From: Kineococcus xinjiangensis
Lineage (GTDB): Bacteria > Actinomycetota > Actinomycetes > Actinomycetales > Kineococcaceae
Direction: 5' to 3'
DNA length: 64,000 nucleotides
Assembly: GCF_002934625.1 (NCBI RefSeq)
Contig: NZ_PTJD01000004.1
Location: 62,001-126,000, forward strand
Position 1 is the first letter of the stretch. Every line of letters begins with the position of its first letter. Shown here one piece after another: positions 1 to 64,000 of the stretch. The position numbers were made by a program, and so were the translations under genes. The notes below the pieces were generated by a model, which made no database searches, had not been told where the DNA came from, and was given only the letters and a program-made list of their open reading frames with translations.

Positions 1-218
1 GCCGCCGGCGCCTGCGGGAGTTCCGCGACCTCGAGGTCGCGGTGCTGACGGACCCCTTCTTCAGCCCCCGGCAGAAGGCCCTCCTGGGCGGTTTCTGGCT
101 GACCACCCTGGTCGCCGGTCCCCGCCGGTTCCCGGCGCTGTGGGAGTGGTTCCAGCGCCGGCAGACGGGCTGGCACCGCATCGCCGCGCAGGCGGAGCGC
201 AGCGGCGCCACGCAGTAG
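1..218 (+). CDS. C-terminal fragment of an unrecognised protein
   Basis: An open frame enters from the left edge and ends at TAG 216-218, leaving about 71 residues. The visible part is Arg- and Trp-rich, with an LTDPFFSPRQKALLGGFW-type stretch and a tail ending in SGATQ. I recognise no family. It is co-directional with the polysaccharide genes that follow, so a glycosyltransferase or other envelope role is possible, but that is context only. The reading frame is supported by strong third-position G/C bias. Confidence 0.6.
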   Translation, partial: RRRLREFRDLEVAVLTDPFFSPRQKALLGGFWLTTLVAGPRRFPALWEWFQRRQTGWHRIAAQAERSGATQ

Positions 219-470
219 GGACCCGCGTTCCTGCACCGGAGGCTCACATCTGCGACCCGTTCGGACGAGTGACCCGGCCGCTGCCGCCGGTTACCCTTTC
301 GCTGACGCTGGCGTCGGGCCGAGACGAGCCTGCCGGCGGGGACCGCCCACGGCGGTCCGTAACGAAAGCCAGCCCCCGCCGATGAGGTTGAGGTTGCGAC
401 CTCGCGCCCGGTGGACGGCGCGGGCTCGGCACGCGCGCGGCGGAATCAGTCGGATGACGGGATGTGACCA

Positions 471-2012
471 GTGATCGGCAGCTACACCTCCGTGCTGCGG
501 CGTCGGGCGAGGGTGATCGCCCTCCTGACCGTGCTGCTGGCGTTGGCGGCCTTCCTCCTGCTGACGGCAGGAGGGCGCAACTACCACTCCACCGCGGTGA
601 TCCAGACCGGCAGCAACCTCGCCGCCCGCGTGGTGGGCCTGGACACGCCGTACGAGCCGACCGAGAGCCGCCTCGCCACGGAGGTGGAGTTCTTCTCCAG
701 CGACATGGTGGCCGAGCGGGCGCAGCGGGCCCTCGCCGCGCAGGGCTGGACCGAGACGGCGCAGGAGCTGAGCGAGCGCGTGAGCGTCTCGCCGCGCGGC
801 GTCTCCCCCCTGCTGGACGTGGTCGGCACCGCCAGCACCCCCGAGCGCGCCGAGCAGCTCACCAACGCCTTCGTCGAGGCCTACGTGACCCAGCGCCGCG
901 AGTCGCAGCGCGAGTCCCTGCAGGCGGTCGTCAGTGACCTGCTGGCCGAGCAGGAGGACGCCGAGGCGGAGCTGAACGCCCTCGACGAGCCCTTCGGCCA
1001 GGCCCCCGCCGTGCAGCGCGACCGCGCCGCCGCGCAGTCCTGGTACGACACCGTCACCGACCGGATCGAGCAGGCACGCCTGCGGCTGTCCGTGGACACC
1101 AGCGGCGTGTCGGTCCTGGCCGCCGCGGCCCCGGCCGAGGTGGAGGAGGGACTCACCACCCGGACGGCCGTGCCCGTCGCGCTGGTGGCCGGCCTCCTCG
1201 GCGCCTGCGGGCTCGTGCTCCTCCTCGACCTGCTCCGCGACCCGGTCCGGACGCGGGACGAGGCGCAGAAGCTCCTCTCCGCCCCGATGCTCGGCGAGGT
1301 CCCCACGGGCCGTCGGGACCAGCCCGGCACCGTCGCCGCCGTGACCGACCCCTCCTCGCCCGTCGCGACGGGCGCCCGGGGCGTGCGGCTGCGCCTGGAG
1401 CGCCTGCTCCAGGGCGCGACCCCGCGGACCCTCGTGATGGTCGCCACGCCCACGGACGTCTCCGAGGCCACGCTCGTCGCCGCGGCCCTGGCGTCCACCT
1501 GGAGCCGCACCGGCTCCCGGGTCGCGGTCGTGTTCGACGCCGGCACCTCGGCGCGCACGACGGTCGAGGCGCTGGAGACCCTCGAGGACGAGGTCGTCCC
1601 GGTGGGCGCGAACCTCCGCGCCCACGCCACGCGCACCCCCGGCGTCTGGGTCGTCCCCGCCACGCGCGGGGCGGACGGCGAGGCCGGCTTCCTCGAGCAG
1701 ACGTCGCCGGCGGCCGCGCTGGCCCAGCTGCACGAGGCCTTCGACGTGGTCCTCCTGGTGGACTCTCGCTCCGCGGCCCTGGACGCGGCCGCGATCGGCC
1801 ACCTCGCCGACGCCACGGTCGCCGTCTGCGCACTGGGCCGGACGCCGGCCGGGCGCCTGCAGCGCCTGGGGCAGACGCTCGGTGACTACGGCGCCCAGAT
1901 CGACGGCGTGGTCCTCACCAGCCCCGCGTCCCAGCACCGGCCCGGCGCCCCGCTGGAGAAGGTCGGCGAGACGGACAGCCGGCCGCAGACCCAGCAGCCC
2001 GTCGCCGGCTGA
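471..2012 (+). CDS. Wzz-like polysaccharide chain-length/co-polymerase protein with degenerate ATPase domain
   Basis: 513 residues from a GTG start. A transmembrane segment near residues 14-34, a periplasmic-type region with an Ala/Glu/Gln-rich coiled coil (about 140-200), and a second membrane segment near 228-250 give the Wzz/Wzc layout. The C-terminal half resembles the BY-kinase/ParA fold, but where a Walker A loop is expected it reads MVATPTDVSEAT, with no GKT/GKS, and there is no C-terminal tyrosine cluster. It is therefore probably a co-polymerase without kinase activity. The family sets polymer length together with a Wzy polymerase; the Wzy-like gene lies about 5 kb downstream. The start has only a weak ribosome site. 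Confidence 0.75.
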   Translation: MIGSYTSVLRRRARVIALLTVLLALAAFLLLTAGGRNYHSTAVIQTGSNLAARVVGLDTPYEPTESRLATEVEFFSSDMVAERAQRALAAQGWTETAQELSERVSVSPRGVSPLLDVVGTASTPERAEQLTNAFVEAYVTQRRESQRESLQAVVSDLLAEQEDAEAELNALDEPFGQAPAVQRDRAAAQSWYDTVTDRIEQARLRLSVDTSGVSVLAAAAPAEVEEGLTTRTAVPVALVAGLLGACGLVLLLDLLRDPVRTRDEAQKLLSAPMLGEVPTGRRDQPGTVAAVTDPSSPVATGARGVRLRLERLLQGATPRTLVMVATPTDVSEATLVAAALASTWSRTGSRVAVVFDAGTSARTTVEALETLEDEVVPVGANLRAHATRTPGVWVVPATRGADGEAGFLEQTSPAAALAQLHEAFDVVLLVDSRSAALDAAAIGHLADATVAVCALGRTPAGRLQRLGQTLGDYGAQIDGVVLTSPASQHRPGAPLEKVGETDSRPQTQQPVAG

Positions 2013-2106
2013 CCCCGCCCGTCGCCGGCTGACCCGGCCCGTCGTCACCTGACCCGCCCGGTCGCCGCCACCTGGTCGCGACCACCCAGAACCCTCACAG
2101 CCGACC

Positions 2107-2150
2107 TGATCAGCACCCGGCGCCGGGAAACCGGCGCCGGGTGCTGATCA
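2107..2150 (+). terminator. Perfect 20-bp hairpin with GAAA tetraloop
   Basis: The arms 2107-2126 and 2131-2150 are exact reverse complements around a GAAA (GNRA) loop at 2127-2130. There is no U-tract, as is usual for actinobacterial terminators. It follows the Wzz-like gene by about 95 bases and ends about 30 bases before the next start, so it could end the upstream transcript or shape the next leader. Between 1998 and 2060 the sequence also has short imperfect direct repeats of a CGTCGCCGGCTGACC type. Confidence 0.8.
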
Positions 2151-2167
2151 ACTCCCGACCGCGCACC

Positions 2168-2183
2168 GGAGGGCAGAACCATC
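2168..2183 (+). promoter_or_regulatory. Strong Shine-Dalgarno followed by an ATC codon
   Basis: GGAGGG at 2168-2173 is followed after seven bases by ATC at 2181. In this frame there is no ATG, GTG, TTG or CTG between the stop at 2145-2147 and the GTG at 2289. The ATC is the only codon at a proper distance from the ribosome site that keeps the whole N-terminal membrane anchor. Confidence 0.55.
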
Positions 2184-3128
2184 GACTCCCCGACCGAGAC
2201 GTCGCCGACCGGCGCGGCCCGACCGGCGACACCGCCCGGGCGGCGCCGGTGGCCGGCCGTCGTCGCGGGTGCCGTCGCGCTCGTCCTCGTGGCGACGTGG
2301 CTGGCCGTCGGGGAGCGGATCACGGCGTGGCGCAACGCCCCCACGGTCCTGTGGTCGACGTCCTTCAGCCCCGAGCCCGACTCCACCTGGCAGGAGGAGG
2401 CCGGCGTCGTGGTGGCCAGCCGGACCAACGCCGAGGTGGTGGCGGACGGACCCGAGGGCCGCGACGACGTCCTGGAGGTCACGTTCGGCGAGGACGGGTC
2501 CCGCTGGGGGATGGACTACCGCCACTCCTTCGAGGCCATGGGCCTCGAACCGCGGGAGGAGGTCTGGTTCAGCTACGACGTGTACCTGGACGAGGACTTC
2601 GAGTTCATCGGCGACGGCAAGCTCGGCGGGCTCGCCGGGATGGGAGAGAGCGTCGAGCCGCTCGAGGTGTCCTCGGGGGGTGAGTACGACGAGCGCTCCT
2701 TCTCGGTCCGGGCGATGTGGCGCGAGAACCGCGGCGTCGTGATGTACCTGTACGCCCGGCACGGCGACGGCAAGGACTTCGACGACGAGGACAACTACGG
2801 CTACGGCATCTTCGAGGAGTTCACCAAGGCCGACGGCAGCACCGACGACGTGCTGCGACCCGGCACGTGGCAGCGCATCGAGCATCGGGTGAAGCTGAAC
2901 ACCCCGGGGCGCAACGACGGCGTCTACGAGATGTGGATCGACGGGCACAAGGGCGTGTCGGTCACCGACGTGCAGTACCGCACCGCCGAGCACCCCGACC
3001 TGGAGGTGAACGCGGTGCTCTCCTCCTGGTTCTTCGGTGGCGGCAAGGACCAGTTCCCGACCCGGGTGAACACCGCGTGGACCGACGACTGGGCCCTGAC
3101 CGACGGGTACCTGGGCATCCGCGACTGA
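2181..3128 (+). CDS. Membrane-anchored polysaccharide lyase 14-like protein
   Basis: 315 residues if translation starts at the ATC at 2181; starting at GTG 2289 would cut into the membrane anchor. The N-terminus has a Pro/Thr-rich tail, an RRRW positive patch and a hydrophobic helix (about 27-43), so a type II signal anchor is likely. The rest is a beta-jelly-roll of the PL14 type: a YDVYLDEDFEF...GKLGGLAG strand pair, FSVRAMWR, YLYARHG, RVKLNTPG and a final WFFGGGKDQF block. PL14 relatives include alginate and glucuronan lyases; the substrate here is unknown and catalysis is not proven. It is the membrane-bound counterpart of the secreted protein at 3868 and lies in the exopolysaccharide locus. 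Confidence 0.72.
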   Translation: MDSPTETSPTGAARPATPPGRRRWPAVVAGAVALVLVATWLAVGERITAWRNAPTVLWSTSFSPEPDSTWQEEAGVVVASRTNAEVVADGPEGRDDVLEVTFGEDGSRWGMDYRHSFEAMGLEPREEVWFSYDVYLDEDFEFIGDGKLGGLAGMGESVEPLEVSSGGEYDERSFSVRAMWRENRGVVMYLYARHGDGKDFDDEDNYGYGIFEEFTKADGSTDDVLRPGTWQRIEHRVKLNTPGRNDGVYEMWIDGHKGVSVTDVQYRTAEHPDLEVNAVLSSWFFGGGKDQFPTRVNTAWTDDWALTDGYLGIRD

Positions 3129-3735
3129 GCAGCCGCCCCGGAGGACCGCCCCAGGGGCCGTCGCAGGGGCCGCACCCGCTCGCGGAACGTGATCGAGGGC
3201 AGCCGCGGGACCGCTCCACCCGACCGGACGGTCGGTCGACGCCGCCGCGCGCCGTGACACCCGGACGGGCCTGCGGCGCAACGGGATGCGCCGCGGCGAG
3301 CAGCGCGCACCACTGACCCGGCGACGGCATCCCCGAGGACCTCCACGCGCTGGCGCGGGCACGGCCGGCGGGTGCTGTGAGGGCCTCGCGGAGACACCGT
3401 GACGCGGGGGTGTGCACGGACCACCCCCGCGCCTCCGCTAGGTTGCCGCGGTCTGGTCCAGGGCGCGGGGGGTGCCTTTCCAGGATGCACCCCGTTGTCG
3501 ATCGTCGGCGCCTGCCGCCGGCGCGCCCGAGGAGGGCGCCCCTGTGCTGCCTACCCGAGTCCACGCTGCCCGCTGCCCCCGGTCCACCCGAGTGGCCCCC
3601 ACCCACCACACGGCCCCGAGTGCGTCGTTACGCACAGTGACAGGGTCGTCCAGACGGGTGGCATCACATCGGGGGGGTCAAGACCCCGGGGGCCGTGCCG
3701 AAGCCTTCATTGGCGACAAGCGGTGCCTCTGCACC
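3129..3735. other. Intergenic leader region, no gene seen
   Basis: No convincing gene. It has two modest hairpins: arms 3273-3280/3287-3294 (8 bp), possibly ending the upstream gene, and arms 3403-3412/3422-3431 (10 bp, loop of nine). The promoter for the riboswitch transcript should lie here, but I could not pick a clear -35/-10 pair. Confidence 0.5.
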
Positions 3736-3828
3736 GCGCACATCGACAAGGGCAAACCCGTCGCGAGGCGGGGGCGCAAAGCCACGGAGCTCACCGAGCC
3801 AGCCGGGTTGCCGAAAGTGGGGCCGTGT
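3736..3828 (+). ncRNA. Cyclic di-GMP-I (GEMM) riboswitch
   Basis: The aptamer core is easy to see: AAGGGCAAACC at 3748-3758, a 6-bp stem closed by a GCGA GNRA tetraloop (3757-3772), GGGGCGCAAAGCC at 3771-3783, then a second arm ending in GGGTTGCCG at 3805-3813. In the Vc2 aptamer numbering the base equal to G20 is G, which favours c-di-GMP over the cGAMP-selective variants. The first A of GCAAAG fits the stacking A47. It lies 40 bases before the start of the secreted lyase-like gene. The TCCT at 3837-3840 could pair with the AGGA of the ribosome site at 3860-3863, so control of translation is possible. Confidence 0.9.
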
Positions 3829-3867
3829 CGCCGGGCTCCTCAGTCGGAAATCGGCATGGAGGACCCC

Positions 3868-5733
3868 ATGAAGATCATTTCCCGCACCCCTTCCCGCATG
3901 GCAGTCAAGATCACGATGGCCATGGCCATCGCCCTGGGCGTGACCACCGGCGCCGTCCCCGGCGCCTCCCTCGGCGGGGCCGAGGTCGCACACGCCGCCG
4001 AGATCGGCACCCTCGGTGAGACCCTGCAGGACTACCTGGCCCGCGGCGCCGTCCAGGACGCCCCCAGCAACCTGACCTCCCCGGCCCGCGGCGTCTCCCG
4101 CATCCACCTGGACCAGGGCCAGATGAACGGCAACAAGGTGCGCGGCTTCATCTCCAGCGCCTCCGAGGCCACGCTCAGCTACCGCGTCTTCGTCCCCAAG
4201 GTCGTGCACGACACCGGCCTCGCCGTCGTCGACCTGAAGATGCCCGGCATGGCCGGCATCCCCTCGGGCAAGTCCCCCTGGTACGCCTCCGCCGGCGGCA
4301 CCCTGCAGCCGGACTCGTTCTCCGTGCGGCTCCACGCCCGCAAGTCCAGCGCCTACAGCGTCGGACACCCGTGGTGGGACGCCTACATCTACGCCCCCTA
4401 CGCCGGTGGCAAGACGTTCCGCGACTGGGGCATCCAGATCCCCATCACCAAGGGCCTCAACGGTGCCGGTGAGCGGATGCGGATCGTCAACGACCGCTGG
4501 TTCGACGTCAAGATCCGCATGAAGCTGAACACCCCGGGCGTCAACAACGGCGAGCTGGACATCTGGCTGGACGGTCAGCAGGGCATCAAGCTGCGCGACG
4601 TGCGCTGGCGCCCCTCGGGCCAGAACATCCCGATCAACCTGCTGATGGCCGACACCTTCTACAACCAGCCCGGCGCTCCGCGCGACGGCCACATCGACTT
4701 CGCGGACTTCCGCGTGACGCAGGGCCCCGAGGTCGCTCCGACCCCGACCCCGACGCCCACGCCCACCCCGACGCCGACCCCGACGCCCACGCCCACCCCG
4801 ACCCCGACCCCGACCACGAGCACCTCCACCGTGTTCGTCTCGGACACCGCGTACCGCACGGTGCGCAACGGCTGGGGCCCGGTGGAGAAGGACCGCAGCA
4901 ACGGTGAGTCGGCAGCCGGCGACGGCCGCACCCTGAAGATCGGCACCAGCTCCTACGCCAAGGGCCTGGGCGTGCACGCCGGCTCCGAGGTCGTCGTGCC
5001 CGTCAACGGCGCCAAGACCTTCAGCGCGCAGGTCGGCGTGGACGCCGAGGTCGGCACCTCCGGCTCCGTCGCCTTCCAGGTCTGGGCCGGCTCCACCAAG
5101 CTGGCCGACAGCGGCCTGCTGCGCGGCGGGCAGGCCCCCAAGGCCCTGACCGCCGACGTCACCGGCCGCTCGGAGATCCGCCTCGTCGTCACCGACGGCG
5201 GCAACGGCAACTCCAAGGACCACGGCGACTGGGCCGACGCCAAGCTCATCGGCCAGTCCACCACCGTCGCCCCCACGGCCCCGGCGCCCGCCCCGACGAC
5301 GACCACCACCCGGTTCGTCTCGGACACCGCGTACCGCACGGTGCGCAACGGCTGGGGCCCGGTGGAGAAGGACCGCAGCAACGGTGAGCAGGCAGCCGGC
5401 GACGGCCGCACCCTGAAGATCGGCAGCGCCACCTGGGCCAAGGGCCTGGGCGTCCACGCCGGCTCCGAGGTCGTCGTGCCCGTCAACGGCGCCAAGACCT
5501 TCAGCGCGAAGGTCGGCGTGGACGGCGAGGTCGGCACCTCCGGTTCCGTCGTCTTCCAGGTCTGGGCCGGCTCCACCAAGCTGGTCGACAGCGGTCTGAT
5601 GCGCGGCGGGCAGTCCGCCAAGACCCTCACCGCCGACGTCACCGGCCGCTCCGAGGTCCGCCTCGTCGTCACCGACGGCGGCGACGGCAACGCCAAGGAC
5701 CACGGCGACTGGGCCGACGCCAAGCTCTCCTGA
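3868..5733 (+). CDS. Secreted PL14-like protein with two NPCBM carbohydrate-binding domains
   Basis: 621 residues from ATG 3868, with GGAGGA at 3858-3863. A signal peptide (1-44, AHAA cleavage type) is followed by a PL14-like jelly roll (about 60-285; FSVRLHARKS, MKLNTPG and DGHIDFADFRV blocks), a Pro-Thr linker (about 291-318), and two NPCBM domains (about 322-467 and 482-621). Each NPCBM has the FVSD, KGLGVHAGSEVVVPV and RLVVTDGG signatures of galactose/peptidoglycan-glycan-binding modules. The protein should be exported and bind or cleave a surface polysaccharide. The c-di-GMP riboswitch just upstream implies control by the motile/sessile switch. The match to the membrane-anchored protein at 2181 suggests paired action on the same polymer. 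Confidence 0.85.
   Translation: MKIISRTPSRMAVKITMAMAIALGVTTGAVPGASLGGAEVAHAAEIGTLGETLQDYLARGAVQDAPSNLTSPARGVSRIHLDQGQMNGNKVRGFISSASEATLSYRVFVPKVVHDTGLAVVDLKMPGMAGIPSGKSPWYASAGGTLQPDSFSVRLHARKSSAYSVGHPWWDAYIYAPYAGGKTFRDWGIQIPITKGLNGAGERMRIVNDRWFDVKIRMKLNTPGVNNGELDIWLDGQQGIKLRDVRWRPSGQNIPINLLMADTFYNQPGAPRDGHIDFADFRVTQGPEVAPTPTPTPTPTPTPTPTPTPTPTPTPTTSTSTVFVSDTAYRTVRNGWGPVEKDRSNGESAAGDGRTLKIGTSSYAKGLGVHAGSEVVVPVNGAKTFSAQVGVDAEVGTSGSVAFQVWAGSTKLADSGLLRGGQAPKALTADVTGRSEIRLVVTDGGNGNSKDHGDWADAKLIGQSTTVAPTAPAPAPTTTTTRFVSDTAYRTVRNGWGPVEKDRSNGEQAAGDGRTLKIGSATWAKGLGVHAGSEVVVPVNGAKTFSAKVGVDGEVGTSGSVVFQVWAGSTKLVDSGLMRGGQSAKTLTADVTGRSEVRLVVTDGGDGNAKDHGDWADAKLS
4738..4815 (+). repeat. Pro-Thr codon repeat (linker)
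   Basis: A run of alternating ACC/ACG and CCG/CCC codons encodes (PT)n between the lyase-like domain and the first NPCBM domain. Such linkers keep catalytic and binding domains apart in secreted enzymes. The low-complexity DNA is prone to length change. Confidence 0.9.
4831..5730 (+). repeat. Tandem duplication of the NPCBM coding segment
   Basis: Segment 4831-5250 and segment 5311-5730 align with a constant offset of 480 bases and long stretches of exact DNA identity, for example the 4833 and 5313 starts. This points to a recent duplication or gene conversion inside one gene. Confidence 0.9.
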
Positions 5734-5741
5734 CCCCTCCG

Positions 5742-5791
5742 CACGCACGAAGGCGCTGCGCCGGCACTCCGGCGCAGCGCCTTCGTGCGTG
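5742..5791 (+). terminator. Perfect 23-bp hairpin after the secreted lyase-like gene
   Basis: Arms 5742-5764 and 5769-5791 are exact reverse complements around a CACT loop at 5765-5768. It begins eight bases after the stop codon and lacks a U-tract. The next gene starts only 17 bases downstream. Confidence 0.85.
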
Positions 5792-5807
5792 TGACACGAT
5801 CCGTCCT

Positions 5808-6950
5808 GTGATGCACGAGGCAGCGACCGACGCGGTGGACCCCCGGGACGGACACGCCCCCGGTGCGGGGGGACGGCAGGTGTCGGTGTGCGTGCACAAC
5901 GTCGACGGGGTGAACCCCTACGGGGCCGAGATCGCCTCGCTGCTGGACCGCGACGGCCTGCGGACCACGCTCGTCGACGCCGCCAACAGCGAGCACCCGC
6001 CCGCCTCCGGGGTGCGCTGGCGGCGCCTGCTGCCCGAGAGCTTCGGCACCACCTCCCACGGCAGGCAGCTCCTCTCGCTCATGCGCGGGCTGGGCGCCAC
6101 GGCGTGGTCGAGCCTCGTGCGCCGCGACGTGGTCCTGGTGGCGTTCACGCGCTTCCCGCTGGAGGACCTCGTCCTCGCCGGGCTGGGCGCGCTGGGCCGG
6201 CCGGTGGTCGTCGTGGTGCACAACCCCGTGCCCCGGGAGGCCGAGTCGCGCCTGGCGCGCCTGGCCCGCAGGGCGCTGCTGCGCCGGGCCCGCGCGGCCG
6301 TGGTGCACGCGGAGCGGCTGCGCGAGCGCGTGGACCCGCTGGCCCGGGACCGGGTGCACGTCTGCCCGCACCCGCCGTACGTGCAGACCGTGCCGGCGGG
6401 CACGCCGGAACTCACCCTCGACCCCGGGCGGCAGTGGCTCGCCTTCGTCGGCGCCCTGCGCTGGGACAAGGGCGTCGAGTTCGTGCCCCGGGTCCTCGAG
6501 CGCATCCCCGAGGAGCAGCGCAGGAACCTCGGCCTCGTCGTCTGCGGACGCGGGCAGCTGCCCGAGGGCGAGTGGGAGCGCCTGCGCGGGCTGGGCGTCG
6601 CCGTCCTCGACATGACCTCCACCGCCCCGGTGCCGCAGAGCGCGTTCCTCGACGTGCTGCGCAACCGGCCCCTCGTGCTGGCCCCCTACGTGGCGGCGAC
6701 CCAGAGCGGGACGGTCATCCTCGCCGTCTCCATGGGGTGCCGGGTTCTCGCGTTCGACGAGGGCGGCATCCCGGACGTCCTGACCGACGAGGGCCTGGTC
6801 CCCACGGGAGACGTCGAGGCCATGGCCCGCGCAGTGGTCGAGAACCGGGGCGGCGACGCGCGCGAACCCGTCGAGTCGTGGGCCCGCACCGCGTCCGCCG
6901 CCTGGGCGGACGTCGTGAAGGCAGTGGGCCGAACGGCTCATCACGCCTGA
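5808..6950 (+). CDS. Glycosyltransferase family 4-like (GT-B fold)
   Basis: 380 residues from GTG 5808 (an ATG follows at 5811). The C-terminal half has the GT-B donor-site pattern: FVGALRWDKGVEF, then LVVCGRGQLP, and a late TQSGTVILAVSMGCRVLAFDEGGIPDV block like the EX7E region of GT4 enzymes. It probably adds a sugar to a lipid-linked repeat unit on the cytoplasmic face of the membrane. No Shine-Dalgarno is visible and only 16 bases separate the start from the preceding terminator hairpin, so the mRNA may be leaderless or made by read-through. The acceptor sugar cannot be predicted. Confidence 0.78.
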   Translation: MMHEAATDAVDPRDGHAPGAGGRQVSVCVHNVDGVNPYGAEIASLLDRDGLRTTLVDAANSEHPPASGVRWRRLLPESFGTTSHGRQLLSLMRGLGATAWSSLVRRDVVLVAFTRFPLEDLVLAGLGALGRPVVVVVHNPVPREAESRLARLARRALLRRARAAVVHAERLRERVDPLARDRVHVCPHPPYVQTVPAGTPELTLDPGRQWLAFVGALRWDKGVEFVPRVLERIPEEQRRNLGLVVCGRGQLPEGEWERLRGLGVAVLDMTSTAPVPQSAFLDVLRNRPLVLAPYVAATQSGTVILAVSMGCRVLAFDEGGIPDVLTDEGLVPTGDVEAMARAVVENRGGDAREPVESWARTASAAWADVVKAVGRTAHHA

Positions 6951-7182
6951 GCCCGAGGGGTGCGCGCGTTACAGTGTGAGCACAGGACGTGCTGCCTCGG
7001 ATCCGTCGCACGCACCACGGCTCGCCCGTCCGGGACCGCTCCGCCCCACCCCTCGTGAGGGGTCCGCGGACGTGCCCGGCGGTGGTGTGGCCGTGGTCGT
7101 GCCAGCCCGGGGCCGCGGGCCATCGTGGGCGGCGGGGAACGACCCGGGTCCTCTCGACTGTGGAGAAAGGCAGGATCGCAGC

Positions 7183-8514
7183 GTGCTGCCCTCGGCGCGG
7201 TTGGGAACACCGCCGCACACCCTCCCCCCCGCGACGCCCGCCCCCAGCCGCAGGCAGGCCTCCCCGATGACGACCGCGGGTTCCGGGGGGACCGGGCGCC
7301 GCGAGGGACGCTGGGTCACCTGGTACGCGGTCGCCGTCCTGGTCCTGGGCGCCGGTGTGCTCGCGATCGTGGGGGGCTCGACGCAGAGCCTGGTGTTCGC
7401 CCTCTGGATGTGCGCCTACGCGGTGGCCGCCCTGGGCCTGCTCGACGACCTCTTCCGCTCGCGGCGCCCCTTCGCCGTCCCGCTCCCGCTCGCGGGCTTC
7501 GTGGCGCTCGCCGCGGCCTCGGTCCTGTGGACCGTCTCCCCCGAGCTGACGAACCGTCGCGCCCTGGGCATCGCGGGCACCGTCACCGTCGGGGTGTTCC
7601 TCGCGCACCGGCTGCGCCCGATCGACCTCCTCGACGCGCTGCGGCGCGCGGTCCTCATCATCGCCGTCGCCTCCCTCCTCCTCTACCTCAGCGGCTCGCC
7701 CCTGGCGCTGGACGAGGTGCACGGCACGCTGCGCGGGATCCTCATCACCAAGAACACGCTGGGGCGGATGCTCGCCTTCGGCATCCTGGCCGCCGTGGCG
7801 GTCGCCCTCCTCGACCGCGCCCGCAGGCGGCGGAGCGCGGTCAGCCTGCTGGTGATGCTGGGCGCGCTGGCCCTGACGGGATCGACGGGCGGGATGCTCA
7901 CCGCGGCGGCCGCGCTGGGGGTGCTGGTGCCCGTCGCCCTCGCGACGCAGCGCCGCGCGCGGGCCGCGGTGCTGGGCGCCGGGCTGTTCGCGACCGCGAC
8001 CGCCCTGGTCGTGGCACCGCGCCTCAGCCTCACCGGTGTCACCGGTGTCGTCGGGGAGGACGCGACGCTCACCGGGCGCACGGAGATCTGGGAGGCCTCG
8101 CTGCGGGCGCTGGCGGACCGGCCGCTGCTCGGCTACGGCTACGGCGCGTTCTGGCACGAGGACCTCGGTGCGGCCGCGTCCGACCACATCCGGGCGCGCC
8201 TGCAGTGGAACGTGCCCAACGCGCACAACGGGTTGCTGGACATCGCCCTCGACCTCGGGGTGGTGGGCGCCGCCCTCGCGGTCGCCCTGCTCGTGGGCGT
8301 GCTCGTGCGCGGCGTCCGCGACGTGTGGCAGGGACGCATCTCCGCCGGCTCCCTGCGGCTGGCGGTGCTGGCCGCCACGGTCGCCTCCAACCTGGCGGAG
8401 ACGGGTCTGATGCAGCACAACGCGCTGCCGACCATCGTCCTCGTCGCGGCGCTCGCACTGCCGGATCCGCGTGCCCGCGGACTGCAGCCCCGCCCGGCCC
8501 CCGGACCCGCATGA
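7183..8514 (+). CDS. O-antigen ligase/Wzy-like polysaccharide polymerase
   Basis: About 443 residues from GTG 7183; ATG 7267 is the alternative. The longer start is favoured because codons 7183-7266 keep a strong G/C third-position bias and GGAGAAAGG lies at 7162-7170. The protein is a polytopic membrane protein with about ten hydrophobic helices. A large loop carries LTGRTEIWEASLRALADRPLLGYGYGAF and NAHNGLLDIALDLG, the signature of the O-antigen ligase/Wzy (PF04932) family, including the conserved GRT-xxW and H-N motif. It should join repeat units or transfer them outside the membrane. Its stop overlaps the flippase start by four bases (ATGA). Confidence 0.85.
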   Translation: MLPSARLGTPPHTLPPATPAPSRRQASPMTTAGSGGTGRREGRWVTWYAVAVLVLGAGVLAIVGGSTQSLVFALWMCAYAVAALGLLDDLFRSRRPFAVPLPLAGFVALAAASVLWTVSPELTNRRALGIAGTVTVGVFLAHRLRPIDLLDALRRAVLIIAVASLLLYLSGSPLALDEVHGTLRGILITKNTLGRMLAFGILAAVAVALLDRARRRRSAVSLLVMLGALALTGSTGGMLTAAAALGVLVPVALATQRRARAAVLGAGLFATATALVVAPRLSLTGVTGVVGEDATLTGRTEIWEASLRALADRPLLGYGYGAFWHEDLGAAASDHIRARLQWNVPNAHNGLLDIALDLGVVGAALAVALLVGVLVRGVRDVWQGRISAGSLRLAVLAATVASNLAETGLMQHNALPTIVLVAALALPDPRARGLQPRPAPGPA

Positions 8515-9902
8515 GGCCGCTCCGCCTCCTCGCCGGGCGCATGTCGGGCCTGGCGCGGGGCCGCAGCGGCCGTGCCACGTCGTGGGCGATGCTCGGCCAG
8601 ATCACCGCGATCGTCGCCTCCACCGCGAACTTCCTGCTGCTGGCCAGGCTCGTGGGGCCGGCGGAGTACGGCCTCGTCGCGGGCACGTGGGCGCTGGTGC
8701 TGGCGCTCTCGCCCATCGCCACGCTGGGCTCGGACCGCCTCCTCATCCGCGACGTCGGCGCTTCCCGCACCACCCCGGGGCAGGCGCTCGGGGCGGCACT
8801 GCTGACCGCCGCCGTCGGCTGGCTGGTCGTCGTGGGCGGGCTCGCGGCGCTGCACTCCCTCCTGCTGCCCCAGACGCCGCTGCTGCTGCTGCTGGCCCTG
8901 GCGCTCGCCGACGTCGTCGCCCTGGGCGTGTCCGTGCTGGTCACGGCGCTGTGCTTCGCCTCCGGCAACGCGCGGGCGGCGGGCATCTCCTCCATCGTGG
9001 TCAACGCCACGAAGCTCCTCGCGGTGGTCACCTTCGCCCTCACCGGCAGCGGCGACCCCGTCACGTGGGCGATGATCTACGCCGGCTACGCGCTCGTGTC
9101 CGCGGCGGGTCAGCTGACGTTCGCGCTGTGGCGCTTCGGCCGCCCGACGGTGCGCGGGTACCGCTTCACGCAGCGGGTCCGCGAGGGCCTGCCGTACAGC
9201 GGCAACGTCGTGGCGATGGTCGTGCAGAACGACGCGGACAAGACGCTGCTGGTGCGCAACGGCCTCACCGTGGAGGCCGGCCACTACAGCGTCGCCTACC
9301 GCCTGGCGTCGATGGCGTACCTGCCGGTGCTGGCGGTGCTGCAGGTGATGCTCCCCCGCTTCTTCGCAGCAGGGGAGGACGGTGGCATCAGAGCGACCGC
9401 GGCGTTCGCGCGGCGGCTGGTGAAGCCGCTGCTGGCCTACGCCGTCTTCGCGACGCTCGCGCTGCTGGTGTGCGCCCCGCTCGTCCCCCTCGTCGTCGGG
9501 GAGCAGTACCGCGGGTCCGTCCCGCTGCTCATGCTGCTCGCCCCGCTCGTCATCGTGAAGGTCGTGCAGTCGGTGACCGGCGACGTGCTGACCGGCGCCG
9601 GCAAGCAGCACGTCCGCACGATGTGCGTCGGGGCGACCGCGGCGACGAACGTGGCGGCCAACCTGGTGCTCATCCCCGTCATGGGCGTCTCCGGGGCCCT
9701 CGTGGCGACGTTCCTCGCCGAGGTGCTCCAGGCGGTCCTCCTGCTCCTCGCGGTGCGCCGGAACCTGCGCGCGGCTCCCCCCGCGAAGGACGCCGGAGCA
9801 GCACCGGAAGGCTCCCCCGTGGGAGCGCCCACCGGAACCGGTCAGGCCGGCCCCGTCCCGCAGCCGCACCCCGCGGGCGGTGCGCAGGGTCCGGGCCAGT
9901 AG
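8511..9902 (+). CDS. Wzx-type polysaccharide flippase (MATE/MOP superfamily)
   Basis: 463 residues, about 12 membrane helices. It starts with a basic cytoplasmic tail, then WAMLGQITAIVASTANFLLLARLVGPAEYGLV, typical of polysaccharide transporters (PF01943/PF13440). The start ATG overlaps the stop of the polymerase gene, so the two are coupled. The role is to flip undecaprenyl-linked repeat units outward for the polymerase. The Pro/Gly/Ala-rich C-terminal tail of about 40 residues is poorly conserved in kind and probably cytoplasmic. Confidence 0.87.
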   Translation: MRPLRLLAGRMSGLARGRSGRATSWAMLGQITAIVASTANFLLLARLVGPAEYGLVAGTWALVLALSPIATLGSDRLLIRDVGASRTTPGQALGAALLTAAVGWLVVVGGLAALHSLLLPQTPLLLLLALALADVVALGVSVLVTALCFASGNARAAGISSIVVNATKLLAVVTFALTGSGDPVTWAMIYAGYALVSAAGQLTFALWRFGRPTVRGYRFTQRVREGLPYSGNVVAMVVQNDADKTLLVRNGLTVEAGHYSVAYRLASMAYLPVLAVLQVMLPRFFAAGEDGGIRATAAFARRLVKPLLAYAVFATLALLVCAPLVPLVVGEQYRGSVPLLMLLAPLVIVKVVQSVTGDVLTGAGKQHVRTMCVGATAATNVAANLVLIPVMGVSGALVATFLAEVLQAVLLLLAVRRNLRAAPPAKDAGAAPEGSPVGAPTGTGQAGPVPQPHPAGGAQGPGQ

Positions 9903-9928
9903 GAACAGTCGTCGATTTGGAGGCCCGC

Positions 9929-10972
9929 GTGCATCCCGTCACGTTCGAGATCACGGTTTCGCCCACGGACTGGCGCCACGCCGTCCACGTGCTGCCCCAC
10001 CAGCTGCGGCAGTGGGCGGGGCAGGTGGACGACGTCCAGTTCACGCTCAACCTGCAGCAGCGCCAGGGCAGGTACGGCGCCGCCGCCCAGCAGGGCCTCA
10101 CCGTCCTGCAGGACCTGCTCGCCGACCTGTGCAGCCGGTACCCGAACGCGCACGTCCGGGAGGTGGACTACTCCCCCGCCATGCAGGCGGAGGTCAGCGA
10201 GCGCTTCTTCGACGGGCGGCCTGTGCCGCTGAAGAACCACGACGGCGGCCCGTTCTACTCGTACTTCTTCGGCTGGCACGCCGCGAAGCACGACATGGTG
10301 CTGCACACCGACTCCGACATGCTCTTCGGCGGGGGCAGTCAGACCTGGGTGGGCGAGGCGCTCGACGTGCTGCGCACGAACCCCGACATCCTGTGCACCG
10401 CTCCCCTGCCGGGGCCCCCCACTCCCGACGGCGAGTTCCCCGAGCGCATCCGCGCCCAGCACACGGCGATGGGCGGGCCGCCCCGGCGGGCGGAGATCGG
10501 CTCGCTGGGGTACCGCCTGCACGGGTGCAGCACCCGCCTGTGGCTGTTCGACCGCACCACGCTCGGCCGGCGGCTGGGCGGGATGCCCCTGGAGGGACCC
10601 CGGCTGCGCAGCAACCTGCGGGCGCGGGTGGAGGGCAACCCCCCCTTCGAGCTGCCCGAGAAGAGCATGAGCCGGCGGATGAACCAGCTCGGGCTCTCGC
10701 GCATCGACTTCCTCGGCAGCGACCCCGGCATGTGGAGCCTGCACCCGCCGATGCGCTCGGAGCTCTTCTACGCCGAGCTGCCCGCCCTGGTGGCTCGCGT
10801 GGAGGCGGGCGACCTGCCCCCGGAGCAGCTGGGCGACTACGACGTCAACGACAGCCTCGTCGACTGGACCAGCGCGCGGGAGGCCCTGCGCCAGCAGACG
10901 TGGTCCAAGCGGCTTGCCCGGCGTGCGAAGGCGTCGGCGAGCGGTCGCCTGAGGGCGCGCGCGCGCTCCTGA
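9929..10972 (+). CDS. Glycosyltransferase-like protein (GT-A type) of the exopolysaccharide locus
   Basis: 347 residues from GTG 9929, with TTGGAGG at 9917-9923. There is an HTDSDMLFGGG motif near residue 127, a DxD-like metal site of GT-A enzymes, after a region listing a target hand-over pattern (FFGWHAAKHD). The C-terminus is rich in Arg/Lys/Ser. I cannot place it in a named subfamily; it resembles actinobacterial proteins annotated as hypothetical glycosyltransferases. It follows the flippase by 26 bases and is probably in the same transcript. Confidence 0.65.
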   Translation: MHPVTFEITVSPTDWRHAVHVLPHQLRQWAGQVDDVQFTLNLQQRQGRYGAAAQQGLTVLQDLLADLCSRYPNAHVREVDYSPAMQAEVSERFFDGRPVPLKNHDGGPFYSYFFGWHAAKHDMVLHTDSDMLFGGGSQTWVGEALDVLRTNPDILCTAPLPGPPTPDGEFPERIRAQHTAMGGPPRRAEIGSLGYRLHGCSTRLWLFDRTTLGRRLGGMPLEGPRLRSNLRARVEGNPPFELPEKSMSRRMNQLGLSRIDFLGSDPGMWSLHPPMRSELFYAELPALVARVEAGDLPPEQLGDYDVNDSLVDWTSAREALRQQTWSKRLARRAKASASGRLRARARS

Positions 10973-10980
10973 GCACGGCA

Positions 10981-11010
10981 CCGCACCGGGTCCCCGTCGA
11001 CCCGGTGCGG
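10981..11010. terminator. Bidirectional terminator between convergent genes
   Basis: A 12-bp perfect stem, arms 10981-10992 and 10999-11010, with a loop of six. It sits in the 46-base gap between the convergent glycosyltransferase-like and acyltransferase genes and can serve both strands. Confidence 0.8.
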
Positions 11011-11018
11011 GCCCACGC

Positions 11019-12125
11019 TCAGTGCGGCGCCGGGCCCGTCGGCGCGGCGGGCTCGACCGCACCCGGGGTCGGGCGTCCCCGCTGCTGCTGCGGGAGGCGA
11101 GGTCCGCTCGAACGCCGCGGCCGTTGCCCCAGGACCGCCAGGCTGACCAGAGCGAAGCGCCCGAACACCAGCTCGAAGACCACCGGGGCCGCCAGCCCCG
11201 CGGCCAGGCTCAGCACGAACAGCACCGCGGTGTCCTCCAGCCCGAGCAGTCGCTGAGCGGTGATCCGCGCGCCGGCGGTGCCGAAGACGTGCAGCAGGTA
11301 GATGCCGTAGGAGAAGCCGCCCAGCCACATGAGCGCCCTGGAGCGCAGCCGGTGGCGGACGGCGAGCAGCAGCACGATGCCGAGCACGCCGACGGCGAGG
11401 CTGAGGGCCCGCAGCGCGGACTCCGACTCCGGCTCGCCGCTGACGATGGTGGTGAGGCGCAGGGCGTACAGCGGCAGGAACAGGACGACGGCGCCGAGGA
11501 CGAGACGCGGGGTGAGCAGCCGGTCGCCGTGGCGGTGCAGGCCGTAACCCAGGAGGAAGAAGGGCAGGAGCCGCAGCGCGCCGCCGACGCTGAAGACGTT
11601 GACGGCGGCAGGCACGTCGACGAGGACGTGCACGACGACGGCGACAGCGAGGGCCGCCGCCCAGCCCCGCACCGACCTCAGGACGCCGTACGCGTCCAGG
11701 ATCCCGACGGCCACGAAGATGAGGAACACCGCCTGCACGAACCAGAGGTGCTGGTAGCCGTAGACGTAGGCCTGCCAGATGTCACCCAGGTCCGTCCGGG
11801 TGTTGGTCCCGGGGACGACGTGCTGCACGAGGAAGAACGCCGTGGCGACGACGACGAACGGGACGAGCAGCCGTCGCGCCTTGCCGCGCACCAGCGGCCG
11901 GATCCCGGCCGGCGCGAACAGGGGCCGGTGCGCGTACACGTAGCCGGAGATCGCGGAGAACAGGGGCATCCGCAGGTCCTCCAGCGCGCGGTAGGAGAAC
12001 CGCCAGAGGGAGTCCTCCGGGACCCGCAGCCCGTAGGCGGAGTCCGAGCCGATGACGTGGCCGGCCACCATCAGCACGATGGCGATCCCTCTGAGCGATT
12101 CGATCCCGACGTCCTTGCGCGCCAT
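11019..12125 (-). CDS. Acyltransferase 3 (OafA/YrhL-like) membrane protein
   Basis: 368 residues with about ten hydrophobic helices. The N-terminal SLRGIAIVLMVAGHVIG holds the Arg and His residues (R-X10-H) conserved in the acyltransferase 3 family (PF01757). A late WLGGFSYGIYLLHVFG block is also typical. The family moves acetyl or other acyl groups onto extracellular polysaccharides or lipids. The gene is convergent with the flippase/glycosyltransferase operon and co-directional with two glycosyltransferases, so polymer decoration is likely. The C-terminal 35 residues are Pro/Arg-rich and disordered in character. Confidence 0.85.
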   Translation of the reverse strand: MARKDVGIESLRGIAIVLMVAGHVIGSDSAYGLRVPEDSLWRFSYRALEDLRMPLFSAISGYVYAHRPLFAPAGIRPLVRGKARRLLVPFVVVATAFFLVQHVVPGTNTRTDLGDIWQAYVYGYQHLWFVQAVFLIFVAVGILDAYGVLRSVRGWAAALAVAVVVHVLVDVPAAVNVFSVGGALRLLPFFLLGYGLHRHGDRLLTPRLVLGAVVLFLPLYALRLTTIVSGEPESESALRALSLAVGVLGIVLLLAVRHRLRSRALMWLGGFSYGIYLLHVFGTAGARITAQRLLGLEDTAVLFVLSLAAGLAAPVVFELVFGRFALVSLAVLGQRPRRSSGPRLPQQQRGRPTPGAVEPAAPTGPAPH

Positions 12126-12222
12126 GTACCGTCTCCTGTGGTCGTCCGCTCAACTACGACCGGCAGGGTAGCCGGGTCCGGAGGCGCTCCAGACCACGGC
12201 CCGACGAGCAGGGAAGCGTCCC

Positions 12223-13152
12223 TCAGTCCCGGGGACCGGGCGGAACCAGGTCCTCGCTGCTGAGTTCACCGGCCTCCCGGCACACGACGCCGTCCAGGCG
12301 CCGCAACGCCTCCAGCGTCTCGAGCTGGTGGTCGTCGACGTGCTCACCGCGCGAGGCGCGCCGGGGGACGACGACGGGGCGGGCCCCGAGTTCGAGCAGC
12401 CGGATGACCGAACCGACGCCGGCGTGGGTGACCACCGTCGTCGCCTCCCGCGCCAGCCGGTCGAACTCCTCGCTGGAGACGTGCTCCAGCACGGTGCCGG
12501 GCAGGTCCGTGCGCCGCGTCGAGCCGAGCTGCCAGGTCACCTCCGCATCCGCGGGGAGCACGGCCTTCACCCGGTCGACCAGGGCGTCGAAGCGGTAGGG
12601 CCGGATCGTTCCGACGGTGACGAAGATCCGCGGCGGGCCCGGCGGGAGTTCCCGGCGCTCCCCCGCCCTGAAGGAGTCGGCGATCGAGACGTCGAAGCGC
12701 CACCGCCGGCCGACCCACTGCTCGTGCTGGGTGTAGAGCCGCACGGAGGGCACGCGTTGCAGGATCCTGCCGGTCAGCGAGGGGCCCGAGAAGCGGGAGA
12801 CGCTCTCGACGTAGTGCGCCTCGCAGCGGAAGAGGCGTGCGACGAGGAGGGCCGGAACCGCCACCGCGGCGCCGGTGCTCACGACCGCGTCGAAGCGCTC
12901 GCGGCGCAGCAGGCGCACGAACGTCGGCAGCGCCCGCAGCACACCCCCCAGGCTCCGCGGGGCGACGTAGGGGACGTGGGTGACCGTTCGGTCGCCGAGC
13001 AGCGAGCGGCTCTGGTCGTGGTCGAACGTCACCCAGTGCGAGTCGGGACGAGCCTCGATCAGCTTGCTGATCAGCATCAGTTCCGCGAGGTGCCCACCGG
13101 TGGACGCGACGAGGAGCAGCCGGCTGCGCCGGGGCAGGACCTGAGGATCCAT
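12223..13152 (-). CDS. Fused PssD/PssE (Alg14/Alg13-like) glycosyltransferase
   Basis: 309 residues. The first half (about 8-150) starts LLLVASTGGHLAELMLISKL, the Alg14/PssD pattern; the second (about 165-300) has IFVTVGT, VTWQLGSTR and VVTHAGVGSVIRLLELGARPVVVPR, the Alg13/PssE (GT28 C-terminal) pattern. In many bacteria these are two proteins that form one UDP-sugar transferase on the membrane; here they form one chain. Relatives add glucuronic acid or glucose to a lipid-linked sugar. There is a 19-base gap to the GT2 gene upstream, so co-transcription is expected. Confidence 0.85.
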   Translation of the reverse strand: MDPQVLPRRSRLLLVASTGGHLAELMLISKLIEARPDSHWVTFDHDQSRSLLGDRTVTHVPYVAPRSLGGVLRALPTFVRLLRRERFDAVVSTGAAVAVPALLVARLFRCEAHYVESVSRFSGPSLTGRILQRVPSVRLYTQHEQWVGRRWRFDVSIADSFRAGERRELPPGPPRIFVTVGTIRPYRFDALVDRVKAVLPADAEVTWQLGSTRRTDLPGTVLEHVSSEEFDRLAREATTVVTHAGVGSVIRLLELGARPVVVPRRASRGEHVDDHQLETLEALRRLDGVVCREAGELSSEDLVPPGPRD

Positions 13153-13171
13153 GGAGAGCGGGCCGCCCGGC

Positions 13172-14137
13172 TCAGAGGTCGAGGCGCCGGTAGCGCAGCG
13201 AGCCGGTCACGTGACCCGCCGCCTGCCCCGCGGCGCTGAGGAACTCGTAGACGTCGTAGCCGTCGCGCACCCGCACCAGTCGCGCCAGCAGGCGGCCGTA
13301 GGTGCCGACCCCCATGGCGCGCAGCCTGGTCCGCCGGGGCATGCCGTACTGCTCCGCCCGCTGCGCCGCAGCGACCTCGGAGACGCCCCAGCGGTAGCGC
13401 TGCCGCATGGCCTGGCGCGCCGACGGCCGCAGGCGGTAGTGCACGATCGCGTCGGGCGCGGCGGCGATCTCGAACCCGGCGGCGTAGGCGCGGAAGCACC
13501 ACTCGTTGTTCGCCCCGAACAGCAGCTCCGGGTCGAAACCCCCGATGGTCTCGGGAACCTCGCGGCGGAAGCCCAGCGTGCCCGCCGGGGCGAACGTCCA
13601 CCCCTGGTGCCGAAACGGCCACCGGGAGGCGTCGTCGGCCGGCTTCCCGCGCAGTTGCGGGAAGCGGTCGGCGTTGATGCTGCGGCTGTCCCAGATGGCG
13701 GTGACCATCGCCGAGGAGTCGAGGGCCGCGGACATCGCGGCGACGTAGCCGGGGTTCACCGTGTCGTCGGCGTCGAGGAAGACGGTCTTCGCCGCGGCGG
13801 ACTCGACCATGCACACGTTGCGGGCGTTGGAGTCGTACCCGGCGCTCTCGCACTCGACGATCCTCGTCGGCAACCCGCGGGAGGCCTCCCGGGCGATCTC
13901 GACGGAGTCGTCGTGCGTGGCGTTGGAGACCAGGAGCAGCTCGAAGCGCGGCGCCCCGCGCTGGTGCTGCAGCGAGGTGACGGTCTCCCCGAGCGTGTCG
14001 CGGTTGCTCGCGAAGCACACGGTCACGGTGATGTCGAAGTCACCGGCCGCCGCTTCGTGCTCCGGCGACCGGTACAACTCGCGGACAGTGCCCACGACAG
14101 GAACGTGCACGGTCCCCTCCACGGGCCGAGCATACAA
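13172..14137 (-). CDS. Glycosyltransferase family 2
   Basis: 321 residues. The GT-A core has ITVTVCFASNRDTLGETVTSLQ near the N-terminus, KTVFLDADDTVNPGY (the DAD/DxD metal site) near 125 and FDPELLFGANNEWCFRAYAAG near 205, the usual GT2 acceptor-side block. It is a soluble cytoplasmic enzyme that should add one sugar of the repeat unit. A GTG 27 bases inside the frame is an alternative start, since the first nine residues carry no family feature. It is followed by the PssD/PssE gene. Confidence 0.85.
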   Translation of the reverse strand: MYARPVEGTVHVPVVGTVRELYRSPEHEAAAGDFDITVTVCFASNRDTLGETVTSLQHQRGAPRFELLLVSNATHDDSVEIAREASRGLPTRIVECESAGYDSNARNVCMVESAAAKTVFLDADDTVNPGYVAAMSAALDSSAMVTAIWDSRSINADRFPQLRGKPADDASRWPFRHQGWTFAPAGTLGFRREVPETIGGFDPELLFGANNEWCFRAYAAGFEIAAAPDAIVHYRLRPSARQAMRQRYRWGVSEVAAAQRAEQYGMPRRTRLRAMGVGTYGRLLARLVRVRDGYDVYEFLSAAGQAAGHVTGSLRYRRLDL

Positions 14138-14201
14138 GGCGGGACTCGCGCGCCCGGCCGGGATCCTCCACCCGGCCCAGCGCGGGTTCGCCGGGTGAGC
14201 G

Positions 14202-14795
14202 TCAGCCCTCGCTCGCCCGGACCTGCGAGCGCGCCTCGCGGAGGTCGACGCGGGTCAGACGCCGCCCCCACTGGGTCTTCGGCGGGCGCACCTCGGCCAC
14301 GGGCGCCAGGGCACGGAAACCCGCAGGCACGTCCTCGATGACGAGTGCGCCCGGGCCGACGAGGGCGTCGTCACCCACACTCACCCCGCCGAGCACCATG
14401 GCTCCCGGCCCGAACTGGACGCGGTCGCCGATGTTCGGGCGCCCCTCGCCGTTGCCGGCGGCCACACCGAGGGTGACGTTGTGCCGCAGCATGCAGTCGT
14501 TCCCGATCACCGATCCCGGCACCGCGACGACCCCCTGCGCGTGCGGCAGGTGGACGCGGCGCCCGACCTGCACGTCGGGGGGCAGTTCGATGCCGTAGAG
14601 GTTGACGACGAGGACCCGGGCCACGCGGAACAGGTTCCACCGCAGGCGGCCGCGCAGGGACCGGTCCCCCGCGGCGGCCCGCCCGAGCCGGTGCACGGCC
14701 AGCGCGTGGAAGCCCGGGCTCAGCGGCCGGCGGTTGTGCGTGACGAAGTCCTCGCGGATCAGCTGGCGCAGCGACGGTGCAGGCGATAGTTCCAT
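14202..14795 (-). CDS. Serine O-acetyltransferase/colanic-acid-type acetyltransferase (LbH)
   Basis: 197 residues. The central and C-terminal parts are left-handed beta-helix repeats (VQVGRRVHLPHAQGVVAV, VIGNDCMLRHNVTLGV, NIGDRVQFGPGAMVLGGVSVGDDALVGPGALV), preceded by a short helical cap (LIREDFVTHNRR) like CysE and WcaB. In this polysaccharide context it more likely acetylates a sugar than serine. It is the first gene of a three-gene minus-strand run with the two glycosyltransferases downstream, though a 64-base gap separates it from the GT2 gene. Confidence 0.8.
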   Translation of the reverse strand: MELSPAPSLRQLIREDFVTHNRRPLSPGFHALAVHRLGRAAAGDRSLRGRLRWNLFRVARVLVVNLYGIELPPDVQVGRRVHLPHAQGVVAVPGSVIGNDCMLRHNVTLGVAAGNGEGRPNIGDRVQFGPGAMVLGGVSVGDDALVGPGALVIEDVPAGFRALAPVAEVRPPKTQWGRRLTRVDLREARSQVRASEG

Positions 14796-14816
14796 GGCGT
14801 TCGTCCCCCCTCGTTC

Positions 14817-14880
14817 CGGTCAACCCTACCGTTGCGTGAGAGTTGACCGAAAGTTCAAGGCGCCAAACGCTTTGTGACAA
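14817..14880 (-). promoter_or_regulatory. AT-richer promoter region with an 8-bp inverted repeat
   Basis: Upstream of the acetyltransferase gene the base composition drops in GC. CGGTCAAC at 14817-14824 and its exact complement at 14842-14849 flank 17 bases. On the minus strand a TTGTCA at 14880-14875 could act as -35. The repeat is spaced like a dimeric regulator site; no regulator is assigned. Confidence 0.4.
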
Positions 14881-14956
14881 CTTCATGGAGTTCTGCGCGC
14901 CCCGGCCGGCGGGCGCGGGCCACCGGCCCGTGACGCTACGCACGGTGCGCAGCCGC

Positions 14957-15586
14957 TCACGTCGGGGCGTGGAACCTCTGCTGCGCCGCGAGCAGCCCCT
15001 CGGCGAGCACCGCCTCCGCCGCGTCGGCGGCGTCGACGAGCAGCAGCGCCAGCTCCTTGCGCTCGGTGGAGGAGAAGTCCTTGAGCACGAAGTCGGCGGG
15101 GTCCTGCCGGCCCGGCGGGCGCCCGACGCCGACCCGGACGCGGACGTAGTCCTTGGTGCCCAACGACGCGCTGATGGAGCGCAGGCCGTTGTGACCACCC
15201 TCCCCGCCGCCGCGCTTCAGCCGGACCGCGGCGAAGGGGATGTCCAGCTCGTCGTGCACGACGACGAGGTTGCCCGGCTCCACCCCGTAGTAGCGGGCGA
15301 GACCGCCGACCTGGCCCCCGGAGACGTTCATGTAGGTGGTCGGGGCCGCCAGCACCGCGCGCGGCCCCGGACGCCCACCGGGCAGGGTGCCCAGGCGGCA
15401 CTCGGCCACCCGGGCACCCGTGCGGTGCTTCTTGAACGACACCCCGGCACGGCCGGCGAGCTCGTCGAGCACCATCTGCCCGACGTTGTGCCGGTTGCCG
15501 GCGTACTGCGGCCCCGGGTTGCCCAGGCCGACGACCAGCCACGTGGCGTCGGGGTCCGGGCCGGAGTTCGCCACGGTGTCGCTCAC
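14957..15586 (-). CDS. pth: Peptidyl-tRNA hydrolase
   Basis: 209 residues from GTG 15586. It frees tRNA from prematurely released peptidyl-tRNA in the cytoplasm. Family hallmarks are all present: [24 protein letters not shown] (catalytic His in NRHNVG), [22 protein letters not shown] and [15 protein letters not shown]. It lies 17 bases after the L25 gene, the order found in most actinobacteria. A longer open frame extends upstream through the L25 gene but is noncoding there. Confidence 0.96.
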
Positions 15587-15603
15587 AGGATCTCCGGTGC
15601 GGC

Positions 15604-16278
15604 TCAGGCCTGGTCGTCGGCCGGGGCGGCCTCGGCGTCCGCGGTGGCCTCCTCGGCGGCGGTCTCCTCGGTGGCGGGGGCGTCGTGCACGATGCCGACC
15701 TCCTCCTCGGCGGCGGCGAGCTCCGCCTCGACCTGCTCGGCCGTGGGCGCACCGCTGACGAGGACGACGATCTGGGTCGGGTCCCCGGCGAGGGTCGTGC
15801 CCTCGGGGAGCGTCACGTCGGCGGCGGTGATGTGCGTGCCGGCGCGCGCGCCCTCGACGGACACCTCCAGGGCGGCCGGCAGGTGCGTGGCCTCGGCCTC
15901 GACGGACACGGTGGTGAGCTCCTGCTGGACGATGACGCCCGGGGCCGGCTCGCCCGTGATGTGCAGCGGGACGTCGACGACGACCTGCTCGCCGCTGGTG
16001 ACCGTCAGCAGGTCGATGTGCTCGATGAAGCGCCGCACGACGTCGCGCTGGACCTCCTTGGCCAGGGCGAGGTGGCGCTGGCCGTCCACGTCGAGGTCGA
16101 GGAGGGCGTTGGACGCCTTCAGCGCCAGCATGGTGGCGTGCCCCGGCAGGGTCAGGTGGACGGGCTCGCCGCCGTGGCCGTAGAGGACCGCGGGGATCTT
16201 GCCGTCGCGGCGGAGGCGGCGGGCGGCGCCCTTGCCGAACTCGGAACGGGCTTCGGCGCTGATGCGGATGGCGGCCAC
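15604..16278 (-). CDS. rplY: 50S ribosomal protein L25/general stress protein Ctc
   Basis: 224 residues. The N-terminal L25 domain (about 1-95) begins [35 protein letters not shown] and binds 5S rRNA; the TL5/Ctc C-terminal beta domain (about 100-185) follows; the end is an acidic Ala/Glu-rich tail (about 186-224) common in actinobacteria. The gene pair rplY-pth is conserved. A hairpin between it and prs separates the two transcripts. Confidence 0.95.
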
Positions 16279-16413
16279 GGGGGCTCTCCTCGCTGTGGTG
16301 GGTCGGCACGGCGAGGGAACCAGCCGGCGCGCACGCGCACCGGAGGACCGCGTCGATCACGGAGGCCGTGGGCCTCCCTCGCCGAGGTGTCCCGACCAGT
16401 CTAGGCCCTGTTC

Positions 16414-16452
16414 GAGGGGCGGCCGGGCGCGGAGCGCACCCGGCCGCCCCTC
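16414..16452 (-). terminator. Terminator after prs
   Basis: Arms 16414-16427 and 16439-16452 form a perfect 14-bp stem; CGC/GCG inside the loop can extend it. It begins two bases after the prs stop codon on the minus strand. Confidence 0.8.
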
Positions 16453-16453
16453 C

Positions 16454-17431
16454 TCAGCTCTGGCCGTCGAAGAGGCTGGTGACGGAACCGTCGTCGAAGA
16501 CCTCGCGGATGGCCCGCGCCAGCAGCGGCGCGATGGACAGCACGGTGAGCTGCGGGAACGTCTGCGCCTCGTTGATGGGCAGCGTGTTGGTCACGACGAG
16601 CTCGGAGATCGGCGAGTTCTTCAGCCGGTCGACCGCCGGGCCGGACAGCACCGCGTGCGTCGCGGTCGCGATCACGTCGGCGGCACCGTTCGCCTTCAGC
16701 GCCTCGGCCGCCTGCACGATCGTGCCGGCGGTGTCGATGAGGTCGTCGACGAGGACGCAGGTCCGGCCGCGGACGTCGCCGACCACCTCGTGCACCCGCA
16801 CCTGGTTGGGCACGTTCGGGTCCCGGCGCTTGTGGATGATCGCGAGCGGCGCGCCGAGCCGGTCCGACCAGAGGTCGGCGACCCGCACCCGGCCCGCATC
16901 CGGGGACACGATCGTGATGTTCGAGCGGTCCACGCGCTTGCCGACGTAGTCGGCGAGCAGCGGCAGCGCCCACAGGTGGTCGACCGGCCCGTCGAAGAAG
17001 CCCTGGATCTGCGCGGTGTGCAGGTCCACGGACATCAGCCGGTGCGCACCGGCGGTCTTGAAGAGGTCCGCCACCAGCCGCGCCGAGATCGGCTCACGGC
17101 CGCGGCCCTTCTTGTCCTGGCGGGCGTAGCCGTAGAACGGCGCCACCACGGTGATGCGCTTGGCCGAGGCCCGCTTCAGGGCGTCGACCATGATGAGCTG
17201 CTCCATGATCCACTCGTTCACCGGAGCCGTGTGGCTCTGGATCACGAAGGCGTCGCAGCCGCGGACGCTCTCCTCGAAGCGGACGTAGAGCTCCGAGTTG
17301 GCGAACTGGTAGGAGCTCGTCGGCACCAGCTCGGCACCGAGCTCCCGGGAGACGTCCTTCGCCAGCTCCGGGTGCGCACGCCCCGTGATGAGGACCATGC
17401 GCTTCTCGCCCGTCGTCGTGATGCCGGTCAT
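16454..17431 (-). CDS. prs: Ribose-phosphate pyrophosphokinase
   Basis: 325 residues, full length. It makes PRPP from ribose 5-phosphate and ATP for nucleotide, His and Trp synthesis. Seen motifs: [20 protein letters not shown], the [13 protein letters not shown] loop, [12 protein letters not shown] (cation/ATP site) and [13 protein letters not shown] (PRPP-binding loop). Its ATG overlaps the glmU stop by four bases, so both are co-translated, as in many actinobacteria. Confidence 0.97.
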
Positions 17432-18960
17432 GCGGGGGCTCCCTCGCCGCTCGTGGTGGCTGTCGTGCTCTCGTCGTGCTGCGCCGGGTCCTCGGCCCCG
17501 GGGAGGCCGAGCGCCCTGGCGGCCGCCTCGGCGGACGGGCTGCCCGGCCTCTTGGCCGGCGTCCAGCCCTCCAGGTTGCGCTGCGGGGCCACGCTGAGCG
17601 CCAGTGCGCCCGGGGGGACGTCCTTGCGCACGACCGTCCCCGCGGCGGTGTACGCGCCGTCGCCCACGGTCACGGGTGCCACGAACCTGCCCCCCGCGCC
17701 GGTCCGGCAGTGGCTGCCGATCGTGGTGTGCGCCTTGGTCAGCCCGTCGTAGTTGGCGAAGATCGAGCCGGCGCCGATGTTGCTGCCCTCCCCGACCGTG
17801 GCGTCCCCCACGTACGTCAGGTGCGGCACCTTCGCGCCGGCCCCGAGCTCTGCGTTCTTCGCCTCGACGAAGGCGCCGATCTTCGCGCCCGCGCCCAGGC
17901 GGGTGCCCGGGCGGAGGTAGGCGAACGGGCCGACGGCGGCGCCCGCGCCGATCGTGCTGCCGCTGCCGTGCGTGCGCACCACCGTCGCGCCCGCCCCGAC
18001 CTCCACGTCGGTCAGCGTGGTGTCCGGGCCCACCACCGCACCGGTGGCCACCCGCGTGGAGCCGTGCAGCTGCACGCCCGGCAGGAGGGTGACGTCCTGC
18101 TCCAGCACCACGTCAGCGTCCACCCACGTGCTCGCGGGGTCGACGACCGTCACCCCGGCGAGCATCCACCGCCGCAGCGTGCGGCGGTTGGCCTCCGCGG
18201 CGAGCTGCGCGAGCTGGGCGCGGTCGTTGACCCCCTGGATCTGCACGACGTCGTCGACCGGCAGCGCCGCCACCCGGCCACCCGCCTCGCGGACCAGGGC
18301 GAGGACGTCCGTCAGGTACACCTCGCCCGCGGCGTTCTCGCGGCCCACGCGGGGCAGGGCCTCGCGCAGCACGGCCGCGTCGAAGGCGTAGACGCCGGAG
18401 TTGACCTCGCGGACCTCGCGCTGCTCGGCGGTGGCGTCCTTCTGCTCCACGATGGCCGTGACCGAGCCGTCGCCCGCGCGCAGCACCCGCCCGTAGCCCG
18501 TCGGGTCGTCCAGCAGCGCCGTGAGCACGGTCATCGCGTTGCCGCCGTCCTCGTGGGCGGCCAGCAGCTCCCGCAGCGTCTCCGCCGGCAGCAGCGGGAC
18601 GTCGCCGTAGGTGACCAGCACCGTGCCGGTCAGCTCGGCCGGGAGCTCTCCCAGTGCGCAGTGCACCGCCCGTCCGGTGCCGGGGACGTCGTCCTGGTGC
18701 GCGATGCGCACGTGCGGGCGGCCCGCGAGCGCGTGCGCCGCGACGCGCTGCGCCTCGTGGCGGACGACGAGCACGAGGTGCTCCGGGGTGGTGCCCTCGG
18801 CCGCGCCCAGGGCGTGGTCCACGAGGGCACGGCCGCCGAGGGGGTGCAGGACCTTCGGCAGAGCGGAGCGCATCCGCGTGCCCTCCCCCGCTGCCAGCAC
18901 GATCACGGCGGCGGGTCGGGAGTCGGCTGTCGGGGGGGAGTGGGTGTCCGGGCTGCTCAC
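17428..18960 (-). CDS. glmU: Bifunctional UDP-GlcNAc pyrophosphorylase/glucosamine-1-P acetyltransferase
   Basis: 510 residues from GTG 18960. The N-terminal uridylyltransferase domain has [23 protein letters not shown] and VTYGDVPLL; the C-terminal left-handed beta-helix (about 260-460) has [13 protein letters not shown] and [13 protein letters not shown] with the catalytic-His region. It makes UDP-GlcNAc for peptidoglycan and for the exopolysaccharide enzymes nearby. The C-terminal tail after about 470 is low-complexity, as in actinobacterial homologues. It is followed by prs with a four-base overlap and preceded by tRNA-Gln, the standard synteny. Confidence 0.96.
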
Positions 18961-19052
18961 GCGAGCGGCGCTCCTCGCAGTGGTCGGGCGTCGCTGCGAG
19001 GATAACCGCCCCCGAGCGCCCTGTTGTCCGCGGCGCCCGGTCGGCGCCGCCG

Positions 19053-19124
19053 CTCCCGGGAGAGGATTCGAACCCCTACTGGACGGGACCAAAACCCGCC
19101 GTGCTGCCGTTACACCACCCGGGA
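19053..19124 (-). tRNA. tRNA-Gln (TTG anticodon)
   Basis: A 72-base cloverleaf on the minus strand: a 7-bp acceptor stem (TCCCGGG with CCCGGGA, plus G73), an anticodon stem-loop with loop TTTTGGT (anticodon TTG, one G-U closing pair), and a GGTTCGAATC T-arm. CCA is not encoded. Its place between glmU and a TetR gene is conserved in actinobacteria. Confidence 0.96.
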
Positions 19125-19301
19125 CCGCGCGCACGGACCGCACGCACGGGCGGCCGGCCGTCCGCGGCGGGTCGTGCGCCATCCTGCCAGGCCCGCCGCC
19201 CGCCCGGCTCCCCGCCGGCGCGGGCGGGCGCCCACCCGGCGGGGACCGCCCGGCCCGGCGGGGGATGATGGGCCCGTGAGCACCCCGGGCAGGATGGCGC
19301 C

Positions 19302-19982
19302 GTGAGCGGTGCGCGCCCCAGGGCCCGGATGACCGGCAGCCAGCGCCGGGAACAGCTCGTCGGCGTCGGCCGCAGCCTCTTCGCCCTGCGCGGCGTCGAG
19401 GGCACCAGCGTGGAGGAGATCGCGGCGAGCGCCGGCGTCTCCAAGCCCGTGGTCTACGAGCACTTCGGCGGCAAGGAGGGGCTCTACGCCGTCGTCGTGG
19501 ACCGCGAGATGCAGACCCTGCTCGCCGCCATCACCGGCGCGCTCAACGGCCGCGGGAGCCCCCGGGTGCTGCTGGAGCGGGCGACGCTGGCGCTGCTGGA
19601 CTACGTCGAGGGCTCCAGCGACGGCTTCCGCATCCTCGTGCGCGACTCCCCCGTCGCCCAGTCCACCGGCAGCTTCGCCAGCCTCATCAGCGACATCGCC
19701 AGCCAGGTGGAGCACCTGCTGGTCGACACCTTCGCCGCCCGCGGGTTCCCTCCGCAGATGGCTCCCATCCACGCGCAGATGCTCGTGGGCATGGTGGCCA
19801 TGACCGGGCAGTGGTGGCTGGACGACCAGCTCGACGACCAGCCGGACGGCTCCCGCCCCTCCAAGGAGGAGGTCGCCGCGCACATCGTCAACCTGGCGTG
19901 GAACGGGCTGTCCGGGCTGGAGCGCTCCCCCTCGCTGTCGGGCTCCGCCGTCCGGGAACGCCGGGGCGCACCCCGCGACTAG
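19302..19982 (+). CDS. TetR-family transcriptional regulator
   Basis: 226 residues from GTG 19302; ATG 19329 is a plausible alternative. The N-terminal helix-turn-helix is clear ([39 protein letters not shown]), followed by an all-helical ligand domain with an Asp/Gln-rich stretch near 180. The gene beside glmU in M. tuberculosis (Rv1019) is the same type, so this is the conserved TetR of this locus. Its ligand is unknown to me. Confidence 0.9.
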
Positions 19983-19992
19983 GCTCGCGGCC

Positions 19993-20553
19993 ATGGACCC
20001 CACCGGCGGCAGCCCCGAGGCCGGCGCCGTCCGGCCGGGCGGGCCCGAGGCGGGCACGGACGAGGTCGACCGCATCGTGGCCGCCTGGCGCCGCGTGGCG
20101 CCCGAGCTGGACGTGGAGCCCCTGGAGGTGCTGTCGCGGGTCGCCCGGCTGGCGCACCACCTCGACCGGCTGCGGCGCTCCGCCTTCGCCGCGCACGAGC
20201 TCGAGACGTGGGAGTTCGACGTGCTGGCCGCCCTGCGCCGCGCCGGGGAGCCGCACGAGCTGTCCCCCGGCCAGCTGGTCGTGCAGACGCTGGTGACGAG
20301 CGGGACGATGACCAACCGCGTGGACCGGCTGGCGCGCCGGGGGCTGGTCCAGCGGCGCCCCGCCCCCGACGACGGGCGCAGCGTGCTGGTGCGGCTCACG
20401 GACGCCGGCGCCGCCGTGGTGGACGCGGCCCTGGCCGACCTGGTGCGCGCCGAGCACCGGATGCTCGCCGTCCTGCCCGCCGCGGAGCGCCGGGCCCTGG
20501 CCGCCCTGCTGCGGCGGGTCGCCGCCCCCTTCGAGGCACCGCCCGGCACCTGA
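19993..20553 (+). CDS. MarR-family transcriptional regulator
   Basis: 186 residues. The winged-helix core is clear: LETWEFDVLAALRRAGEPHELSPGQLVVQTLVTSGTMTNRVDRLARRGLVQRRPAPDDGRSVLVRLTDAG, followed by dimerisation helices. It starts ten bases after the TetR stop and may share its transcript. No ligand or target can be inferred; the first 30 residues are Gly/Pro-rich. Confidence 0.9.
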   Translation: MDPTGGSPEAGAVRPGGPEAGTDEVDRIVAAWRRVAPELDVEPLEVLSRVARLAHHLDRLRRSAFAAHELETWEFDVLAALRRAGEPHELSPGQLVVQTLVTSGTMTNRVDRLARRGLVQRRPAPDDGRSVLVRLTDAGAAVVDAALADLVRAEHRMLAVLPAAERRALAALLRRVAAPFEAPPGT

Positions 20554-20563
20554 CGGGGGCACG

Positions 20564-20610
20564 ACGCGGCGGAGCCCCCGCACCCGGTGGGTGCGGGGGC
20601 TCCGCCGCGT
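20564..20610. terminator. 22-bp bidirectional terminator
   Basis: Arms 20564-20585 and 20589-20610 are exact reverse complements with a three-base loop. It lies between the convergent MarR gene and the sugar transferase gene. Confidence 0.87.
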
Positions 20611-20624
20611 TCGGCGAGGGCGAC

Positions 20625-22178
20625 TCAGTAGGCGCCGCGACCGCGGAGGACCGCACCGGCGGTCTTCCACAGGATCATGAAGTCGAACATGAAGGACCAG
20701 TTCTCCACGTAGCGCACGTCGAGGCGGACCGACTCGTCCCAGTCGAGGTCGGAGCGGCCGTTGATCTGCCACAGACCGGTCAGGCCCGGCTTCACCAGCA
20801 GCCGGCGGCGCATGTCGAAGCCGTACGCGTCGACCTCGTGCTGCAGCGGCGGCCGCGGCCCGACGAGCGACATCGTCCCGTTGAGGACGTTGAGCAGCTG
20901 GGGCAGCTCGTCGAGGGAGTAGCGGCGCAGGACGCGACCGACCCGGGTGATGCGCGGGTCGACCTTCATCTTGAAGAGCACGCCGTTGCCCTCGTCCGTC
21001 TCCCGCAGGTCGATGAGGCGCTTCTCGGCGTCGACGACCATGGAGCGGAACTTGTACATCGTGAAGGGCTTGCCGTCCTTGCCGACGCGCTCCTGGCGGA
21101 AGAGCACCGGGCCCTTGGAGTCGAGGCGGACGAGCGCGGCGATGCCGAGCAGGACGGGGCTGAACACCAGCAGCGCGCTCAGCGCCGCGAGGCGGTCCAC
21201 GGTGGACTTGGCGAGGCGGCGGATGCCCTGCAGCTCGGGGCGCTCCACGTGCAGCAGCGGCAGCCCGCAGACAGGGCGGATCGCGACGCGCGGGCCGATG
21301 ACCTCGGTGAGCGCCGGGGCGACGACGAGGTCGGCGCGGGTGCTCTCCAGGTCCCAGCCGAGGCGGCGCAGGGCGGGCCCGTCCAGCTCGGGGCAGCCGG
21401 TGACGGCGACGACGTCGGCGTCGACCTCCTTGGTGGCCTTGCTGACGTCCTCGATCGCGCCCAGCACCGGGATGCCCAGCGCGGTCAGCTCCGCGTCCTC
21501 CTCCGGGGTGCCGGGTCCGCCGGGCACGCAGGCGCCGACGATGCGCATGCCGTGGTACGACGCCCGGTGCAGCTGCCGGATCATGCCGACGACGGCGGGG
21601 CGGTGCCCGACGGCCACGACCGTCTGGACCGCCTCCCCGCGGACCCGGGACTCGTGGAGCTTCTTGCGGGTGGCGTAGCGGCCGATGAGCGTCAGCAGCG
21701 CGGCCAGGGGCAGCGCCACCACCACGTAGCCGCGGGCGATGTCGAGCTTGAAGGCCCACGACGTGGAGGCCACGAAGGCGACGACGGCGAGGGAGGCGCG
21801 CAGGACGCGCTGGAACTCCTCGGACCCCACGCCGAGGAACCGGTGCTCGTACGTGCGGAACACGTACATCGCGAAGACCCACAGCACCGGGAGCAGCACG
21901 GCGCACACGACGACGGCCTGTCCGGGGACGCTGCCCGTGTCGGCGGGCACGTCGCTGAAGCGGGCGAAGAAACCCGCGAAGGCCGCGAAGGCGGCTGCTG
22001 CCGCATCGATGGCGACGAGGCGCTGGACGTAGTCCCGCTGCCAGGCCGACTGCCTCTCCGCGCCGTTGAGGGACGTCCGCGGCTGCGACACGCGGCGGAT
22101 CTCGGGTCCCTGGACCCGAGTCGCCGGTGCGAGCCGTACGGACGCCGCTTCTCGCGCGGACGTCTCACTGATCGTCAA
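20625..22178 (-). CDS. Polyprenyl glycosylphosphotransferase (priming sugar transferase)
   Basis: 517 residues. An N-terminal set of four or five membrane helices and a nucleotide-binding-like middle domain lead to the bacterial sugar transferase domain (about 320-517): a membrane helix, KGPVLFRQERVGKDGKPFTMYKFRSM, RRYSLDELPQLLNVLNGTMSLVGPRPP and KPGLTGLWQINGRS. The enzyme starts repeat-unit assembly by moving sugar-1-phosphate to undecaprenyl phosphate. It probably primes the polymer made by the genes at 0.5-14.8 kb, from which it is separated by the pth-glmU block. Confidence 0.93.
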   Translation of the reverse strand: MTISETSAREAASVRLAPATRVQGPEIRRVSQPRTSLNGAERQSAWQRDYVQRLVAIDAAAAAFAAFAGFFARFSDVPADTGSVPGQAVVVCAVLLPVLWVFAMYVFRTYEHRFLGVGSEEFQRVLRASLAVVAFVASTSWAFKLDIARGYVVVALPLAALLTLIGRYATRKKLHESRVRGEAVQTVVAVGHRPAVVGMIRQLHRASYHGMRIVGACVPGGPGTPEEDAELTALGIPVLGAIEDVSKATKEVDADVVAVTGCPELDGPALRRLGWDLESTRADLVVAPALTEVIGPRVAIRPVCGLPLLHVERPELQGIRRLAKSTVDRLAALSALLVFSPVLLGIAALVRLDSKGPVLFRQERVGKDGKPFTMYKFRSMVVDAEKRLIDLRETDEGNGVLFKMKVDPRITRVGRVLRRYSLDELPQLLNVLNGTMSLVGPRPPLQHEVDAYGFDMRRRLLVKPGLTGLWQINGRSDLDWDESVRLDVRYVENWSFMFDFMILWKTAGAVLRGRGAY

Positions 22179-22410
22179 AGTCCCCCCCTGGGACGCAGTT
22201 CACAACCCACCGGTGGCCGCCTCGTGAGCGGCCGGCGGGAGAAGCGGTGTGCCGACCCCCCGAAGGCCACCGCTGCGCACCACAGGGTAGGGGGTGCTCA
22301 CCCGAACGTGGCAACCCGGATCGCTCCGTCGCGCAGGGCAATGGGAGGTCACCACCCGTTCGCCCGCCTCGAATGGCGCAACGCGTCCGAACAGTGACTG
22401 TGCGTGGTCC

Positions 22411-24231
22411 TCACTCGGCGATCTCGGCCGCCTCCAGCCACGCCTGCTCCAGCTCCTCGCGCTCCCCGGCGAGCTCCCGCAGCCGCGCGTCCAGCCGCGT
22501 GACCGCGGCGTGGTCGGTGGCCAGCGCCACCATCTCCGCGTGCAGGCGCTCCTCCTCCCCGGCGATCCGCTGCAGCTGCCGCTCCACCCTGGCCATCTCC
22601 TTGCGGGCCGCGCGCGCCTGCGCGGGGCTGGCGCCCTCACCGCCGGCGGACGCGGCGGCGGCCGCGGGAGCCGCCGCCGGTCCCGCGGCGGGGCCGGTCT
22701 CGGCGCGCAGCTGCAGGTACTGGTCCACCCCGCCCGGCAGGTCCCGCAGCGCGCCGTCACCGAGGAGCGCGATCTGCCGGTCCGTCACCCGCTCCAGCAG
22801 GTACCGGTCGTGGCTCACCACCACCAGGGTGCCCGGCCACCCGTCCAGCACGTCCTCCACCGCCGCCAGGGTGTCCGTGTCGAGGTCGTTGGTCGGCTCG
22901 TCCAGCAGCAGCAGGTTCGGCTCCGTCATGAGCAGGCGCAGCAGCTGCAGGCGGCGGCGCTCCCCGCCGGAGAGGTCGCCCACCAGCGTCCACTGCCGCT
23001 GCGCCGTGAAGCCGAGGCGCTCCAGCATCTGCCCGGCCGGGACGTCGCGGTCGCCCATGCGGACGTGCCGGCTGACCTTCTGCACCGCCTCCAGGGCCCG
23101 CAGGTCCGCCAGCTCGTCGAGCTCGCGCACCTCCTGCGACAGCTTCGCCACCACCACCGTGCTGCCGCGGCGCACCACGCCGGTGTCCGGCTCCACGGCC
23201 CCGGTGAGCAGCCCCAGCAGGGTCGTCTTGCCGGCGCCGTTGACGCCGACGATCCCGGTGCGGTCCCCCGGGCCCAGCCGCCAGGTGACCCGGTCGAAGA
23301 GGACCTTGGGCGCGCCGCCGACCTCGACGGCGACGCTGACGTCCTCGAGGTCCACGACCTGCTTGCCGAGGCGGGTGGTGGCCATCTTCGCCAGCTCCAC
23401 GCTGTCGCGCGGCGGCGGCTCGTCGGCGATGAGGGCGTTGGCCGCGTCGATCCGGAAGCGCGGCTTGCTGGTGCGCGCGGGCGCTCCCCGCCGCAGCCAG
23501 GCCAGCTCCTTGCGCAGCAGGTTCTGCCGCCGCTCCTCGGTGAAGGCGGCGACGCGGGAGCGCTCGGCCCGCGTCAGGACGTAGGCCGCGTACCCGCCGT
23601 CGTAGGCGTCGACCACGCCGTCGTGGACCTCCCAGACCCGGGTGCACACGGCGTCGAGGAACCAGCGGTCGTGGGTGACGACCACGAGGGCGCCCTGCCC
23701 GGCGGGCCAGCGCCCGCGGACGTGCTCCGCCAGCCACGCCACCCCCTCGACGTCGAGGTGGTTCGTCGGCTCGTCGAGGACCACGAGGTCGTCGTCCCCG
23801 GCCAGCAGGCCCGCCAGGGCCACCCGACGCCGCTGCCCGCCGGACAGGGTCGTCAGCGGGGCGTCGAGGCCCCCGACGGCCGGCGCGTCCAGCCCCCCGA
23901 GGAGACCGGTGAGGACGTCGCGGACCGCCGCCTTGGAGGCCCACACGTGGTCCGGGGCGTCGCCGACGACGGCCTGCCGCACGGTCGCACCGGGCGGCGA
24001 GGCGTCGGACTGGTCCAGCATCCCCAGGCGCAGCCCGCCCGTGTGGGTCACCCGGCCGCCGTCCGGCTCCTGCCGACGGGCCAGGATGCGCAGCAACGTG
24101 GACTTGCCGTCGCCGTTGCGGCCCACGACACCGGTGCGGTCCCCCTCGGCGACCCCGAGGGAGACGCTGTCGAGGAGGAGGCGGGACCCGTGCACCACAC
24201 GGATCGCCTCGGCGTTGACCAGGTTGCCCAC
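22411..24231 (-). CDS. ABC-F family ATPase
   Basis: 606 residues from GTG 24231. Two ATP-binding cassettes without membrane helices: first LLDSVSLGVAEGDRTGVVGRNGDGKSTLLRIL with LSGGQRRRVALAGLL and DDLVVLDEPTNHLDV; second RTGIVGVNGAGKTTLLGLL with LSGGERRRLQLLRLL and LLLLDEPTNDLD. A coiled-coil C-terminus (about 520-606) follows. ABC-F proteins act on ribosomes, as translation factors or antibiotic protection proteins; this one is of the Uup/EttA-like class that is found near ispE in actinobacteria. It is 79 bases upstream of the ispE gene on the same chromosome arm, but ispE is transcribed first in the other part of this run. Confidence 0.92.
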   Translation of the reverse strand: MGNLVNAEAIRVVHGSRLLLDSVSLGVAEGDRTGVVGRNGDGKSTLLRILARRQEPDGGRVTHTGGLRLGMLDQSDASPPGATVRQAVVGDAPDHVWASKAAVRDVLTGLLGGLDAPAVGGLDAPLTTLSGGQRRRVALAGLLAGDDDLVVLDEPTNHLDVEGVAWLAEHVRGRWPAGQGALVVVTHDRWFLDAVCTRVWEVHDGVVDAYDGGYAAYVLTRAERSRVAAFTEERRQNLLRKELAWLRRGAPARTSKPRFRIDAANALIADEPPPRDSVELAKMATTRLGKQVVDLEDVSVAVEVGGAPKVLFDRVTWRLGPGDRTGIVGVNGAGKTTLLGLLTGAVEPDTGVVRRGSTVVVAKLSQEVRELDELADLRALEAVQKVSRHVRMGDRDVPAGQMLERLGFTAQRQWTLVGDLSGGERRRLQLLRLLMTEPNLLLLDEPTNDLDTDTLAAVEDVLDGWPGTLVVVSHDRYLLERVTDRQIALLGDGALRDLPGGVDQYLQLRAETGPAAGPAAAPAAAAASAGGEGASPAQARAARKEMARVERQLQRIAGEEERLHAEMVALATDHAAVTRLDARLRELAGEREELEQAWLEAAEIAE

Positions 24232-24310
24232 TGACGTCCTCTGCTCGTGCGTTCGACTGCTGCGTCTGAGGACCGCGGCCACTGCGGCCACGGTCGTCGC
24301 CGGACCCGGC

Positions 24311-25333
24311 CTACTCCCCCGTCGGCCGCCCCACGGAGGCCAGCACCGGCTCCAGCACGTGCGCGCCCGGTGCGGGGGCCACGGCCGTCAGCGCGCGCCG
24401 TCCCTGCGCGCGCAACCGCTCCGCGACCGTCCGGGCGTGCCGCGTGGACTCCGTCAGCAGCGCCACGGTGGGCCCCGACCCGGACACGATCGCACCCACC
24501 GCCCCCGCGGCGCGGCCCGCGGCCAGGGTCTCCGTGAGCGCGGGGGCCAGCGAACAGGCCGCGGCCTCGAGGTCGTTGCCCAGAGCGGCGCCCAGGGCCC
24601 GCGGGTCACCGGCGCGCAGCGCGGCCTCCACGGCGCGCAGCCGCTCACCCGGCTCGGCACCGGCCTGCACGCGCCCGGCCGCCACGAGGGCGTCGAACTC
24701 CGCGTAGACCTTCGGCGTGGACAGCTCGTGCCCCGCCGGCACCAGCACCCACGCCCAGGTGGCGCTGGTGAGGACGGGCACGAGCCGCTCCCCGCGGCCG
24801 GTCCCCACGGCGGTGCGCCCGTGCACGGCGAACGGCACGTCCGAGCCCAGCTCGGCACCCAGCTCGGCGAGGTCGTCGAGGGCGAGACCCGTGCCCCACA
24901 GGGCGTCGCAGGCCACGAGCGCGGCGGCGGCGTCCGCGGAGCCGCCCGCCATCCCGCCCGCTACGGGGACGCCCTTGCGGATGGTCAGGTGCACCGGCGA
25001 GCCGGCCCCCGTCTCCCGCGCCAGCAGCAGGGCCGCCTGCAGCGCGAGGTTCGTCTCGTCCAGCGGAACCCCCGAGAGGTCCACCAGGGCCGGGCCGGTG
25101 GAGTGCTCCCCCGGCGCGGCCGCACGCGGGGCGGCCTCGACGCTGACCCCCCACTCGGGTGCGGGCGCGGCGGTCACGTCGTCGGCCAGGGACAGCGCTT
25201 GGAAGACCGTGAGCAGCTCGTGGTAGCCGTCGGCGCGCCTCGGCCCGCTCTGCAGCAGCAGGTTGACCTTGGCGGGGGCGCGGGCGGTCACGGGCCGGGA
25301 CCGACCCCGGGCGTGGACGTCGGCGCGGGACAC
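24311..25333 (-). CDS. ispE: 4-diphosphocytidyl-2-C-methyl-D-erythritol kinase
   Basis: 340 residues from GTG 25333; GTG 25291 is an alternative that starts right at the VTARAPAKVNL block. Mycobacterial IspE also has residues before that block, which favours the longer form. GHMP-kinase motifs: ARAPAKVNLLLQ, ADGYHELLTVFQALSL, the ATP loop PVAGGMAGGSADAAAALVA and GSDVPFAVHGRTAVGTGRGE, then IVSGSGPTVALL. It makes the MEP-pathway intermediate CDP-ME 2-phosphate for isoprenoids. Neighbours ksgA, rpfB, tatD and metG are the conserved set. Confidence 0.94.
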   Translation of the reverse strand: MSRADVHARGRSRPVTARAPAKVNLLLQSGPRRADGYHELLTVFQALSLADDVTAAPAPEWGVSVEAAPRAAAPGEHSTGPALVDLSGVPLDETNLALQAALLLARETGAGSPVHLTIRKGVPVAGGMAGGSADAAAALVACDALWGTGLALDDLAELGAELGSDVPFAVHGRTAVGTGRGERLVPVLTSATWAWVLVPAGHELSTPKVYAEFDALVAAGRVQAGAEPGERLRAVEAALRAGDPRALGAALGNDLEAAACSLAPALTETLAAGRAAGAVGAIVSGSGPTVALLTESTRHARTVAERLRAQGRRALTAVAPAPGAHVLEPVLASVGRPTGE

Positions 25334-25385
25334 GAACGTCGAGCCTAGCCGCCACCGGGGCGGCGCCCGACCCTCGGGGACGCCC

Positions 25386-26096
25386 TCAGACGCCTGCGCG
25401 CAGGACCCGGCGGCCGAGGTGGTCGGCGGCGCGCACCGGTTCGGGCAGGCGGTAGCGGGTCGCGGTGGCGAGGACGAGGGCGGTGGCGCTGTCCAGGTCG
25501 GCGCGGTGCCCGACGGACATCCACACCTCCTTCGTGCCGTCCCGGGTGCGCAGGGCGCGGCCGACGACCTCCCCGCCGTCGACGACGGGCGCCCAGTCCC
25601 CGCGGGCGGGCCCGGGGGGCTCGTGGCCGCCGACGGAGGGGGTCTTCGAGACACCGACGGAGGGCAGGCCGAGGAGCAGGCCGAGGTGGCAGGCGAGGCC
25701 GGCGCGGCGGGGGTGGGCCCGGCCGGCACCGTCGCAGACCAGCACGTCCGGCGGCTCGGCCACCTCGAGGCGCTCCCAGGCGCGCAGCAGGACCGGCACC
25801 TCCCGGAACGCCAGCAGGCCCGGCACGTAGGGGAAGGTCGCCGTGCCGGTCGCGGTGGCCTGCGCGAGGACCTGCTGCGTGGTGGCGTCGAGGACGACCA
25901 CGGCGGCGGTCACCGTGTCGGAGGTGCGGGAGTACGCCACGTCGAGACCGGCGACCGTGCGCAGTCCGCCCAGCGGCAGGGGCGCGACCTCGACGCTCGC
26001 GGCGATGCGGCGCTGCAGGGCCTCCGCCTCCGGCGGGGTGAGCGAGCCGAGGTCGACGGCGGCCAGCTCGGCGGCGGTCAGGGTGGGATCGCTCAT
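25386..26096 (-). CDS. nfi: Endonuclease V (deoxyinosine 3'-endonuclease)
   Basis: 236 residues from ATG 26096, preceded by a GGAG ribosome site. Seen motifs: VAGLDVAYS (first catalytic Asp), the TFPYVPGLLAFREVPVLLRAWE strand, DVLVCDGAGRAHPRRAGLACHLGLLLGLPSVGVSKT and the C-terminal SVGHRADLDSATALVLATATRYRLPEPVRAAD. It cuts near inosine in deaminated DNA. A longer open frame adds 22 residues upstream but without a ribosome site. It lies between ispE and ksgA, an insertion relative to the mycobacterial order. Confidence 0.93.
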   Translation of the reverse strand: MSDPTLTAAELAAVDLGSLTPPEAEALQRRIAASVEVAPLPLGGLRTVAGLDVAYSRTSDTVTAAVVVLDATTQQVLAQATATGTATFPYVPGLLAFREVPVLLRAWERLEVAEPPDVLVCDGAGRAHPRRAGLACHLGLLLGLPSVGVSKTPSVGGHEPPGPARGDWAPVVDGGEVVGRALRTRDGTKEVWMSVGHRADLDSATALVLATATRYRLPEPVRAADHLGRRVLRAGV

Positions 26097-26531
26097 GAGT
26101 GGCTCCACGGGTGGGACGGCGGGGTGGACCATACCCGGCGCCACCTCGACGCGGGCCGTCACCGATCACACCGCCGTGATCTCCTCCGTCCCGTTCCGGC
26201 AGCTCCCCCGCAGCTGGACCAACCGCTGCCGGTCGTCGAACCCGGCCACGACCCCGGTGCCGTCCGCGCGGGTCCCGAAGAGGTCACCGTCCACAGTCGT
26301 CCGTTCCAGTGGTGGCTCTCCTGCCGGCCGTCCGGAATGCCCTGCCGGTAGGTCCGGGCCGCCGCTACCGCCGCCAGAACCACCGGAGCCGGGGCTGCCG
26401 AGTGCGCGCCGCCGGACCGGACCGCACCTCGCCACACGGCAGCGACGGTGACACCGAGTGCTGGCCAGGAACCTCGGAGCGTGACGGACCTCGCCCTGTT
26501 GAGCTCGAACGCACCGCGCGAGGGCCGTCGT
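26097..26531. other. Intergenic region with one possible short gene
   Basis: 435 bases between nfi and ksgA. Apart from the 42-codon frame at 26166-26294, described separately, I see no gene, RNA or clear hairpin. Confidence 0.5.
26166..26294 (-). CDS. Possible small protein of unknown function
   Basis: A 42-residue frame from GTG 26294 to TGA 26166. Nearly all codons end in G or C and the translation (DGDLFGTRADGTGVVAGF, then a RLVQLRGSCRNGTEE block) looks like protein rather than noise. The frame stays open further upstream, to 26435, but that part is Gly/Pro/Arg-rich like a shadow frame. It might be a real small gene or the last remnant of a larger one. No family recognised; no good ribosome site. 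Confidence 0.25.
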   Translation of the reverse strand: MDGDLFGTRADGTGVVAGFDDRQRLVQLRGSCRNGTEEITAV

Positions 26532-27443
26532 TCAGGCCGTGCGCGCCCCCGCGATCCGCGCGAAGTCCGCGACGCCCAGCGTCTCCCCGCGCGCCGTGGG
26601 GTCCACCCCAGCCCGGCGCAGCACCTCCTCCGCAGCCACCGGGGAACCCGCCCAGCCGGCCAGCGCCGCCCGCAACGTCTTGCGGCGCTGCGCGAACGCG
26701 GCGTCGACCACCGCGAACACCTCCTCGCGGCTCGCCGTCGTCACCGGGGGCTCCCGCCGCGTCAGCGCCACCAGGCCGGAGTCCACCCGCGGCACCGGCC
26801 AGAACACCGGCGGGGGGACCGCCCCCGCCCGGCGGGCCTCGGCGTACCAGGCGGCCTTCACCGACGGGACCCCGTACGTCCGGCTGCCCGGCGGCGCGAC
26901 GAGGCGGTCGGCGACCTCCGCCTGCACCATCACCAGGGTCCGGCGCAGCGTCGGGAACCGCTCCAGCATCGTCAGCAGCACCGGCACAGCGACGTTGTAG
27001 GGCAGGTTCGCCACCAGCGCCGTCGGCGCCGGGCCGGGCAGCTCCGTCACCTTCAGCGCGTCGGAGAGCACCACCTCGAACTCCGCGCCCGGCCGGGCGC
27101 GCGCCGCCAGCGTCACGGGCAGCTCCTCGGCCAGCACCGGGTCGATCTCCACGGCCACGACCCGGTCCACGACGTCCAGCAGCGCCAGGGTGAGCGACCC
27201 CAGCCCCGGGCCGACCTCCACCACCACGTCGCCGGGTTCCAGACCGGCGGCGCGCACGATGCGCCGCACCGTGTTGGCGTCGACGACGAAGTTCTGTCCC
27301 AGCGTCTTCGTCGGGCGCACCCCCAGCCGCGTGGCCAGGGCCCGCACGTCCGCGGGACCGAGCAGCGACCCCGCGGGGGGCGTGCCGTCGCCGTCGTCGC
27401 CGCTGTCGCCGGGGATCAGAGCCTCTTGCCGCACACGGGCCAT
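26532..27443 (-). CDS. ksgA: 16S rRNA (adenine-1518/1519-N6)-dimethyltransferase
   Basis: 303 residues from ATG 27443. SAM-dependent enzyme that dimethylates two adenosines in the 3' end of 16S rRNA. Seen: [36 protein letters not shown] (motif I), VVAVEIDP (acidic ribose ligand), [24 protein letters not shown] (NLPY motif IV) and [10 protein letters not shown]. The start lies inside the 3' end of rpfB with a 28-base overlap, so translation is likely coupled. A second in-frame GTG 9 bases later is possible. Confidence 0.96.
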
Positions 27444-28519
27444 TGTCCGGCACCGGCGCGGGCGTAGAGCAGCTTGGCCCGGTACGTCTGCTCCGCCGGC
27501 GACGCCTGGCTGGGCAGGCCGCTGCCGCCGACGGCGCGCCACGTGGACACGCTGAACTGGTAGAGGCCGTGGTACAGGCCGTTGGAGCTCACGATCCGCG
27601 GGTTCCCGCCGGACTCGCAGGCCGCCAGCGCCGCCCAGTTGCGCCCGTCGGCGCCGCCCACGGACGGGACCGGCTTCGGCTTCGTGCCGGTCTGCACGAC
27701 CTCCTCCACGGGGGCGGCGTCGACGACCTCGCCGGTCAGGTCGTGCCGCACCCGCACCCCGTCGTGGAACTCGTCCGCGAACGTCAGCGTCTTCGAACCG
27801 TCGCGGCCCTCCTGCACGACACGGCGCTCCCCCACGTGCAGCTCCCCCGTGGGCTCCGTGCGGCTGCCGTGCGGGACCGGGTGGACCTCCGTGGCCGTGG
27901 TGCGCTCCACCCGCACGACCTGGACCCGCAGCCCCGGGATGACGCGGTCGGTGACGGGCACCGTGACGACGTCCTGCGGGCGGGGCGCGGCACCGGCCTC
28001 GGCGAGCAGCGCGGCGACGTCGGCCGCGGTCGTCGTGAGGGGGCGCTCGGCGCCGTCGGCCACCACCACGACGTCCTTGGGCGTCTCCACCTGCACGGCC
28101 AGGCCCTCGCGGCCGAGCGGCTGCGAGCGGGACGCGGACACCCTGGCCCCCTCGGCGCGCACGCCCAGGTCCTCCAGCGCGGCCTCCACGGTGCGGGCGG
28201 TGGTCCAGTAGGTGCGGGGCTGCCCGTCGAGCGTCAGCTCCAGCTTCCGGCCGTAGCGGACGACGACGTCCTGCCCGTCCTCCAGCTCCGCGTCCAGGGC
28301 GGGGGCCACCACGTCGTGCTCACCGACGCGCACGCCCTCCGCCGCCAGGACCTCCCCCACGGTGCCGGCGAAGGTGCTGACCTGGCGGGGGGAGCCGTCG
28401 ACGTCGAGGCGGACGTCCTTGTCGAGGGCCGTGAAGGCGGCCGTGCCGCCGAGGACGAGGGCGAGGGCGGCGCCGCCGACGGCGGCGCGCAGGGCGCGAC
28501 GGGAGCTGGGCTTCTGCAC
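27416..28519 (-). CDS. rpfB: Resuscitation-promoting factor RpfB-like
   Basis: 367 residues from GTG 28519. An N-terminal signal/anchor ([19 protein letters not shown]) is followed by three DUF348 repeats (about 30-95, 90-150, 148-205), a G5 domain (about 207-285), and the transglycosylase-like Rpf domain at the end ([34 protein letters not shown]), with the catalytic Glu in ACESG. The enzyme cleaves cell-wall glycan and promotes exit from dormancy. The length and domain order match M. tuberculosis RpfB. A longer frame reaches 28717, but it has no family feature there and no ribosome site. The final CGKRL has a Cys that may pair with ACES. Confidence 0.94.
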
Positions 28520-28745
28520 GGTGTTCCAGACGTCGTTCCGTCCGGGCACGGGCCCGGGCGTGCGCCAGCCCCGGCCGGCCGCACGTCGGTGCACGAGCCG
28601 GCGCTGCGGTGGGCGGCGCATCGCCCGGGGCGGTCCCGACCCCGGCCATCTCCGCGGACCGTAGCCCGTGGCCGCGGCGCCGGTCGAACGGGGTCGCCCC
28701 GCAGCGGGGCGCGCCACGTCGCGGCGGGGGACGCCGGGGCGCCCG

Positions 28746-29627
28746 TCACCAGGTGCCGTAGACCTCCTCCGTCGCCCGCCCCAGCGCCGCGCACAGCTCC
28801 TCCAGGTCGGCGCCCGTGACCTCCGCCATCGCCCGCACCGTGACCGGCACGAGGTAGCTGGCGTTGGGGCGCCCTCGGTGCGGTGCCGGGGTCAGGAACG
28901 GGGCGTCGGTCTCCACCAGCAGCCGGTCCTGCGGCGCCGCGCGCAGCGCCTCCCGCAGCGGCTCGGCGTTCTTGAAGGTGATGTTCCCCGCGAAGGAGAG
29001 GTAGTAGCCGGCGTCGCCGCACACCCGGGCCATCTCCGCGTCGCCGGAGAAGCAGTGGAAGACGGTCCGCTCCGGGGCGCCCTCCTCGGCGAGGATGCGC
29101 AGGACGTCGTCGTGGGCGTCGCGGTCGTGGATCTGCAGCGCCAGCCCGAGCTCCTTCGCCAGCCGGATGTGGCGGCGGAACGACTCCTGCTGCGCGGCGA
29201 CGCCCTCCGGCCCGGTCCGGTAGTAGTCCAGCCCGGTCTCCCCGACGACCCGGACGCGGGGGTGGCGGGCCAGTTCCGCGATCTCCTCCAGCGCCGCGTC
29301 GAGCTCACCCGCCGCAGCCAGCACCGGCGCCTCGTTGGGGTGCAGGGCGACCCCGCCCAGCAGCGCCGGATAGCGCTCGACGGCCTGCACCGTCCAGCGC
29401 GCGGCGGGCAGGTCGCAGCCGATCTGGACGGCGTGCGGCACGCCCGTCTCCGCCGCCCGGGCCAGCAGCTCCTCGACGTCGACGAGGTCGTCGCCGTCGA
29501 CGATGTCGAGGTGGGTGTGGTTGTCCACCACGGGCAGGGGCAGCGGCTCCGGGGCCGGCGGGCGGCGCAGGTCGCGCCGCCGGCCGTCCTCCGCCTCCGT
29601 GGAGCGTGCGCGGGGAGCCGCGCTCAC
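28746..29627 (-). CDS. tatD: TatD family metal-dependent hydrolase/DNase
   Basis: 293 residues from GTG 29627, overlapping the metG stop by four bases. Metal ligands are visible in [40 protein letters not shown] and LVETDAPFL. TatD-type proteins are 3'-5' exonucleases or other phosphoesterases of the cytoplasm. The first about 30 residues are Arg/Pro-rich and specific to this lineage. The gene is part of the conserved metG-tatD-rpfB-ksgA-ispE order. Confidence 0.93.
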
Positions 29628-31444
29628 CCCTCGCCCCGCAGCCGGCCCAGCTCCTCCTCGACGACCTTCTCCGCGTCGAGCTTGGTGAACACCGGCGTCG
29701 GCGCCGCCACCGGCGTGCCCGGCACGACGGGGCGAGGGCCCCACTCCGGCAGCGTCGCGCCCTCCCCGGAACCGCGGTGGTACTCCCCCATCAGCACCGG
29801 GTAGCCGGGGCCGCCGTCGAGGTCGTCGACCTCGCGGACCTCCGGCATCGGGGAGACCGTGCCGCTGCCGCCGAACACCTCGTGCACCGCCTGCGCCGAG
29901 TGCGGCAGGTACGGCGACAGCAGGGTGCGGCAGTCGCTGATGGCCTGCGACGCGACGTGCAGCACCGTGCGCATCCGGTCCGGGTCGGAGTTCTTCAGCT
30001 TCCACGGCGCCTGGTCGGACAGGTACCGGTTCGCCTCCCCCACGACCCGCATCGCCTCGGCGAGGCCCTGCTTCTGCCGGTGCGAGCCGATGAGCGCGCC
30101 CACCGAGCCGAAACCGGCCGAGGTGGTGGCGAGCAGGTCGCGGTCGGCGTCGGTCAGCTCCCCCGCGGCCGGGATGGACCCGACGTTCTTCGCGATGAGG
30201 GAGGCGGTGCGGTTGACGAGGTTCCCCCACCCGGCGACGAGCTCGTCGTTGGTGCGGCGCGCGAACTCCGACCACGTGAAGTCGGCGTCGGAGGTCTCCG
30301 GGCCGGCCGCGGAGATGAAGTACCGCAGCGCATCCGGCTGGTAGCGGGCCAGCACGTCGCGGACGTAGATGACCACGCCGCGGCTGGAGGAGAACTGCTT
30401 CCCCTCCATCGTGAGGAACTCGCTGGAGACCACCTCGGTCGGCAGCTGCAGCTGCCCGTAGGCCCCCGCCTCCCCACCCGCGGCACCGAGGCCGCGGTAG
30501 CCGAGCAGCTCCGCCGGCCAGATCTGGGAGTGGAAGGTGATGTTGTCCTTCCCCATGAAGTAGTAGGACAGCGCCTCGGGGTCCGTCCACCACTTCCGCC
30601 ACGCGTCGTCGTCACCGGTGCGCCGCGCCCACTCCACCGACGCCGACAGGTAGCCGATGACGGCGTCGAACCACACGTAGAGCCGCTTGGCCGGGTTGTC
30701 CTCCCAGCCGGGCAGCGGCACCGGGATGCCCCAGTCGATGTCGCGGGTCATCGCGCGCGGCTTGAGGTCGTCCAGCAGGTTCATCGAGAACTTCAGCACG
30801 TTCGGGCGCCACGTCCCCGACTCGGACCGGCCCTGCAGCCACGAGCCCAGCGCCTCGGCCAGCGCCGGCAGGTCGAGGTAGAAGTGCTCGGTCTCGACGA
30901 ACTTCGGCACCTCGCCGTTGATGCGGCTGCGGGGGTTCTTCAGCTCGATCGCGTCGAGCTGGTTGCCGCAGTTGTCGCACTGGTCGCCGCGGGCGCCGTC
31001 GAAGGCGCAGATCGGGCAGGTGCCCTCCACGTACCGGTCGGGCAGCGTGCGCCCCGTCGAGGGCGAGATCGCCCCCATGCCCTTCTGCGCGATCATGTAG
31101 CCGTTGCGGTGGACGGTGCGGAACATCTCCTGCACGACCGCGTAGTGGTTGCGCGTCGTCGTGCGGGTGAAGAGGTCGTAGGACAGGCCGAGGCCGTGCA
31201 GGTCCTCGACGATGATCCGGTTGTAGCGGTCCACCAGCTGCTGCGGCGTCAGGCCCTCCTGGTCGGCCTGCACGAGGATGGGCGTGCCGTGCTCGTCGGT
31301 GCCGGAGACCATGAGGACGTCGTGACCCGCCATCCGCATGTACCGGCTGAACACGTCGGAGGGGACGCCGAAGCCGGCGACGTGGCCGATGTGCCGGGGA
31401 CCGTTGGCGTAGGGCCAGGCCACCGCGGAGAGGACGTGGGTCAT
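29624..31444 (-). CDS. metG: Methionyl-tRNA synthetase
   Basis: 606 residues. Class I synthetase: [15 protein letters not shown] holds the HIGH motif, [18 protein letters not shown] is a zinc knuckle, and [14 protein letters not shown] replaces KMSKS with the FSSSR form typical of this subfamily. The anticodon-binding helical domain follows (about 420-560). There is no C-terminal EMAP tRNA-binding domain. Its start codon lies only nine bases after the stop of the NRPS-linked PPTase gene, so it may be read from the NRPS transcript (see findings). It overlaps tatD by four bases. Confidence 0.96.
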
Positions 31445-31453
31445 GCCCCGATC

Positions 31454-32157
31454 CTAGGGGCGGGTCCCGTCCGGGCCCCGCGGCGGCGGCGCCCCCGCCA
31501 CGGCCAGCGCCGCGGCGTGGCCCTCGACCGCCACCGCGTCGGTGCGCAGCCCCAGCGCCGCGAGCCCGGCGCCCCCGACCGGCGCGGACGGCACCGCCGC
31601 GTCCACGACGAAGCTGCGCAGGTCCCGCTGCAGACCCTCACCGGTGCACTTGAGGACCGCCTCCTTGCGCACCCACGTGTCGAGGAACCTCTCCGGCGCC
31701 CGCGCACCACCGGCGGCGATCCAGGCGTGCTCCGCCGGCGCCAGCAGCTCGGCGCTCACGACCAGCGCGTCCGGCGGCCCCGGACGCCGCTCCACGTCCA
31801 CCCCCACCGGGCCCGCGGCCACGGCCAGCAGGCCGACGTCGCCGCTGGAGGAGGAGGACACCCACCAGGTCCCACCGGCCGGGCCCCGCGCGCGGCGCGG
31901 ACCCGCACCGGCGGGCAGCTCGACCCCGGCGGGGGCGCAGTCCGCCACCGAGGCCACCGCGGCGCGCAGCAGCACCCGCCGCGCCAGCAGCCGCCCCGCC
32001 TCGACGGGACGCATCCCGGCCACCCGCGCCAGCTCCGCAGCGTCCAGGCGCGCCCCCTCGGCGTCCCCCGCGCACGGCCGCAGCCGCGCCACCCACAACC
32101 GCACCCCCGGCACGGGGGCGGGCAGCGGCTCCAGCCGCCCGTCCCCCGCGGCCGGGC

Positions 32158-32161
<4 letters not shown>
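31454..32161 (-). CDS. Sfp-type 4'-phosphopantetheinyl transferase
   Basis: 235 residues from GTG 32161, overlapping the NRPS stop by four bases. It has the Sfp/AcpT pattern: VGVDVERRPGPP (first Mg ligand Asp and the Glu pair) and FLDTWVRKEAVLKCTGEGL (W-KEA-K motif). The N-terminal half is shorter and less regular. The enzyme arms carrier domains with phosphopantetheine from CoA, here most likely the three T domains of the adjacent synthetases. It is the last gene of the NRPS operon; metG follows after nine bases. Confidence 0.88.
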
Positions 32162-36113
<3,952 letters not shown>

Positions 36114-36117
<4 letters not shown>

Positions 36118-39100
36118 AGCTCGCCCAGCCGGGCCAGCAGGGCCTCCACGTCGTCCGCGCTCAGCTCGTCCAGGCGCGCCAGCGCCTCCTCGACCTGGGC
36201 CGCGTCCATCGCGTCCACCTGCAGCGGTGCCGCCGCCCCCGGGGTGGCACCGCTCGCCGCCGCGGCGTCGACCAGCGCCGCCACGTCCCGGATGCGGGGT
36301 GCCGCGAGCACGTCCTGCAGCTCCAGGCCGGGATGGAGCTCGGCACGCACCCGGGCCACCATCCGGGCCGCGAGCAGCGAGTGCCCGCCCAGCGCGAAGA
36401 ACGAGCGGTCGACGGGCGCGGGGCGCCCCAGCAGCTCCGCCCAGAGCTCGGCCAGGCGCTCCTCGGTCGGCGTGGCGGGCGGGCTGCCGCCCTCCAGCGC
36501 GCCGTCCAGCGCGAAGGTGCGCGGCAGCCGGTCGCGGGCGATCTTCCCCGCAGTGGTCTCGGGCATCTCCGCCACGACGAGCAGGACGCTCGGCACCATC
36601 CACTCCGGCAGCACCGCGAGCAGGCGCTCGCGCAACCGCGCCGGGGTGTGCCCGCCGGCAGCGGCCGCCTCGGGCGTCAGCTCCACCCAGCCGGCGAGGA
36701 CGGGGTCCCCCGCCCCGAGGTCGACGGCGTCCACCGCGGCGCGGGCCACGCCGTCCAGCCACTCCAGCGCCACCTCCACCTCACCGGGCTCGATCCGGTA
36801 GCCGCGCACCTTCAGCTGGGAGTCGCTGCGCCCGACGAGGTCCACCTCGCCCTGCGGGCTCCAGCGGGCCCGGTCGCCCGTGCGGTACCAGCGCCGGCCC
36901 TCGACCTCCACGAAGCGCTGCGCGGTGAGGGCCGCGTCGCCGAGGTAGCCGTCGGCCAGCAGGTGGCCGGCCAGCAGCAGCTCGCCCTCCGCCCCGGGCG
37001 GCAGGCGGTGCCCGGCCTCGTCGGCCACCCGCGCGCGGACGCCGGCGATGGGCGTGCCGACGGAGACGCGGGGAACCGCCTCGTCGGCGGCCGTGCAGGT
37101 GTGGGCGAGGGCCCACACGGTGCTCTCCGTGGGGCCGTACTCGTTGACGAGGGCGGTGCCGGGCAGCAGCGCCCGGTGCGCCCGGACCAGCGACGGGTGG
37201 CACGCCTCCCCGCCGAGGGTCACGAGCTCCAGCCCGGCGAGCTGCCCGGGAGCCGCCAGGTCGAGGAGCAGCCGGTAGTGCGACGGCACGATGTCGAGCT
37301 GCCCCACCCGGTGGCGCTCGACGAGGTCGGCGAGGCGCTGCGCGTCGAGGCGCTCGTCGTGGCGGCACATCACCACCGTGCCGCCCGTCCACAGGTACCA
37401 GGCCAGGATGCCGATCCCCGCGTCGAAGGCGAGGTCGTGCGCGAGCAGGGCCACCCCGGGCCGTTGCGGGTAGGCGCGCAGGCGGGCCGTCGTCGAGGCG
37501 GCCAGGGCCGGGTGGCCGACGACGACGCCCTTCGGCTCCCCCGTGCTGCCGGAGGTGTAGAGGACGTAGGCGGCGGCCTCCGGGGTGCCGGCGGGCGCGT
37601 CCGGCCACTCCGCGGCGCCCGCGGCGTCCGCGAGGACGTCCGCGTCCACGACCAGCACGGCACCGGCGGAGGCCGCGACGGCCTCCACGCGCCGCTCCGG
37701 CTGGTTCAGGCCGATCGGCACGGGCACCGCGCCCAGGCGCCAGCAGGCGACCAGTGCGGCGACGGCGTCCGCGGTCTCGTCCAGCTCCAGCACGACGGTG
37801 CTGCCGGCGGTGACGCCGCGCCCGGCCAGCAGCGCGGCGACGGCCCCGGCGCGCGCCCACAGCTGCGCACGGGTCCAGGGCCCGGACCCGTCGACGATGC
37901 CCACCGCCCGCGGGTCCTCCGCCGTGCGGGCCCGCAGCTGCGCCAGCACGCTGCCTGGCGCCGGCTCCCCGGGTGCGCCCTCCACCCGGTCCAGCCAGCC
38001 GGCCTCGGCCGGGGTGAGCAGGGGCAGGTCCGCGACGGGCTGCGCGGGCGCGTCGAGCGCGGCGGCGAGCAGGTGGAACCAGCGCTGCAGGAGCAGGTCG
38101 ACGGTGGCGCCGTCGAGCCGCCCGGAGTGCACGGCCTCCACGGCCAGGCCGCCGTCGCGGTGCTCCAGGTACAGGTCGAGCTCCGAGTACGCCATCGCGC
38201 TCGGGCGGCTGCGCCGCCGCACGTCGCCGCCGGGGACGCGCAGGTCCGCGGGAGAGGGGTCGAGGAGGTTGAGCAGCACCGGCCCGACGGTGGCGCGCAC
38301 GCCCTCCGGCAGCGGGCGCAGTGCCAGCTCCAGCGGCAGCCACGCGTGCGCCTCGCCCTCGGCGGCGGCGGCTGCGACCCGGCCCACCAGGTCGGCGAAG
38401 GTCGGCGTCCCGGAGACGTCCACCGGCAGCACGCGGGTGTTGATGCAACACCCGACGACGCGGTCCAGCGCCGGCTCCCCGCGCCCGGACGACGGCCCGG
38501 TCAGCACCACCTCGGAGCACCCGGACGAGCGCGCCAGCAGCGCCCCCAGGGAGGCGGCCAGCACCGCGTAGGCGGTGGTGCCCAGCGACCTCGCGAGCGC
38601 CGTCACCCGGTCCATCGCGGCGGCGGGCAGCGCCGTGGCGACCACCTGGGCGGAGGCGTCGGCCCGCACGGCCGGCGGCCGGTCGAAGGGCAGCATCCGC
38701 CCACCGGTCTCGGCGCCGCGCAGGAGCAGGGGCGTCAGGTGCGCGACGGCGGCCTCGGCCCGTGCGGAGGGGCGCTGGGCGGTCCACTCGGCCAGGTCGG
38801 CGTACTCCACCGCCGGCTCGGGCAGGTCCTGAGCGTCGCCGCCTGCGCGCACGAGGGCGGTCAGCTCCTCCAGCATCAGCCCCAGGCTCCAGCCGTCGGC
38901 GACGGCGTGGTGGACGACGAGGACGAGGGCGGGTCCCGCGCCGCCGGTGCCGGCGACCAGGCCCGCCCGCAGCAGCGGCGCCGCGGACAGGTCGAACGGC
39001 TCGGCACCGAAGGCGTCGGCGAGGGCGTCCAGGCCCGCGGCGTCCGCGGCGGCCGGCAGGTCCGCGAACCGGGGCTCGGCGTGCGGGTGCACGACCTGGA

Positions 39101-41180
39101 CCAGGTCCTCCTCCAGGTCGAACGCGGTCCGCAGCGCGGCGTGCCGCTGGACCAGCGCCCGGACGACCCGCCGCAGCAGCGCGGGGTCCGTGCCGGCCGG
39201 GAAGGTGAGGATCTCGACGAGGTTGGAGCGGCCCCGGCCTCCGGGGACGTGCTCGAGGTGCCAGAAGGACTCCTGGCGCGGGGTGGCGGGCACCCGCCAC
39301 ACCTGCCCGGCCGGGCGGGGGCGGCGGGCCAGGGGCGGCTCGGGCGCGGCCTGCGGGCGCTCGCGCAGCGCGGCGGCGAGCGTCGCGGGAGTGCGCTGCG
39401 CGGCCAGGTCGGCCACGGTGACGTCGAGCCCGAGGGCGCTGCGCAGCCGGGCCACGACGCGCGCGGCGCCGAGGCTCTGCCCGCCCGCGGCGAAGAAGTC
39501 GGTGTCGCGGTCGACGGCGCCGCTGCCGGCGCCCAGGACGACGGAGAACGCCGCCGCCACCGCGCGCTCGAGGTCGTCGCGCGGGGCCTCCCCGGTGCCT
39601 CCGCCGCGCGGGGCGGCGGGCAGGGCGCGGCGGTCGACCTTGCCGCCGGCGGTGAGGGGCAGCTCGGGCAGGACGACCACGGCACCCGGGCGCAGGTGCG
39701 GGGCCAGCCGCGCGGCGAGCGCCTCGGCGACGGCGGCGGGGGTGAGGACGGCCGTGGGCAGGGGGGCGACGTAGGCCACGAGCCGGGCCTCGGCGCCGGA
39801 GCGGTCGACCTCGACCGCGGCGGTCGCGACGCCGGGCAGGCCGCCGAGGACGGCCTCGACCTCCTCCGGCTCCACGCGCTGGCCGCGGATCTTGACCTGG
39901 CGGTCGCGCCGCCCGCAGAAGTGCAGCAGCCCGTCGCCGTCCCAGCGCACCAGGTCTCCGGTGCGGTACCAGCGCTCACCGGTGTCGGGGTCGCGCTGGA
40001 AGGAGGGGTGCTCGGGCAGCCCCGCGTAGCCCTGGGCGACGCAGGGCCCGCCCACCCACAGCTCCCCCGCCTCGCCGGCGGGCACGGGACGCAGCTCGTC
40101 GTCGAGGACGGCGAGCGAGGTGTTGGCGTGCGGGCGGCCGATGGGGACGTCGCCGCCCGTCCAGGTGCCGTCGACCTCGAACACGGTCGCGGCGACCGTG
40201 ACCTCGGTGGGGCCGTAGTCGTTGAAGAGCCGGGCCCGCGGCACGGCGCGGCGGGAGGCGGTCACCAGCTCCGGCGGGAGGACCTCGCCGCCGAGGATGA
40301 CGGCGCGCACCGACTCCAGGTCGGCGGGGCCGGCGAGCTCGAGCAGGGCCGCGTACCAGGACGGGACGGGCTCGAGGTGGGTGATGCGCTCCTCGCGCAC
40401 CACCGGGGCCACCAGCCCGGGGTCCCCCGCCACGGCGTCCGGGACGAGGACGAGGGTGCCGCCGCGGGCGAGGGTGGAGAACATGCCCCCGACGGAGCCG
40501 TCGAAGCAGAGGGAGCTGTGCAGCAGGTAGCGGCACGGGCCCTCGGTGAGGGCGAGGTAGGAGGCGATGCGGTGCACGACGTTGCCGTGGCTGACCACGA
40601 CGCCCTTGGGGGTGCCGGTGCTGCCGGAGGTGAACAGCACGTACGCCGTCGCGGACCCGTCGGCGACGGGGCCGGGCTCGGGGTCGGCGTCCTGGTGGCC
40701 GGCGGCGGGCGGGGCGTCCACGTCGAGGAGGGCGGTGCCGGCCGGCAGCGCCCCGGCGGCCTTGGGCAGCGCCGCGGCGGGGCCGAGCAGGGCGCGGGCG
40801 CCCACCCCCGCGGCGACCGTGCGCCAGTGGGCGCCGGGCGCGGCGGGGTCGACGGGCACGTACGCCGCTCCCACCCGCAGCACGGCCAGCAGTGCCGGGA
40901 CGAGCGCGGGGACGCGGGAGGCCACCAGCAGCACGGCGTCACCGGCGCCGATCCCGGCGGCGCGCAGCGCCCCGGCGCGCCGGGCGACCTCCGCCTCCAG
41001 CTCCCGGTACGTCCAGCGCAGCGCGGAGCCGTCGTCACGGCGGGCGACGAGGGCCTCGTCGTCCGGGTGCGCCGCCGCCGCTGCTGCGGTCAGGTGACTG
41101 AGCGCGGGAAACGGCGGCACGAGCACCCGACCGCTGCTCCACTGCGCGTGGACATCCGCGGGTCGGGACCTCAACATCAT
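36114..41180 (-). CDS. Nonribosomal peptide synthetase, A-T-C-A-T
   Basis: 1688 residues. ATG 41180 is chosen because GGAG lies six bases before it; an ATG 12 bases upstream lacks a ribosome site. Domains: A1 (about 25-530; FTSGSTGTPKGV, NDYGPTE, RTGDLVRW, AGGKVDR), T1 (about 555-620; DTDFFAAGGQSL), C (about 660-1090; HHAVADGWS), A2 (about 1105-1590; LYTSGSTGEPKGV, NEYGPTE, RTGDRARW, AGKIARD) and T2 (about 1600-1665; DRSFFALGGHSL). The protein starts with a loading A-T unit and no starter C domain. Codes read by eye: A1 DGGEIGDVAK, resembling the ornithine code DVGEIGSIDK, and A2 DAGDTGEVWK with an acidic residue at the 278 site. Basic substrates are possible for both. With the downstream gene it forms a three-module line. 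Confidence 0.93.
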
Positions 41181-41286
41181 GGGGAACTCCATCGGCGCAC
41201 GGCAGGCATCTCTTGACGACGGTAAGCGGCCGTCCATGACCTGTCGGTGACTTCGCGGCGGACTCACCCGAACGAAGGAGCAAGCG
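41181..41286. promoter_or_regulatory. Bidirectional promoter region of NRPS operon and exporter
   Basis: 106 bases between divergent starts. On the plus strand TTGACG at 41213-41218 could be a -35; the -10 is weak (a TGACCT at 18-base spacing, 41237-41242). GAAGGAG at 41274-41280 is the ribosome site of the exporter. No clear operator palindrome seen. Confidence 0.4.
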
Positions 41287-42984
41287 TTGACGCAGACGGT
41301 GCGCCGGTTGCGGCGGCTGTTCGGCCGGCACCGGGCCCGCTGGTACCTGCTCTCCCTGCTGGTGGTGCTGACCAGCGCCATGGAGGCGCTGGCGGCGGCG
41401 CTCGTGTTCGCCCTCGTCAGCCTGCTGGCCTCGGGAACCGTCACGCTGCCGCTGCTGGGGACCTTCACCACCACCGGGGACGACCTCGGGGTGTTCGCGG
41501 CGTGCGTGGTCGGCGTCTTCGTGGTGCGGGCCGCCACGGTGGTGCTGCACGACTCGGTGCTGTACCGCCTCTGCTACGGCGCGGGCGCCGAGCTGGAGCA
41601 GGAGCTGCTGGGCGGCTACCTGTCCCTGCCCCCGCGGGAGCTGCGCCGCCGGGGCCGCGCCCAGCTGGTGCGCAACGTGCACGACACGGTGATGACGGTC
41701 GTGGAGGAGTGCCTGCTGCCGTCGGTGCTGGCCCTCGGCAGCGTCCTGCGGATCGTGGGCATCGTCGCCGTGATGGCGGCGACCTCGCCGGTGGCGACCC
41801 TGGTCGCGGGCCTCGTCTTCGCGCCGCTGCTCTGGTTCGTCTCCCACCTCGTCCGCCGCCCGGTGCGACGCCTCGGCGAGGTGGTCGAGGCGTCGCTGGC
41901 GGAGAGCCTGCGCACGGCCACGGAGACCCTCGACCTGGCCGGGGAGATCCGGATGGCCGGACGCTCGGAGGACTTCAGCCGCCGCTTCGGCGACGTGCGG
42001 CGCCGCATCGCGCGGGCCGGTGGCGCCGAGGAGGTGATCCGGGGCGTGCCGCGCCTGGCGGCCGAGACGGTGCTGGTCCTCTTCGTCGTCGGCTACGCCG
42101 GGCTGGCCACGGTCCGCGGCGACGCGGCGGCCGTCCTGCCGACGCTGGGGCTGTTCGCCTACGCGGCGCTGCGGGTGCTGCCCTCCCTCATCGGGCTGGT
42201 CGGCCTGGTGCACTCCGTCGCCCTCTCCGCCCCGGCGGTGGAGACCGTCCTCGCGGACGAGGGCCTGCTGCGCGCGGGCGGGCGGGGCCGCGGGGCGGGC
42301 CCCGCGCCGGAGCGGATCTCCCTGCGGGGGGTGGGCGTCACGGTGCCGGAGACGGGCCGCACGGTGCTGCGCGACGTCGACCTGGACCTGCACCGCGGTG
42401 ACGTGGTCGCCGTGGTGGGGCCCAACGGCGCGGGCAAGTCGACCCTCGTGGACGTCCTCGCGGGGGCCCTGGCACCGGCCGCCGGCTCGGTGAGCGCGGA
42501 CGGGCGCCCGCTGGAGGAGCTCGGCGCGGAGTGGGCCGCGCAGGTGGCGATGGTGCCGCAGCACGTCCACCTGCTCGACTCCGACGTGCTGACCAACATC
42601 ACGCTGGACCTGTCGGGGCGCTCGGCGCAGGATCCGCGGGTGGCGGAGGTCGTGCGCGCCGTCGGCCTGCAGCCGGTCATCGACCGGCTCGAGGGCCGGA
42701 CCGTCGGCGAGGACGGGCGGATGCTGTCGGGGGGCGAGCGCCAGCGGGTGGCCGTCGCCAGGGCGCTGCACCGCCGCGCCGGGGTGCTGCTCGTCGACGA
42801 GGGGACCTCCGCGCTGGACACCACCGCGCGCGCCGCCATCGCTGAGCTGGTCGCGGTCGGGCGCGAGGACCGGATCACCGTGCTCGTCACCCACGACCCG
42901 GAGCTGGCCCGCACCTGCAGCCGGGTGGTGCGGGTGGAGGGCGGGCGCGCGTGGGCCGTGGAGCCGGTCGCCGGGCCGTCCTGA
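41287..42984 (+). CDS. ABC exporter half-transporter (MsbA/Lpr type, TMD-NBD)
   Basis: 565 residues from TTG 41287 with GAAGGAG six bases upstream. About six membrane helices in the first 310 residues, then an ATP-binding domain: VVGPNGAGKSTL (Walker A), Q-loop VPQHVHLLD, LSGGERQRVAVARAL signature, GVLLVDEGTSALD (Walker B) and VTHD (H-loop). Such homodimers export lipids, peptides and antibiotics. Divergence from the NRPS genes across a 106-base promoter region makes export of the NRPS product the natural reading. Confidence 0.92.
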   Translation: MTQTVRRLRRLFGRHRARWYLLSLLVVLTSAMEALAAALVFALVSLLASGTVTLPLLGTFTTTGDDLGVFAACVVGVFVVRAATVVLHDSVLYRLCYGAGAELEQELLGGYLSLPPRELRRRGRAQLVRNVHDTVMTVVEECLLPSVLALGSVLRIVGIVAVMAATSPVATLVAGLVFAPLLWFVSHLVRRPVRRLGEVVEASLAESLRTATETLDLAGEIRMAGRSEDFSRRFGDVRRRIARAGGAEEVIRGVPRLAAETVLVLFVVGYAGLATVRGDAAAVLPTLGLFAYAALRVLPSLIGLVGLVHSVALSAPAVETVLADEGLLRAGGRGRGAGPAPERISLRGVGVTVPETGRTVLRDVDLDLHRGDVVAVVGPNGAGKSTLVDVLAGALAPAAGSVSADGRPLEELGAEWAAQVAMVPQHVHLLDSDVLTNITLDLSGRSAQDPRVAEVVRAVGLQPVIDRLEGRTVGEDGRMLSGGERQRVAVARALHRRAGVLLVDEGTSALDTTARAAIAELVAVGREDRITVLVTHDPELARTCSRVVRVEGGRAWAVEPVAGPS

Positions 42985-43049
42985 GGCTGCCGGGCCGGGC
43001 GCGACGCTGAGCACCAGGCTCGCGGCGGTGAAGCCCGGCAGGGTGGCGA

Positions 43050-43068
43050 CGTCGGGCCTCCCCCGACG
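43050..43068. terminator. Weak hairpin between convergent genes
   Basis: A 7-bp stem (43050-43056/43062-43068) with a loop of five. It lies between the convergent exporter and aminotransferase genes. Larger imperfect pairings exist around 42987-43041. Confidence 0.4.
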
Positions 43069-43112
43069 CCGGCCGGCCCGCCCCCGCACGTCACCGCGGT
43101 CGTGCGGCCGCC

Positions 43113-44303
43113 TCAGCCGCGCAGCAGCGGCAGCCCCGCCCGGATCTGCCGGATGCCCTGGGCGATGCGCTGCTCGTTCTCGATGAGCGCGAAGCGCACG
43201 AAGGAGTCGCCCTCCGGCCCGAAACCCACGCCCGGCGAGACGGCGACGTCGGCGTCGGTGACGAGCAGCTTCGCGAAGTCGATGGAGCCGAGGTCGCGGT
43301 ACTGCTCGGGGATCGGCGCCCACGCGAACATCGTCCCCCGCGGCTTCTCGACCTCCCAGCCGATGCGCGCGAGGCCGTCGATGAGGGCGTTGCGCCGCGA
43401 CTCGTAGACGGCGTTGACCTCCGCCGGGTAGTCCGCCGCCTCGTTCATGGTGACCGTCGCGGCGATCTGCACCGGCTGGAACGTGCCGTAGTCCAGGTAG
43501 CTCTTGAGCTTGGCCAGGGCCGCGACGACCTCGCGGTTGCCGGCGAGGAACGCCACCCGCCAGCCGGCCATGGAGAACGACTTCGTCATCGAGTACAGCT
43601 CCACGGCGCAGTCCTTCGCGCCCTCGCACTGCAGGATCGAGGGCGGGCGCCAGCCGTCGAAGGCGACGTCGGCGTAGGCGAAGTCGTGGACGAGCACGAC
43701 GTCACGCTCCCGCGCCCAGTCCACCAGCCGCTGCAGGTCGGCGAGCTCGACCGTGGCGGTGGTGGGGTTGTGCGGGAAGGAGCAGACGACGACGCGGGGG
43801 CGGGGCCAGCCGCGCTCCCACGTCTCGATGACCCCGTCGATGTAGGCGGCCCCGCCGCCCTCGCCGGAGCCGATCGGCACCTGCCGCGCGTCCGCCCCGG
43901 CGAAGTAGGGGCCCCAGATGTGGATGGGGTACGACGGGGAGGGGACGAGGGCGGCGTCGCCGGGCTGCAGCAGCACCCACATGAGGTGGCTGAACCCCTC
44001 CTTGGCCCCGATGGTGTAGATGACCTCGCTCTCCGGGTCCAGCTCCACGCCCCACTGCCGGCGGTAGAGGGCCGCCGCGGCCTCGCGCAGCTTGGGGATG
44101 CCGCGGCTGGCGGAGTAGCGGTGGTTGCGGGAGTTGCGCGCCGCCTCGGCCAGCTTCTCCACCGCGATGTCCGGGGAGGGGATGTCGGGATTGCCGAAGC
44201 CGAGGTCCACCACGTCGCGGCCGGCTCGCCGGGCCTCCCGCTTGAGCCCGTCGATGATGGTGAAGACGTAGGGCGGCAGGCCTGCGATGCGGCGGAACTC
44301 CAT
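43113..44303 (-). CDS. Class I/II pyridoxal-phosphate aminotransferase (AlaA/AlaC-like)
   Basis: 396 residues, full length for fold type I. Seen: VDLGFGNPDIPSPDI, YSASRGIPKLREA, GAKEGFSHL, SFPHNPTTATV, DFAYADVAFDGW and SMTKSFSMAGWRVAF with the PLP Lys (SMTKS). This pattern resembles E. coli AlaC and the LL-diaminopimelate/alanine group. It lies nine bases after the allophanate hydrolase stop and is last in the operon. That suggests it moves nitrogen released by the pathway, or handles the substrate's carbon skeleton, but this is inference. Confidence 0.9.
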   Translation of the reverse strand: MEFRRIAGLPPYVFTIIDGLKREARRAGRDVVDLGFGNPDIPSPDIAVEKLAEAARNSRNHRYSASRGIPKLREAAAALYRRQWGVELDPESEVIYTIGAKEGFSHLMWVLLQPGDAALVPSPSYPIHIWGPYFAGADARQVPIGSGEGGGAAYIDGVIETWERGWPRPRVVVCSFPHNPTTATVELADLQRLVDWARERDVVLVHDFAYADVAFDGWRPPSILQCEGAKDCAVELYSMTKSFSMAGWRVAFLAGNREVVAALAKLKSYLDYGTFQPVQIAATVTMNEAADYPAEVNAVYESRRNALIDGLARIGWEVEKPRGTMFAWAPIPEQYRDLGSIDFAKLLVTDADVAVSPGVGFGPEGDSFVRFALIENEQRIAQGIRQIRAGLPLLRG

Positions 44304-44312
44304 CGCCCGAGC

Positions 44313-46082
44313 CTATCCGCGCGGGATCACCGGCGGCCCGTCTCCCCGCAGGTGCGCCCGCCAGCCCCCGGCTGCGGTGATGTCGACGGCGTCCTCGAAG
44401 GCGAGGGGCTCGGCGAGGAACCCCGTCACCCGCCGGCCGTCGGCCAGCAGCACCGGCCCGAGCGCCATCGGCGGCGGCAGTGCGGCCAGGAACGCCCCGA
44501 GCCGCGCGGCGGGCACCTCCCACAGCTCCCCCGGCACCTGCGCGCCGCCGGAGCGGACCCGCCGCAGGCCCGGCTTCGGCGGGACGGTCTCCAGCGCGTG
44601 CAGCTCGTACCGCGCCGCGGTGGCCACCGGGCCCAGCCAGCGAGCCCCGGCGCCCGCGAGCTCGTGCTCGAGCGGCTGCCCGCGCAGGTGGGCGCCGACG
44701 ACGAACAGCGGCAGCCCGTCCCCCGTGGCCGCCTGCGGCGCGGCGGGGTCCGCGGGGCGCAGCGCGGCGACCCCGCCGAGGGCGATGCGCTCGGCGACGT
44801 CGGCCGCGACGTGGTCGCCGAACGCGGGGGCCATGACGGTGACGCCGACGTGCCCGCCGTCGGCGCGGCCCGCCGGCACCGCGACGGCGGCGAGGTCGAG
44901 GAGGTTCGTGAACGTCGTGAACGTCCCGAGGGCGGCGTTGACCCCCACCGGGTCGGCGGCGACGTCGGCGACGAGCGGATGCCCGGTGGTGGTGGGCAGC
45001 AGCAGCACGTCGATCCCGGCGAACACCGCCGCCGTCTCCGCGCGCAGGGCGTCCAGCCGCTCCCGGTCCCGCACGTACCGGGCGGCCGTCACGTCCCGGG
45101 CGGCGCCGACGATCCCCGCCACGACGGGGTCGAGGCCCGCCACCTGCGACTCCAGGGCCTCGCCGACGGCGGCGTAGCGCTCCGCGACGAAGGCGCCGCC
45201 GTAGAGCAGGCGGCCCGCCGCGAGGAACGGCTCGGGGTCCACCGGCACCGCCACCGCGCCGGCCGCGAGGGCGCGGGTGACCGCCGCGGCGTAGGCGGCG
45301 CGGGCGGCCGGGGACAGCTGGGGCAGCGCCGTCGCCGCCACCACCCCCACCCGCACGGCGGCGGGTGCGGCCAGCGGGGCCGAGGCGGGCCGGGGACGGC
45401 TCGTGGGGTCCGCCGGGTCGGGCCCCGCCATCACCGCCAGCACCCTGCGGGCGAGCGCCACATCGGGGGTGAAGGCCGTGACGCAGTCGAAGGAGCGGCA
45501 CGCGGGCACCACGCCCGTGACCGGCACCAGTCCCACGGTCGGCTTGAGCCCCACCACGCCCTGCAGCGCCGCCGGCACCCGGCCGGAGCCGGCGGTGTCG
45601 GTGCCCAGGGCGAAGTCCACGACGCCCAGCGCCACGGCGACGGCCGAGCCCGAGCTGGACCCGCCGGAGATCCGGTCCGGCCGCTCGGCGTCGCGCACCG
45701 CGCCGTAGGGGCTGCGGGTGCCGACGAGACCGGTGGCGAACTGGTCCAGGTTCGTCTTCCCGACGACGACGGCGCCGGCGTCGACGAGGCGCTGCACGGC
45801 GGTGGCCGAGCGGAGGACGGTGCGCTCGTAGCCGGGGCAGGCCGCCGTCGTGGGCATCCCGGCGACGTCGACGTTGTCCTTGACGGCGAAGACGGTCCCG
45901 GCCAGCGGCAGGTCCTCCCCCGCCGCGACGCGCTCGTCGACCCGTGCCGCCTCGGCGAGGGCCCCCGCCCGGTCCCGGACGGTGATCCACACCTCGGGGC
46001 GGCCGGAGGCGGCCAGCGCCTCGTACGCGGCGAGGACCCGGGCGGAGCTGGTGCCCGTCAGGACGTCGGCGGCGGCGCTCAC
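44313..46082 (-). CDS. atzF: Allophanate hydrolase
   Basis: 589 residues from GTG 46082 with a four-base overlap with the carboxylase. The amidase-signature domain has AVKDNVDVAGMPTTAAC (catalytic Lys), ISGGSSSGSAVAVALG (cis-Ser) and GTDTAGSGRVPAAL (nucleophile Ser). The C-terminal domain (about 455-589; LPLFVVGAHLRGQPLEHELAGAGARWLG) is that of two-domain AtzF enzymes. It hydrolyses allophanate to ammonia and CO2. It follows a carboxylase that can supply allophanate. A longer frame upstream overlaps the carboxylase and is noncoding. Confidence 0.94.
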   Translation of the reverse strand: MSAAADVLTGTSSARVLAAYEALAASGRPEVWITVRDRAGALAEAARVDERVAAGEDLPLAGTVFAVKDNVDVAGMPTTAACPGYERTVLRSATAVQRLVDAGAVVVGKTNLDQFATGLVGTRSPYGAVRDAERPDRISGGSSSGSAVAVALGVVDFALGTDTAGSGRVPAALQGVVGLKPTVGLVPVTGVVPACRSFDCVTAFTPDVALARRVLAVMAGPDPADPTSRPRPASAPLAAPAAVRVGVVAATALPQLSPAARAAYAAAVTRALAAGAVAVPVDPEPFLAAGRLLYGGAFVAERYAAVGEALESQVAGLDPVVAGIVGAARDVTAARYVRDRERLDALRAETAAVFAGIDVLLLPTTTGHPLVADVAADPVGVNAALGTFTTFTNLLDLAAVAVPAGRADGGHVGVTVMAPAFGDHVAADVAERIALGGVAALRPADPAAPQAATGDGLPLFVVGAHLRGQPLEHELAGAGARWLGPVATAARYELHALETVPPKPGLRRVRSGGAQVPGELWEVPAARLGAFLAALPPPMALGPVLLADGRRVTGFLAEPLAFEDAVDITAAGGWRAHLRGDGPPVIPRG

Positions 46083-49000
46083 GCGGCCACCTCGCGCAGC
46101 ACCATCAGCGGGGTCCCGGGAGCGACCTGGCGGCCGGGCGCCACGAGCACGTCGGTCACCTCGACGTCGGCGTGGGCGCTGAGCACCGTCTCCATCTTCA
46201 TGGCCTCCAGGGCGAGCAGGGGCGAGCCGGCGCCGATGCGGTCGCCGGGGCGGACGTCGACGCGCCAGACGCTGGACGTGAACGGCGCTTCCAGCAGCAC
46301 GGCGCCGTCGGGCAGGTCGTAGGAGCCGCCCTCGGCGACGGCCTCGGGTTCGGGCCGGGGGTCGAACTCCCCCGCCGCCTCCCACGCGGCGCGCTCCACC
46401 CCGAACGCGGCGTCCTGGTGCGCCTGGAACGCCGAGATCGAGGAGGCGTTGGCCCGCAGGAACTCCTGGTGCTCCCGCATCCGGAACACCCCGTCCGTCG
46501 CGTCGTGGCGCGCCCTGCCCGCCGCGACGTCGGCGCGCAGGTCGAGCAGTTCCTCCGCACCGACGGGGTACCAGGAGATGCGGTCGAAGAAGCGCAGGTG
46601 CCACGGCTCGCGCGGCTGGTGGCCCTTGGGGTAGCGGGTCCAGACCTGTGTGGTGCGGCCCACGAACTGGTACCCGCCGGGACCCTCCATGCCGTAGATG
46701 CAGAGGTAGGCACCGCCGAGGCCGACGGCGTTCTCGGGGGTCCAGGTGCGGGCCGGGTTGTACTTCGTGGTGCGCAGGCGGTGGCGCGGGTCGAGCGGGG
46801 TGGCGACGGGCGCCCCGAGGTAGACGTCCCCGAGGCCGAGGACGAGGTACTCGGCGTCGAAGACGACCCGGTGCACGTCGTCGACGGAGTCGAGGCCGTT
46901 GGCGCGGCGGATGAACTCGATGTTCCACGGGCACCAGGGGGCGTCGTCGCGCACACCGGCCATGTAGCGGGCGATGGCCTCACGGGTGGCGGGGTCGTCC
47001 CACGACAGGGGCAGGCGGACGTGCCGGCTGGGCACCTCCAGGTCGGCCACGGCGGGCAGGTCGTCCTCGACGGCCTGCAGGGCGCCGAGGAGGCGGCGGG
47101 GGTCGAGGACCTCGGGGTCGACGTGGACCTGGAGGGAGCGGATGCCGGGCGTGACGTCCACGACGCCCGCCAGCCCCTCCGAGGCCAGGCGCTCCGACAG
47201 GGCGTGCACGCGGGCACGCAGCCCAAGGTCGAGGACCATGGGGCCGTACTCGACGAGCACGTTGTCGTCCCCGGAGCGCCGGTACGTCACCTCGGGCGCG
47301 TCACCGGTCCCGGGGCGGCGGGCCAGCACCCCGTCGTCGCCGTCACCGCGGCCGGTGAGCCGCGGCGCGCCGCGCAGGGAGCGCAGGGCCGGTGCCTCCG
47401 CGGCGCGCACCGGCACGAACCGCACCGCGTCGCCGGGGCGCAGCTGACCGAGCTTCCAGCGCTCCCCGGTGACGACCGTGACGGGGCACACGAAACCCCC
47501 GAGGCTCGGCCCGTCGGGGCCCAGCAGGATCGGGGTGTCGCCGGTGAAGTCCAGCGCCCCGACCGAGTACGGGGTGTCGTGGATGTTGCTGGGGTGCAGA
47601 CCGGCCTCGCCGCCGTCGGGGCGGGCCCACGCGGGCTTCGGGCCGACCAGGCGGACGCCGGTGCGGGAGGAGTTGAAGTGGACCAGGTACTCGGAGGCGT
47701 ACAGCGTCTCCACGTCGGCGCGGGTGAAGAACTCCGGTGCGGCGTGCGGGCCCTCGGTGACGCGCAGCTCCCACTCCGCCCCCAGCAGCGGCCGGTCCCC
47801 GGCGGGGACGACGCCAGTGGGGCCGGTGGTGCCGCCGGCCGGGCGCAGCACGTCACCGGTGACGAGCGTCCGCCCGGCGTGCCCGCCGAACCCGCCGAGG
47901 GTGAACGTCGCCGCGCTGTCCAGGTAGGCGGGCACGTCGAGGCCGCCGGCGACGAGGACGTAGGTCCGCAGCCCCGGGCCGGGGGCCGCGCCGACGTCGA
48001 GGACCTGCCCCGGCAGGACGGCGACGGGCTCCCACATCGGGACGGGCCGCCCGTCGACGGTGGCGGGCGCGGCGGCCCCGGTGATGCACACGGTCGCGGC
48101 GGCGGAGAACCGCAGGGCAGGCCCGGCGAGGGTGCACTCCAGACCGGGCGCACCCTCGGGGTTGCCGAGCGCGAGGTTGCCCAGCCGGAAGGAGCGGTCG
48201 TCCATCGGCCCCGACGGCGGGACCCCGACCTGCCACAGGCCGAGCCGTCCCGGCCAGTCCTGCACGGTCGTCAGCGTCCCCGGCCGCAGGACCTCGATGC
48301 GCGGGGAGGGGTCGACGACCCGCTCCAGCGTCTTCGTCGTGTGCTCGGCCGCGGCGATCTCGGGGGCGCTTCCGAGGGCGCGGAGCTGCCCGAGGTTCGT
48401 GTCGAGCCCGTCGACGCGGGTGGCGTCGAGCGCCTCCGTGAGGCGGGCGAAGGCGGTGGCGCGGTCGCCGGCGTGGGCGACCACCTTGGCGAGCATGGGG
48501 TCGTAGTTCCCGGTGACCTCGGTGCCGGTCTCCACCCACGTGTCCACGCGGATCCCCTCACCCGCGGGCCACTGCACGCGGCTGGCGGTTCCGGTGCCGG
48601 GGCGGTAGCCGCGTGCCGGGTCCTCGGCGTAGACCCGCGCCTCGACGGCGTGACCGCGGGGTGCGGGGGCGGGCCGGTCGAACATGCCCGCGTCGCCCTG
48701 CGCCAGCCGCAGCATCCACTCCACGAGGTCGATGCCGAGGACGGCCTCGGTGACGGGGTGCTCGACCTGCAGGCGCGCGTTGACCTCCAGGAACGACGTC
48801 TCGCCCCGGTCGGCGTCGTAGACGAGTTCCACCGTCCCCGCGGAGCGGTAGGACACCGACTCCCCGAGCCTGCGCGCGGCGGCGTGCACCTGCTCGCGCA
48901 GCGCGTCGGGCAGGTTGGGGGCCGGGGCCTCCTCGACCACCTTCTGGTTGCGCCGCTGCAGCGTGCAGTCCCGGTCCCCGAGGACGAGGACGCGCCCGGC

Positions 49001-49648
49001 GCCGTCGCCGAAGACCTGCACCTCCAGGTGGCGGGCGTGCTCGACGAACCGCTCGAGGAACACCCCGGTCGAGGCGAAGCTCGCCGACGCGGTGCGCTGC
49101 ACCGACTCGAAGGCGGCGCGCAGCTCGTCGGCGTTCCAGCAGGCCCGCATCCCGATCCCGCCGCCACCACCGGTGGCCTTGAGGATGACGGGGTATCCGA
49201 TGGTCTCCGCGGCGGCCACGGCCTCGTCGAGGTCCGCCAGCAGTTCCGTGCCCGCCGACATCGGCAGCCCCGCGGCGCGGGCAAGGCGGCGCGCGGTGTG
49301 CTTGGCGCCGAAGGCCTCCAGGTGCTCCGGCGCCGGGCCGACGAAGCGGGCGCCGGCGGCCTCGACGGCCCGCGCGAAGGCGGCGTCCTCCGAGAGGAAG
49401 CCGTACCCGGGGTGGACGGCCCACGCGCCCGTCGCCTCGACCGCCGCGAGGAGGCGGTCCACGGCGAGGTAGCTCTCCCGCACCGGCGACGGCCCCAGGT
49501 GGAACGCCGTGTCGGCCTCCCGCACGTGGGGGGCGCCGCGGTCGGCGTCGGAGAAGACGGCCGCGGTGCGCAGGCCCATGGCCCGTGCGGTCCGCAGGAT
49601 GCGGCGGGCGATCTCGCCCCGGTTGGCGACGAGCAGGGTTTCGGGCAC
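46079..49648 (-). CDS. Urea/guanidine carboxylase (biotin-dependent)
   Basis: 1189 residues. Domain order is that of urea carboxylase: biotin carboxylase (about 1-440; ETLLVANRGEIARRILRTA, KATGGGGGIGMRA ATP-grasp loop), a carboxyltransferase made of KipA/KipI-like halves (about 450-1090; GPMDDRSFRLGNLALGN, YGPMVLDLG, GAYLCIYGMEGPGGYQFVGRTTQ), and a biotinyl domain (about 1115-1189; LALEAMKMETVLSAHADVEV, Lys in EAMKME). Clusters with the paired DUF1989 genes are, in recent biochemistry, guanidine carboxylases; classical annotation is urea carboxylase. The neighbours here favour guanidine. The substrate should be decided by carboxyltransferase-pocket residues, which I cannot assign by eye. Confidence 0.93.
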   Translation of the reverse strand: MPETLLVANRGEIARRILRTARAMGLRTAAVFSDADRGAPHVREADTAFHLGPSPVRESYLAVDRLLAAVEATGAWAVHPGYGFLSEDAAFARAVEAAGARFVGPAPEHLEAFGAKHTARRLARAAGLPMSAGTELLADLDEAVAAAETIGYPVILKATGGGGGIGMRACWNADELRAAFESVQRTASASFASTGVFLERFVEHARHLEVQVFGDGAGRVLVLGDRDCTLQRRNQKVVEEAPAPNLPDALREQVHAAARRLGESVSYRSAGTVELVYDADRGETSFLEVNARLQVEHPVTEAVLGIDLVEWMLRLAQGDAGMFDRPAPAPRGHAVEARVYAEDPARGYRPGTGTASRVQWPAGEGIRVDTWVETGTEVTGNYDPMLAKVVAHAGDRATAFARLTEALDATRVDGLDTNLGQLRALGSAPEIAAAEHTTKTLERVVDPSPRIEVLRPGTLTTVQDWPGRLGLWQVGVPPSGPMDDRSFRLGNLALGNPEGAPGLECTLAGPALRFSAAATVCITGAAAPATVDGRPVPMWEPVAVLPGQVLDVGAAPGPGLRTYVLVAGGLDVPAYLDSAATFTLGGFGGHAGRTLVTGDVLRPAGGTTGPTGVVPAGDRPLLGAEWELRVTEGPHAAPEFFTRADVETLYASEYLVHFNSSRTGVRLVGPKPAWARPDGGEAGLHPSNIHDTPYSVGALDFTGDTPILLGPDGPSLGGFVCPVTVVTGERWKLGQLRPGDAVRFVPVRAAEAPALRSLRGAPRLTGRGDGDDGVLARRPGTGDAPEVTYRRSGDDNVLVEYGPMVLDLGLRARVHALSERLASEGLAGVVDVTPGIRSLQVHVDPEVLDPRRLLGALQAVEDDLPAVADLEVPSRHVRLPLSWDDPATREAIARYMAGVRDDAPWCPWNIEFIRRANGLDSVDDVHRVVFDAEYLVLGLGDVYLGAPVATPLDPRHRLRTTKYNPARTWTPENAVGLGGAYLCIYGMEGPGGYQFVGRTTQVWTRYPKGHQPREPWHLRFFDRISWYPVGAEELLDLRADVAAGRARHDATDGVFRMREHQEFLRANASSISAFQAHQDAAFGVERAAWEAAGEFDPRPEPEAVAEGGSYDLPDGAVLLEAPFTSSVWRVDVRPGDRIGAGSPLLALEAMKMETVLSAHADVEVTDVLVAPGRQVAPGTPLMVLREVAA

Positions 49649-49682
49649 GTTCCGGTCCTTCCAGCGGTGGGGTTCGGGCGGG

Positions 49683-50354
49683 TCAGGGCCGGGTGACGAC
49701 CATGCGGACCGGGGTGGGGTCGAAGCCGTTGCAGGGGTTGTTGACCTGCGGGCAGTTGGAGACGAGCACCAGGGTGTCCACCTCGGCGCGCAGGGCGAGG
49801 CGCAGGCCGGGCGCGGAGATCCCGTCGACGATGCCGAGGCTGCCGTCGGGGTCGACGGGCACGTTCATGTACCAGTTGACGTTGCTCACCAGGTCCCGCT
49901 TGCCCAGCCCCCACCGCGCGCCCTCGGCGAGGAAGTTCTCCACGCAGGCGTGCTGGTGCTGGGTGTGGAAGCCGTAGCGCAGGGAGTTCGACTCGCGGCT
50001 GCAGGCGCCGCCGAGGGTGTCGTGCCGGCCGACCTCGTCGGCGACGACGGTCATCAGCGCCCTGCCCCGGTTGGAGCGCAGCACGCTGCCGGTGGTGAGG
50101 AACACGTTGCGCTGCGCGGCGATGGTGTCGGGGGCGCTGTAGCGCTCCGCGGTGTCGGAGGCGGCGTACAGCAGGCAGTCCACGGCCTGGTTGCCCTCGG
50201 TGTCGACGATGGTGAGGACGTCACCGGCGGCCACGACCGCGGACCAGCCGGCGCGGGCGGGCACGACCTCGTCGAGGACGACCTCGCCCGCGACGAGCGC
50301 CACCTCGGCGGGGCGCCGGGTCGGGGCGGTGGTGGCGGGGCTGGTCGTGCTCAT
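49683..50354 (-). CDS. DUF1989 urea carboxylase-associated protein (carboxyguanidine deiminase subunit)
   Basis: 223 residues from ATG 50354, overlapping the previous stop by four bases. Seen: GNQAVDCLLYAASDTAERYSAPDT, HDTLGGACSRESNSLRYGFHTQHQHACVENFLAEG and NVNWYMNVPVDPDG, the DUF1989 pattern with a conserved Cys/His/Glu cluster. The two DUF1989 proteins of such operons form carboxyguanidine deiminase (CgdA/CgdB), turning carboxyguanidine into allophanate and ammonia. I cannot say which subunit this is. Confidence 0.87.
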   Translation of the reverse strand: MSTTSPATTAPTRRPAEVALVAGEVVLDEVVPARAGWSAVVAAGDVLTIVDTEGNQAVDCLLYAASDTAERYSAPDTIAAQRNVFLTTGSVLRSNRGRALMTVVADEVGRHDTLGGACSRESNSLRYGFHTQHQHACVENFLAEGARWGLGKRDLVSNVNWYMNVPVDPDGSLGIVDGISAPGLRLALRAEVDTLVLVSNCPQVNNPCNGFDPTPVRMVVTRP

Positions 50355-51139
50355 GCGGTCCCCCTGGCGAGGCAGTCGGTGCGGGTGTTCTCGTAGGCGC
50401 GGCGCGCCTCCGGGCTGGACGTCCACTGCGGGTCCCCCGGCCGGGTGGCCCCACCGGGCCACGCCAGGACGTGCAGAGTTCCCGTGGTGGCGGTGGCGGG
50501 GTCCGCCAGCGGGTGCGGGGAGTTCGCGAGCAGGACGATCGCGGGCAGTTCCAGGCGCAGGGCGACGCTGCGGCCCGGGCCGGCGTTCACCGGTGCGGAG
50601 AGGCTGCCGTCGTCGGCGACCCGCACGCCCTGGAAGAACGTCGCGCTCGGCGGGACGTCGCGCTCGCCGAGGCCGTGCTTGGCGGCGGCGGTGGTGAACA
50701 GCCGGCCGGCGGACGCGCCGCAGAGGACGTCGTGGTGCCCGGAGGTGTCCTCCACGACGGTCGCCAGGGCGCGCCCCTGGTCGCTCAGCAGGACGTGGCC
50801 GGCGCCGAGGTAGGCCTGCCACAGCACCTTGACGGTGTCGGCGACGTTGAGCCGCTCCCAGGGGGCGTCGGCGCGCAGCAGCACCACGTGGGCGCAGGCG
50901 CCGCCGTCGACGTCGGTGAGCTGGACCCTCGTGCCGCGGGCGAGGACTGCGCTGGTGGCGGCTCCGGCGCCCAGCGCCTCGGCCCACACGAGCCGGTCCG
51001 GTGGGACGTCGGCCGCCGAGCCGGTCCGCGGGTGCGGCCAGGTGCCGGGCGGGACGAAGGGGCGGGAGGCGGCCGTGGCGCCCTCCTGGGCGCGGGCGTG
51101 CGCACGGGCGGCGGCGGTGGTGGCGGTGGAACTGCTCAT
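50351..51139 (-). CDS. DUF1989 urea carboxylase-associated protein, second type
   Basis: 262 residues from ATG 51139. It is paralogous to the next gene: VQLTDVDGGACAHVVLLRADAPWERLNVADTVKV, HDVLCGASAGRLFTTAAAKHGLGERDV, SATFFQGVRVADDGSL. It carries an N-terminal Ala-rich extension of about 45 residues. Together with the other DUF1989 protein it should make up carboxyguanidine deiminase, the heteromeric enzyme known from guanidine-utilising bacteria. It overlaps the permease stop by four bases. Confidence 0.87.
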   Translation of the reverse strand: MSSSTATTAAARAHARAQEGATAASRPFVPPGTWPHPRTGSAADVPPDRLVWAEALGAGAATSAVLARGTRVQLTDVDGGACAHVVLLRADAPWERLNVADTVKVLWQAYLGAGHVLLSDQGRALATVVEDTSGHHDVLCGASAGRLFTTAAAKHGLGERDVPPSATFFQGVRVADDGSLSAPVNAGPGRSVALRLELPAIVLLANSPHPLADPATATTGTLHVLAWPGGATRPGDPQWTSSPEARRAYENTRTDCLARGTA

Positions 51140-52719
51140 CGGGCAGCGCCCTCCTGGGAGGTGGCGGGGGTGGGGACGGACACGCCGGGGGCGGCGGTCG
51201 CGGGGACGGAGCGGCGGACGGCGGCGCGGGCCACGACGCCGGCGGCCACGACGGCGAGGACGACGAGGACGGCGGACCAGCGCAGCAGCGGGCTGTCGCC
51301 GGCGGGGTCGTAGACGGCCTCGCGGGGCCAGGCGAGGTTGACGACCATCGCGGCGCCGTAGGCGACGGCCACCGCGTTGACGGGCAGGCCCCAGCGGCCG
51401 AGGGAGAAGAACCCGTCGTGACCGGCGGCGAACTCACCCGGCCGCCGCAGGCGCTGCAGGAGCATCGGGGCGGTGACCATCAGGTAGGCCAGGTAGATCA
51501 TCACGATGCAGACGCTGGTGAGGGCCGTGAACAGGCCGGGCTGGCCGATGTTGACGACGAGCACGAGGATCCCGCCGAGGCCGATGAGGATCGAGGGGAC
51601 CACGGGGGTGCCGGTGCGCGGCGAGACCGCCCCGAGGACCCGGGCGGCGGGCAGCTGGCCGTCGCGGGCCATCGAGAACACCATCCGGGCCGCGGCGGTC
51701 TGGATGGCCAGCGCGCAGACGAGGACCGCGATCGCGACGTCGGCCAGCAGGATGCGCCCGCCGACGGGGCCGAGCTGGCTGGTGAGGACGTACGGCAGCC
51801 CCTCGGTGGCCAGCCGCCCGTCGTCGAGGCTGGGAGCGGCCATCAGGCCGGCCAGCAGCAGCAGTCCACCGCCGAGGCCGGAGGCCAGCACCGCCCGCAG
51901 GATGGTGCGCGGCGCGGTGCGGCGGGGGTCGGTGGTCTCCTCCGCCAGTTCCGCGGCGCTGTTGAAGCCCACCAGGACGTAGGCGGCCATCAGCCCGGAG
52001 GCCAGGAACGCGCCGAACGTGGGGTCGAAGCCGGCGCCGTCGACGTCGAGGACGACTCCGGGGCCGCGCTCGACGTTGAGGAGCAGCAGGACGATGACGG
52101 CCGCCACCCCGATGATCTCCAGGGTCACGCCGACGCTGGTGACGACGGCGGTCAGCCGCACCCCGATGACGCTGATGGCGGTGGTGAGGAGGACGAGGGC
52201 GGTGGCGAGGACCACGGCGTTGGTGGCGCCGCTGGGGGTGCCGAGCGCCGGGTCGCCCCCGACGACCTGGAACCCGCTCCAGATGGCGGGCAGCACGCCC
52301 TGCAGCGCGATGGCTGCCGCCGCGAACGTGATGACCTGGGCGATGATCATCGTCCAGCCGGTGTACCAGCCGAGGCGCGGGCCGGCCAGGCGCGTGGACC
52401 ACTGGTAGATGGCGCCGGAGAGCGGGTAGCGCGCCACGAGCTCGGCGAAGGTCAGGGCGACGGTGAGCTGGCCGCCGAGGACGATCAGCCAGGTCCAGGA
52501 CACGATCGGGCCGGCGAAGCCGTAGCCGAAGGCGAAGAGCTGGAAGACGGTCGTGAGGATGGAGACGAAGGAGAACCCGGCGGCGAAGGACGCGTAGCTG
52601 CCGACGTCGCGGCGCAGCTGGGGGCGGTAGCCGAAGCGCACGAGGTGCTGGTCGTCGGCGTGGCCCGGGCGCCGGGGAGCCGACGGGGGCGCTGCGGGGG
52701 GTGGAGCTGCGGTGGTCAT
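51136..52719 (-). CDS. APC-superfamily permease
   Basis: 527 residues from ATG 52719, with a GAGGAG ribosome site. About 12 hydrophobic helices; SYASFAAGFSFVSILTTVFQLFAFGYGFAGP, VARYPLSGAIYQWSTRLAGPRLGWYTGWTM and VGFNSAAELAEETTDPRRTAPR are typical of amino-acid/GABA/choline APC permeases. As first gene of the operon it should import the substrate, which is most simply guanidine, urea or a related nitrogen compound. It is read away from the divergent TetR gene. Confidence 0.88.
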   Translation of the reverse strand: MTTAAPPPAAPPSAPRRPGHADDQHLVRFGYRPQLRRDVGSYASFAAGFSFVSILTTVFQLFAFGYGFAGPIVSWTWLIVLGGQLTVALTFAELVARYPLSGAIYQWSTRLAGPRLGWYTGWTMIIAQVITFAAAAIALQGVLPAIWSGFQVVGGDPALGTPSGATNAVVLATALVLLTTAISVIGVRLTAVVTSVGVTLEIIGVAAVIVLLLLNVERGPGVVLDVDGAGFDPTFGAFLASGLMAAYVLVGFNSAAELAEETTDPRRTAPRTILRAVLASGLGGGLLLLAGLMAAPSLDDGRLATEGLPYVLTSQLGPVGGRILLADVAIAVLVCALAIQTAAARMVFSMARDGQLPAARVLGAVSPRTGTPVVPSILIGLGGILVLVVNIGQPGLFTALTSVCIVMIYLAYLMVTAPMLLQRLRRPGEFAAGHDGFFSLGRWGLPVNAVAVAYGAAMVVNLAWPREAVYDPAGDSPLLRWSAVLVVLAVVAAGVVARAAVRRSVPATAAPGVSVPTPATSQEGAAR

Positions 52720-52768
52720 GGCGGACTCCTCGGGCGTGGGCCTGCCGGCGGTCGCGTCCGCTCCGGAG

Positions 52769-52796
52769 GCACTTCCTGTCATCTGACAGGAAGTGC
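52769..52796. promoter_or_regulatory. Perfect 28-bp palindrome, candidate TetR operator
   Basis: Arms 52769-52781 and 52784-52796 are exact reverse complements (13 bp each; core CTTCCTGTCA / TGACAGGAAG) around two central bases. It has less GC than its surroundings and lies between the divergent TetR gene and the permease start, 50 bases from the latter. This is where a TetR dimer site would be. No other clear promoter element was found. Confidence 0.75.
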
Positions 52797-52927
52797 GTTC
52801 ACGGTCCTCCCCGGCCGTGTCACGGGGATTCCGCGGTCGTGAACTCCTCGTGTCGGCGGGCACCCGACGCGAAACAGCGCCGAAACAGGCGGGCGCCCGC
52901 GCCGCCCGCCGGTGCGAGGATGCGCCC

Positions 52928-53659
52928 GTGGGCGGAGACCGGGGCGACGGCGCGGACCCCGCCGGCACGCCGTCGCGCACCCCCCGCACCGGCAGGCCGC
53001 GGGCCGCCTCGGGCGCCCGCCGCGGCAGCACCGGCTCCACGCGCGAGGACATCCTCGACGCCGCGGCCGAGCTCTTCACGACCCTGGGGTTCACGCGGAC
53101 GTCCACCCGTGCGCTCGGGGAGGCGGCCGGGGTGCGGCAGGCCACCCTCTACTACCACTTCGCCGGCAAGGACGAGCTCCTCGCCGAGCTGCTCGACGCC
53201 ACCGTGCGCCCCTCGCTGGACCTGGCCGAGCGCCTGGTCGCCGCCGCGGAGGCGCTCGCCTCCCCCGCGGTGCGCCTGCACGCCCTGGCCCGCTTCGACG
53301 CGGACCTGCTGGGGCGCAGCCGGTGGAACGTCGGCGCGCTCTACCTGCTCCCCGAGGCGCGGGCGGAGCAGCACGCCGGGTTCTGGGCGCGCCGGGAGAG
53401 GCTGGTCTCGGCCTACCGCACCCTCGCCCGCGCCGCGGCGCCCGAGCGGGCCGGGGCCGCGCTGGACGACCCGGTGGCCGCCGCGGTACCGATGGCGGTG
53501 GTCGAGAGCGTCATCCAGCAGCGCTCCCTGGCCGGGGAGGGCACCCCGCTCGCCTTGGCGGACGCCTGCCTGCGCGCGGTCGGGGTCGCGCCGGAGGACG
53601 TCGCGGCCCTGGAGCCCGCCTCCGCGGCGGTCCTGGCGGCCCTGGCCCCGGGGCGGTGA
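52928..53659 (+). CDS. TetR-family regulator, divergent to the guanidine/urea operon
   Basis: 243 residues from GTG 52928; a longer frame to 52793 would run through the palindrome. The N-terminal 40 residues are Gly/Arg/Thr-rich and disordered; the HTH follows (TREDILDAAAELFTTLGFTRTSTRALGEAAGVRQATLYYHFAGKDELLAELLDA). The C-terminal domain has WNVGALYLLPEARAEQHAGFWARRERLV. The position makes it the likely regulator of the six-gene operon, acting at the palindrome at 52769-52796. A ligand is not identifiable; the nitrogen substrate is the obvious candidate. Confidence 0.88.
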   Translation: MGGDRGDGADPAGTPSRTPRTGRPRAASGARRGSTGSTREDILDAAAELFTTLGFTRTSTRALGEAAGVRQATLYYHFAGKDELLAELLDATVRPSLDLAERLVAAAEALASPAVRLHALARFDADLLGRSRWNVGALYLLPEARAEQHAGFWARRERLVSAYRTLARAAAPERAGAALDDPVAAAVPMAVVESVIQQRSLAGEGTPLALADACLRAVGVAPEDVAALEPASAAVLAALAPGR

Positions 53660-53707
53660 CCCGCGCTCGGCGAGCGCGTGTCGGAGGCCCGTCGTAGCGT
53701 CACGGCC

Positions 53708-53965
53708 ATGACCGACGCGAACACCCGCGACGACCAGGACACCGCCGACGACCAGGACAGCACCACGACGACGGCCGACACCACGACGGCCGCCAAGGAC
53801 CCCGACGACTGGGCCACCGGCGACGAGCCGATGACCGGCCCGCAGCGCAGCTACCTGGAGACGCTGGCCCGCGAGGCCGGGCGCGAGGTCCCCGAGGACC
53901 TCACCAAGGCCGACGCCTCCAAGCTGATCGACGAACTGCAGCAGCAGACCGGCCGCGGAGCCTGA
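53708..53965 (+). CDS. DUF3072 family protein
   Basis: 85 residues from ATG 53708. The first 35 residues are Asp/Thr-rich; then DPDDWATGDEPMTGPQRSYLETLAREAG and EDLTKADASKLIDELQQ, the DUF3072 signature. This small, acidic family is common in actinobacteria and of unknown function. The next gene starts nine bases after the stop, so the two may be co-transcribed. Confidence 0.85.
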   Translation: MTDANTRDDQDTADDQDSTTTTADTTTAAKDPDDWATGDEPMTGPQRSYLETLAREAGREVPEDLTKADASKLIDELQQQTGRGA

Positions 53966-53974
53966 GGAGCGGGC

Positions 53975-54760
53975 GTGCGCGGCGGGGCCTCGTCCTGCCT
54001 GCGGCAGGTGGTCGTCGACGCCGCCGACCCGCGGGGCCTGGCGGCGTGGTGGGCCTCCGCCCTGCAGTGGCGCAGCGTCGCCGCGCACGACGAGGAAGCG
54101 GAGATCGCACCCCCCGAGGGGCTTCCCGGCCTGCCACTGGTGTTCGTGCGGGTCCGCGACCCGAAGACGGGCCCCAACCGGCTCCACCTCGACCTCGACA
54201 GCGACTCCCCCGCCGCCCAGCGGGGGACGGTGGAGTTCCTGCTGCACGCGGGGGCCCGCCGCGTCGACGTCGGGCAGGGCAGCGCCCCCTGGGTGGTGCT
54301 GGCCGACCCCGAGGGCAATGAGTTCTGCGTGCTCGACGCCCGCCCCGAGTACGAGGGCACCGGTGCGGTGGCGGCGGTGGTGGTGCAGGCGCACGACCCC
54401 CGCCGCCTCGCCCGGTTCTGGTCGCTGGCCAGCGGGTGGGACGTCGTGCGCGACGACCGCCGTGCCGCCGCCCTGCGCTGCGGCCGCAGCGGCCCTTACC
54501 TGGAGTTCGTGCACTCCCCGGCGCAGCGCACGGGCAAGAACCGCTGGCACCTCGACGTCGCACCGTCCCCCGTGCCCGGCGCCCGCGAGGGCACCGGGCA
54601 GCACGCGGTGGTGACCACCCTGCTGGACGCGGGTGCGCGTCGTCGCGACGTCGGGCAGGGCCGGCGGCCGTGGGTGGTGCTGGCCGACCCCGAGGGCAAC
54701 GAGTTCTGCGTGCTCGCCGAACCGCGCCCCGACCCGGCCGGCGGGGGCGCGCCGGACTGA
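53975..54760 (+). CDS. Double VOC (glyoxalase-like) domain protein
   Basis: 261 residues from GTG 53975. Two tandem vicinal-oxygen-chelate halves: residues about 10-115 (VVVDAADPRGLAAWWASAL ... WVVLADPEGNEFCVLDA) and about 120-245 (VVVQAHDPRRLARFWSLAS ... WVVLADPEGNEFCVLAE). Each ends with the same DPEGNEFCVL motif of the Glyoxalase_6 group, so the protein arose by internal duplication. The substrate is unknown; many relatives bind small molecules or resist antibiotics. Short linker GTGAVAAVV joins the halves. Confidence 0.85.
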   Translation: MRGGASSCLRQVVVDAADPRGLAAWWASALQWRSVAAHDEEAEIAPPEGLPGLPLVFVRVRDPKTGPNRLHLDLDSDSPAAQRGTVEFLLHAGARRVDVGQGSAPWVVLADPEGNEFCVLDARPEYEGTGAVAAVVVQAHDPRRLARFWSLASGWDVVRDDRRAAALRCGRSGPYLEFVHSPAQRTGKNRWHLDVAPSPVPGAREGTGQHAVVTTLLDAGARRRDVGQGRRPWVVLADPEGNEFCVLAEPRPDPAGGGAPD

Positions 54761-54861
54761 ACCACGGCGGGCGGTCTCCTTCGCGCAGGGCCGCGGCGGC
54801 GCGGTTCTCGCGGTCGCCGCCCACTACGCCGCGATCACCGCGGCCCGACTGGAGCCGCGAC

Positions 54862-55096
54862 CCGTCCGAAGACGGCAGAGAAGCCGTGACGCTTCCGAGG
54901 CGGACGACGTGCCACGCGGAGCCGTCGAGGCAGTGGTGGACGGCGTGGGCCCGGCCGGTCCGCAGCAGGCGCAGGTGCACCGGCCGCCCTCGACGACCAG
55001 GGCGTCGGCGTCGTCGGAGATGCCTCGGGTGACCGCCGAGAAGACCATCGCCTCGCGCTGCGGGGAGTGCTCGAAGCAGAGCCCGGCCCACTGCTC
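54862..55096 (-). pseudogene. DUF1349 remnant, 5'-truncated with a frameshift
   Basis: The minus strand from about 55096 reads WAGLCFEHSPQREAM, then VTRGISDDADALVVEGGR; after a one-base shift near 54980 it goes on as VHLRLLRTGRAHAVHHCLDG then SAWHVVRLG. This order (CFEHSP, VTRGxSDD, VxLRxxRTGxAxxxHxxxDGxxWxxVRL) matches DUF1349 beta-sandwich proteins. The N-terminal half and the last strands are missing. Since the two parts lie in different frames and neither has a start in place, the gene is dead. It lies just after the lipoprotein gene stop on the same strand. Confidence 0.68.
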
Positions 55097-55114
55097 CCGG
55101 CCCTGGCGCCGGGG

Positions 55115-56638
55115 TCACTGGTAGGAGATGAACACCGGCGAGGGATCCACCGCGACGGTCTCGCCCGGCGAGAGCGTCGGGTCGTCCTCGTCGAGGAAGT
55201 TCTTCCACCCCCACACCAGGCCGGGCGGACCGCCGGCGGTCAGGGCGCGGTAGGTGGCGTGCTTCATGGCCGGTGTCCCGTGACCGTCGGCGTGGACCAC
55301 GGTGACCAGCTCGTCGCGGGCAGTGTTCACGAGGTCCCGGTCGGGCACCATGGACGTGCGGAACTGGTGGAGGAGGAAGACCTTCTGGGGCAGGTCGTTC
55401 TCGCGGACGAGCTGTGCCAGCCAGTCGCCGACGCCGTTCACCTCCGCCGCGCTCACCGCACCGATCTGCCGCAACGGTCTCTGGTCCGGCCGCAGCTTCC
55501 ACTCGGGGTCCAGTGCGAGACCCACGTGCGGGCGCGCCAGCAGCGACTCGTACCGCTTCGCCTGGGCGAGGAAGTCGCTGCGGCCGGGCTGCAGGTCCAG
55601 GATGACGGCGATGCCCGCCTGCTCGGCCGCGTCCACCCAGGGCTTCAGCTCGGCCGGGTCCGCCTCGTTGGAGTAGTCGCCGTCCGCACCCGGCGAGTCC
55701 GACGCCACCGTCGTGATGATCTCCAGCGTGGGCACCGCCGGCAGCCCACCCAGACCGTCGTAGCGGCCGGCGAACTCCCGGGCGCGCGCGAGCGCGGCCT
55801 GCAGCGGCTGCTCGCCCAGCACACCCAGGCTCGGAGTTCCCGGATGCCCGTACAGGGCGATCAGCCGCCGCTGCGCCAGCGGCAGCTGGCCGCCGCCGGG
55901 TACCTGCACCCCGGTGAGCGCCACCTCGACACGCTCGGCGAAGAGCTCCGGCGCGGCGAAGGCGGATCCCAGCCCCACCACGTGCTGCGGACCGGCGGCG
56001 TGCAGGGCGTCGACGACGGCGGCGTGGGCGCGCGGGTCGCCCGTCGGCACGGTCAGCACCTGCGCTCCGACGGCTCGGGCCGTGGCCGCGGCCGCGCTCT
56101 CCCACGCCGCGCCCGTGAGGAGGACGACCGTGTCGCTCGCCCGCCTCGCCGAGGCGGGGCGAGGGTCTCCCGCCTCCCGCACCCGTGGGCCGTCGCCGTC
56201 GGGGAACGTCTCGCGCGCCCACCGTGCGGCTGCCTGACCGACGGTCAGGACCTCCTGAGCGCCCAGCCGCTGGACCTCCGCGGCCGTCGCCGGCGCCGGC
56301 AGCAGCAGCGGAGCCGCGAGGCCGGCGGCCACCGCGGCGCCGCGCTCCAGCGCCGCCGGTTCGTCGGCGGCCACGACGACGCGGTGGCTGCTGCTGAGCA
56401 GGTGTGCGCTGAGCGCGACGGCCGCCTCGGGAGCGGTGGTCACACCCAGCACCGCACTGCGTCCGTCAGGCCGGCTGTGCTGGGCCGCGGACACCGCTGC
56501 CTGCGCGGAGGACGTGGCGGGCCGCTGCCCCACGTCGGGTGCTGCAGGATCCCCGACCCCCGCAGCAGTGCACGCGGACGTGGTGAGGGACAGGCACAGC
56601 ACGACGGCGATCAGCCCGTTGCTCGTTGAAAGGCGGAT
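55115..56638 (-). CDS. Secreted lipoprotein with cell-wall-binding-repeat-like and TIM-barrel-like regions
   Basis: 507 residues if started at ATC 56638. That start gives a perfect lipoprotein signal (RLSTSNGLIAVVLCLSL, then TTSAC lipobox). Residues about 60-280 hold repeats like cell-wall-binding repeat 2 (VQRLGAQEVLTVGQAAARW). The rest (about 290-500) has PTLEIITTVASDSPGADGDY, IAVILDLQPGRSDFLAQ, HVGLALDPEWKL and KVFLLHQFRTSMV, a pattern of beta strands ending in Asp/Glu/His like a TIM barrel, but I cannot name the family. It should be anchored outside the membrane. A GTG 29 codons upstream would place the signal too far inside. Confidence 0.7.
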   Translation of the reverse strand: MRLSTSNGLIAVVLCLSLTTSACTAAGVGDPAAPDVGQRPATSSAQAAVSAAQHSRPDGRSAVLGVTTAPEAAVALSAHLLSSSHRVVVAADEPAALERGAAVAAGLAAPLLLPAPATAAEVQRLGAQEVLTVGQAAARWARETFPDGDGPRVREAGDPRPASARRASDTVVLLTGAAWESAAAATARAVGAQVLTVPTGDPRAHAAVVDALHAAGPQHVVGLGSAFAAPELFAERVEVALTGVQVPGGGQLPLAQRRLIALYGHPGTPSLGVLGEQPLQAALARAREFAGRYDGLGGLPAVPTLEIITTVASDSPGADGDYSNEADPAELKPWVDAAEQAGIAVILDLQPGRSDFLAQAKRYESLLARPHVGLALDPEWKLRPDQRPLRQIGAVSAAEVNGVGDWLAQLVRENDLPQKVFLLHQFRTSMVPDRDLVNTARDELVTVVHADGHGTPAMKHATYRALTAGGPPGLVWGWKNFLDEDDPTLSPGETVAVDPSPVFISYQ

Positions 56639-56649
56639 GACGTGCTCCC
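56636..56649 (-). promoter_or_regulatory. Shine-Dalgarno followed by an ATC codon
   Basis: On the minus strand GGGAG at 56649-56645 is followed by six bases and then ATC at 56638-56636, in frame with the lipoprotein signal sequence. No ATG, GTG or TTG lies at the right distance. Confidence 0.5.
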
Positions 56650-56844
56650 GGGGGTCGCAGGCGGATCGGGCACCGCCAGGTCGCTCCTCCCAGCCTGCCA
56701 GCTCACCAGCCTCCCCGCCGGGCACCCGGTTGTCGGACCCCGGCCGTGATCCTCCGGACGGGCGCCCGGACGCGCACGGCGCCCCGGTCGCAGAACCGCG
56801 ACCGGGGCGCCGTCACGACGCGGCTCCCGGAGGAGCCGGCAGCG

Positions 56845-59184
56845 TCAGTGCGCGTCCGCGCCCTCCGCCAGCGAGCCGCGCACGGCGCGCGTGGCGGCGA
56901 GGAGGTTGCGCAGCGACGCCTCGGTCTCGGCGTAGCCGCGGGTCTTCAGGCCGCAGTCGGGGTTCACCCAGAGGTGGCGCGGGGAGATGGACCCGACCGC
57001 GATGTTCAGCAGCTCCTCGATCTCCTCGGCGCTCGGCACGCGCGGGGAGTGGATGTCGTACACGCCCGGGCCGATGCCGCGGGAGAAGCCTGCCTGCGCG
57101 ATCTGCGGGACGACCTCCATCCGCGAGCGGGCCGCCTCGATGCTCGTCACGTCCGCGTCGAGCCCGTCGATCGCCCCGATGACCTCACCGAACTCCGAGT
57201 AGCAGAGGTGGGTGTGGATCTGGGTGGCGTCGGCGGCGCCGGCGGTGGCGAGGCGGAAGGACTCCACCGACCAGTCCAGGTACGCCTTCTGGTCGACGGC
57301 CTTCAGCGGCAGCAGCTCCCGCAGGGCGGGCTCGTCGACCTGCACGACGCCGATGCCCGCGGCCTCGAGGTCGGCGATCTCGTCGCGCAGCGCCAGCGCG
57401 ACCTGGCGGGCGGTGTCGCCGAGGGGCTGGTCGTCGCGCACGAACGACCAGGCGAGGATCGTCACCGGGCCGGTGAGCATGCCCTTGACGGGCTTGGCGC
57501 TGCGGGAGGCGGCGTAGGTGGCCCACTCCACCGTCATCGGCGCCGGGCGGGTCACGTCGCCCCACAGGATCGGCGGGCGCACGCAGCGGGAGCCGTAGGA
57601 CTGCACCCAGCCGTTCTGCGTGACGGCGAAGCCGTCCAGCAGCTCCGCGAAGTACTGCACCATGTCGTTGCGCTCCGGCTCGCCGTGCACGAGCACGTCG
57701 AGGCCGAGCTCCTCCTGCAGCGCGACGACGCGGTCGATCTCGGCGCGCATGGCCGCCACGTAGTCGGCGTCGGACAGCTCGCCCTTGGCCCAGGCGGCGC
57801 GGGCGCGGCGGATCTCCCCCGTCTGCGGGAACGACCCGATGGTCGTCGTCGGCAGCGGCGGCAGGGCGAGCACCGCGTCCTGCGCGGCGCGACGCACGTC
57901 GTAGTCGCTGCGGCGGGCGTCGGCCGGGGTGAGGCCGGCGAGCCGCTCGCGGACCTCCGGGCGCACGACGCCGGGGGCCTCCAGCCGCTCGCGGCGGGCC
58001 CGGGCGGACGCCTCCAGCGCGTCGGCGGCGGTGGCGGGGTCCTCCAGCGCGGCGGCGAGGGTGACGACCTCGGCGACCTTCTGGTCCGCGAACGCCAGCC
58101 AGCCCTTCAGCTGCGCGGGCAGGTTCGGCTCGTCCTCGACGTCGTGCGGGACGTGGAGGAGGGAGGTGGAGGTGCCGGCCGCGACGGACGCGGCCAGCGG
58201 GCGCAGCGCCTCGAGCTTGCCGAGCGCCTGGACCAGGTCGGTGCGCCAGATGTTGTGGCCGTCGATGACGCCGCCGAGGACGGCCTTGGTCTCCAGGCCG
58301 GCGACCGGCGCGGAGGGCACGGCGCCCTTGACGAGGTCGAGGGCGAGCGCCTCGACGTCGGTGGCGGCCAGCGTCGGCAGGAACTCGCCCAGGTCGCCGT
58401 AGGGCGCCGCGACGAGCAGGGCCGGACGGCCCTCCACGGCGGTCAGCGCGGCGTAGGTCTCCTGCACCGCGGCGTGGATCGCCTTGGCGTCGGCGGCGGT
58501 GAGGGTGTCGGACACCAGGCCCGGCTCGTCGAGCTGGACCCAGGTGGCGCCGGCCTCGGCGAGCGCGCGCAGGATCTGCGCGTAGACGGGGACGAGGTCG
58601 GCGAGGCGCTGCAGCGGGGAGAAGCCCTCGGGGCTGCCGTCGGCGGGCTTGCTCAGCAGCAGGAACGTCACCGGGCCGACGAGCACCGGGCGGGTGAGGA
58701 AGCCGTCCTCCAGCGCCTCGCGGAACTCCCGCACGGCGCGGTCGTCGGCGAAGCGGAACTGCGTGTCCGGGCCGATCTCGGGGACGAGGTAGTGGTAGTT
58801 CGTGTCGAACCACTTCGTCATCTCCAGCGGCGCGTCCTCGCCGCGGCCGCGGGCGATCGTGGAGTAGCCCACGAGGTCCACGCGCCCGTCCTGGCCGACC
58901 ACGTCGGCGAAGCGCGGCGGCACGGCACCGACGGCCACGGCCGCGTCGAGGACCTGGTCGTAGTAGGAGGCGGCCGACGGGATGGAGGCGTCGTGGGCGC
59001 GCAGGCCGAGGGCGTTGAGGCGGCGGCGGGTGCGGGCGCGCAGCTCGACGGCCGCGGCCTCGGTCTCCTCCTGGGTGGCGCGGCCCGCCCACAGCGCCTC
59101 CAGGGCCTTCTTCAGCTCCCGGCGCGGGCCGATGCGGGGGTAGCCCAGGATCGTGGTGGGCAGTTGCGTCGCGTCGTGCGTCAT
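56845..59184 (-). CDS. metE: Cobalamin-independent methionine synthase
   Basis: 779 residues from ATG 59184 with AAGGGG as ribosome site. Full MetE: N-terminal [25 protein letters not shown], a middle linker, and a C-terminal barrel with [30 protein letters not shown] (His zinc ligand), [27 protein letters not shown] and NPDCGLKTR (Cys ligand). It transfers the methyl group of 5-methyl-THF to homocysteine. It is co-transcribed after metF with an 11-base gap and lies under the SAM riboswitch leader. Confidence 0.97.
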
Positions 59185-59195
59185 GGTCGTCCCCT

Positions 59196-60197
59196 TCAGT
59201 GCTGCGCGGAGCGCAGCATGTCGTGGTGAGGAGCCGAGACCCACGGCCGGCTGGCCAGGTCGGGAGCCGTCGGGGCCCCGCCGCCGAGGTGTACGCCCTC
59301 GAGCAGGTCAAGTGCTGCGTGGTGCTTGTTGAACGTGTAGACGTGCAGGCCCGGAGCGCCGGCGTCGAGGATCCGGCGGGCGAGCTCGACGCTGGCGCGG
59401 ATGCCCTCGGCGTGCACGGCCCGCTCCCCGCCGTCGGCCGCGGACTCCAGGCGGGCCAGCAGCTCCCGGGGCACCGGCACCCCGGTGAGGCCCTGCAGGC
59501 GCAGCAGCCTCCCCGGGTCGGTCAGGGGGATGATCCCCGGCAGCAGGGGGATGGTGACCCCCGCGGCGCGGGCGCGGTCGGCGAAGCGGACGTAGTCGCG
59601 GGCGTCGTAGAAGACCTGCGTGATCGCGAAGTCCGCGCCCGCACGCTGCTTCGCCAGCAGCACCTCGACGTCGTCGGGTCCCGACGGCGCCGGCGCGGCC
59701 GCGGGGAACGCGGCCACGGCGATGCTCAGCGGGCCGTCGTCGACGGGGCGGCCGGGGCGGCGCTGCGCGCGGTGGCGGCGCTCGACGACCTGCAGCAGCT
59801 CCACGAGGTCGCAGGCGCGGGCGACGCCGTCCGGGTGCGGCTGCCAGTCGGGGCGGCCGGCCGGCGGGTCGCCGCGCAGCGCGAGGAAGCTGCGCACGCC
59901 CACGTCGAGGAACTCCGTGGCCGTCTCGATGACCTGGGCCCGGGAGGCGCCCACGCACGTCAGGTGCGCGACCACGGGAACGGGGGTGGTGGACAGGACG
60001 TGGCGCACGAGGTCGCGGCTCGTCTCGCGGGTCGAGCCGGAGGCCCCGTAGGTGACGGAGAGGAAGTCCGGGCCGATGCCGCTCAGCGCCTCGACGGTCC
60101 GGTGCAGCGACTCGGTCGCGGCGGGGGTGCGGGGCGGGAAGAGCTCGAAGGAGACCGTGGGCCGCCCGCCGGCGGTCAGCAGGCGCGCGACGCTCAC
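59196..60197 (-). CDS. metF: Methylenetetrahydrofolate reductase
   Basis: 333 residues from GTG 60197, ribosome site GAGGT. Barrel motifs: [59 protein letters not shown] (FAD-binding loop), [30 protein letters not shown] and a final [17 protein letters not shown]. It makes the methyl donor used by MetE. First gene of a metF-metE operon; a SAM riboswitch lies in its 5' leader. There is a small C-terminal extension ([10 protein letters not shown]). Confidence 0.95.
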
Positions 60198-60236
60198 GGC
60201 CGGACCTCGCGCGGGCAGGCGCGGCCGGCGGCGGGG

Positions 60237-60352
60237 CAGGTGCAGTTCATCTCAGCTCCATCGCACCTGGCGGTAGCACCCTCACCCGATTCCTCGGGGG
60301 GTTGCTGCGGCGTCGTCGAGCCAGGACTCTCGGCCGCTCTGGATGGTGGATG
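60237..60352 (-). ncRNA. SAM riboswitch (S-box/SAM-I clan) upstream of metFE
   Basis: Read on the minus strand: AGAGCGGCCGAGAG (60340-60327), CCTGGC then GACGCCGCAGCAACC, a small CCCGA/TCGGG hairpin, GGGTGCTACC and GCCAGG then GATGG. The GCAACC and GGTGCTA blocks are the S-box core; CCATC/GATGG can form P1, and CCTGGC/GCCAGG a second helix. Details depart from textbook SAM-I and lean to the SAM-I/SAM-IV mix. CAGGTGC at its 3' edge can pair with GCACCTG downstream (arms 60263-60269/60237-60243), an alternative hairpin for an off state. Its place before metF fits. Confidence 0.78.
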
Positions 60353-60360
60353 CACAGTAA

Positions 60361-60630
60361 CCGGCCGCGGGGACGCGGTTCAACTTCGCCCGTCGGCGCG
60401 GTCCCCCGTCCGGAGCAACCGCCGAAGCGGCCCGGAAAGCGGTGCTCGGTCGACGATCCTCCGGTGAGCGCGGTGACAGCCACTTCCCAGCGGGAAGTCC
60501 TCCGGCGACACGCCACCAGCCGTGGAAGTCCTGTGAAGAGGGTACAAAGGAGAGCAGTGGCTACTGTGTGGCCAGCCACTTGATCGCGGCCGCGTCCCGA
60601 GCGGCCGGCGAGCGGACGAGGAGGTCTGCG
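60361..60630 (+). promoter_or_regulatory. Upstream region of the acetate-uptake operon
   Basis: 270 bases between the SAM riboswitch and the DUF485 gene. ACTTCCC at 60482-60488 and GGGAAGT at 60492-60498 make a 7-bp palindrome with three central bases; AGTGGCT at 60556-60562 and AGCCACT at 60574-60580 form a second inverted repeat. These may be regulator sites. GAGGAGG at 60618-60624 is the ribosome site. A firm promoter was not found. Confidence 0.35.
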
Positions 60631-61050
60631 ATGACCACGCACGGCACGCCTCCCCCAGCGGGGGAGCCCAACGCGCACGGGAGCACGGCAGCTGCCGGCT
60701 CCGCGGTGCGAACGCCCTACCAGCAGGTGCAGGACAGTCCCGACTTCGCGGAGCTGCGCACCCGGTTCCGCCGCTTCGTCTTCCCCATGGCCGCCCTGTT
60801 CCTGGTCTGGTACTTCACGTACGTCCTGCTGGCCGCCTACGCCTCTGACTTCATGAGCACGAAGGTGTTCGGCAACATCACCGTCGGCCTGCTCATGGGC
60901 CTCGGCCAGTTCCTGTCGACCTTCATCATCACCACGCTCTACGTGAGCTGGGCGAACAAGAAGTTCGACCCCGCCGCCACCGCGCTCCGCGAGCGCGTCG
61001 AGAGCCACGGCCCCCTCAGCGGCCACGTCGGCGAAGGAGGCCACAAGTGA
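60631..61050 (+). CDS. DUF485 membrane protein (YjcH-like)
   Basis: 139 residues from ATG 60631 with GAGGAGG seven bases upstream. The N-terminal 35 residues are Gly/Ala/Pro-rich; then YQQVQDSPDFAELRTRFRRFVFPMAALFLVWYFTYVLLAAYASDFM and a second helix (NITVGLLMGLGQFLSTFIITTLYVSWANKKFDP), the DUF485 signature. It has two membrane helices and is nearly always the partner of ActP-type symporters. The stop overlaps the actP start by four bases (GTGA). Confidence 0.92.
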   Translation: MTTHGTPPPAGEPNAHGSTAAAGSAVRTPYQQVQDSPDFAELRTRFRRFVFPMAALFLVWYFTYVLLAAYASDFMSTKVFGNITVGLLMGLGQFLSTFIITTLYVSWANKKFDPAATALRERVESHGPLSGHVGEGGHK

Positions 61051-62699
61051 TCGCAGGGCTCGGCGCGGCAGCCGCCCCCGCCGCCGACATCGGCAACCCG
61101 GTCGTCAACATCGCCATCTTCGGCGCCTTCGTGGCCGTCACGATGGCCATCGTCATCAAGGCCAGCCGCAACAACACCAGCGCCGCCGACTTCTACGCGG
61201 GCGGTCGCTCCTTCACCGGCGGCCAGAACGGCACGGCCATCGCCGGCGACTACCTCTCGGCCGCGAGCTTCCTCGGCATCGCCGGGGCCATCGCGATCTA
61301 CGGCTACGACGGCTTCCTGTACTCCATCGGCTTCCTCGTGGCGTGGCTCGTGGCGCTGCTGCTGGTGGCGGAGCTGCTGCGCAACACCGGCCGCTTCACC
61401 ATGGCCGACGTCCTCAGCTTCCGGCTGCAGGAGCGCCCGGTGCGCATGGCCGCGGCCTGCTCCACGCTCATCGTCTGCTTCTTCTACCTGCTCGCGCAGA
61501 TGGCGGGCGCCGGCGGCCTCGTCGCGCTGCTGCTCGGCGTGACGAGCACCGCCGGCCAGAACATCACGATCACCGTCGTGGGCGCCCTGATGATCATGTA
61601 CGTGCTCATCGGCGGCATGAAGGGCACCACCTGGGTCCAGATCATCAAGGCGATCCTGCTCGTCGCCGGCGCCGGCCTCATGACGGTGCTGGTGCTCGCG
61701 CAGTACGGCTTCAACCTGTCCGAGCTGCTCGGCGCCGCCGTGGCCCGCGAGGGCAACGCCGGCGAGGCCATGCTCGGCCCGGGCGCGCAGTACGGCGCCT
61801 CGGCACTGACGAAGCTGAACTTCATCTCCCTCTCGCTCGCCCTCGTGCTGGGCACCGCGGGCCTGCCCCACGTGCTCATGCGCTTCTACACGGTGCCGAC
61901 CTCGCGCGAGGCCCGCACCAGCGTCGTCTGGGCCATCTGGATCATCGGGTTCTTCTACCTGTTCACCCTGGTGCTGGGCTACGGCGCCGGCGCCCTCGTG
62001 GGCCGGGAGACGATCCTCGCGGCGCCGGGCAAGGCGAACTCCGCGGCGCCGCTGCTGGCCTACCAGCTCGGCGGCGAGGTCCTGCTCGGGATCATCGCGG
62101 CGGTGGCCTTCGCGACGATCCTCGCGGTCGTCGCCGGTCTCGCGATCACCGCCAGCGCGTCCTTCGCCCACGACATCTACGCCAGCGTGATCAAGCGCGG
62201 TCAGGTGAACCCCGACGCCGAGGTGCGGGTCGCCCGCATCACCGTCGTCGTCATCGGCGCCGTGGCCATCGTCGGCGGCATCTTCGCCAAGGGGCAGAAC
62301 ATCGCCTTCCTGGTGGCCCTGGCGTTCGCGGTGGCGGCCAGCGCCAACCTGCCGACGATCCTCTACTCGCTCTTCTGGCCCCGCTTCACCACCCGCGGGG
62401 CGCTGTGGAGCATCTACGGCGGGCTCATCTCCTGCATCACGCTGATCGCCTTCTCCCCGGTCGTCTCCGGGAAGACCGACCCGGCCACCGGGGCGAGCCT
62501 GTCGATGATCACCGACACGAACGTCGACTTCTCCTGGTTCCCCCTGGAGAACCCGGGCATCATCAGCATCCCGCTCGGCTTCTTCCTGGGCTGGCTCGGC
62601 TCGGTCACCTCCAAGGAGCGCGGCGCGGAGCTGCGCGCCGCCGAGATGGAGGTCCGCTCCCTCACCGGGGCCGGCGCCGAGAAGGCCGTCGACCACTGA
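61047..62699 (+). CDS. actP: Cation/acetate symporter
   Basis: 550 residues from GTG 61047. Sodium:solute symporter (SSS) family with about 13 helices. Seen: SAADFYAGGRSFTGGQNGTAIAGDYLSAASFLGIAGAIA, the SSS signature, GLPHVLMRFYTVPTSREARTSVVWA, and FATILAVVAGLAITASASFAHDIY. In actinobacteria the closest type is MctC, a transporter of acetate, propionate and pyruvate. The pair with DUF485 is the usual arrangement. It ends before a terminator hairpin facing rsmI. Confidence 0.94.
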   Translation: MIAGLGAAAAPAADIGNPVVNIAIFGAFVAVTMAIVIKASRNNTSAADFYAGGRSFTGGQNGTAIAGDYLSAASFLGIAGAIAIYGYDGFLYSIGFLVAWLVALLLVAELLRNTGRFTMADVLSFRLQERPVRMAAACSTLIVCFFYLLAQMAGAGGLVALLLGVTSTAGQNITITVVGALMIMYVLIGGMKGTTWVQIIKAILLVAGAGLMTVLVLAQYGFNLSELLGAAVAREGNAGEAMLGPGAQYGASALTKLNFISLSLALVLGTAGLPHVLMRFYTVPTSREARTSVVWAIWIIGFFYLFTLVLGYGAGALVGRETILAAPGKANSAAPLLAYQLGGEVLLGIIAAVAFATILAVVAGLAITASASFAHDIYASVIKRGQVNPDAEVRVARITVVVIGAVAIVGGIFAKGQNIAFLVALAFAVAASANLPTILYSLFWPRFTTRGALWSIYGGLISCITLIAFSPVVSGKTDPATGASLSMITDTNVDFSWFPLENPGIISIPLGFFLGWLGSVTSKERGAELRAAEMEVRSLTGAGAEKAVDH

Positions 62700-62744
62700 C
62701 ACCCCCACGCTGACAGCGGGCACGCCCCGCGGTCACAGCACACG

Positions 62745-62777
62745 ACAGCCCCCGGCGGACCACCCGCCGGGGGCTGT
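62745..62777. terminator. Bidirectional terminator between actP and rsmI
   Basis: A perfect 14-bp stem (62745-62758/62764-62777) with a loop of five, followed by TTCG. It separates the convergent actP and rsmI genes. Confidence 0.83.
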
Positions 62778-62836
62778 TCGCTGCCCGGCCCCGGGTCGCG
62801 CCGGCCCGCGGGACGGGGCCGGCGACGGGGCCTCGG

Positions 62837-63739
62837 TCAGCGGCGGGCCGACCCGCCCCGGGCCTTCGCCGCGGCCTCGTACAGCTCCCGCTTCACCACA
62901 CCGGTCGCGTCCGCCACCGCGGCCACCGCGTCCTTCAGCCGGCTGCCGTCGGCGACCAGGGCCAGCACCTGCCCCACGAGGTCCTGCACCGGCGGCGCCT
63001 CCCCGGCCGGGGCCGGTGCCACCACCAGGCACACCTCGCCCCGCACCTCCCCCGCCGCGGCCCACGCGGCCAGCTCCCCCAGCGGCAGCCGCACGACCTC
63101 CTCGTACGTCTTGGTCAGCTCCCGGCACACCGCCGCCGGACGGTCCGCGCCGAACGCGGCGGCCATCGCCTCCAGCGTGGCGGCCGTGCGGTGCGGCGCC
63201 TCGAAGAAGACCAGCGTGCGCTGCTCCCGCGCCAGCGCCGCCAGCGCCCGGGACCGCTCCCCCGGCTTGCGGGGGCAGAAGCCCTCGAAGGCGAAGCGGT
63301 CCACCGGCAGCCCCGAGACGGCCAGCGCGGTCAGCACCGCCGAGGGCCCCGGAACGGCCGTCACCGGCAGCCCCGCGTCCACGCAGGCGCGGGTCAGCCG
63401 GTAGCCGGGATCGGACACCGACGGCATCCCCGCATCGGTCACGAGGGCCACCACGGCGCCCTCGGCGACCGCGGCGACCAGCTCGGGCGTGCGGGCCGAC
63501 TCGTTGTGCTCGTGGTAGCTCAGCATCCGGCCCCTGGGCTCGACGCCGAGGTCCGCGCACAGCCGTCGCGTGCGCCGCGTGTCCTCCGCGGCCACGACGT
63601 CCGCCTCGGCGAGCAGCCGCGCCAGCCGCGGCGAGGCGTCGAGGGCGTTGCCGATGGGCGTGGCGGCCAGCACGAGCCGGCCGCCGCCCGCCGCCGCGCT
63701 CCCCGCACCCGCACCCGCACCGTCCGTCGTCGCTGCCAC
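62837..63739 (-). CDS. rsmI: 16S rRNA (cytidine-1402-2'-O)-methyltransferase
   Basis: 300 residues from GTG 63739. Tetrapyrrole-methylase fold: LVLAATPIGNALDASPRLARLLAEADVVAAEDTRRTRRLC, SYHEHNE, VALVTDAGMPSVSDPGYRLTRACVDAGLPVTAVPGPSAVLTALAVSGLPVDRFAFEGFCPRK, LVFFEAPHRTAATL and RELTKTYEEVVRLPLGELAAW, all RsmI landmarks. It methylates the ribose of C1402 in 16S rRNA. The N-terminal Gly/Ala stretch of 18 residues is lineage-specific. Divergent from the protein mannosyltransferase gene, the usual arrangement in actinobacteria. Confidence 0.95.
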   Translation of the reverse strand: MAATTDGAGAGAGSAAAGGGRLVLAATPIGNALDASPRLARLLAEADVVAAEDTRRTRRLCADLGVEPRGRMLSYHEHNESARTPELVAAVAEGAVVALVTDAGMPSVSDPGYRLTRACVDAGLPVTAVPGPSAVLTALAVSGLPVDRFAFEGFCPRKPGERSRALAALAREQRTLVFFEAPHRTAATLEAMAAAFGADRPAAVCRELTKTYEEVVRLPLGELAAWAAAGEVRGEVCLVVAPAPAGEAPPVQDLVGQVLALVADGSRLKDAVAAVADATGVVKRELYEAAAKARGGSARR

Positions 63740-63826
63740 GGTGCGATCCTGCCACCGCCGCGGTACGGCGCCTGCGCCGGCGCCGGAGGCCCTGCCTAGC
63801 ATGACGCCCATGGCCAGGGACGCAGG

Positions 63827-64000
63827 GTGAGAACCGACGCACCGACCCGCACGTCGCGTCCGAGCGGTGCAGCCGCCGACCGGGCCGCCCTGCGCACCCG
63901 GCTGCTGGGAGGCCCCTCGGAGATCGACGGGGAGTCCTGGCGCCGCGCCTGGCTGCCGCTGCTGCTGATCACCGCGATCGGCGGGTTCCTGCGCTTCTGG
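63827..64000 (+). CDS. pmt: Protein O-mannosyltransferase, N-terminal part
   Basis: 58 codons from GTG 63827, cut by the right edge. The cytoplasmic tail (GGPSEIDGESWRRAWLPL) leads into a membrane helix (LLLITAIGGFLRFW), the start seen in actinobacterial PMT/dolichyl-phosphate-mannose-protein mannosyltransferases. The place opposite rsmI is the conserved mycobacterial one (Rv1002c beside Rv1003). The family identity rests on the short N-terminus and on synteny. Confidence 0.75.
   Translation, partial: MRTDAPTRTSRPSGAAADRAALRTRLLGGPSEIDGESWRRAWLPLLLITAIGGFLRFW

Follow-up and report, generated by a model that had tools for sequence, protein, structure and literature searches.

The closest described relatives of the RNA analysed here are Vc2 and Vc1, the c-di-GMP-I (GEMM-I) riboswitches of Vibrio cholerae, and the bases given as key to ligand recognition by Vc2 are G20, A47, A48 and C92 (PMC3764141, PMC4744006). 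Actinobacteria furthermore possess the RsiG-(c-di-GMP)-WhiG switch, among whose described targets are the type IV pili of Rubrobacter (PMC8325347), and characterized PL14 alginate/glucuronate lyases include vAL-1 (PDB 3A0N) and AkAly30 (5GMT).

We compared these systems with a locus in a stretch of 64,000 nucleotides from Kineococcus xinjiangensis (contig NZ_PTJD01000004.1, positions 62,001 to 126,000 of the forward strand; hereafter the window), where a c-di-GMP-I aptamer precedes the coding sequence of a secreted-looking PL14-like protein. Judging from sequence comparison, we propose with a probability of roughly 70% that this is a canonical c-di-GMP-I riboswitch, probably translational, acting on a lyase-like gene of a polysaccharide cluster that is read by a flagellar sigma factor.

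Identity and spread of the aptamer

A cmscan of the window placed the Rfam family RF03167 (c-di-GMP-I-GGC) at positions 3742..3816 of the plus strand, over the full-length model and with 68.8 bits (gathering cut-off 59, E 3.4e-14), and the model of the parent family, RF01051, matched the same place with 65.3 bits (gathering cut-off 35). Both covariance models score over gathering, in agreement with the original prediction of a c-di-GMP-I riboswitch; the aptamer had been recognized correctly, whereas the start assigned to it, 3736, does not hold, as the match begins at 3742. The predicted core elements, GGGCAAACC (from 3750), the GCGA tetraloop (of the GNRA type), GCGCAAAGCC and GGGTTGCCG, are all present in the window sequence. 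In our own assignment of Vc2 numbering to window positions, G20 corresponds to 3751, A47 to 3778 and C92 to 3811, and the letters found there are G, A and C. The G that had been predicted at the c-di-GMP specificity position is indeed in place, and the alignment supports that the base at position 20 is the one expected for c-di-GMP and not for cGAMP.

Taken at face value, the top Rfam label would make this RNA a c-di-GMP-I-GGC variant with an altered ligand, and RF03167 does outscore RF01051 (68.8 vs 65.3 bits). However, at model position 37, which we equated with Vc2 position 47, the RF03167 consensus reads G (GCGAAG), whereas the window has A (GCAAAG). We infer that GGC in the family name denotes positions 20, 47 and 92; a G would hence be expected at position 47, the window has A at 3778, and the label was rejected. 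Because the RF03167 consensus carries G where A47 lies, the best-scoring name probably designates the wrong subclass, the window RNA probably being a plain, canonical c-di-GMP-I aptamer. The GGC model, moreover, mostly picks up A47 RNAs among the loci collected here: of the 97 loci that the RF03167 and RF01051 searches had yielded, a script parsed 93 and flagged 7 of them, the window included, as G47; each of these 7 proved to be a parsing artefact within a ...GCGCAAAG or GACGCAAAG stretch, while of the 4 unparsed loci L067, a weak match of 31.7 bits, does have G at that position. We therefore regard an altered ligand as very unlikely. A cGAMP (GEMM-Ib) riboswitch would share the same scaffold, yet position 20 is G at 3751 and not A, which leaves this reading the least credible of those considered. 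For the canonical aptamer that we favour, the ligand would be c-di-GMP.

Aptamer and downstream gene share a strand, the aptamer lying in the gene's leader with 51 bases between its end at 3816 and the ATG at 3868, and Kineococcus sp. TRM81007 shows the same placement of aptamer, leader and gene, with an aptamer of 64.2 bits ahead of a protein 63-67% identical to that of the window. Promoter-like site, aptamer and gene follow the same arrangement in both, the orthologous comparison comprising two loci, those of the window and of TRM81007. In our genome set, where the window's genome stands alone in its genus and TRM81007 counts as a second genus, a protein matching both the PL14 and the NPCBM part occurs in 2 of 12 family genomes, each time with the aptamer. 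The aptamer family reaches much further: RF01051 matched in 5 of the 12 family genomes (4 over cut-off) and in 30 of 297 genomes of the order (28 over cut-off), and RF03167, at E 0.001, in 49 of 394 genomes of the class (12 over cut-off). As c-di-GMP-I is thus not rare in actinobacteria, the novelty of a regulatory link of the kind originally suggested cannot rest on the riboswitch by itself. Sorted by simple sequence motifs, with near-identical loci included, the targets of the 97 loci are pilins (31), CAP proteins (12), BldC-like proteins (8), PL14-NPCBM proteins (2) and others or undetermined ones (44).

Several further loci deserve mention in their own right. The window's genome contains a second c-di-GMP-I riboswitch (L034, 6099-6181, corresponding to G000:C5:18098-18180; 54.5 bits with RF01051) upstream of a small secreted-looking protein with ATG at 6194, whose DUF4330 match is weak and below cut-off; by eye, the aptamer-protein pair of L072 resembles it. 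The Shine-Dalgarno sequence (SD) adjoins the aptamer 3' end in L034, L072, L073 and L242 (the L073 contig ends inside the gene), the last three being leaders from the Kineococcus family, and in these four SD masking by the P1 side appears plausible by eye. In eight of the 97 loci (L042, L046, L047, L052, L228, L233, L234 and L236), aptamers lie near small BldC-like MerR/HTH proteins, assigned by motif and checked with Pfam for one of the eight; by this route c-di-GMP might feed into a developmental regulator at the RNA level. Aptamers also precede response-regulator genes, as recognized in the sequence by eye, in L005, L009 (the same place as L048) and L049, and in L235 an EAL-domain protein, where a feedback loop is possible. 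Two actinobacterial aptamers, L066 and L209, carry the cGAMP-type base A at position 20, L209 upstream of a CAP-type protein. The window itself also holds a SAM riboswitch at 60255-60349 on the minus strand (54 bits vs 44.4).

The lyase-like gene and its polysaccharide cluster

The gene behind the aptamer (3868..5733, plus strand) starts at ATG 3868, preceded by the SD GGAGGA (3858..3863, plus strand), ends with the stop at 5733 and encodes a secreted-looking PL14-like protein of 621 residues with twin NPCBM domains. Residues 1-45 resemble a Sec signal peptide by eye, residues 96-265 match Polysacc_lyase_14 (PF21294) with a modest 45.2 bits (cut-off 27; E 1.2e-11 for the whole protein), and NPCBM (PF08305) matches in two stretches with 296.5 bits (gathering cut-off 23.9, E 3.2e-89). 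This is the composition that had been foreseen, an exported, lyase-like enzyme with carbohydrate-binding modules, as far as domain matches and a signal-peptide-like start can indicate it. The two NPCBM copies (4834..5250 and 5314..5730, both plus strand) are identical in 391 of 417 bases, which suggests a recent tandem duplication; the TRM81007 orthologue has one such stretch where the window protein has two.

A paralogous PL14 protein is encoded upstream of the aptamer leader and outside its reach (2289..3128, plus strand), and of the two proteins it gives the stronger PL14 match (Pfam E 4.7e-31). Against PDB sequences, the PL14 part of the window protein matched the alginate lyase 5GMT as its sole hit (E 6.2e-05), and the paralogue matched both 5GMT (E 1.8e-10) and vAL-1 (3A0N, E 2.3e-07). 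K124, S152, R154, Y173 and Y175 are common to the window protein, its TRM81007 orthologue and the paralogue in an alignment for which, as for the Pfam search that gave the orthologue 52.6 bits with PF21294, the TRM81007 protein lacked its first seven residues. In the paralogue, S-x-R and Y-x-Y fall into the same columns as in vAL-1, and K, S-x-R and Y-x-Y are what we take to be the catalytic residues of that enzyme. An AlphaFold2 model of the PL14 domain, built from four sequences, had a mean pLDDT of 33.9 and was unusable.

The gene is surrounded by polymer synthesis functions, all on the plus strand and assigned with Pfam: a Wzz-type chain-length protein (471..2012; PF02706, E 1.6e-05, 25.6 vs a cut-off of 25.5), a glycosyltransferase of group 1/4 (5808..6950), a Wzy/O-antigen-ligase-type polymerase (6976..8514; PF04932) and a Wzx-type flippase (8511..9902, start approximate; PF01943, PF13440). 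There follows a frame at 9959-10969 for which no Pfam match was found, beyond which genes for an acyltransferase and for two glycosyltransferases lie on the opposite strand. By its Wzz, Wzx, Wzy and glycosyltransferase matches, this neighbourhood is an exopolysaccharide cluster, as the predicted position of the lyase-like gene beside polymer synthesis genes had implied. The TRM81007 locus keeps this order of matches from Wzz up to the frame ending at 10972, lacks the block at 11019-14137 and matches again at 14202-14795.

Promoter-like site, leader folding and direction of control

Upstream of the aptamer, at a distance of 40-65 bases, lies the FliA/WhiG-type promoter-like site GTCAAG-N14-GCCGAA (3677..3702, plus strand), which in the TRM81007 leader reads CTCAAG-N14-GCCGAA at the same place and spacing; TCAAG and GTGCCGAAGC are kept between the two leaders, with 14 bases between TCAAG and GCCGAA. 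The flagellar/WhiG consensus is given as TAAA and GCCGATAA (PMC8325347). Elsewhere in the window's genome, which encodes one FliA/WhiG sigma factor over the curated cut-off (C1:225372-226052), the pattern [CG]TCA-N14-17-GCCGA occurs upstream of a flgB-like rod gene, of a flbD-like/motA pair and of flhA, the identity of flbD and the exact starts of these sites being judged by eye; the flbD-motA site has CTCAGC, not CTCAAG, as its first block. The scan with this loose pattern gave 17 matches in 60 kb, mostly in coding sequence, a looser pattern had three further matches in the window, and the strict pattern TCAA-N14-16-GCCGAA occurred 5 times genome-wide vs 6 for the backward control, which is no excess. 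No sigma-70-like promoter was found in 3100-5900.

The site recurs before other aptamers. With the pattern [CGT]TCAAG-N13-16-[GC]CGA within 130 bases upstream of the aptamer and background windows drawn from the same loci on both strands, a first set (57 loci, each place counted once and without L003, L004, L041, L043 and L048, which repeat the same places; thinned by upstream similarity to 50 non-redundant ones) showed the site in 12 of its 50 loci, compared with 9 of 1554 background windows, the pattern having been chosen after viewing those same loci. In a second set, held out by locus and not by genome, for which the pattern was fixed, it occurred in 9 of 36 loci (40 before thinning) vs 11 of 1134 (p 1.1e-9), and with five further places, of which one had fewer than 130 bases upstream, in 9 of 40 (45 before thinning) vs 12 of 1270 (p 2.0e-9); the six weakest matches of the RF03167 class search (27-30 bits) were left out. 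Genomes absent from the first set contribute 13 of the 40 second-set loci, and 4 of these 13 have the site. By target class over all 97 loci, the site precedes pilin genes in 17 of 31 cases, CAP genes in 5 of 12, BldC-like genes in 1 of 8, PL14-NPCBM genes in 2 of 2 and other or undetermined targets in 0 of 44. The window leader is probably transcribed from a flagellar-sigma (FliA/WhiG-type) promoter.

Directly before the aptamer, the leader contains the 5' hairpin GCGGUG-CCUCUG-CACCGC (3720..3737, plus strand), whose TRM81007 counterpart GCGGUG-GGAA-CACCGC differs in the loop and keeps the stem. The strand GGCGACA (3712..3718, plus strand) might form an outer helix with UGUCGCC (3826-3832), which was present in one aptamer-forced fold and absent from the fold of a longer RNA; a counterpart in TRM81007, GGCGGC/GCCGUC, can be seen by eye and did not form in the TRM81007 folds. 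A possible anti-SD, GGCUCCUC (3834..3841, plus strand), pairs with the SD when the aptamer is forced, with probabilities of 0.76-0.90 at the four best SD positions, and is not conserved in TRM81007. Kept in both leaders is TCGGRAATCGGCRTGGAG, a block before the SD, part of which (UCGGC) is complementary to GCCGA of the aptamer. Forcing the aptamer lowered the unpaired probability of the SD from 0.44 to 0.24 (0.60 to 0.25 in the longer RNA) and freed the start codon from 0.32 to 0.49 (0.10 to 0.65); the TRM81007 leader stayed unchanged (SD 0.28 to 0.31, AUG 0.34 both times), and the window leader folded no better than shuffled sequences (z -0.66). As no T-run terminator was seen in 3100-5900, control at the level of translation appears likelier.

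Both the promoter and the direction of control allow another reading. The promoter-like site might be a product of chance, with the leader read from a different promoter, as the strict pattern without genome-wide excess (5 vs 6) and the three other looser-pattern matches in the window would allow; against this stand the same site and spacing in TRM81007, the related sites at flagellar genes, the enrichment before further aptamers (p 2.0e-9) and a 3100-5900 region in which no sigma-70-like site was found, so that we consider a chance site unlikely and keep to the flagellar-type promoter. As to direction, our guess, at about even odds, is that high c-di-GMP turns the protein OFF: the aptamer-forced fold has the SD paired to a greater extent, and the SD adjoins the aptamer 3' end in the genome's second c-di-GMP-I riboswitch (L034). 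Against OFF, those forced folds expose the start codon instead of hiding it. The freed start codon would suit an ON switch, by which c-di-GMP raises the protein for attachment or matrix building, with the NPCBM domains being adhesive and the PL14 fold acting as a binder. For Vc1, the V. cholerae class I riboswitch ahead of gbpA, ON behaviour has been described (PMC4744006), and pilin genes are frequent targets in the class (31 of 97 loci). Yet the SD is less accessible in the forced folds (unpaired probability 0.44 to 0.24) and the putative catalytic residues are kept, and we give the ON switch a substantial chance that stays somewhat below one half.

Proposed wiring and comparison with known systems

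On the OFF reading, a flagellar-sigma (FliA/WhiG-type) promoter would transcribe the leader, and binding of c-di-GMP would fold the aptamer and alter access to the ribosome site. At low c-di-GMP, in the motile state, the enzyme would be made, and the product of 3868-5733, a secreted and probably polysaccharide-cleaving protein, could loosen or process the cell's own polymer. More generally, we tentatively suggest, at only slightly under even odds, that many actinobacteria possess a module of a flagellar-clade sigma promoter and a c-di-GMP-I riboswitch in one leader, recruited here to remodel the cell's own exopolysaccharide. If this module exists, surface genes (type IV pilin, CAP, exopolysaccharide lyase) would be under two controls, the motility sigma factor and, at the RNA level, c-di-GMP; where RsiG exists, c-di-GMP would act twice. 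This would provide a testable rule, namely that flagellar sigma reads the pilin-, CAP- and lyase-type c-di-GMP riboswitches of actinobacteria, and it would connect c-di-GMP directly, at the RNA level, with the remodelling of exopolysaccharide in a Gram-positive lineage with about a hundred GGDEF matches. The window's genome, of 4.6 Mb, has 100 of them, 99 being above cut-off and no fewer than four domains being split into two matches, which is a high density.

While the sensor class is known and common, the wiring of promoter, riboswitch and lyase looks new. A literature search, mostly without subscription papers, found no paper joining 'c-di-GMP riboswitch' and 'polysaccharide lyase'; among the matches listed (titles and abstract openings), there was no report of promoter-riboswitch coupling, and the main text of PMC8325347 does not contain the word riboswitch.

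The window aptamer shares with Vc2 and Vc1 the scaffold, G20/A47/C92 and a GNRA tetraloop, and like Vc1 before gbpA it is part of a leader that precedes the gene of a secreted, surface-acting protein (PMC4744006). Unlike both, it has a PL14-NPCBM target in a polysaccharide cluster and is accompanied by a flagellar-type promoter-like site and an extra 5' hairpin. As in the PL14 lyases vAL-1 and AkAly30, PF21294 is over cut-off in the window protein, and the K, S-x-R and Y-x-Y residues are found in it and in its paralogue; in contrast to these enzymes, the window protein is fused to NPCBM and located in a biosynthesis cluster, and its PL14 part matches 5GMT alone (E 6.2e-05). Finally, the window resembles the RsiG-(c-di-GMP)-WhiG switch of actinobacteria in the proposed combination of a flagellar-clade sigma promoter with c-di-GMP control, which in that system works through an anti-sigma protein (PMC8325347) and, as we propose, works here through RNA.
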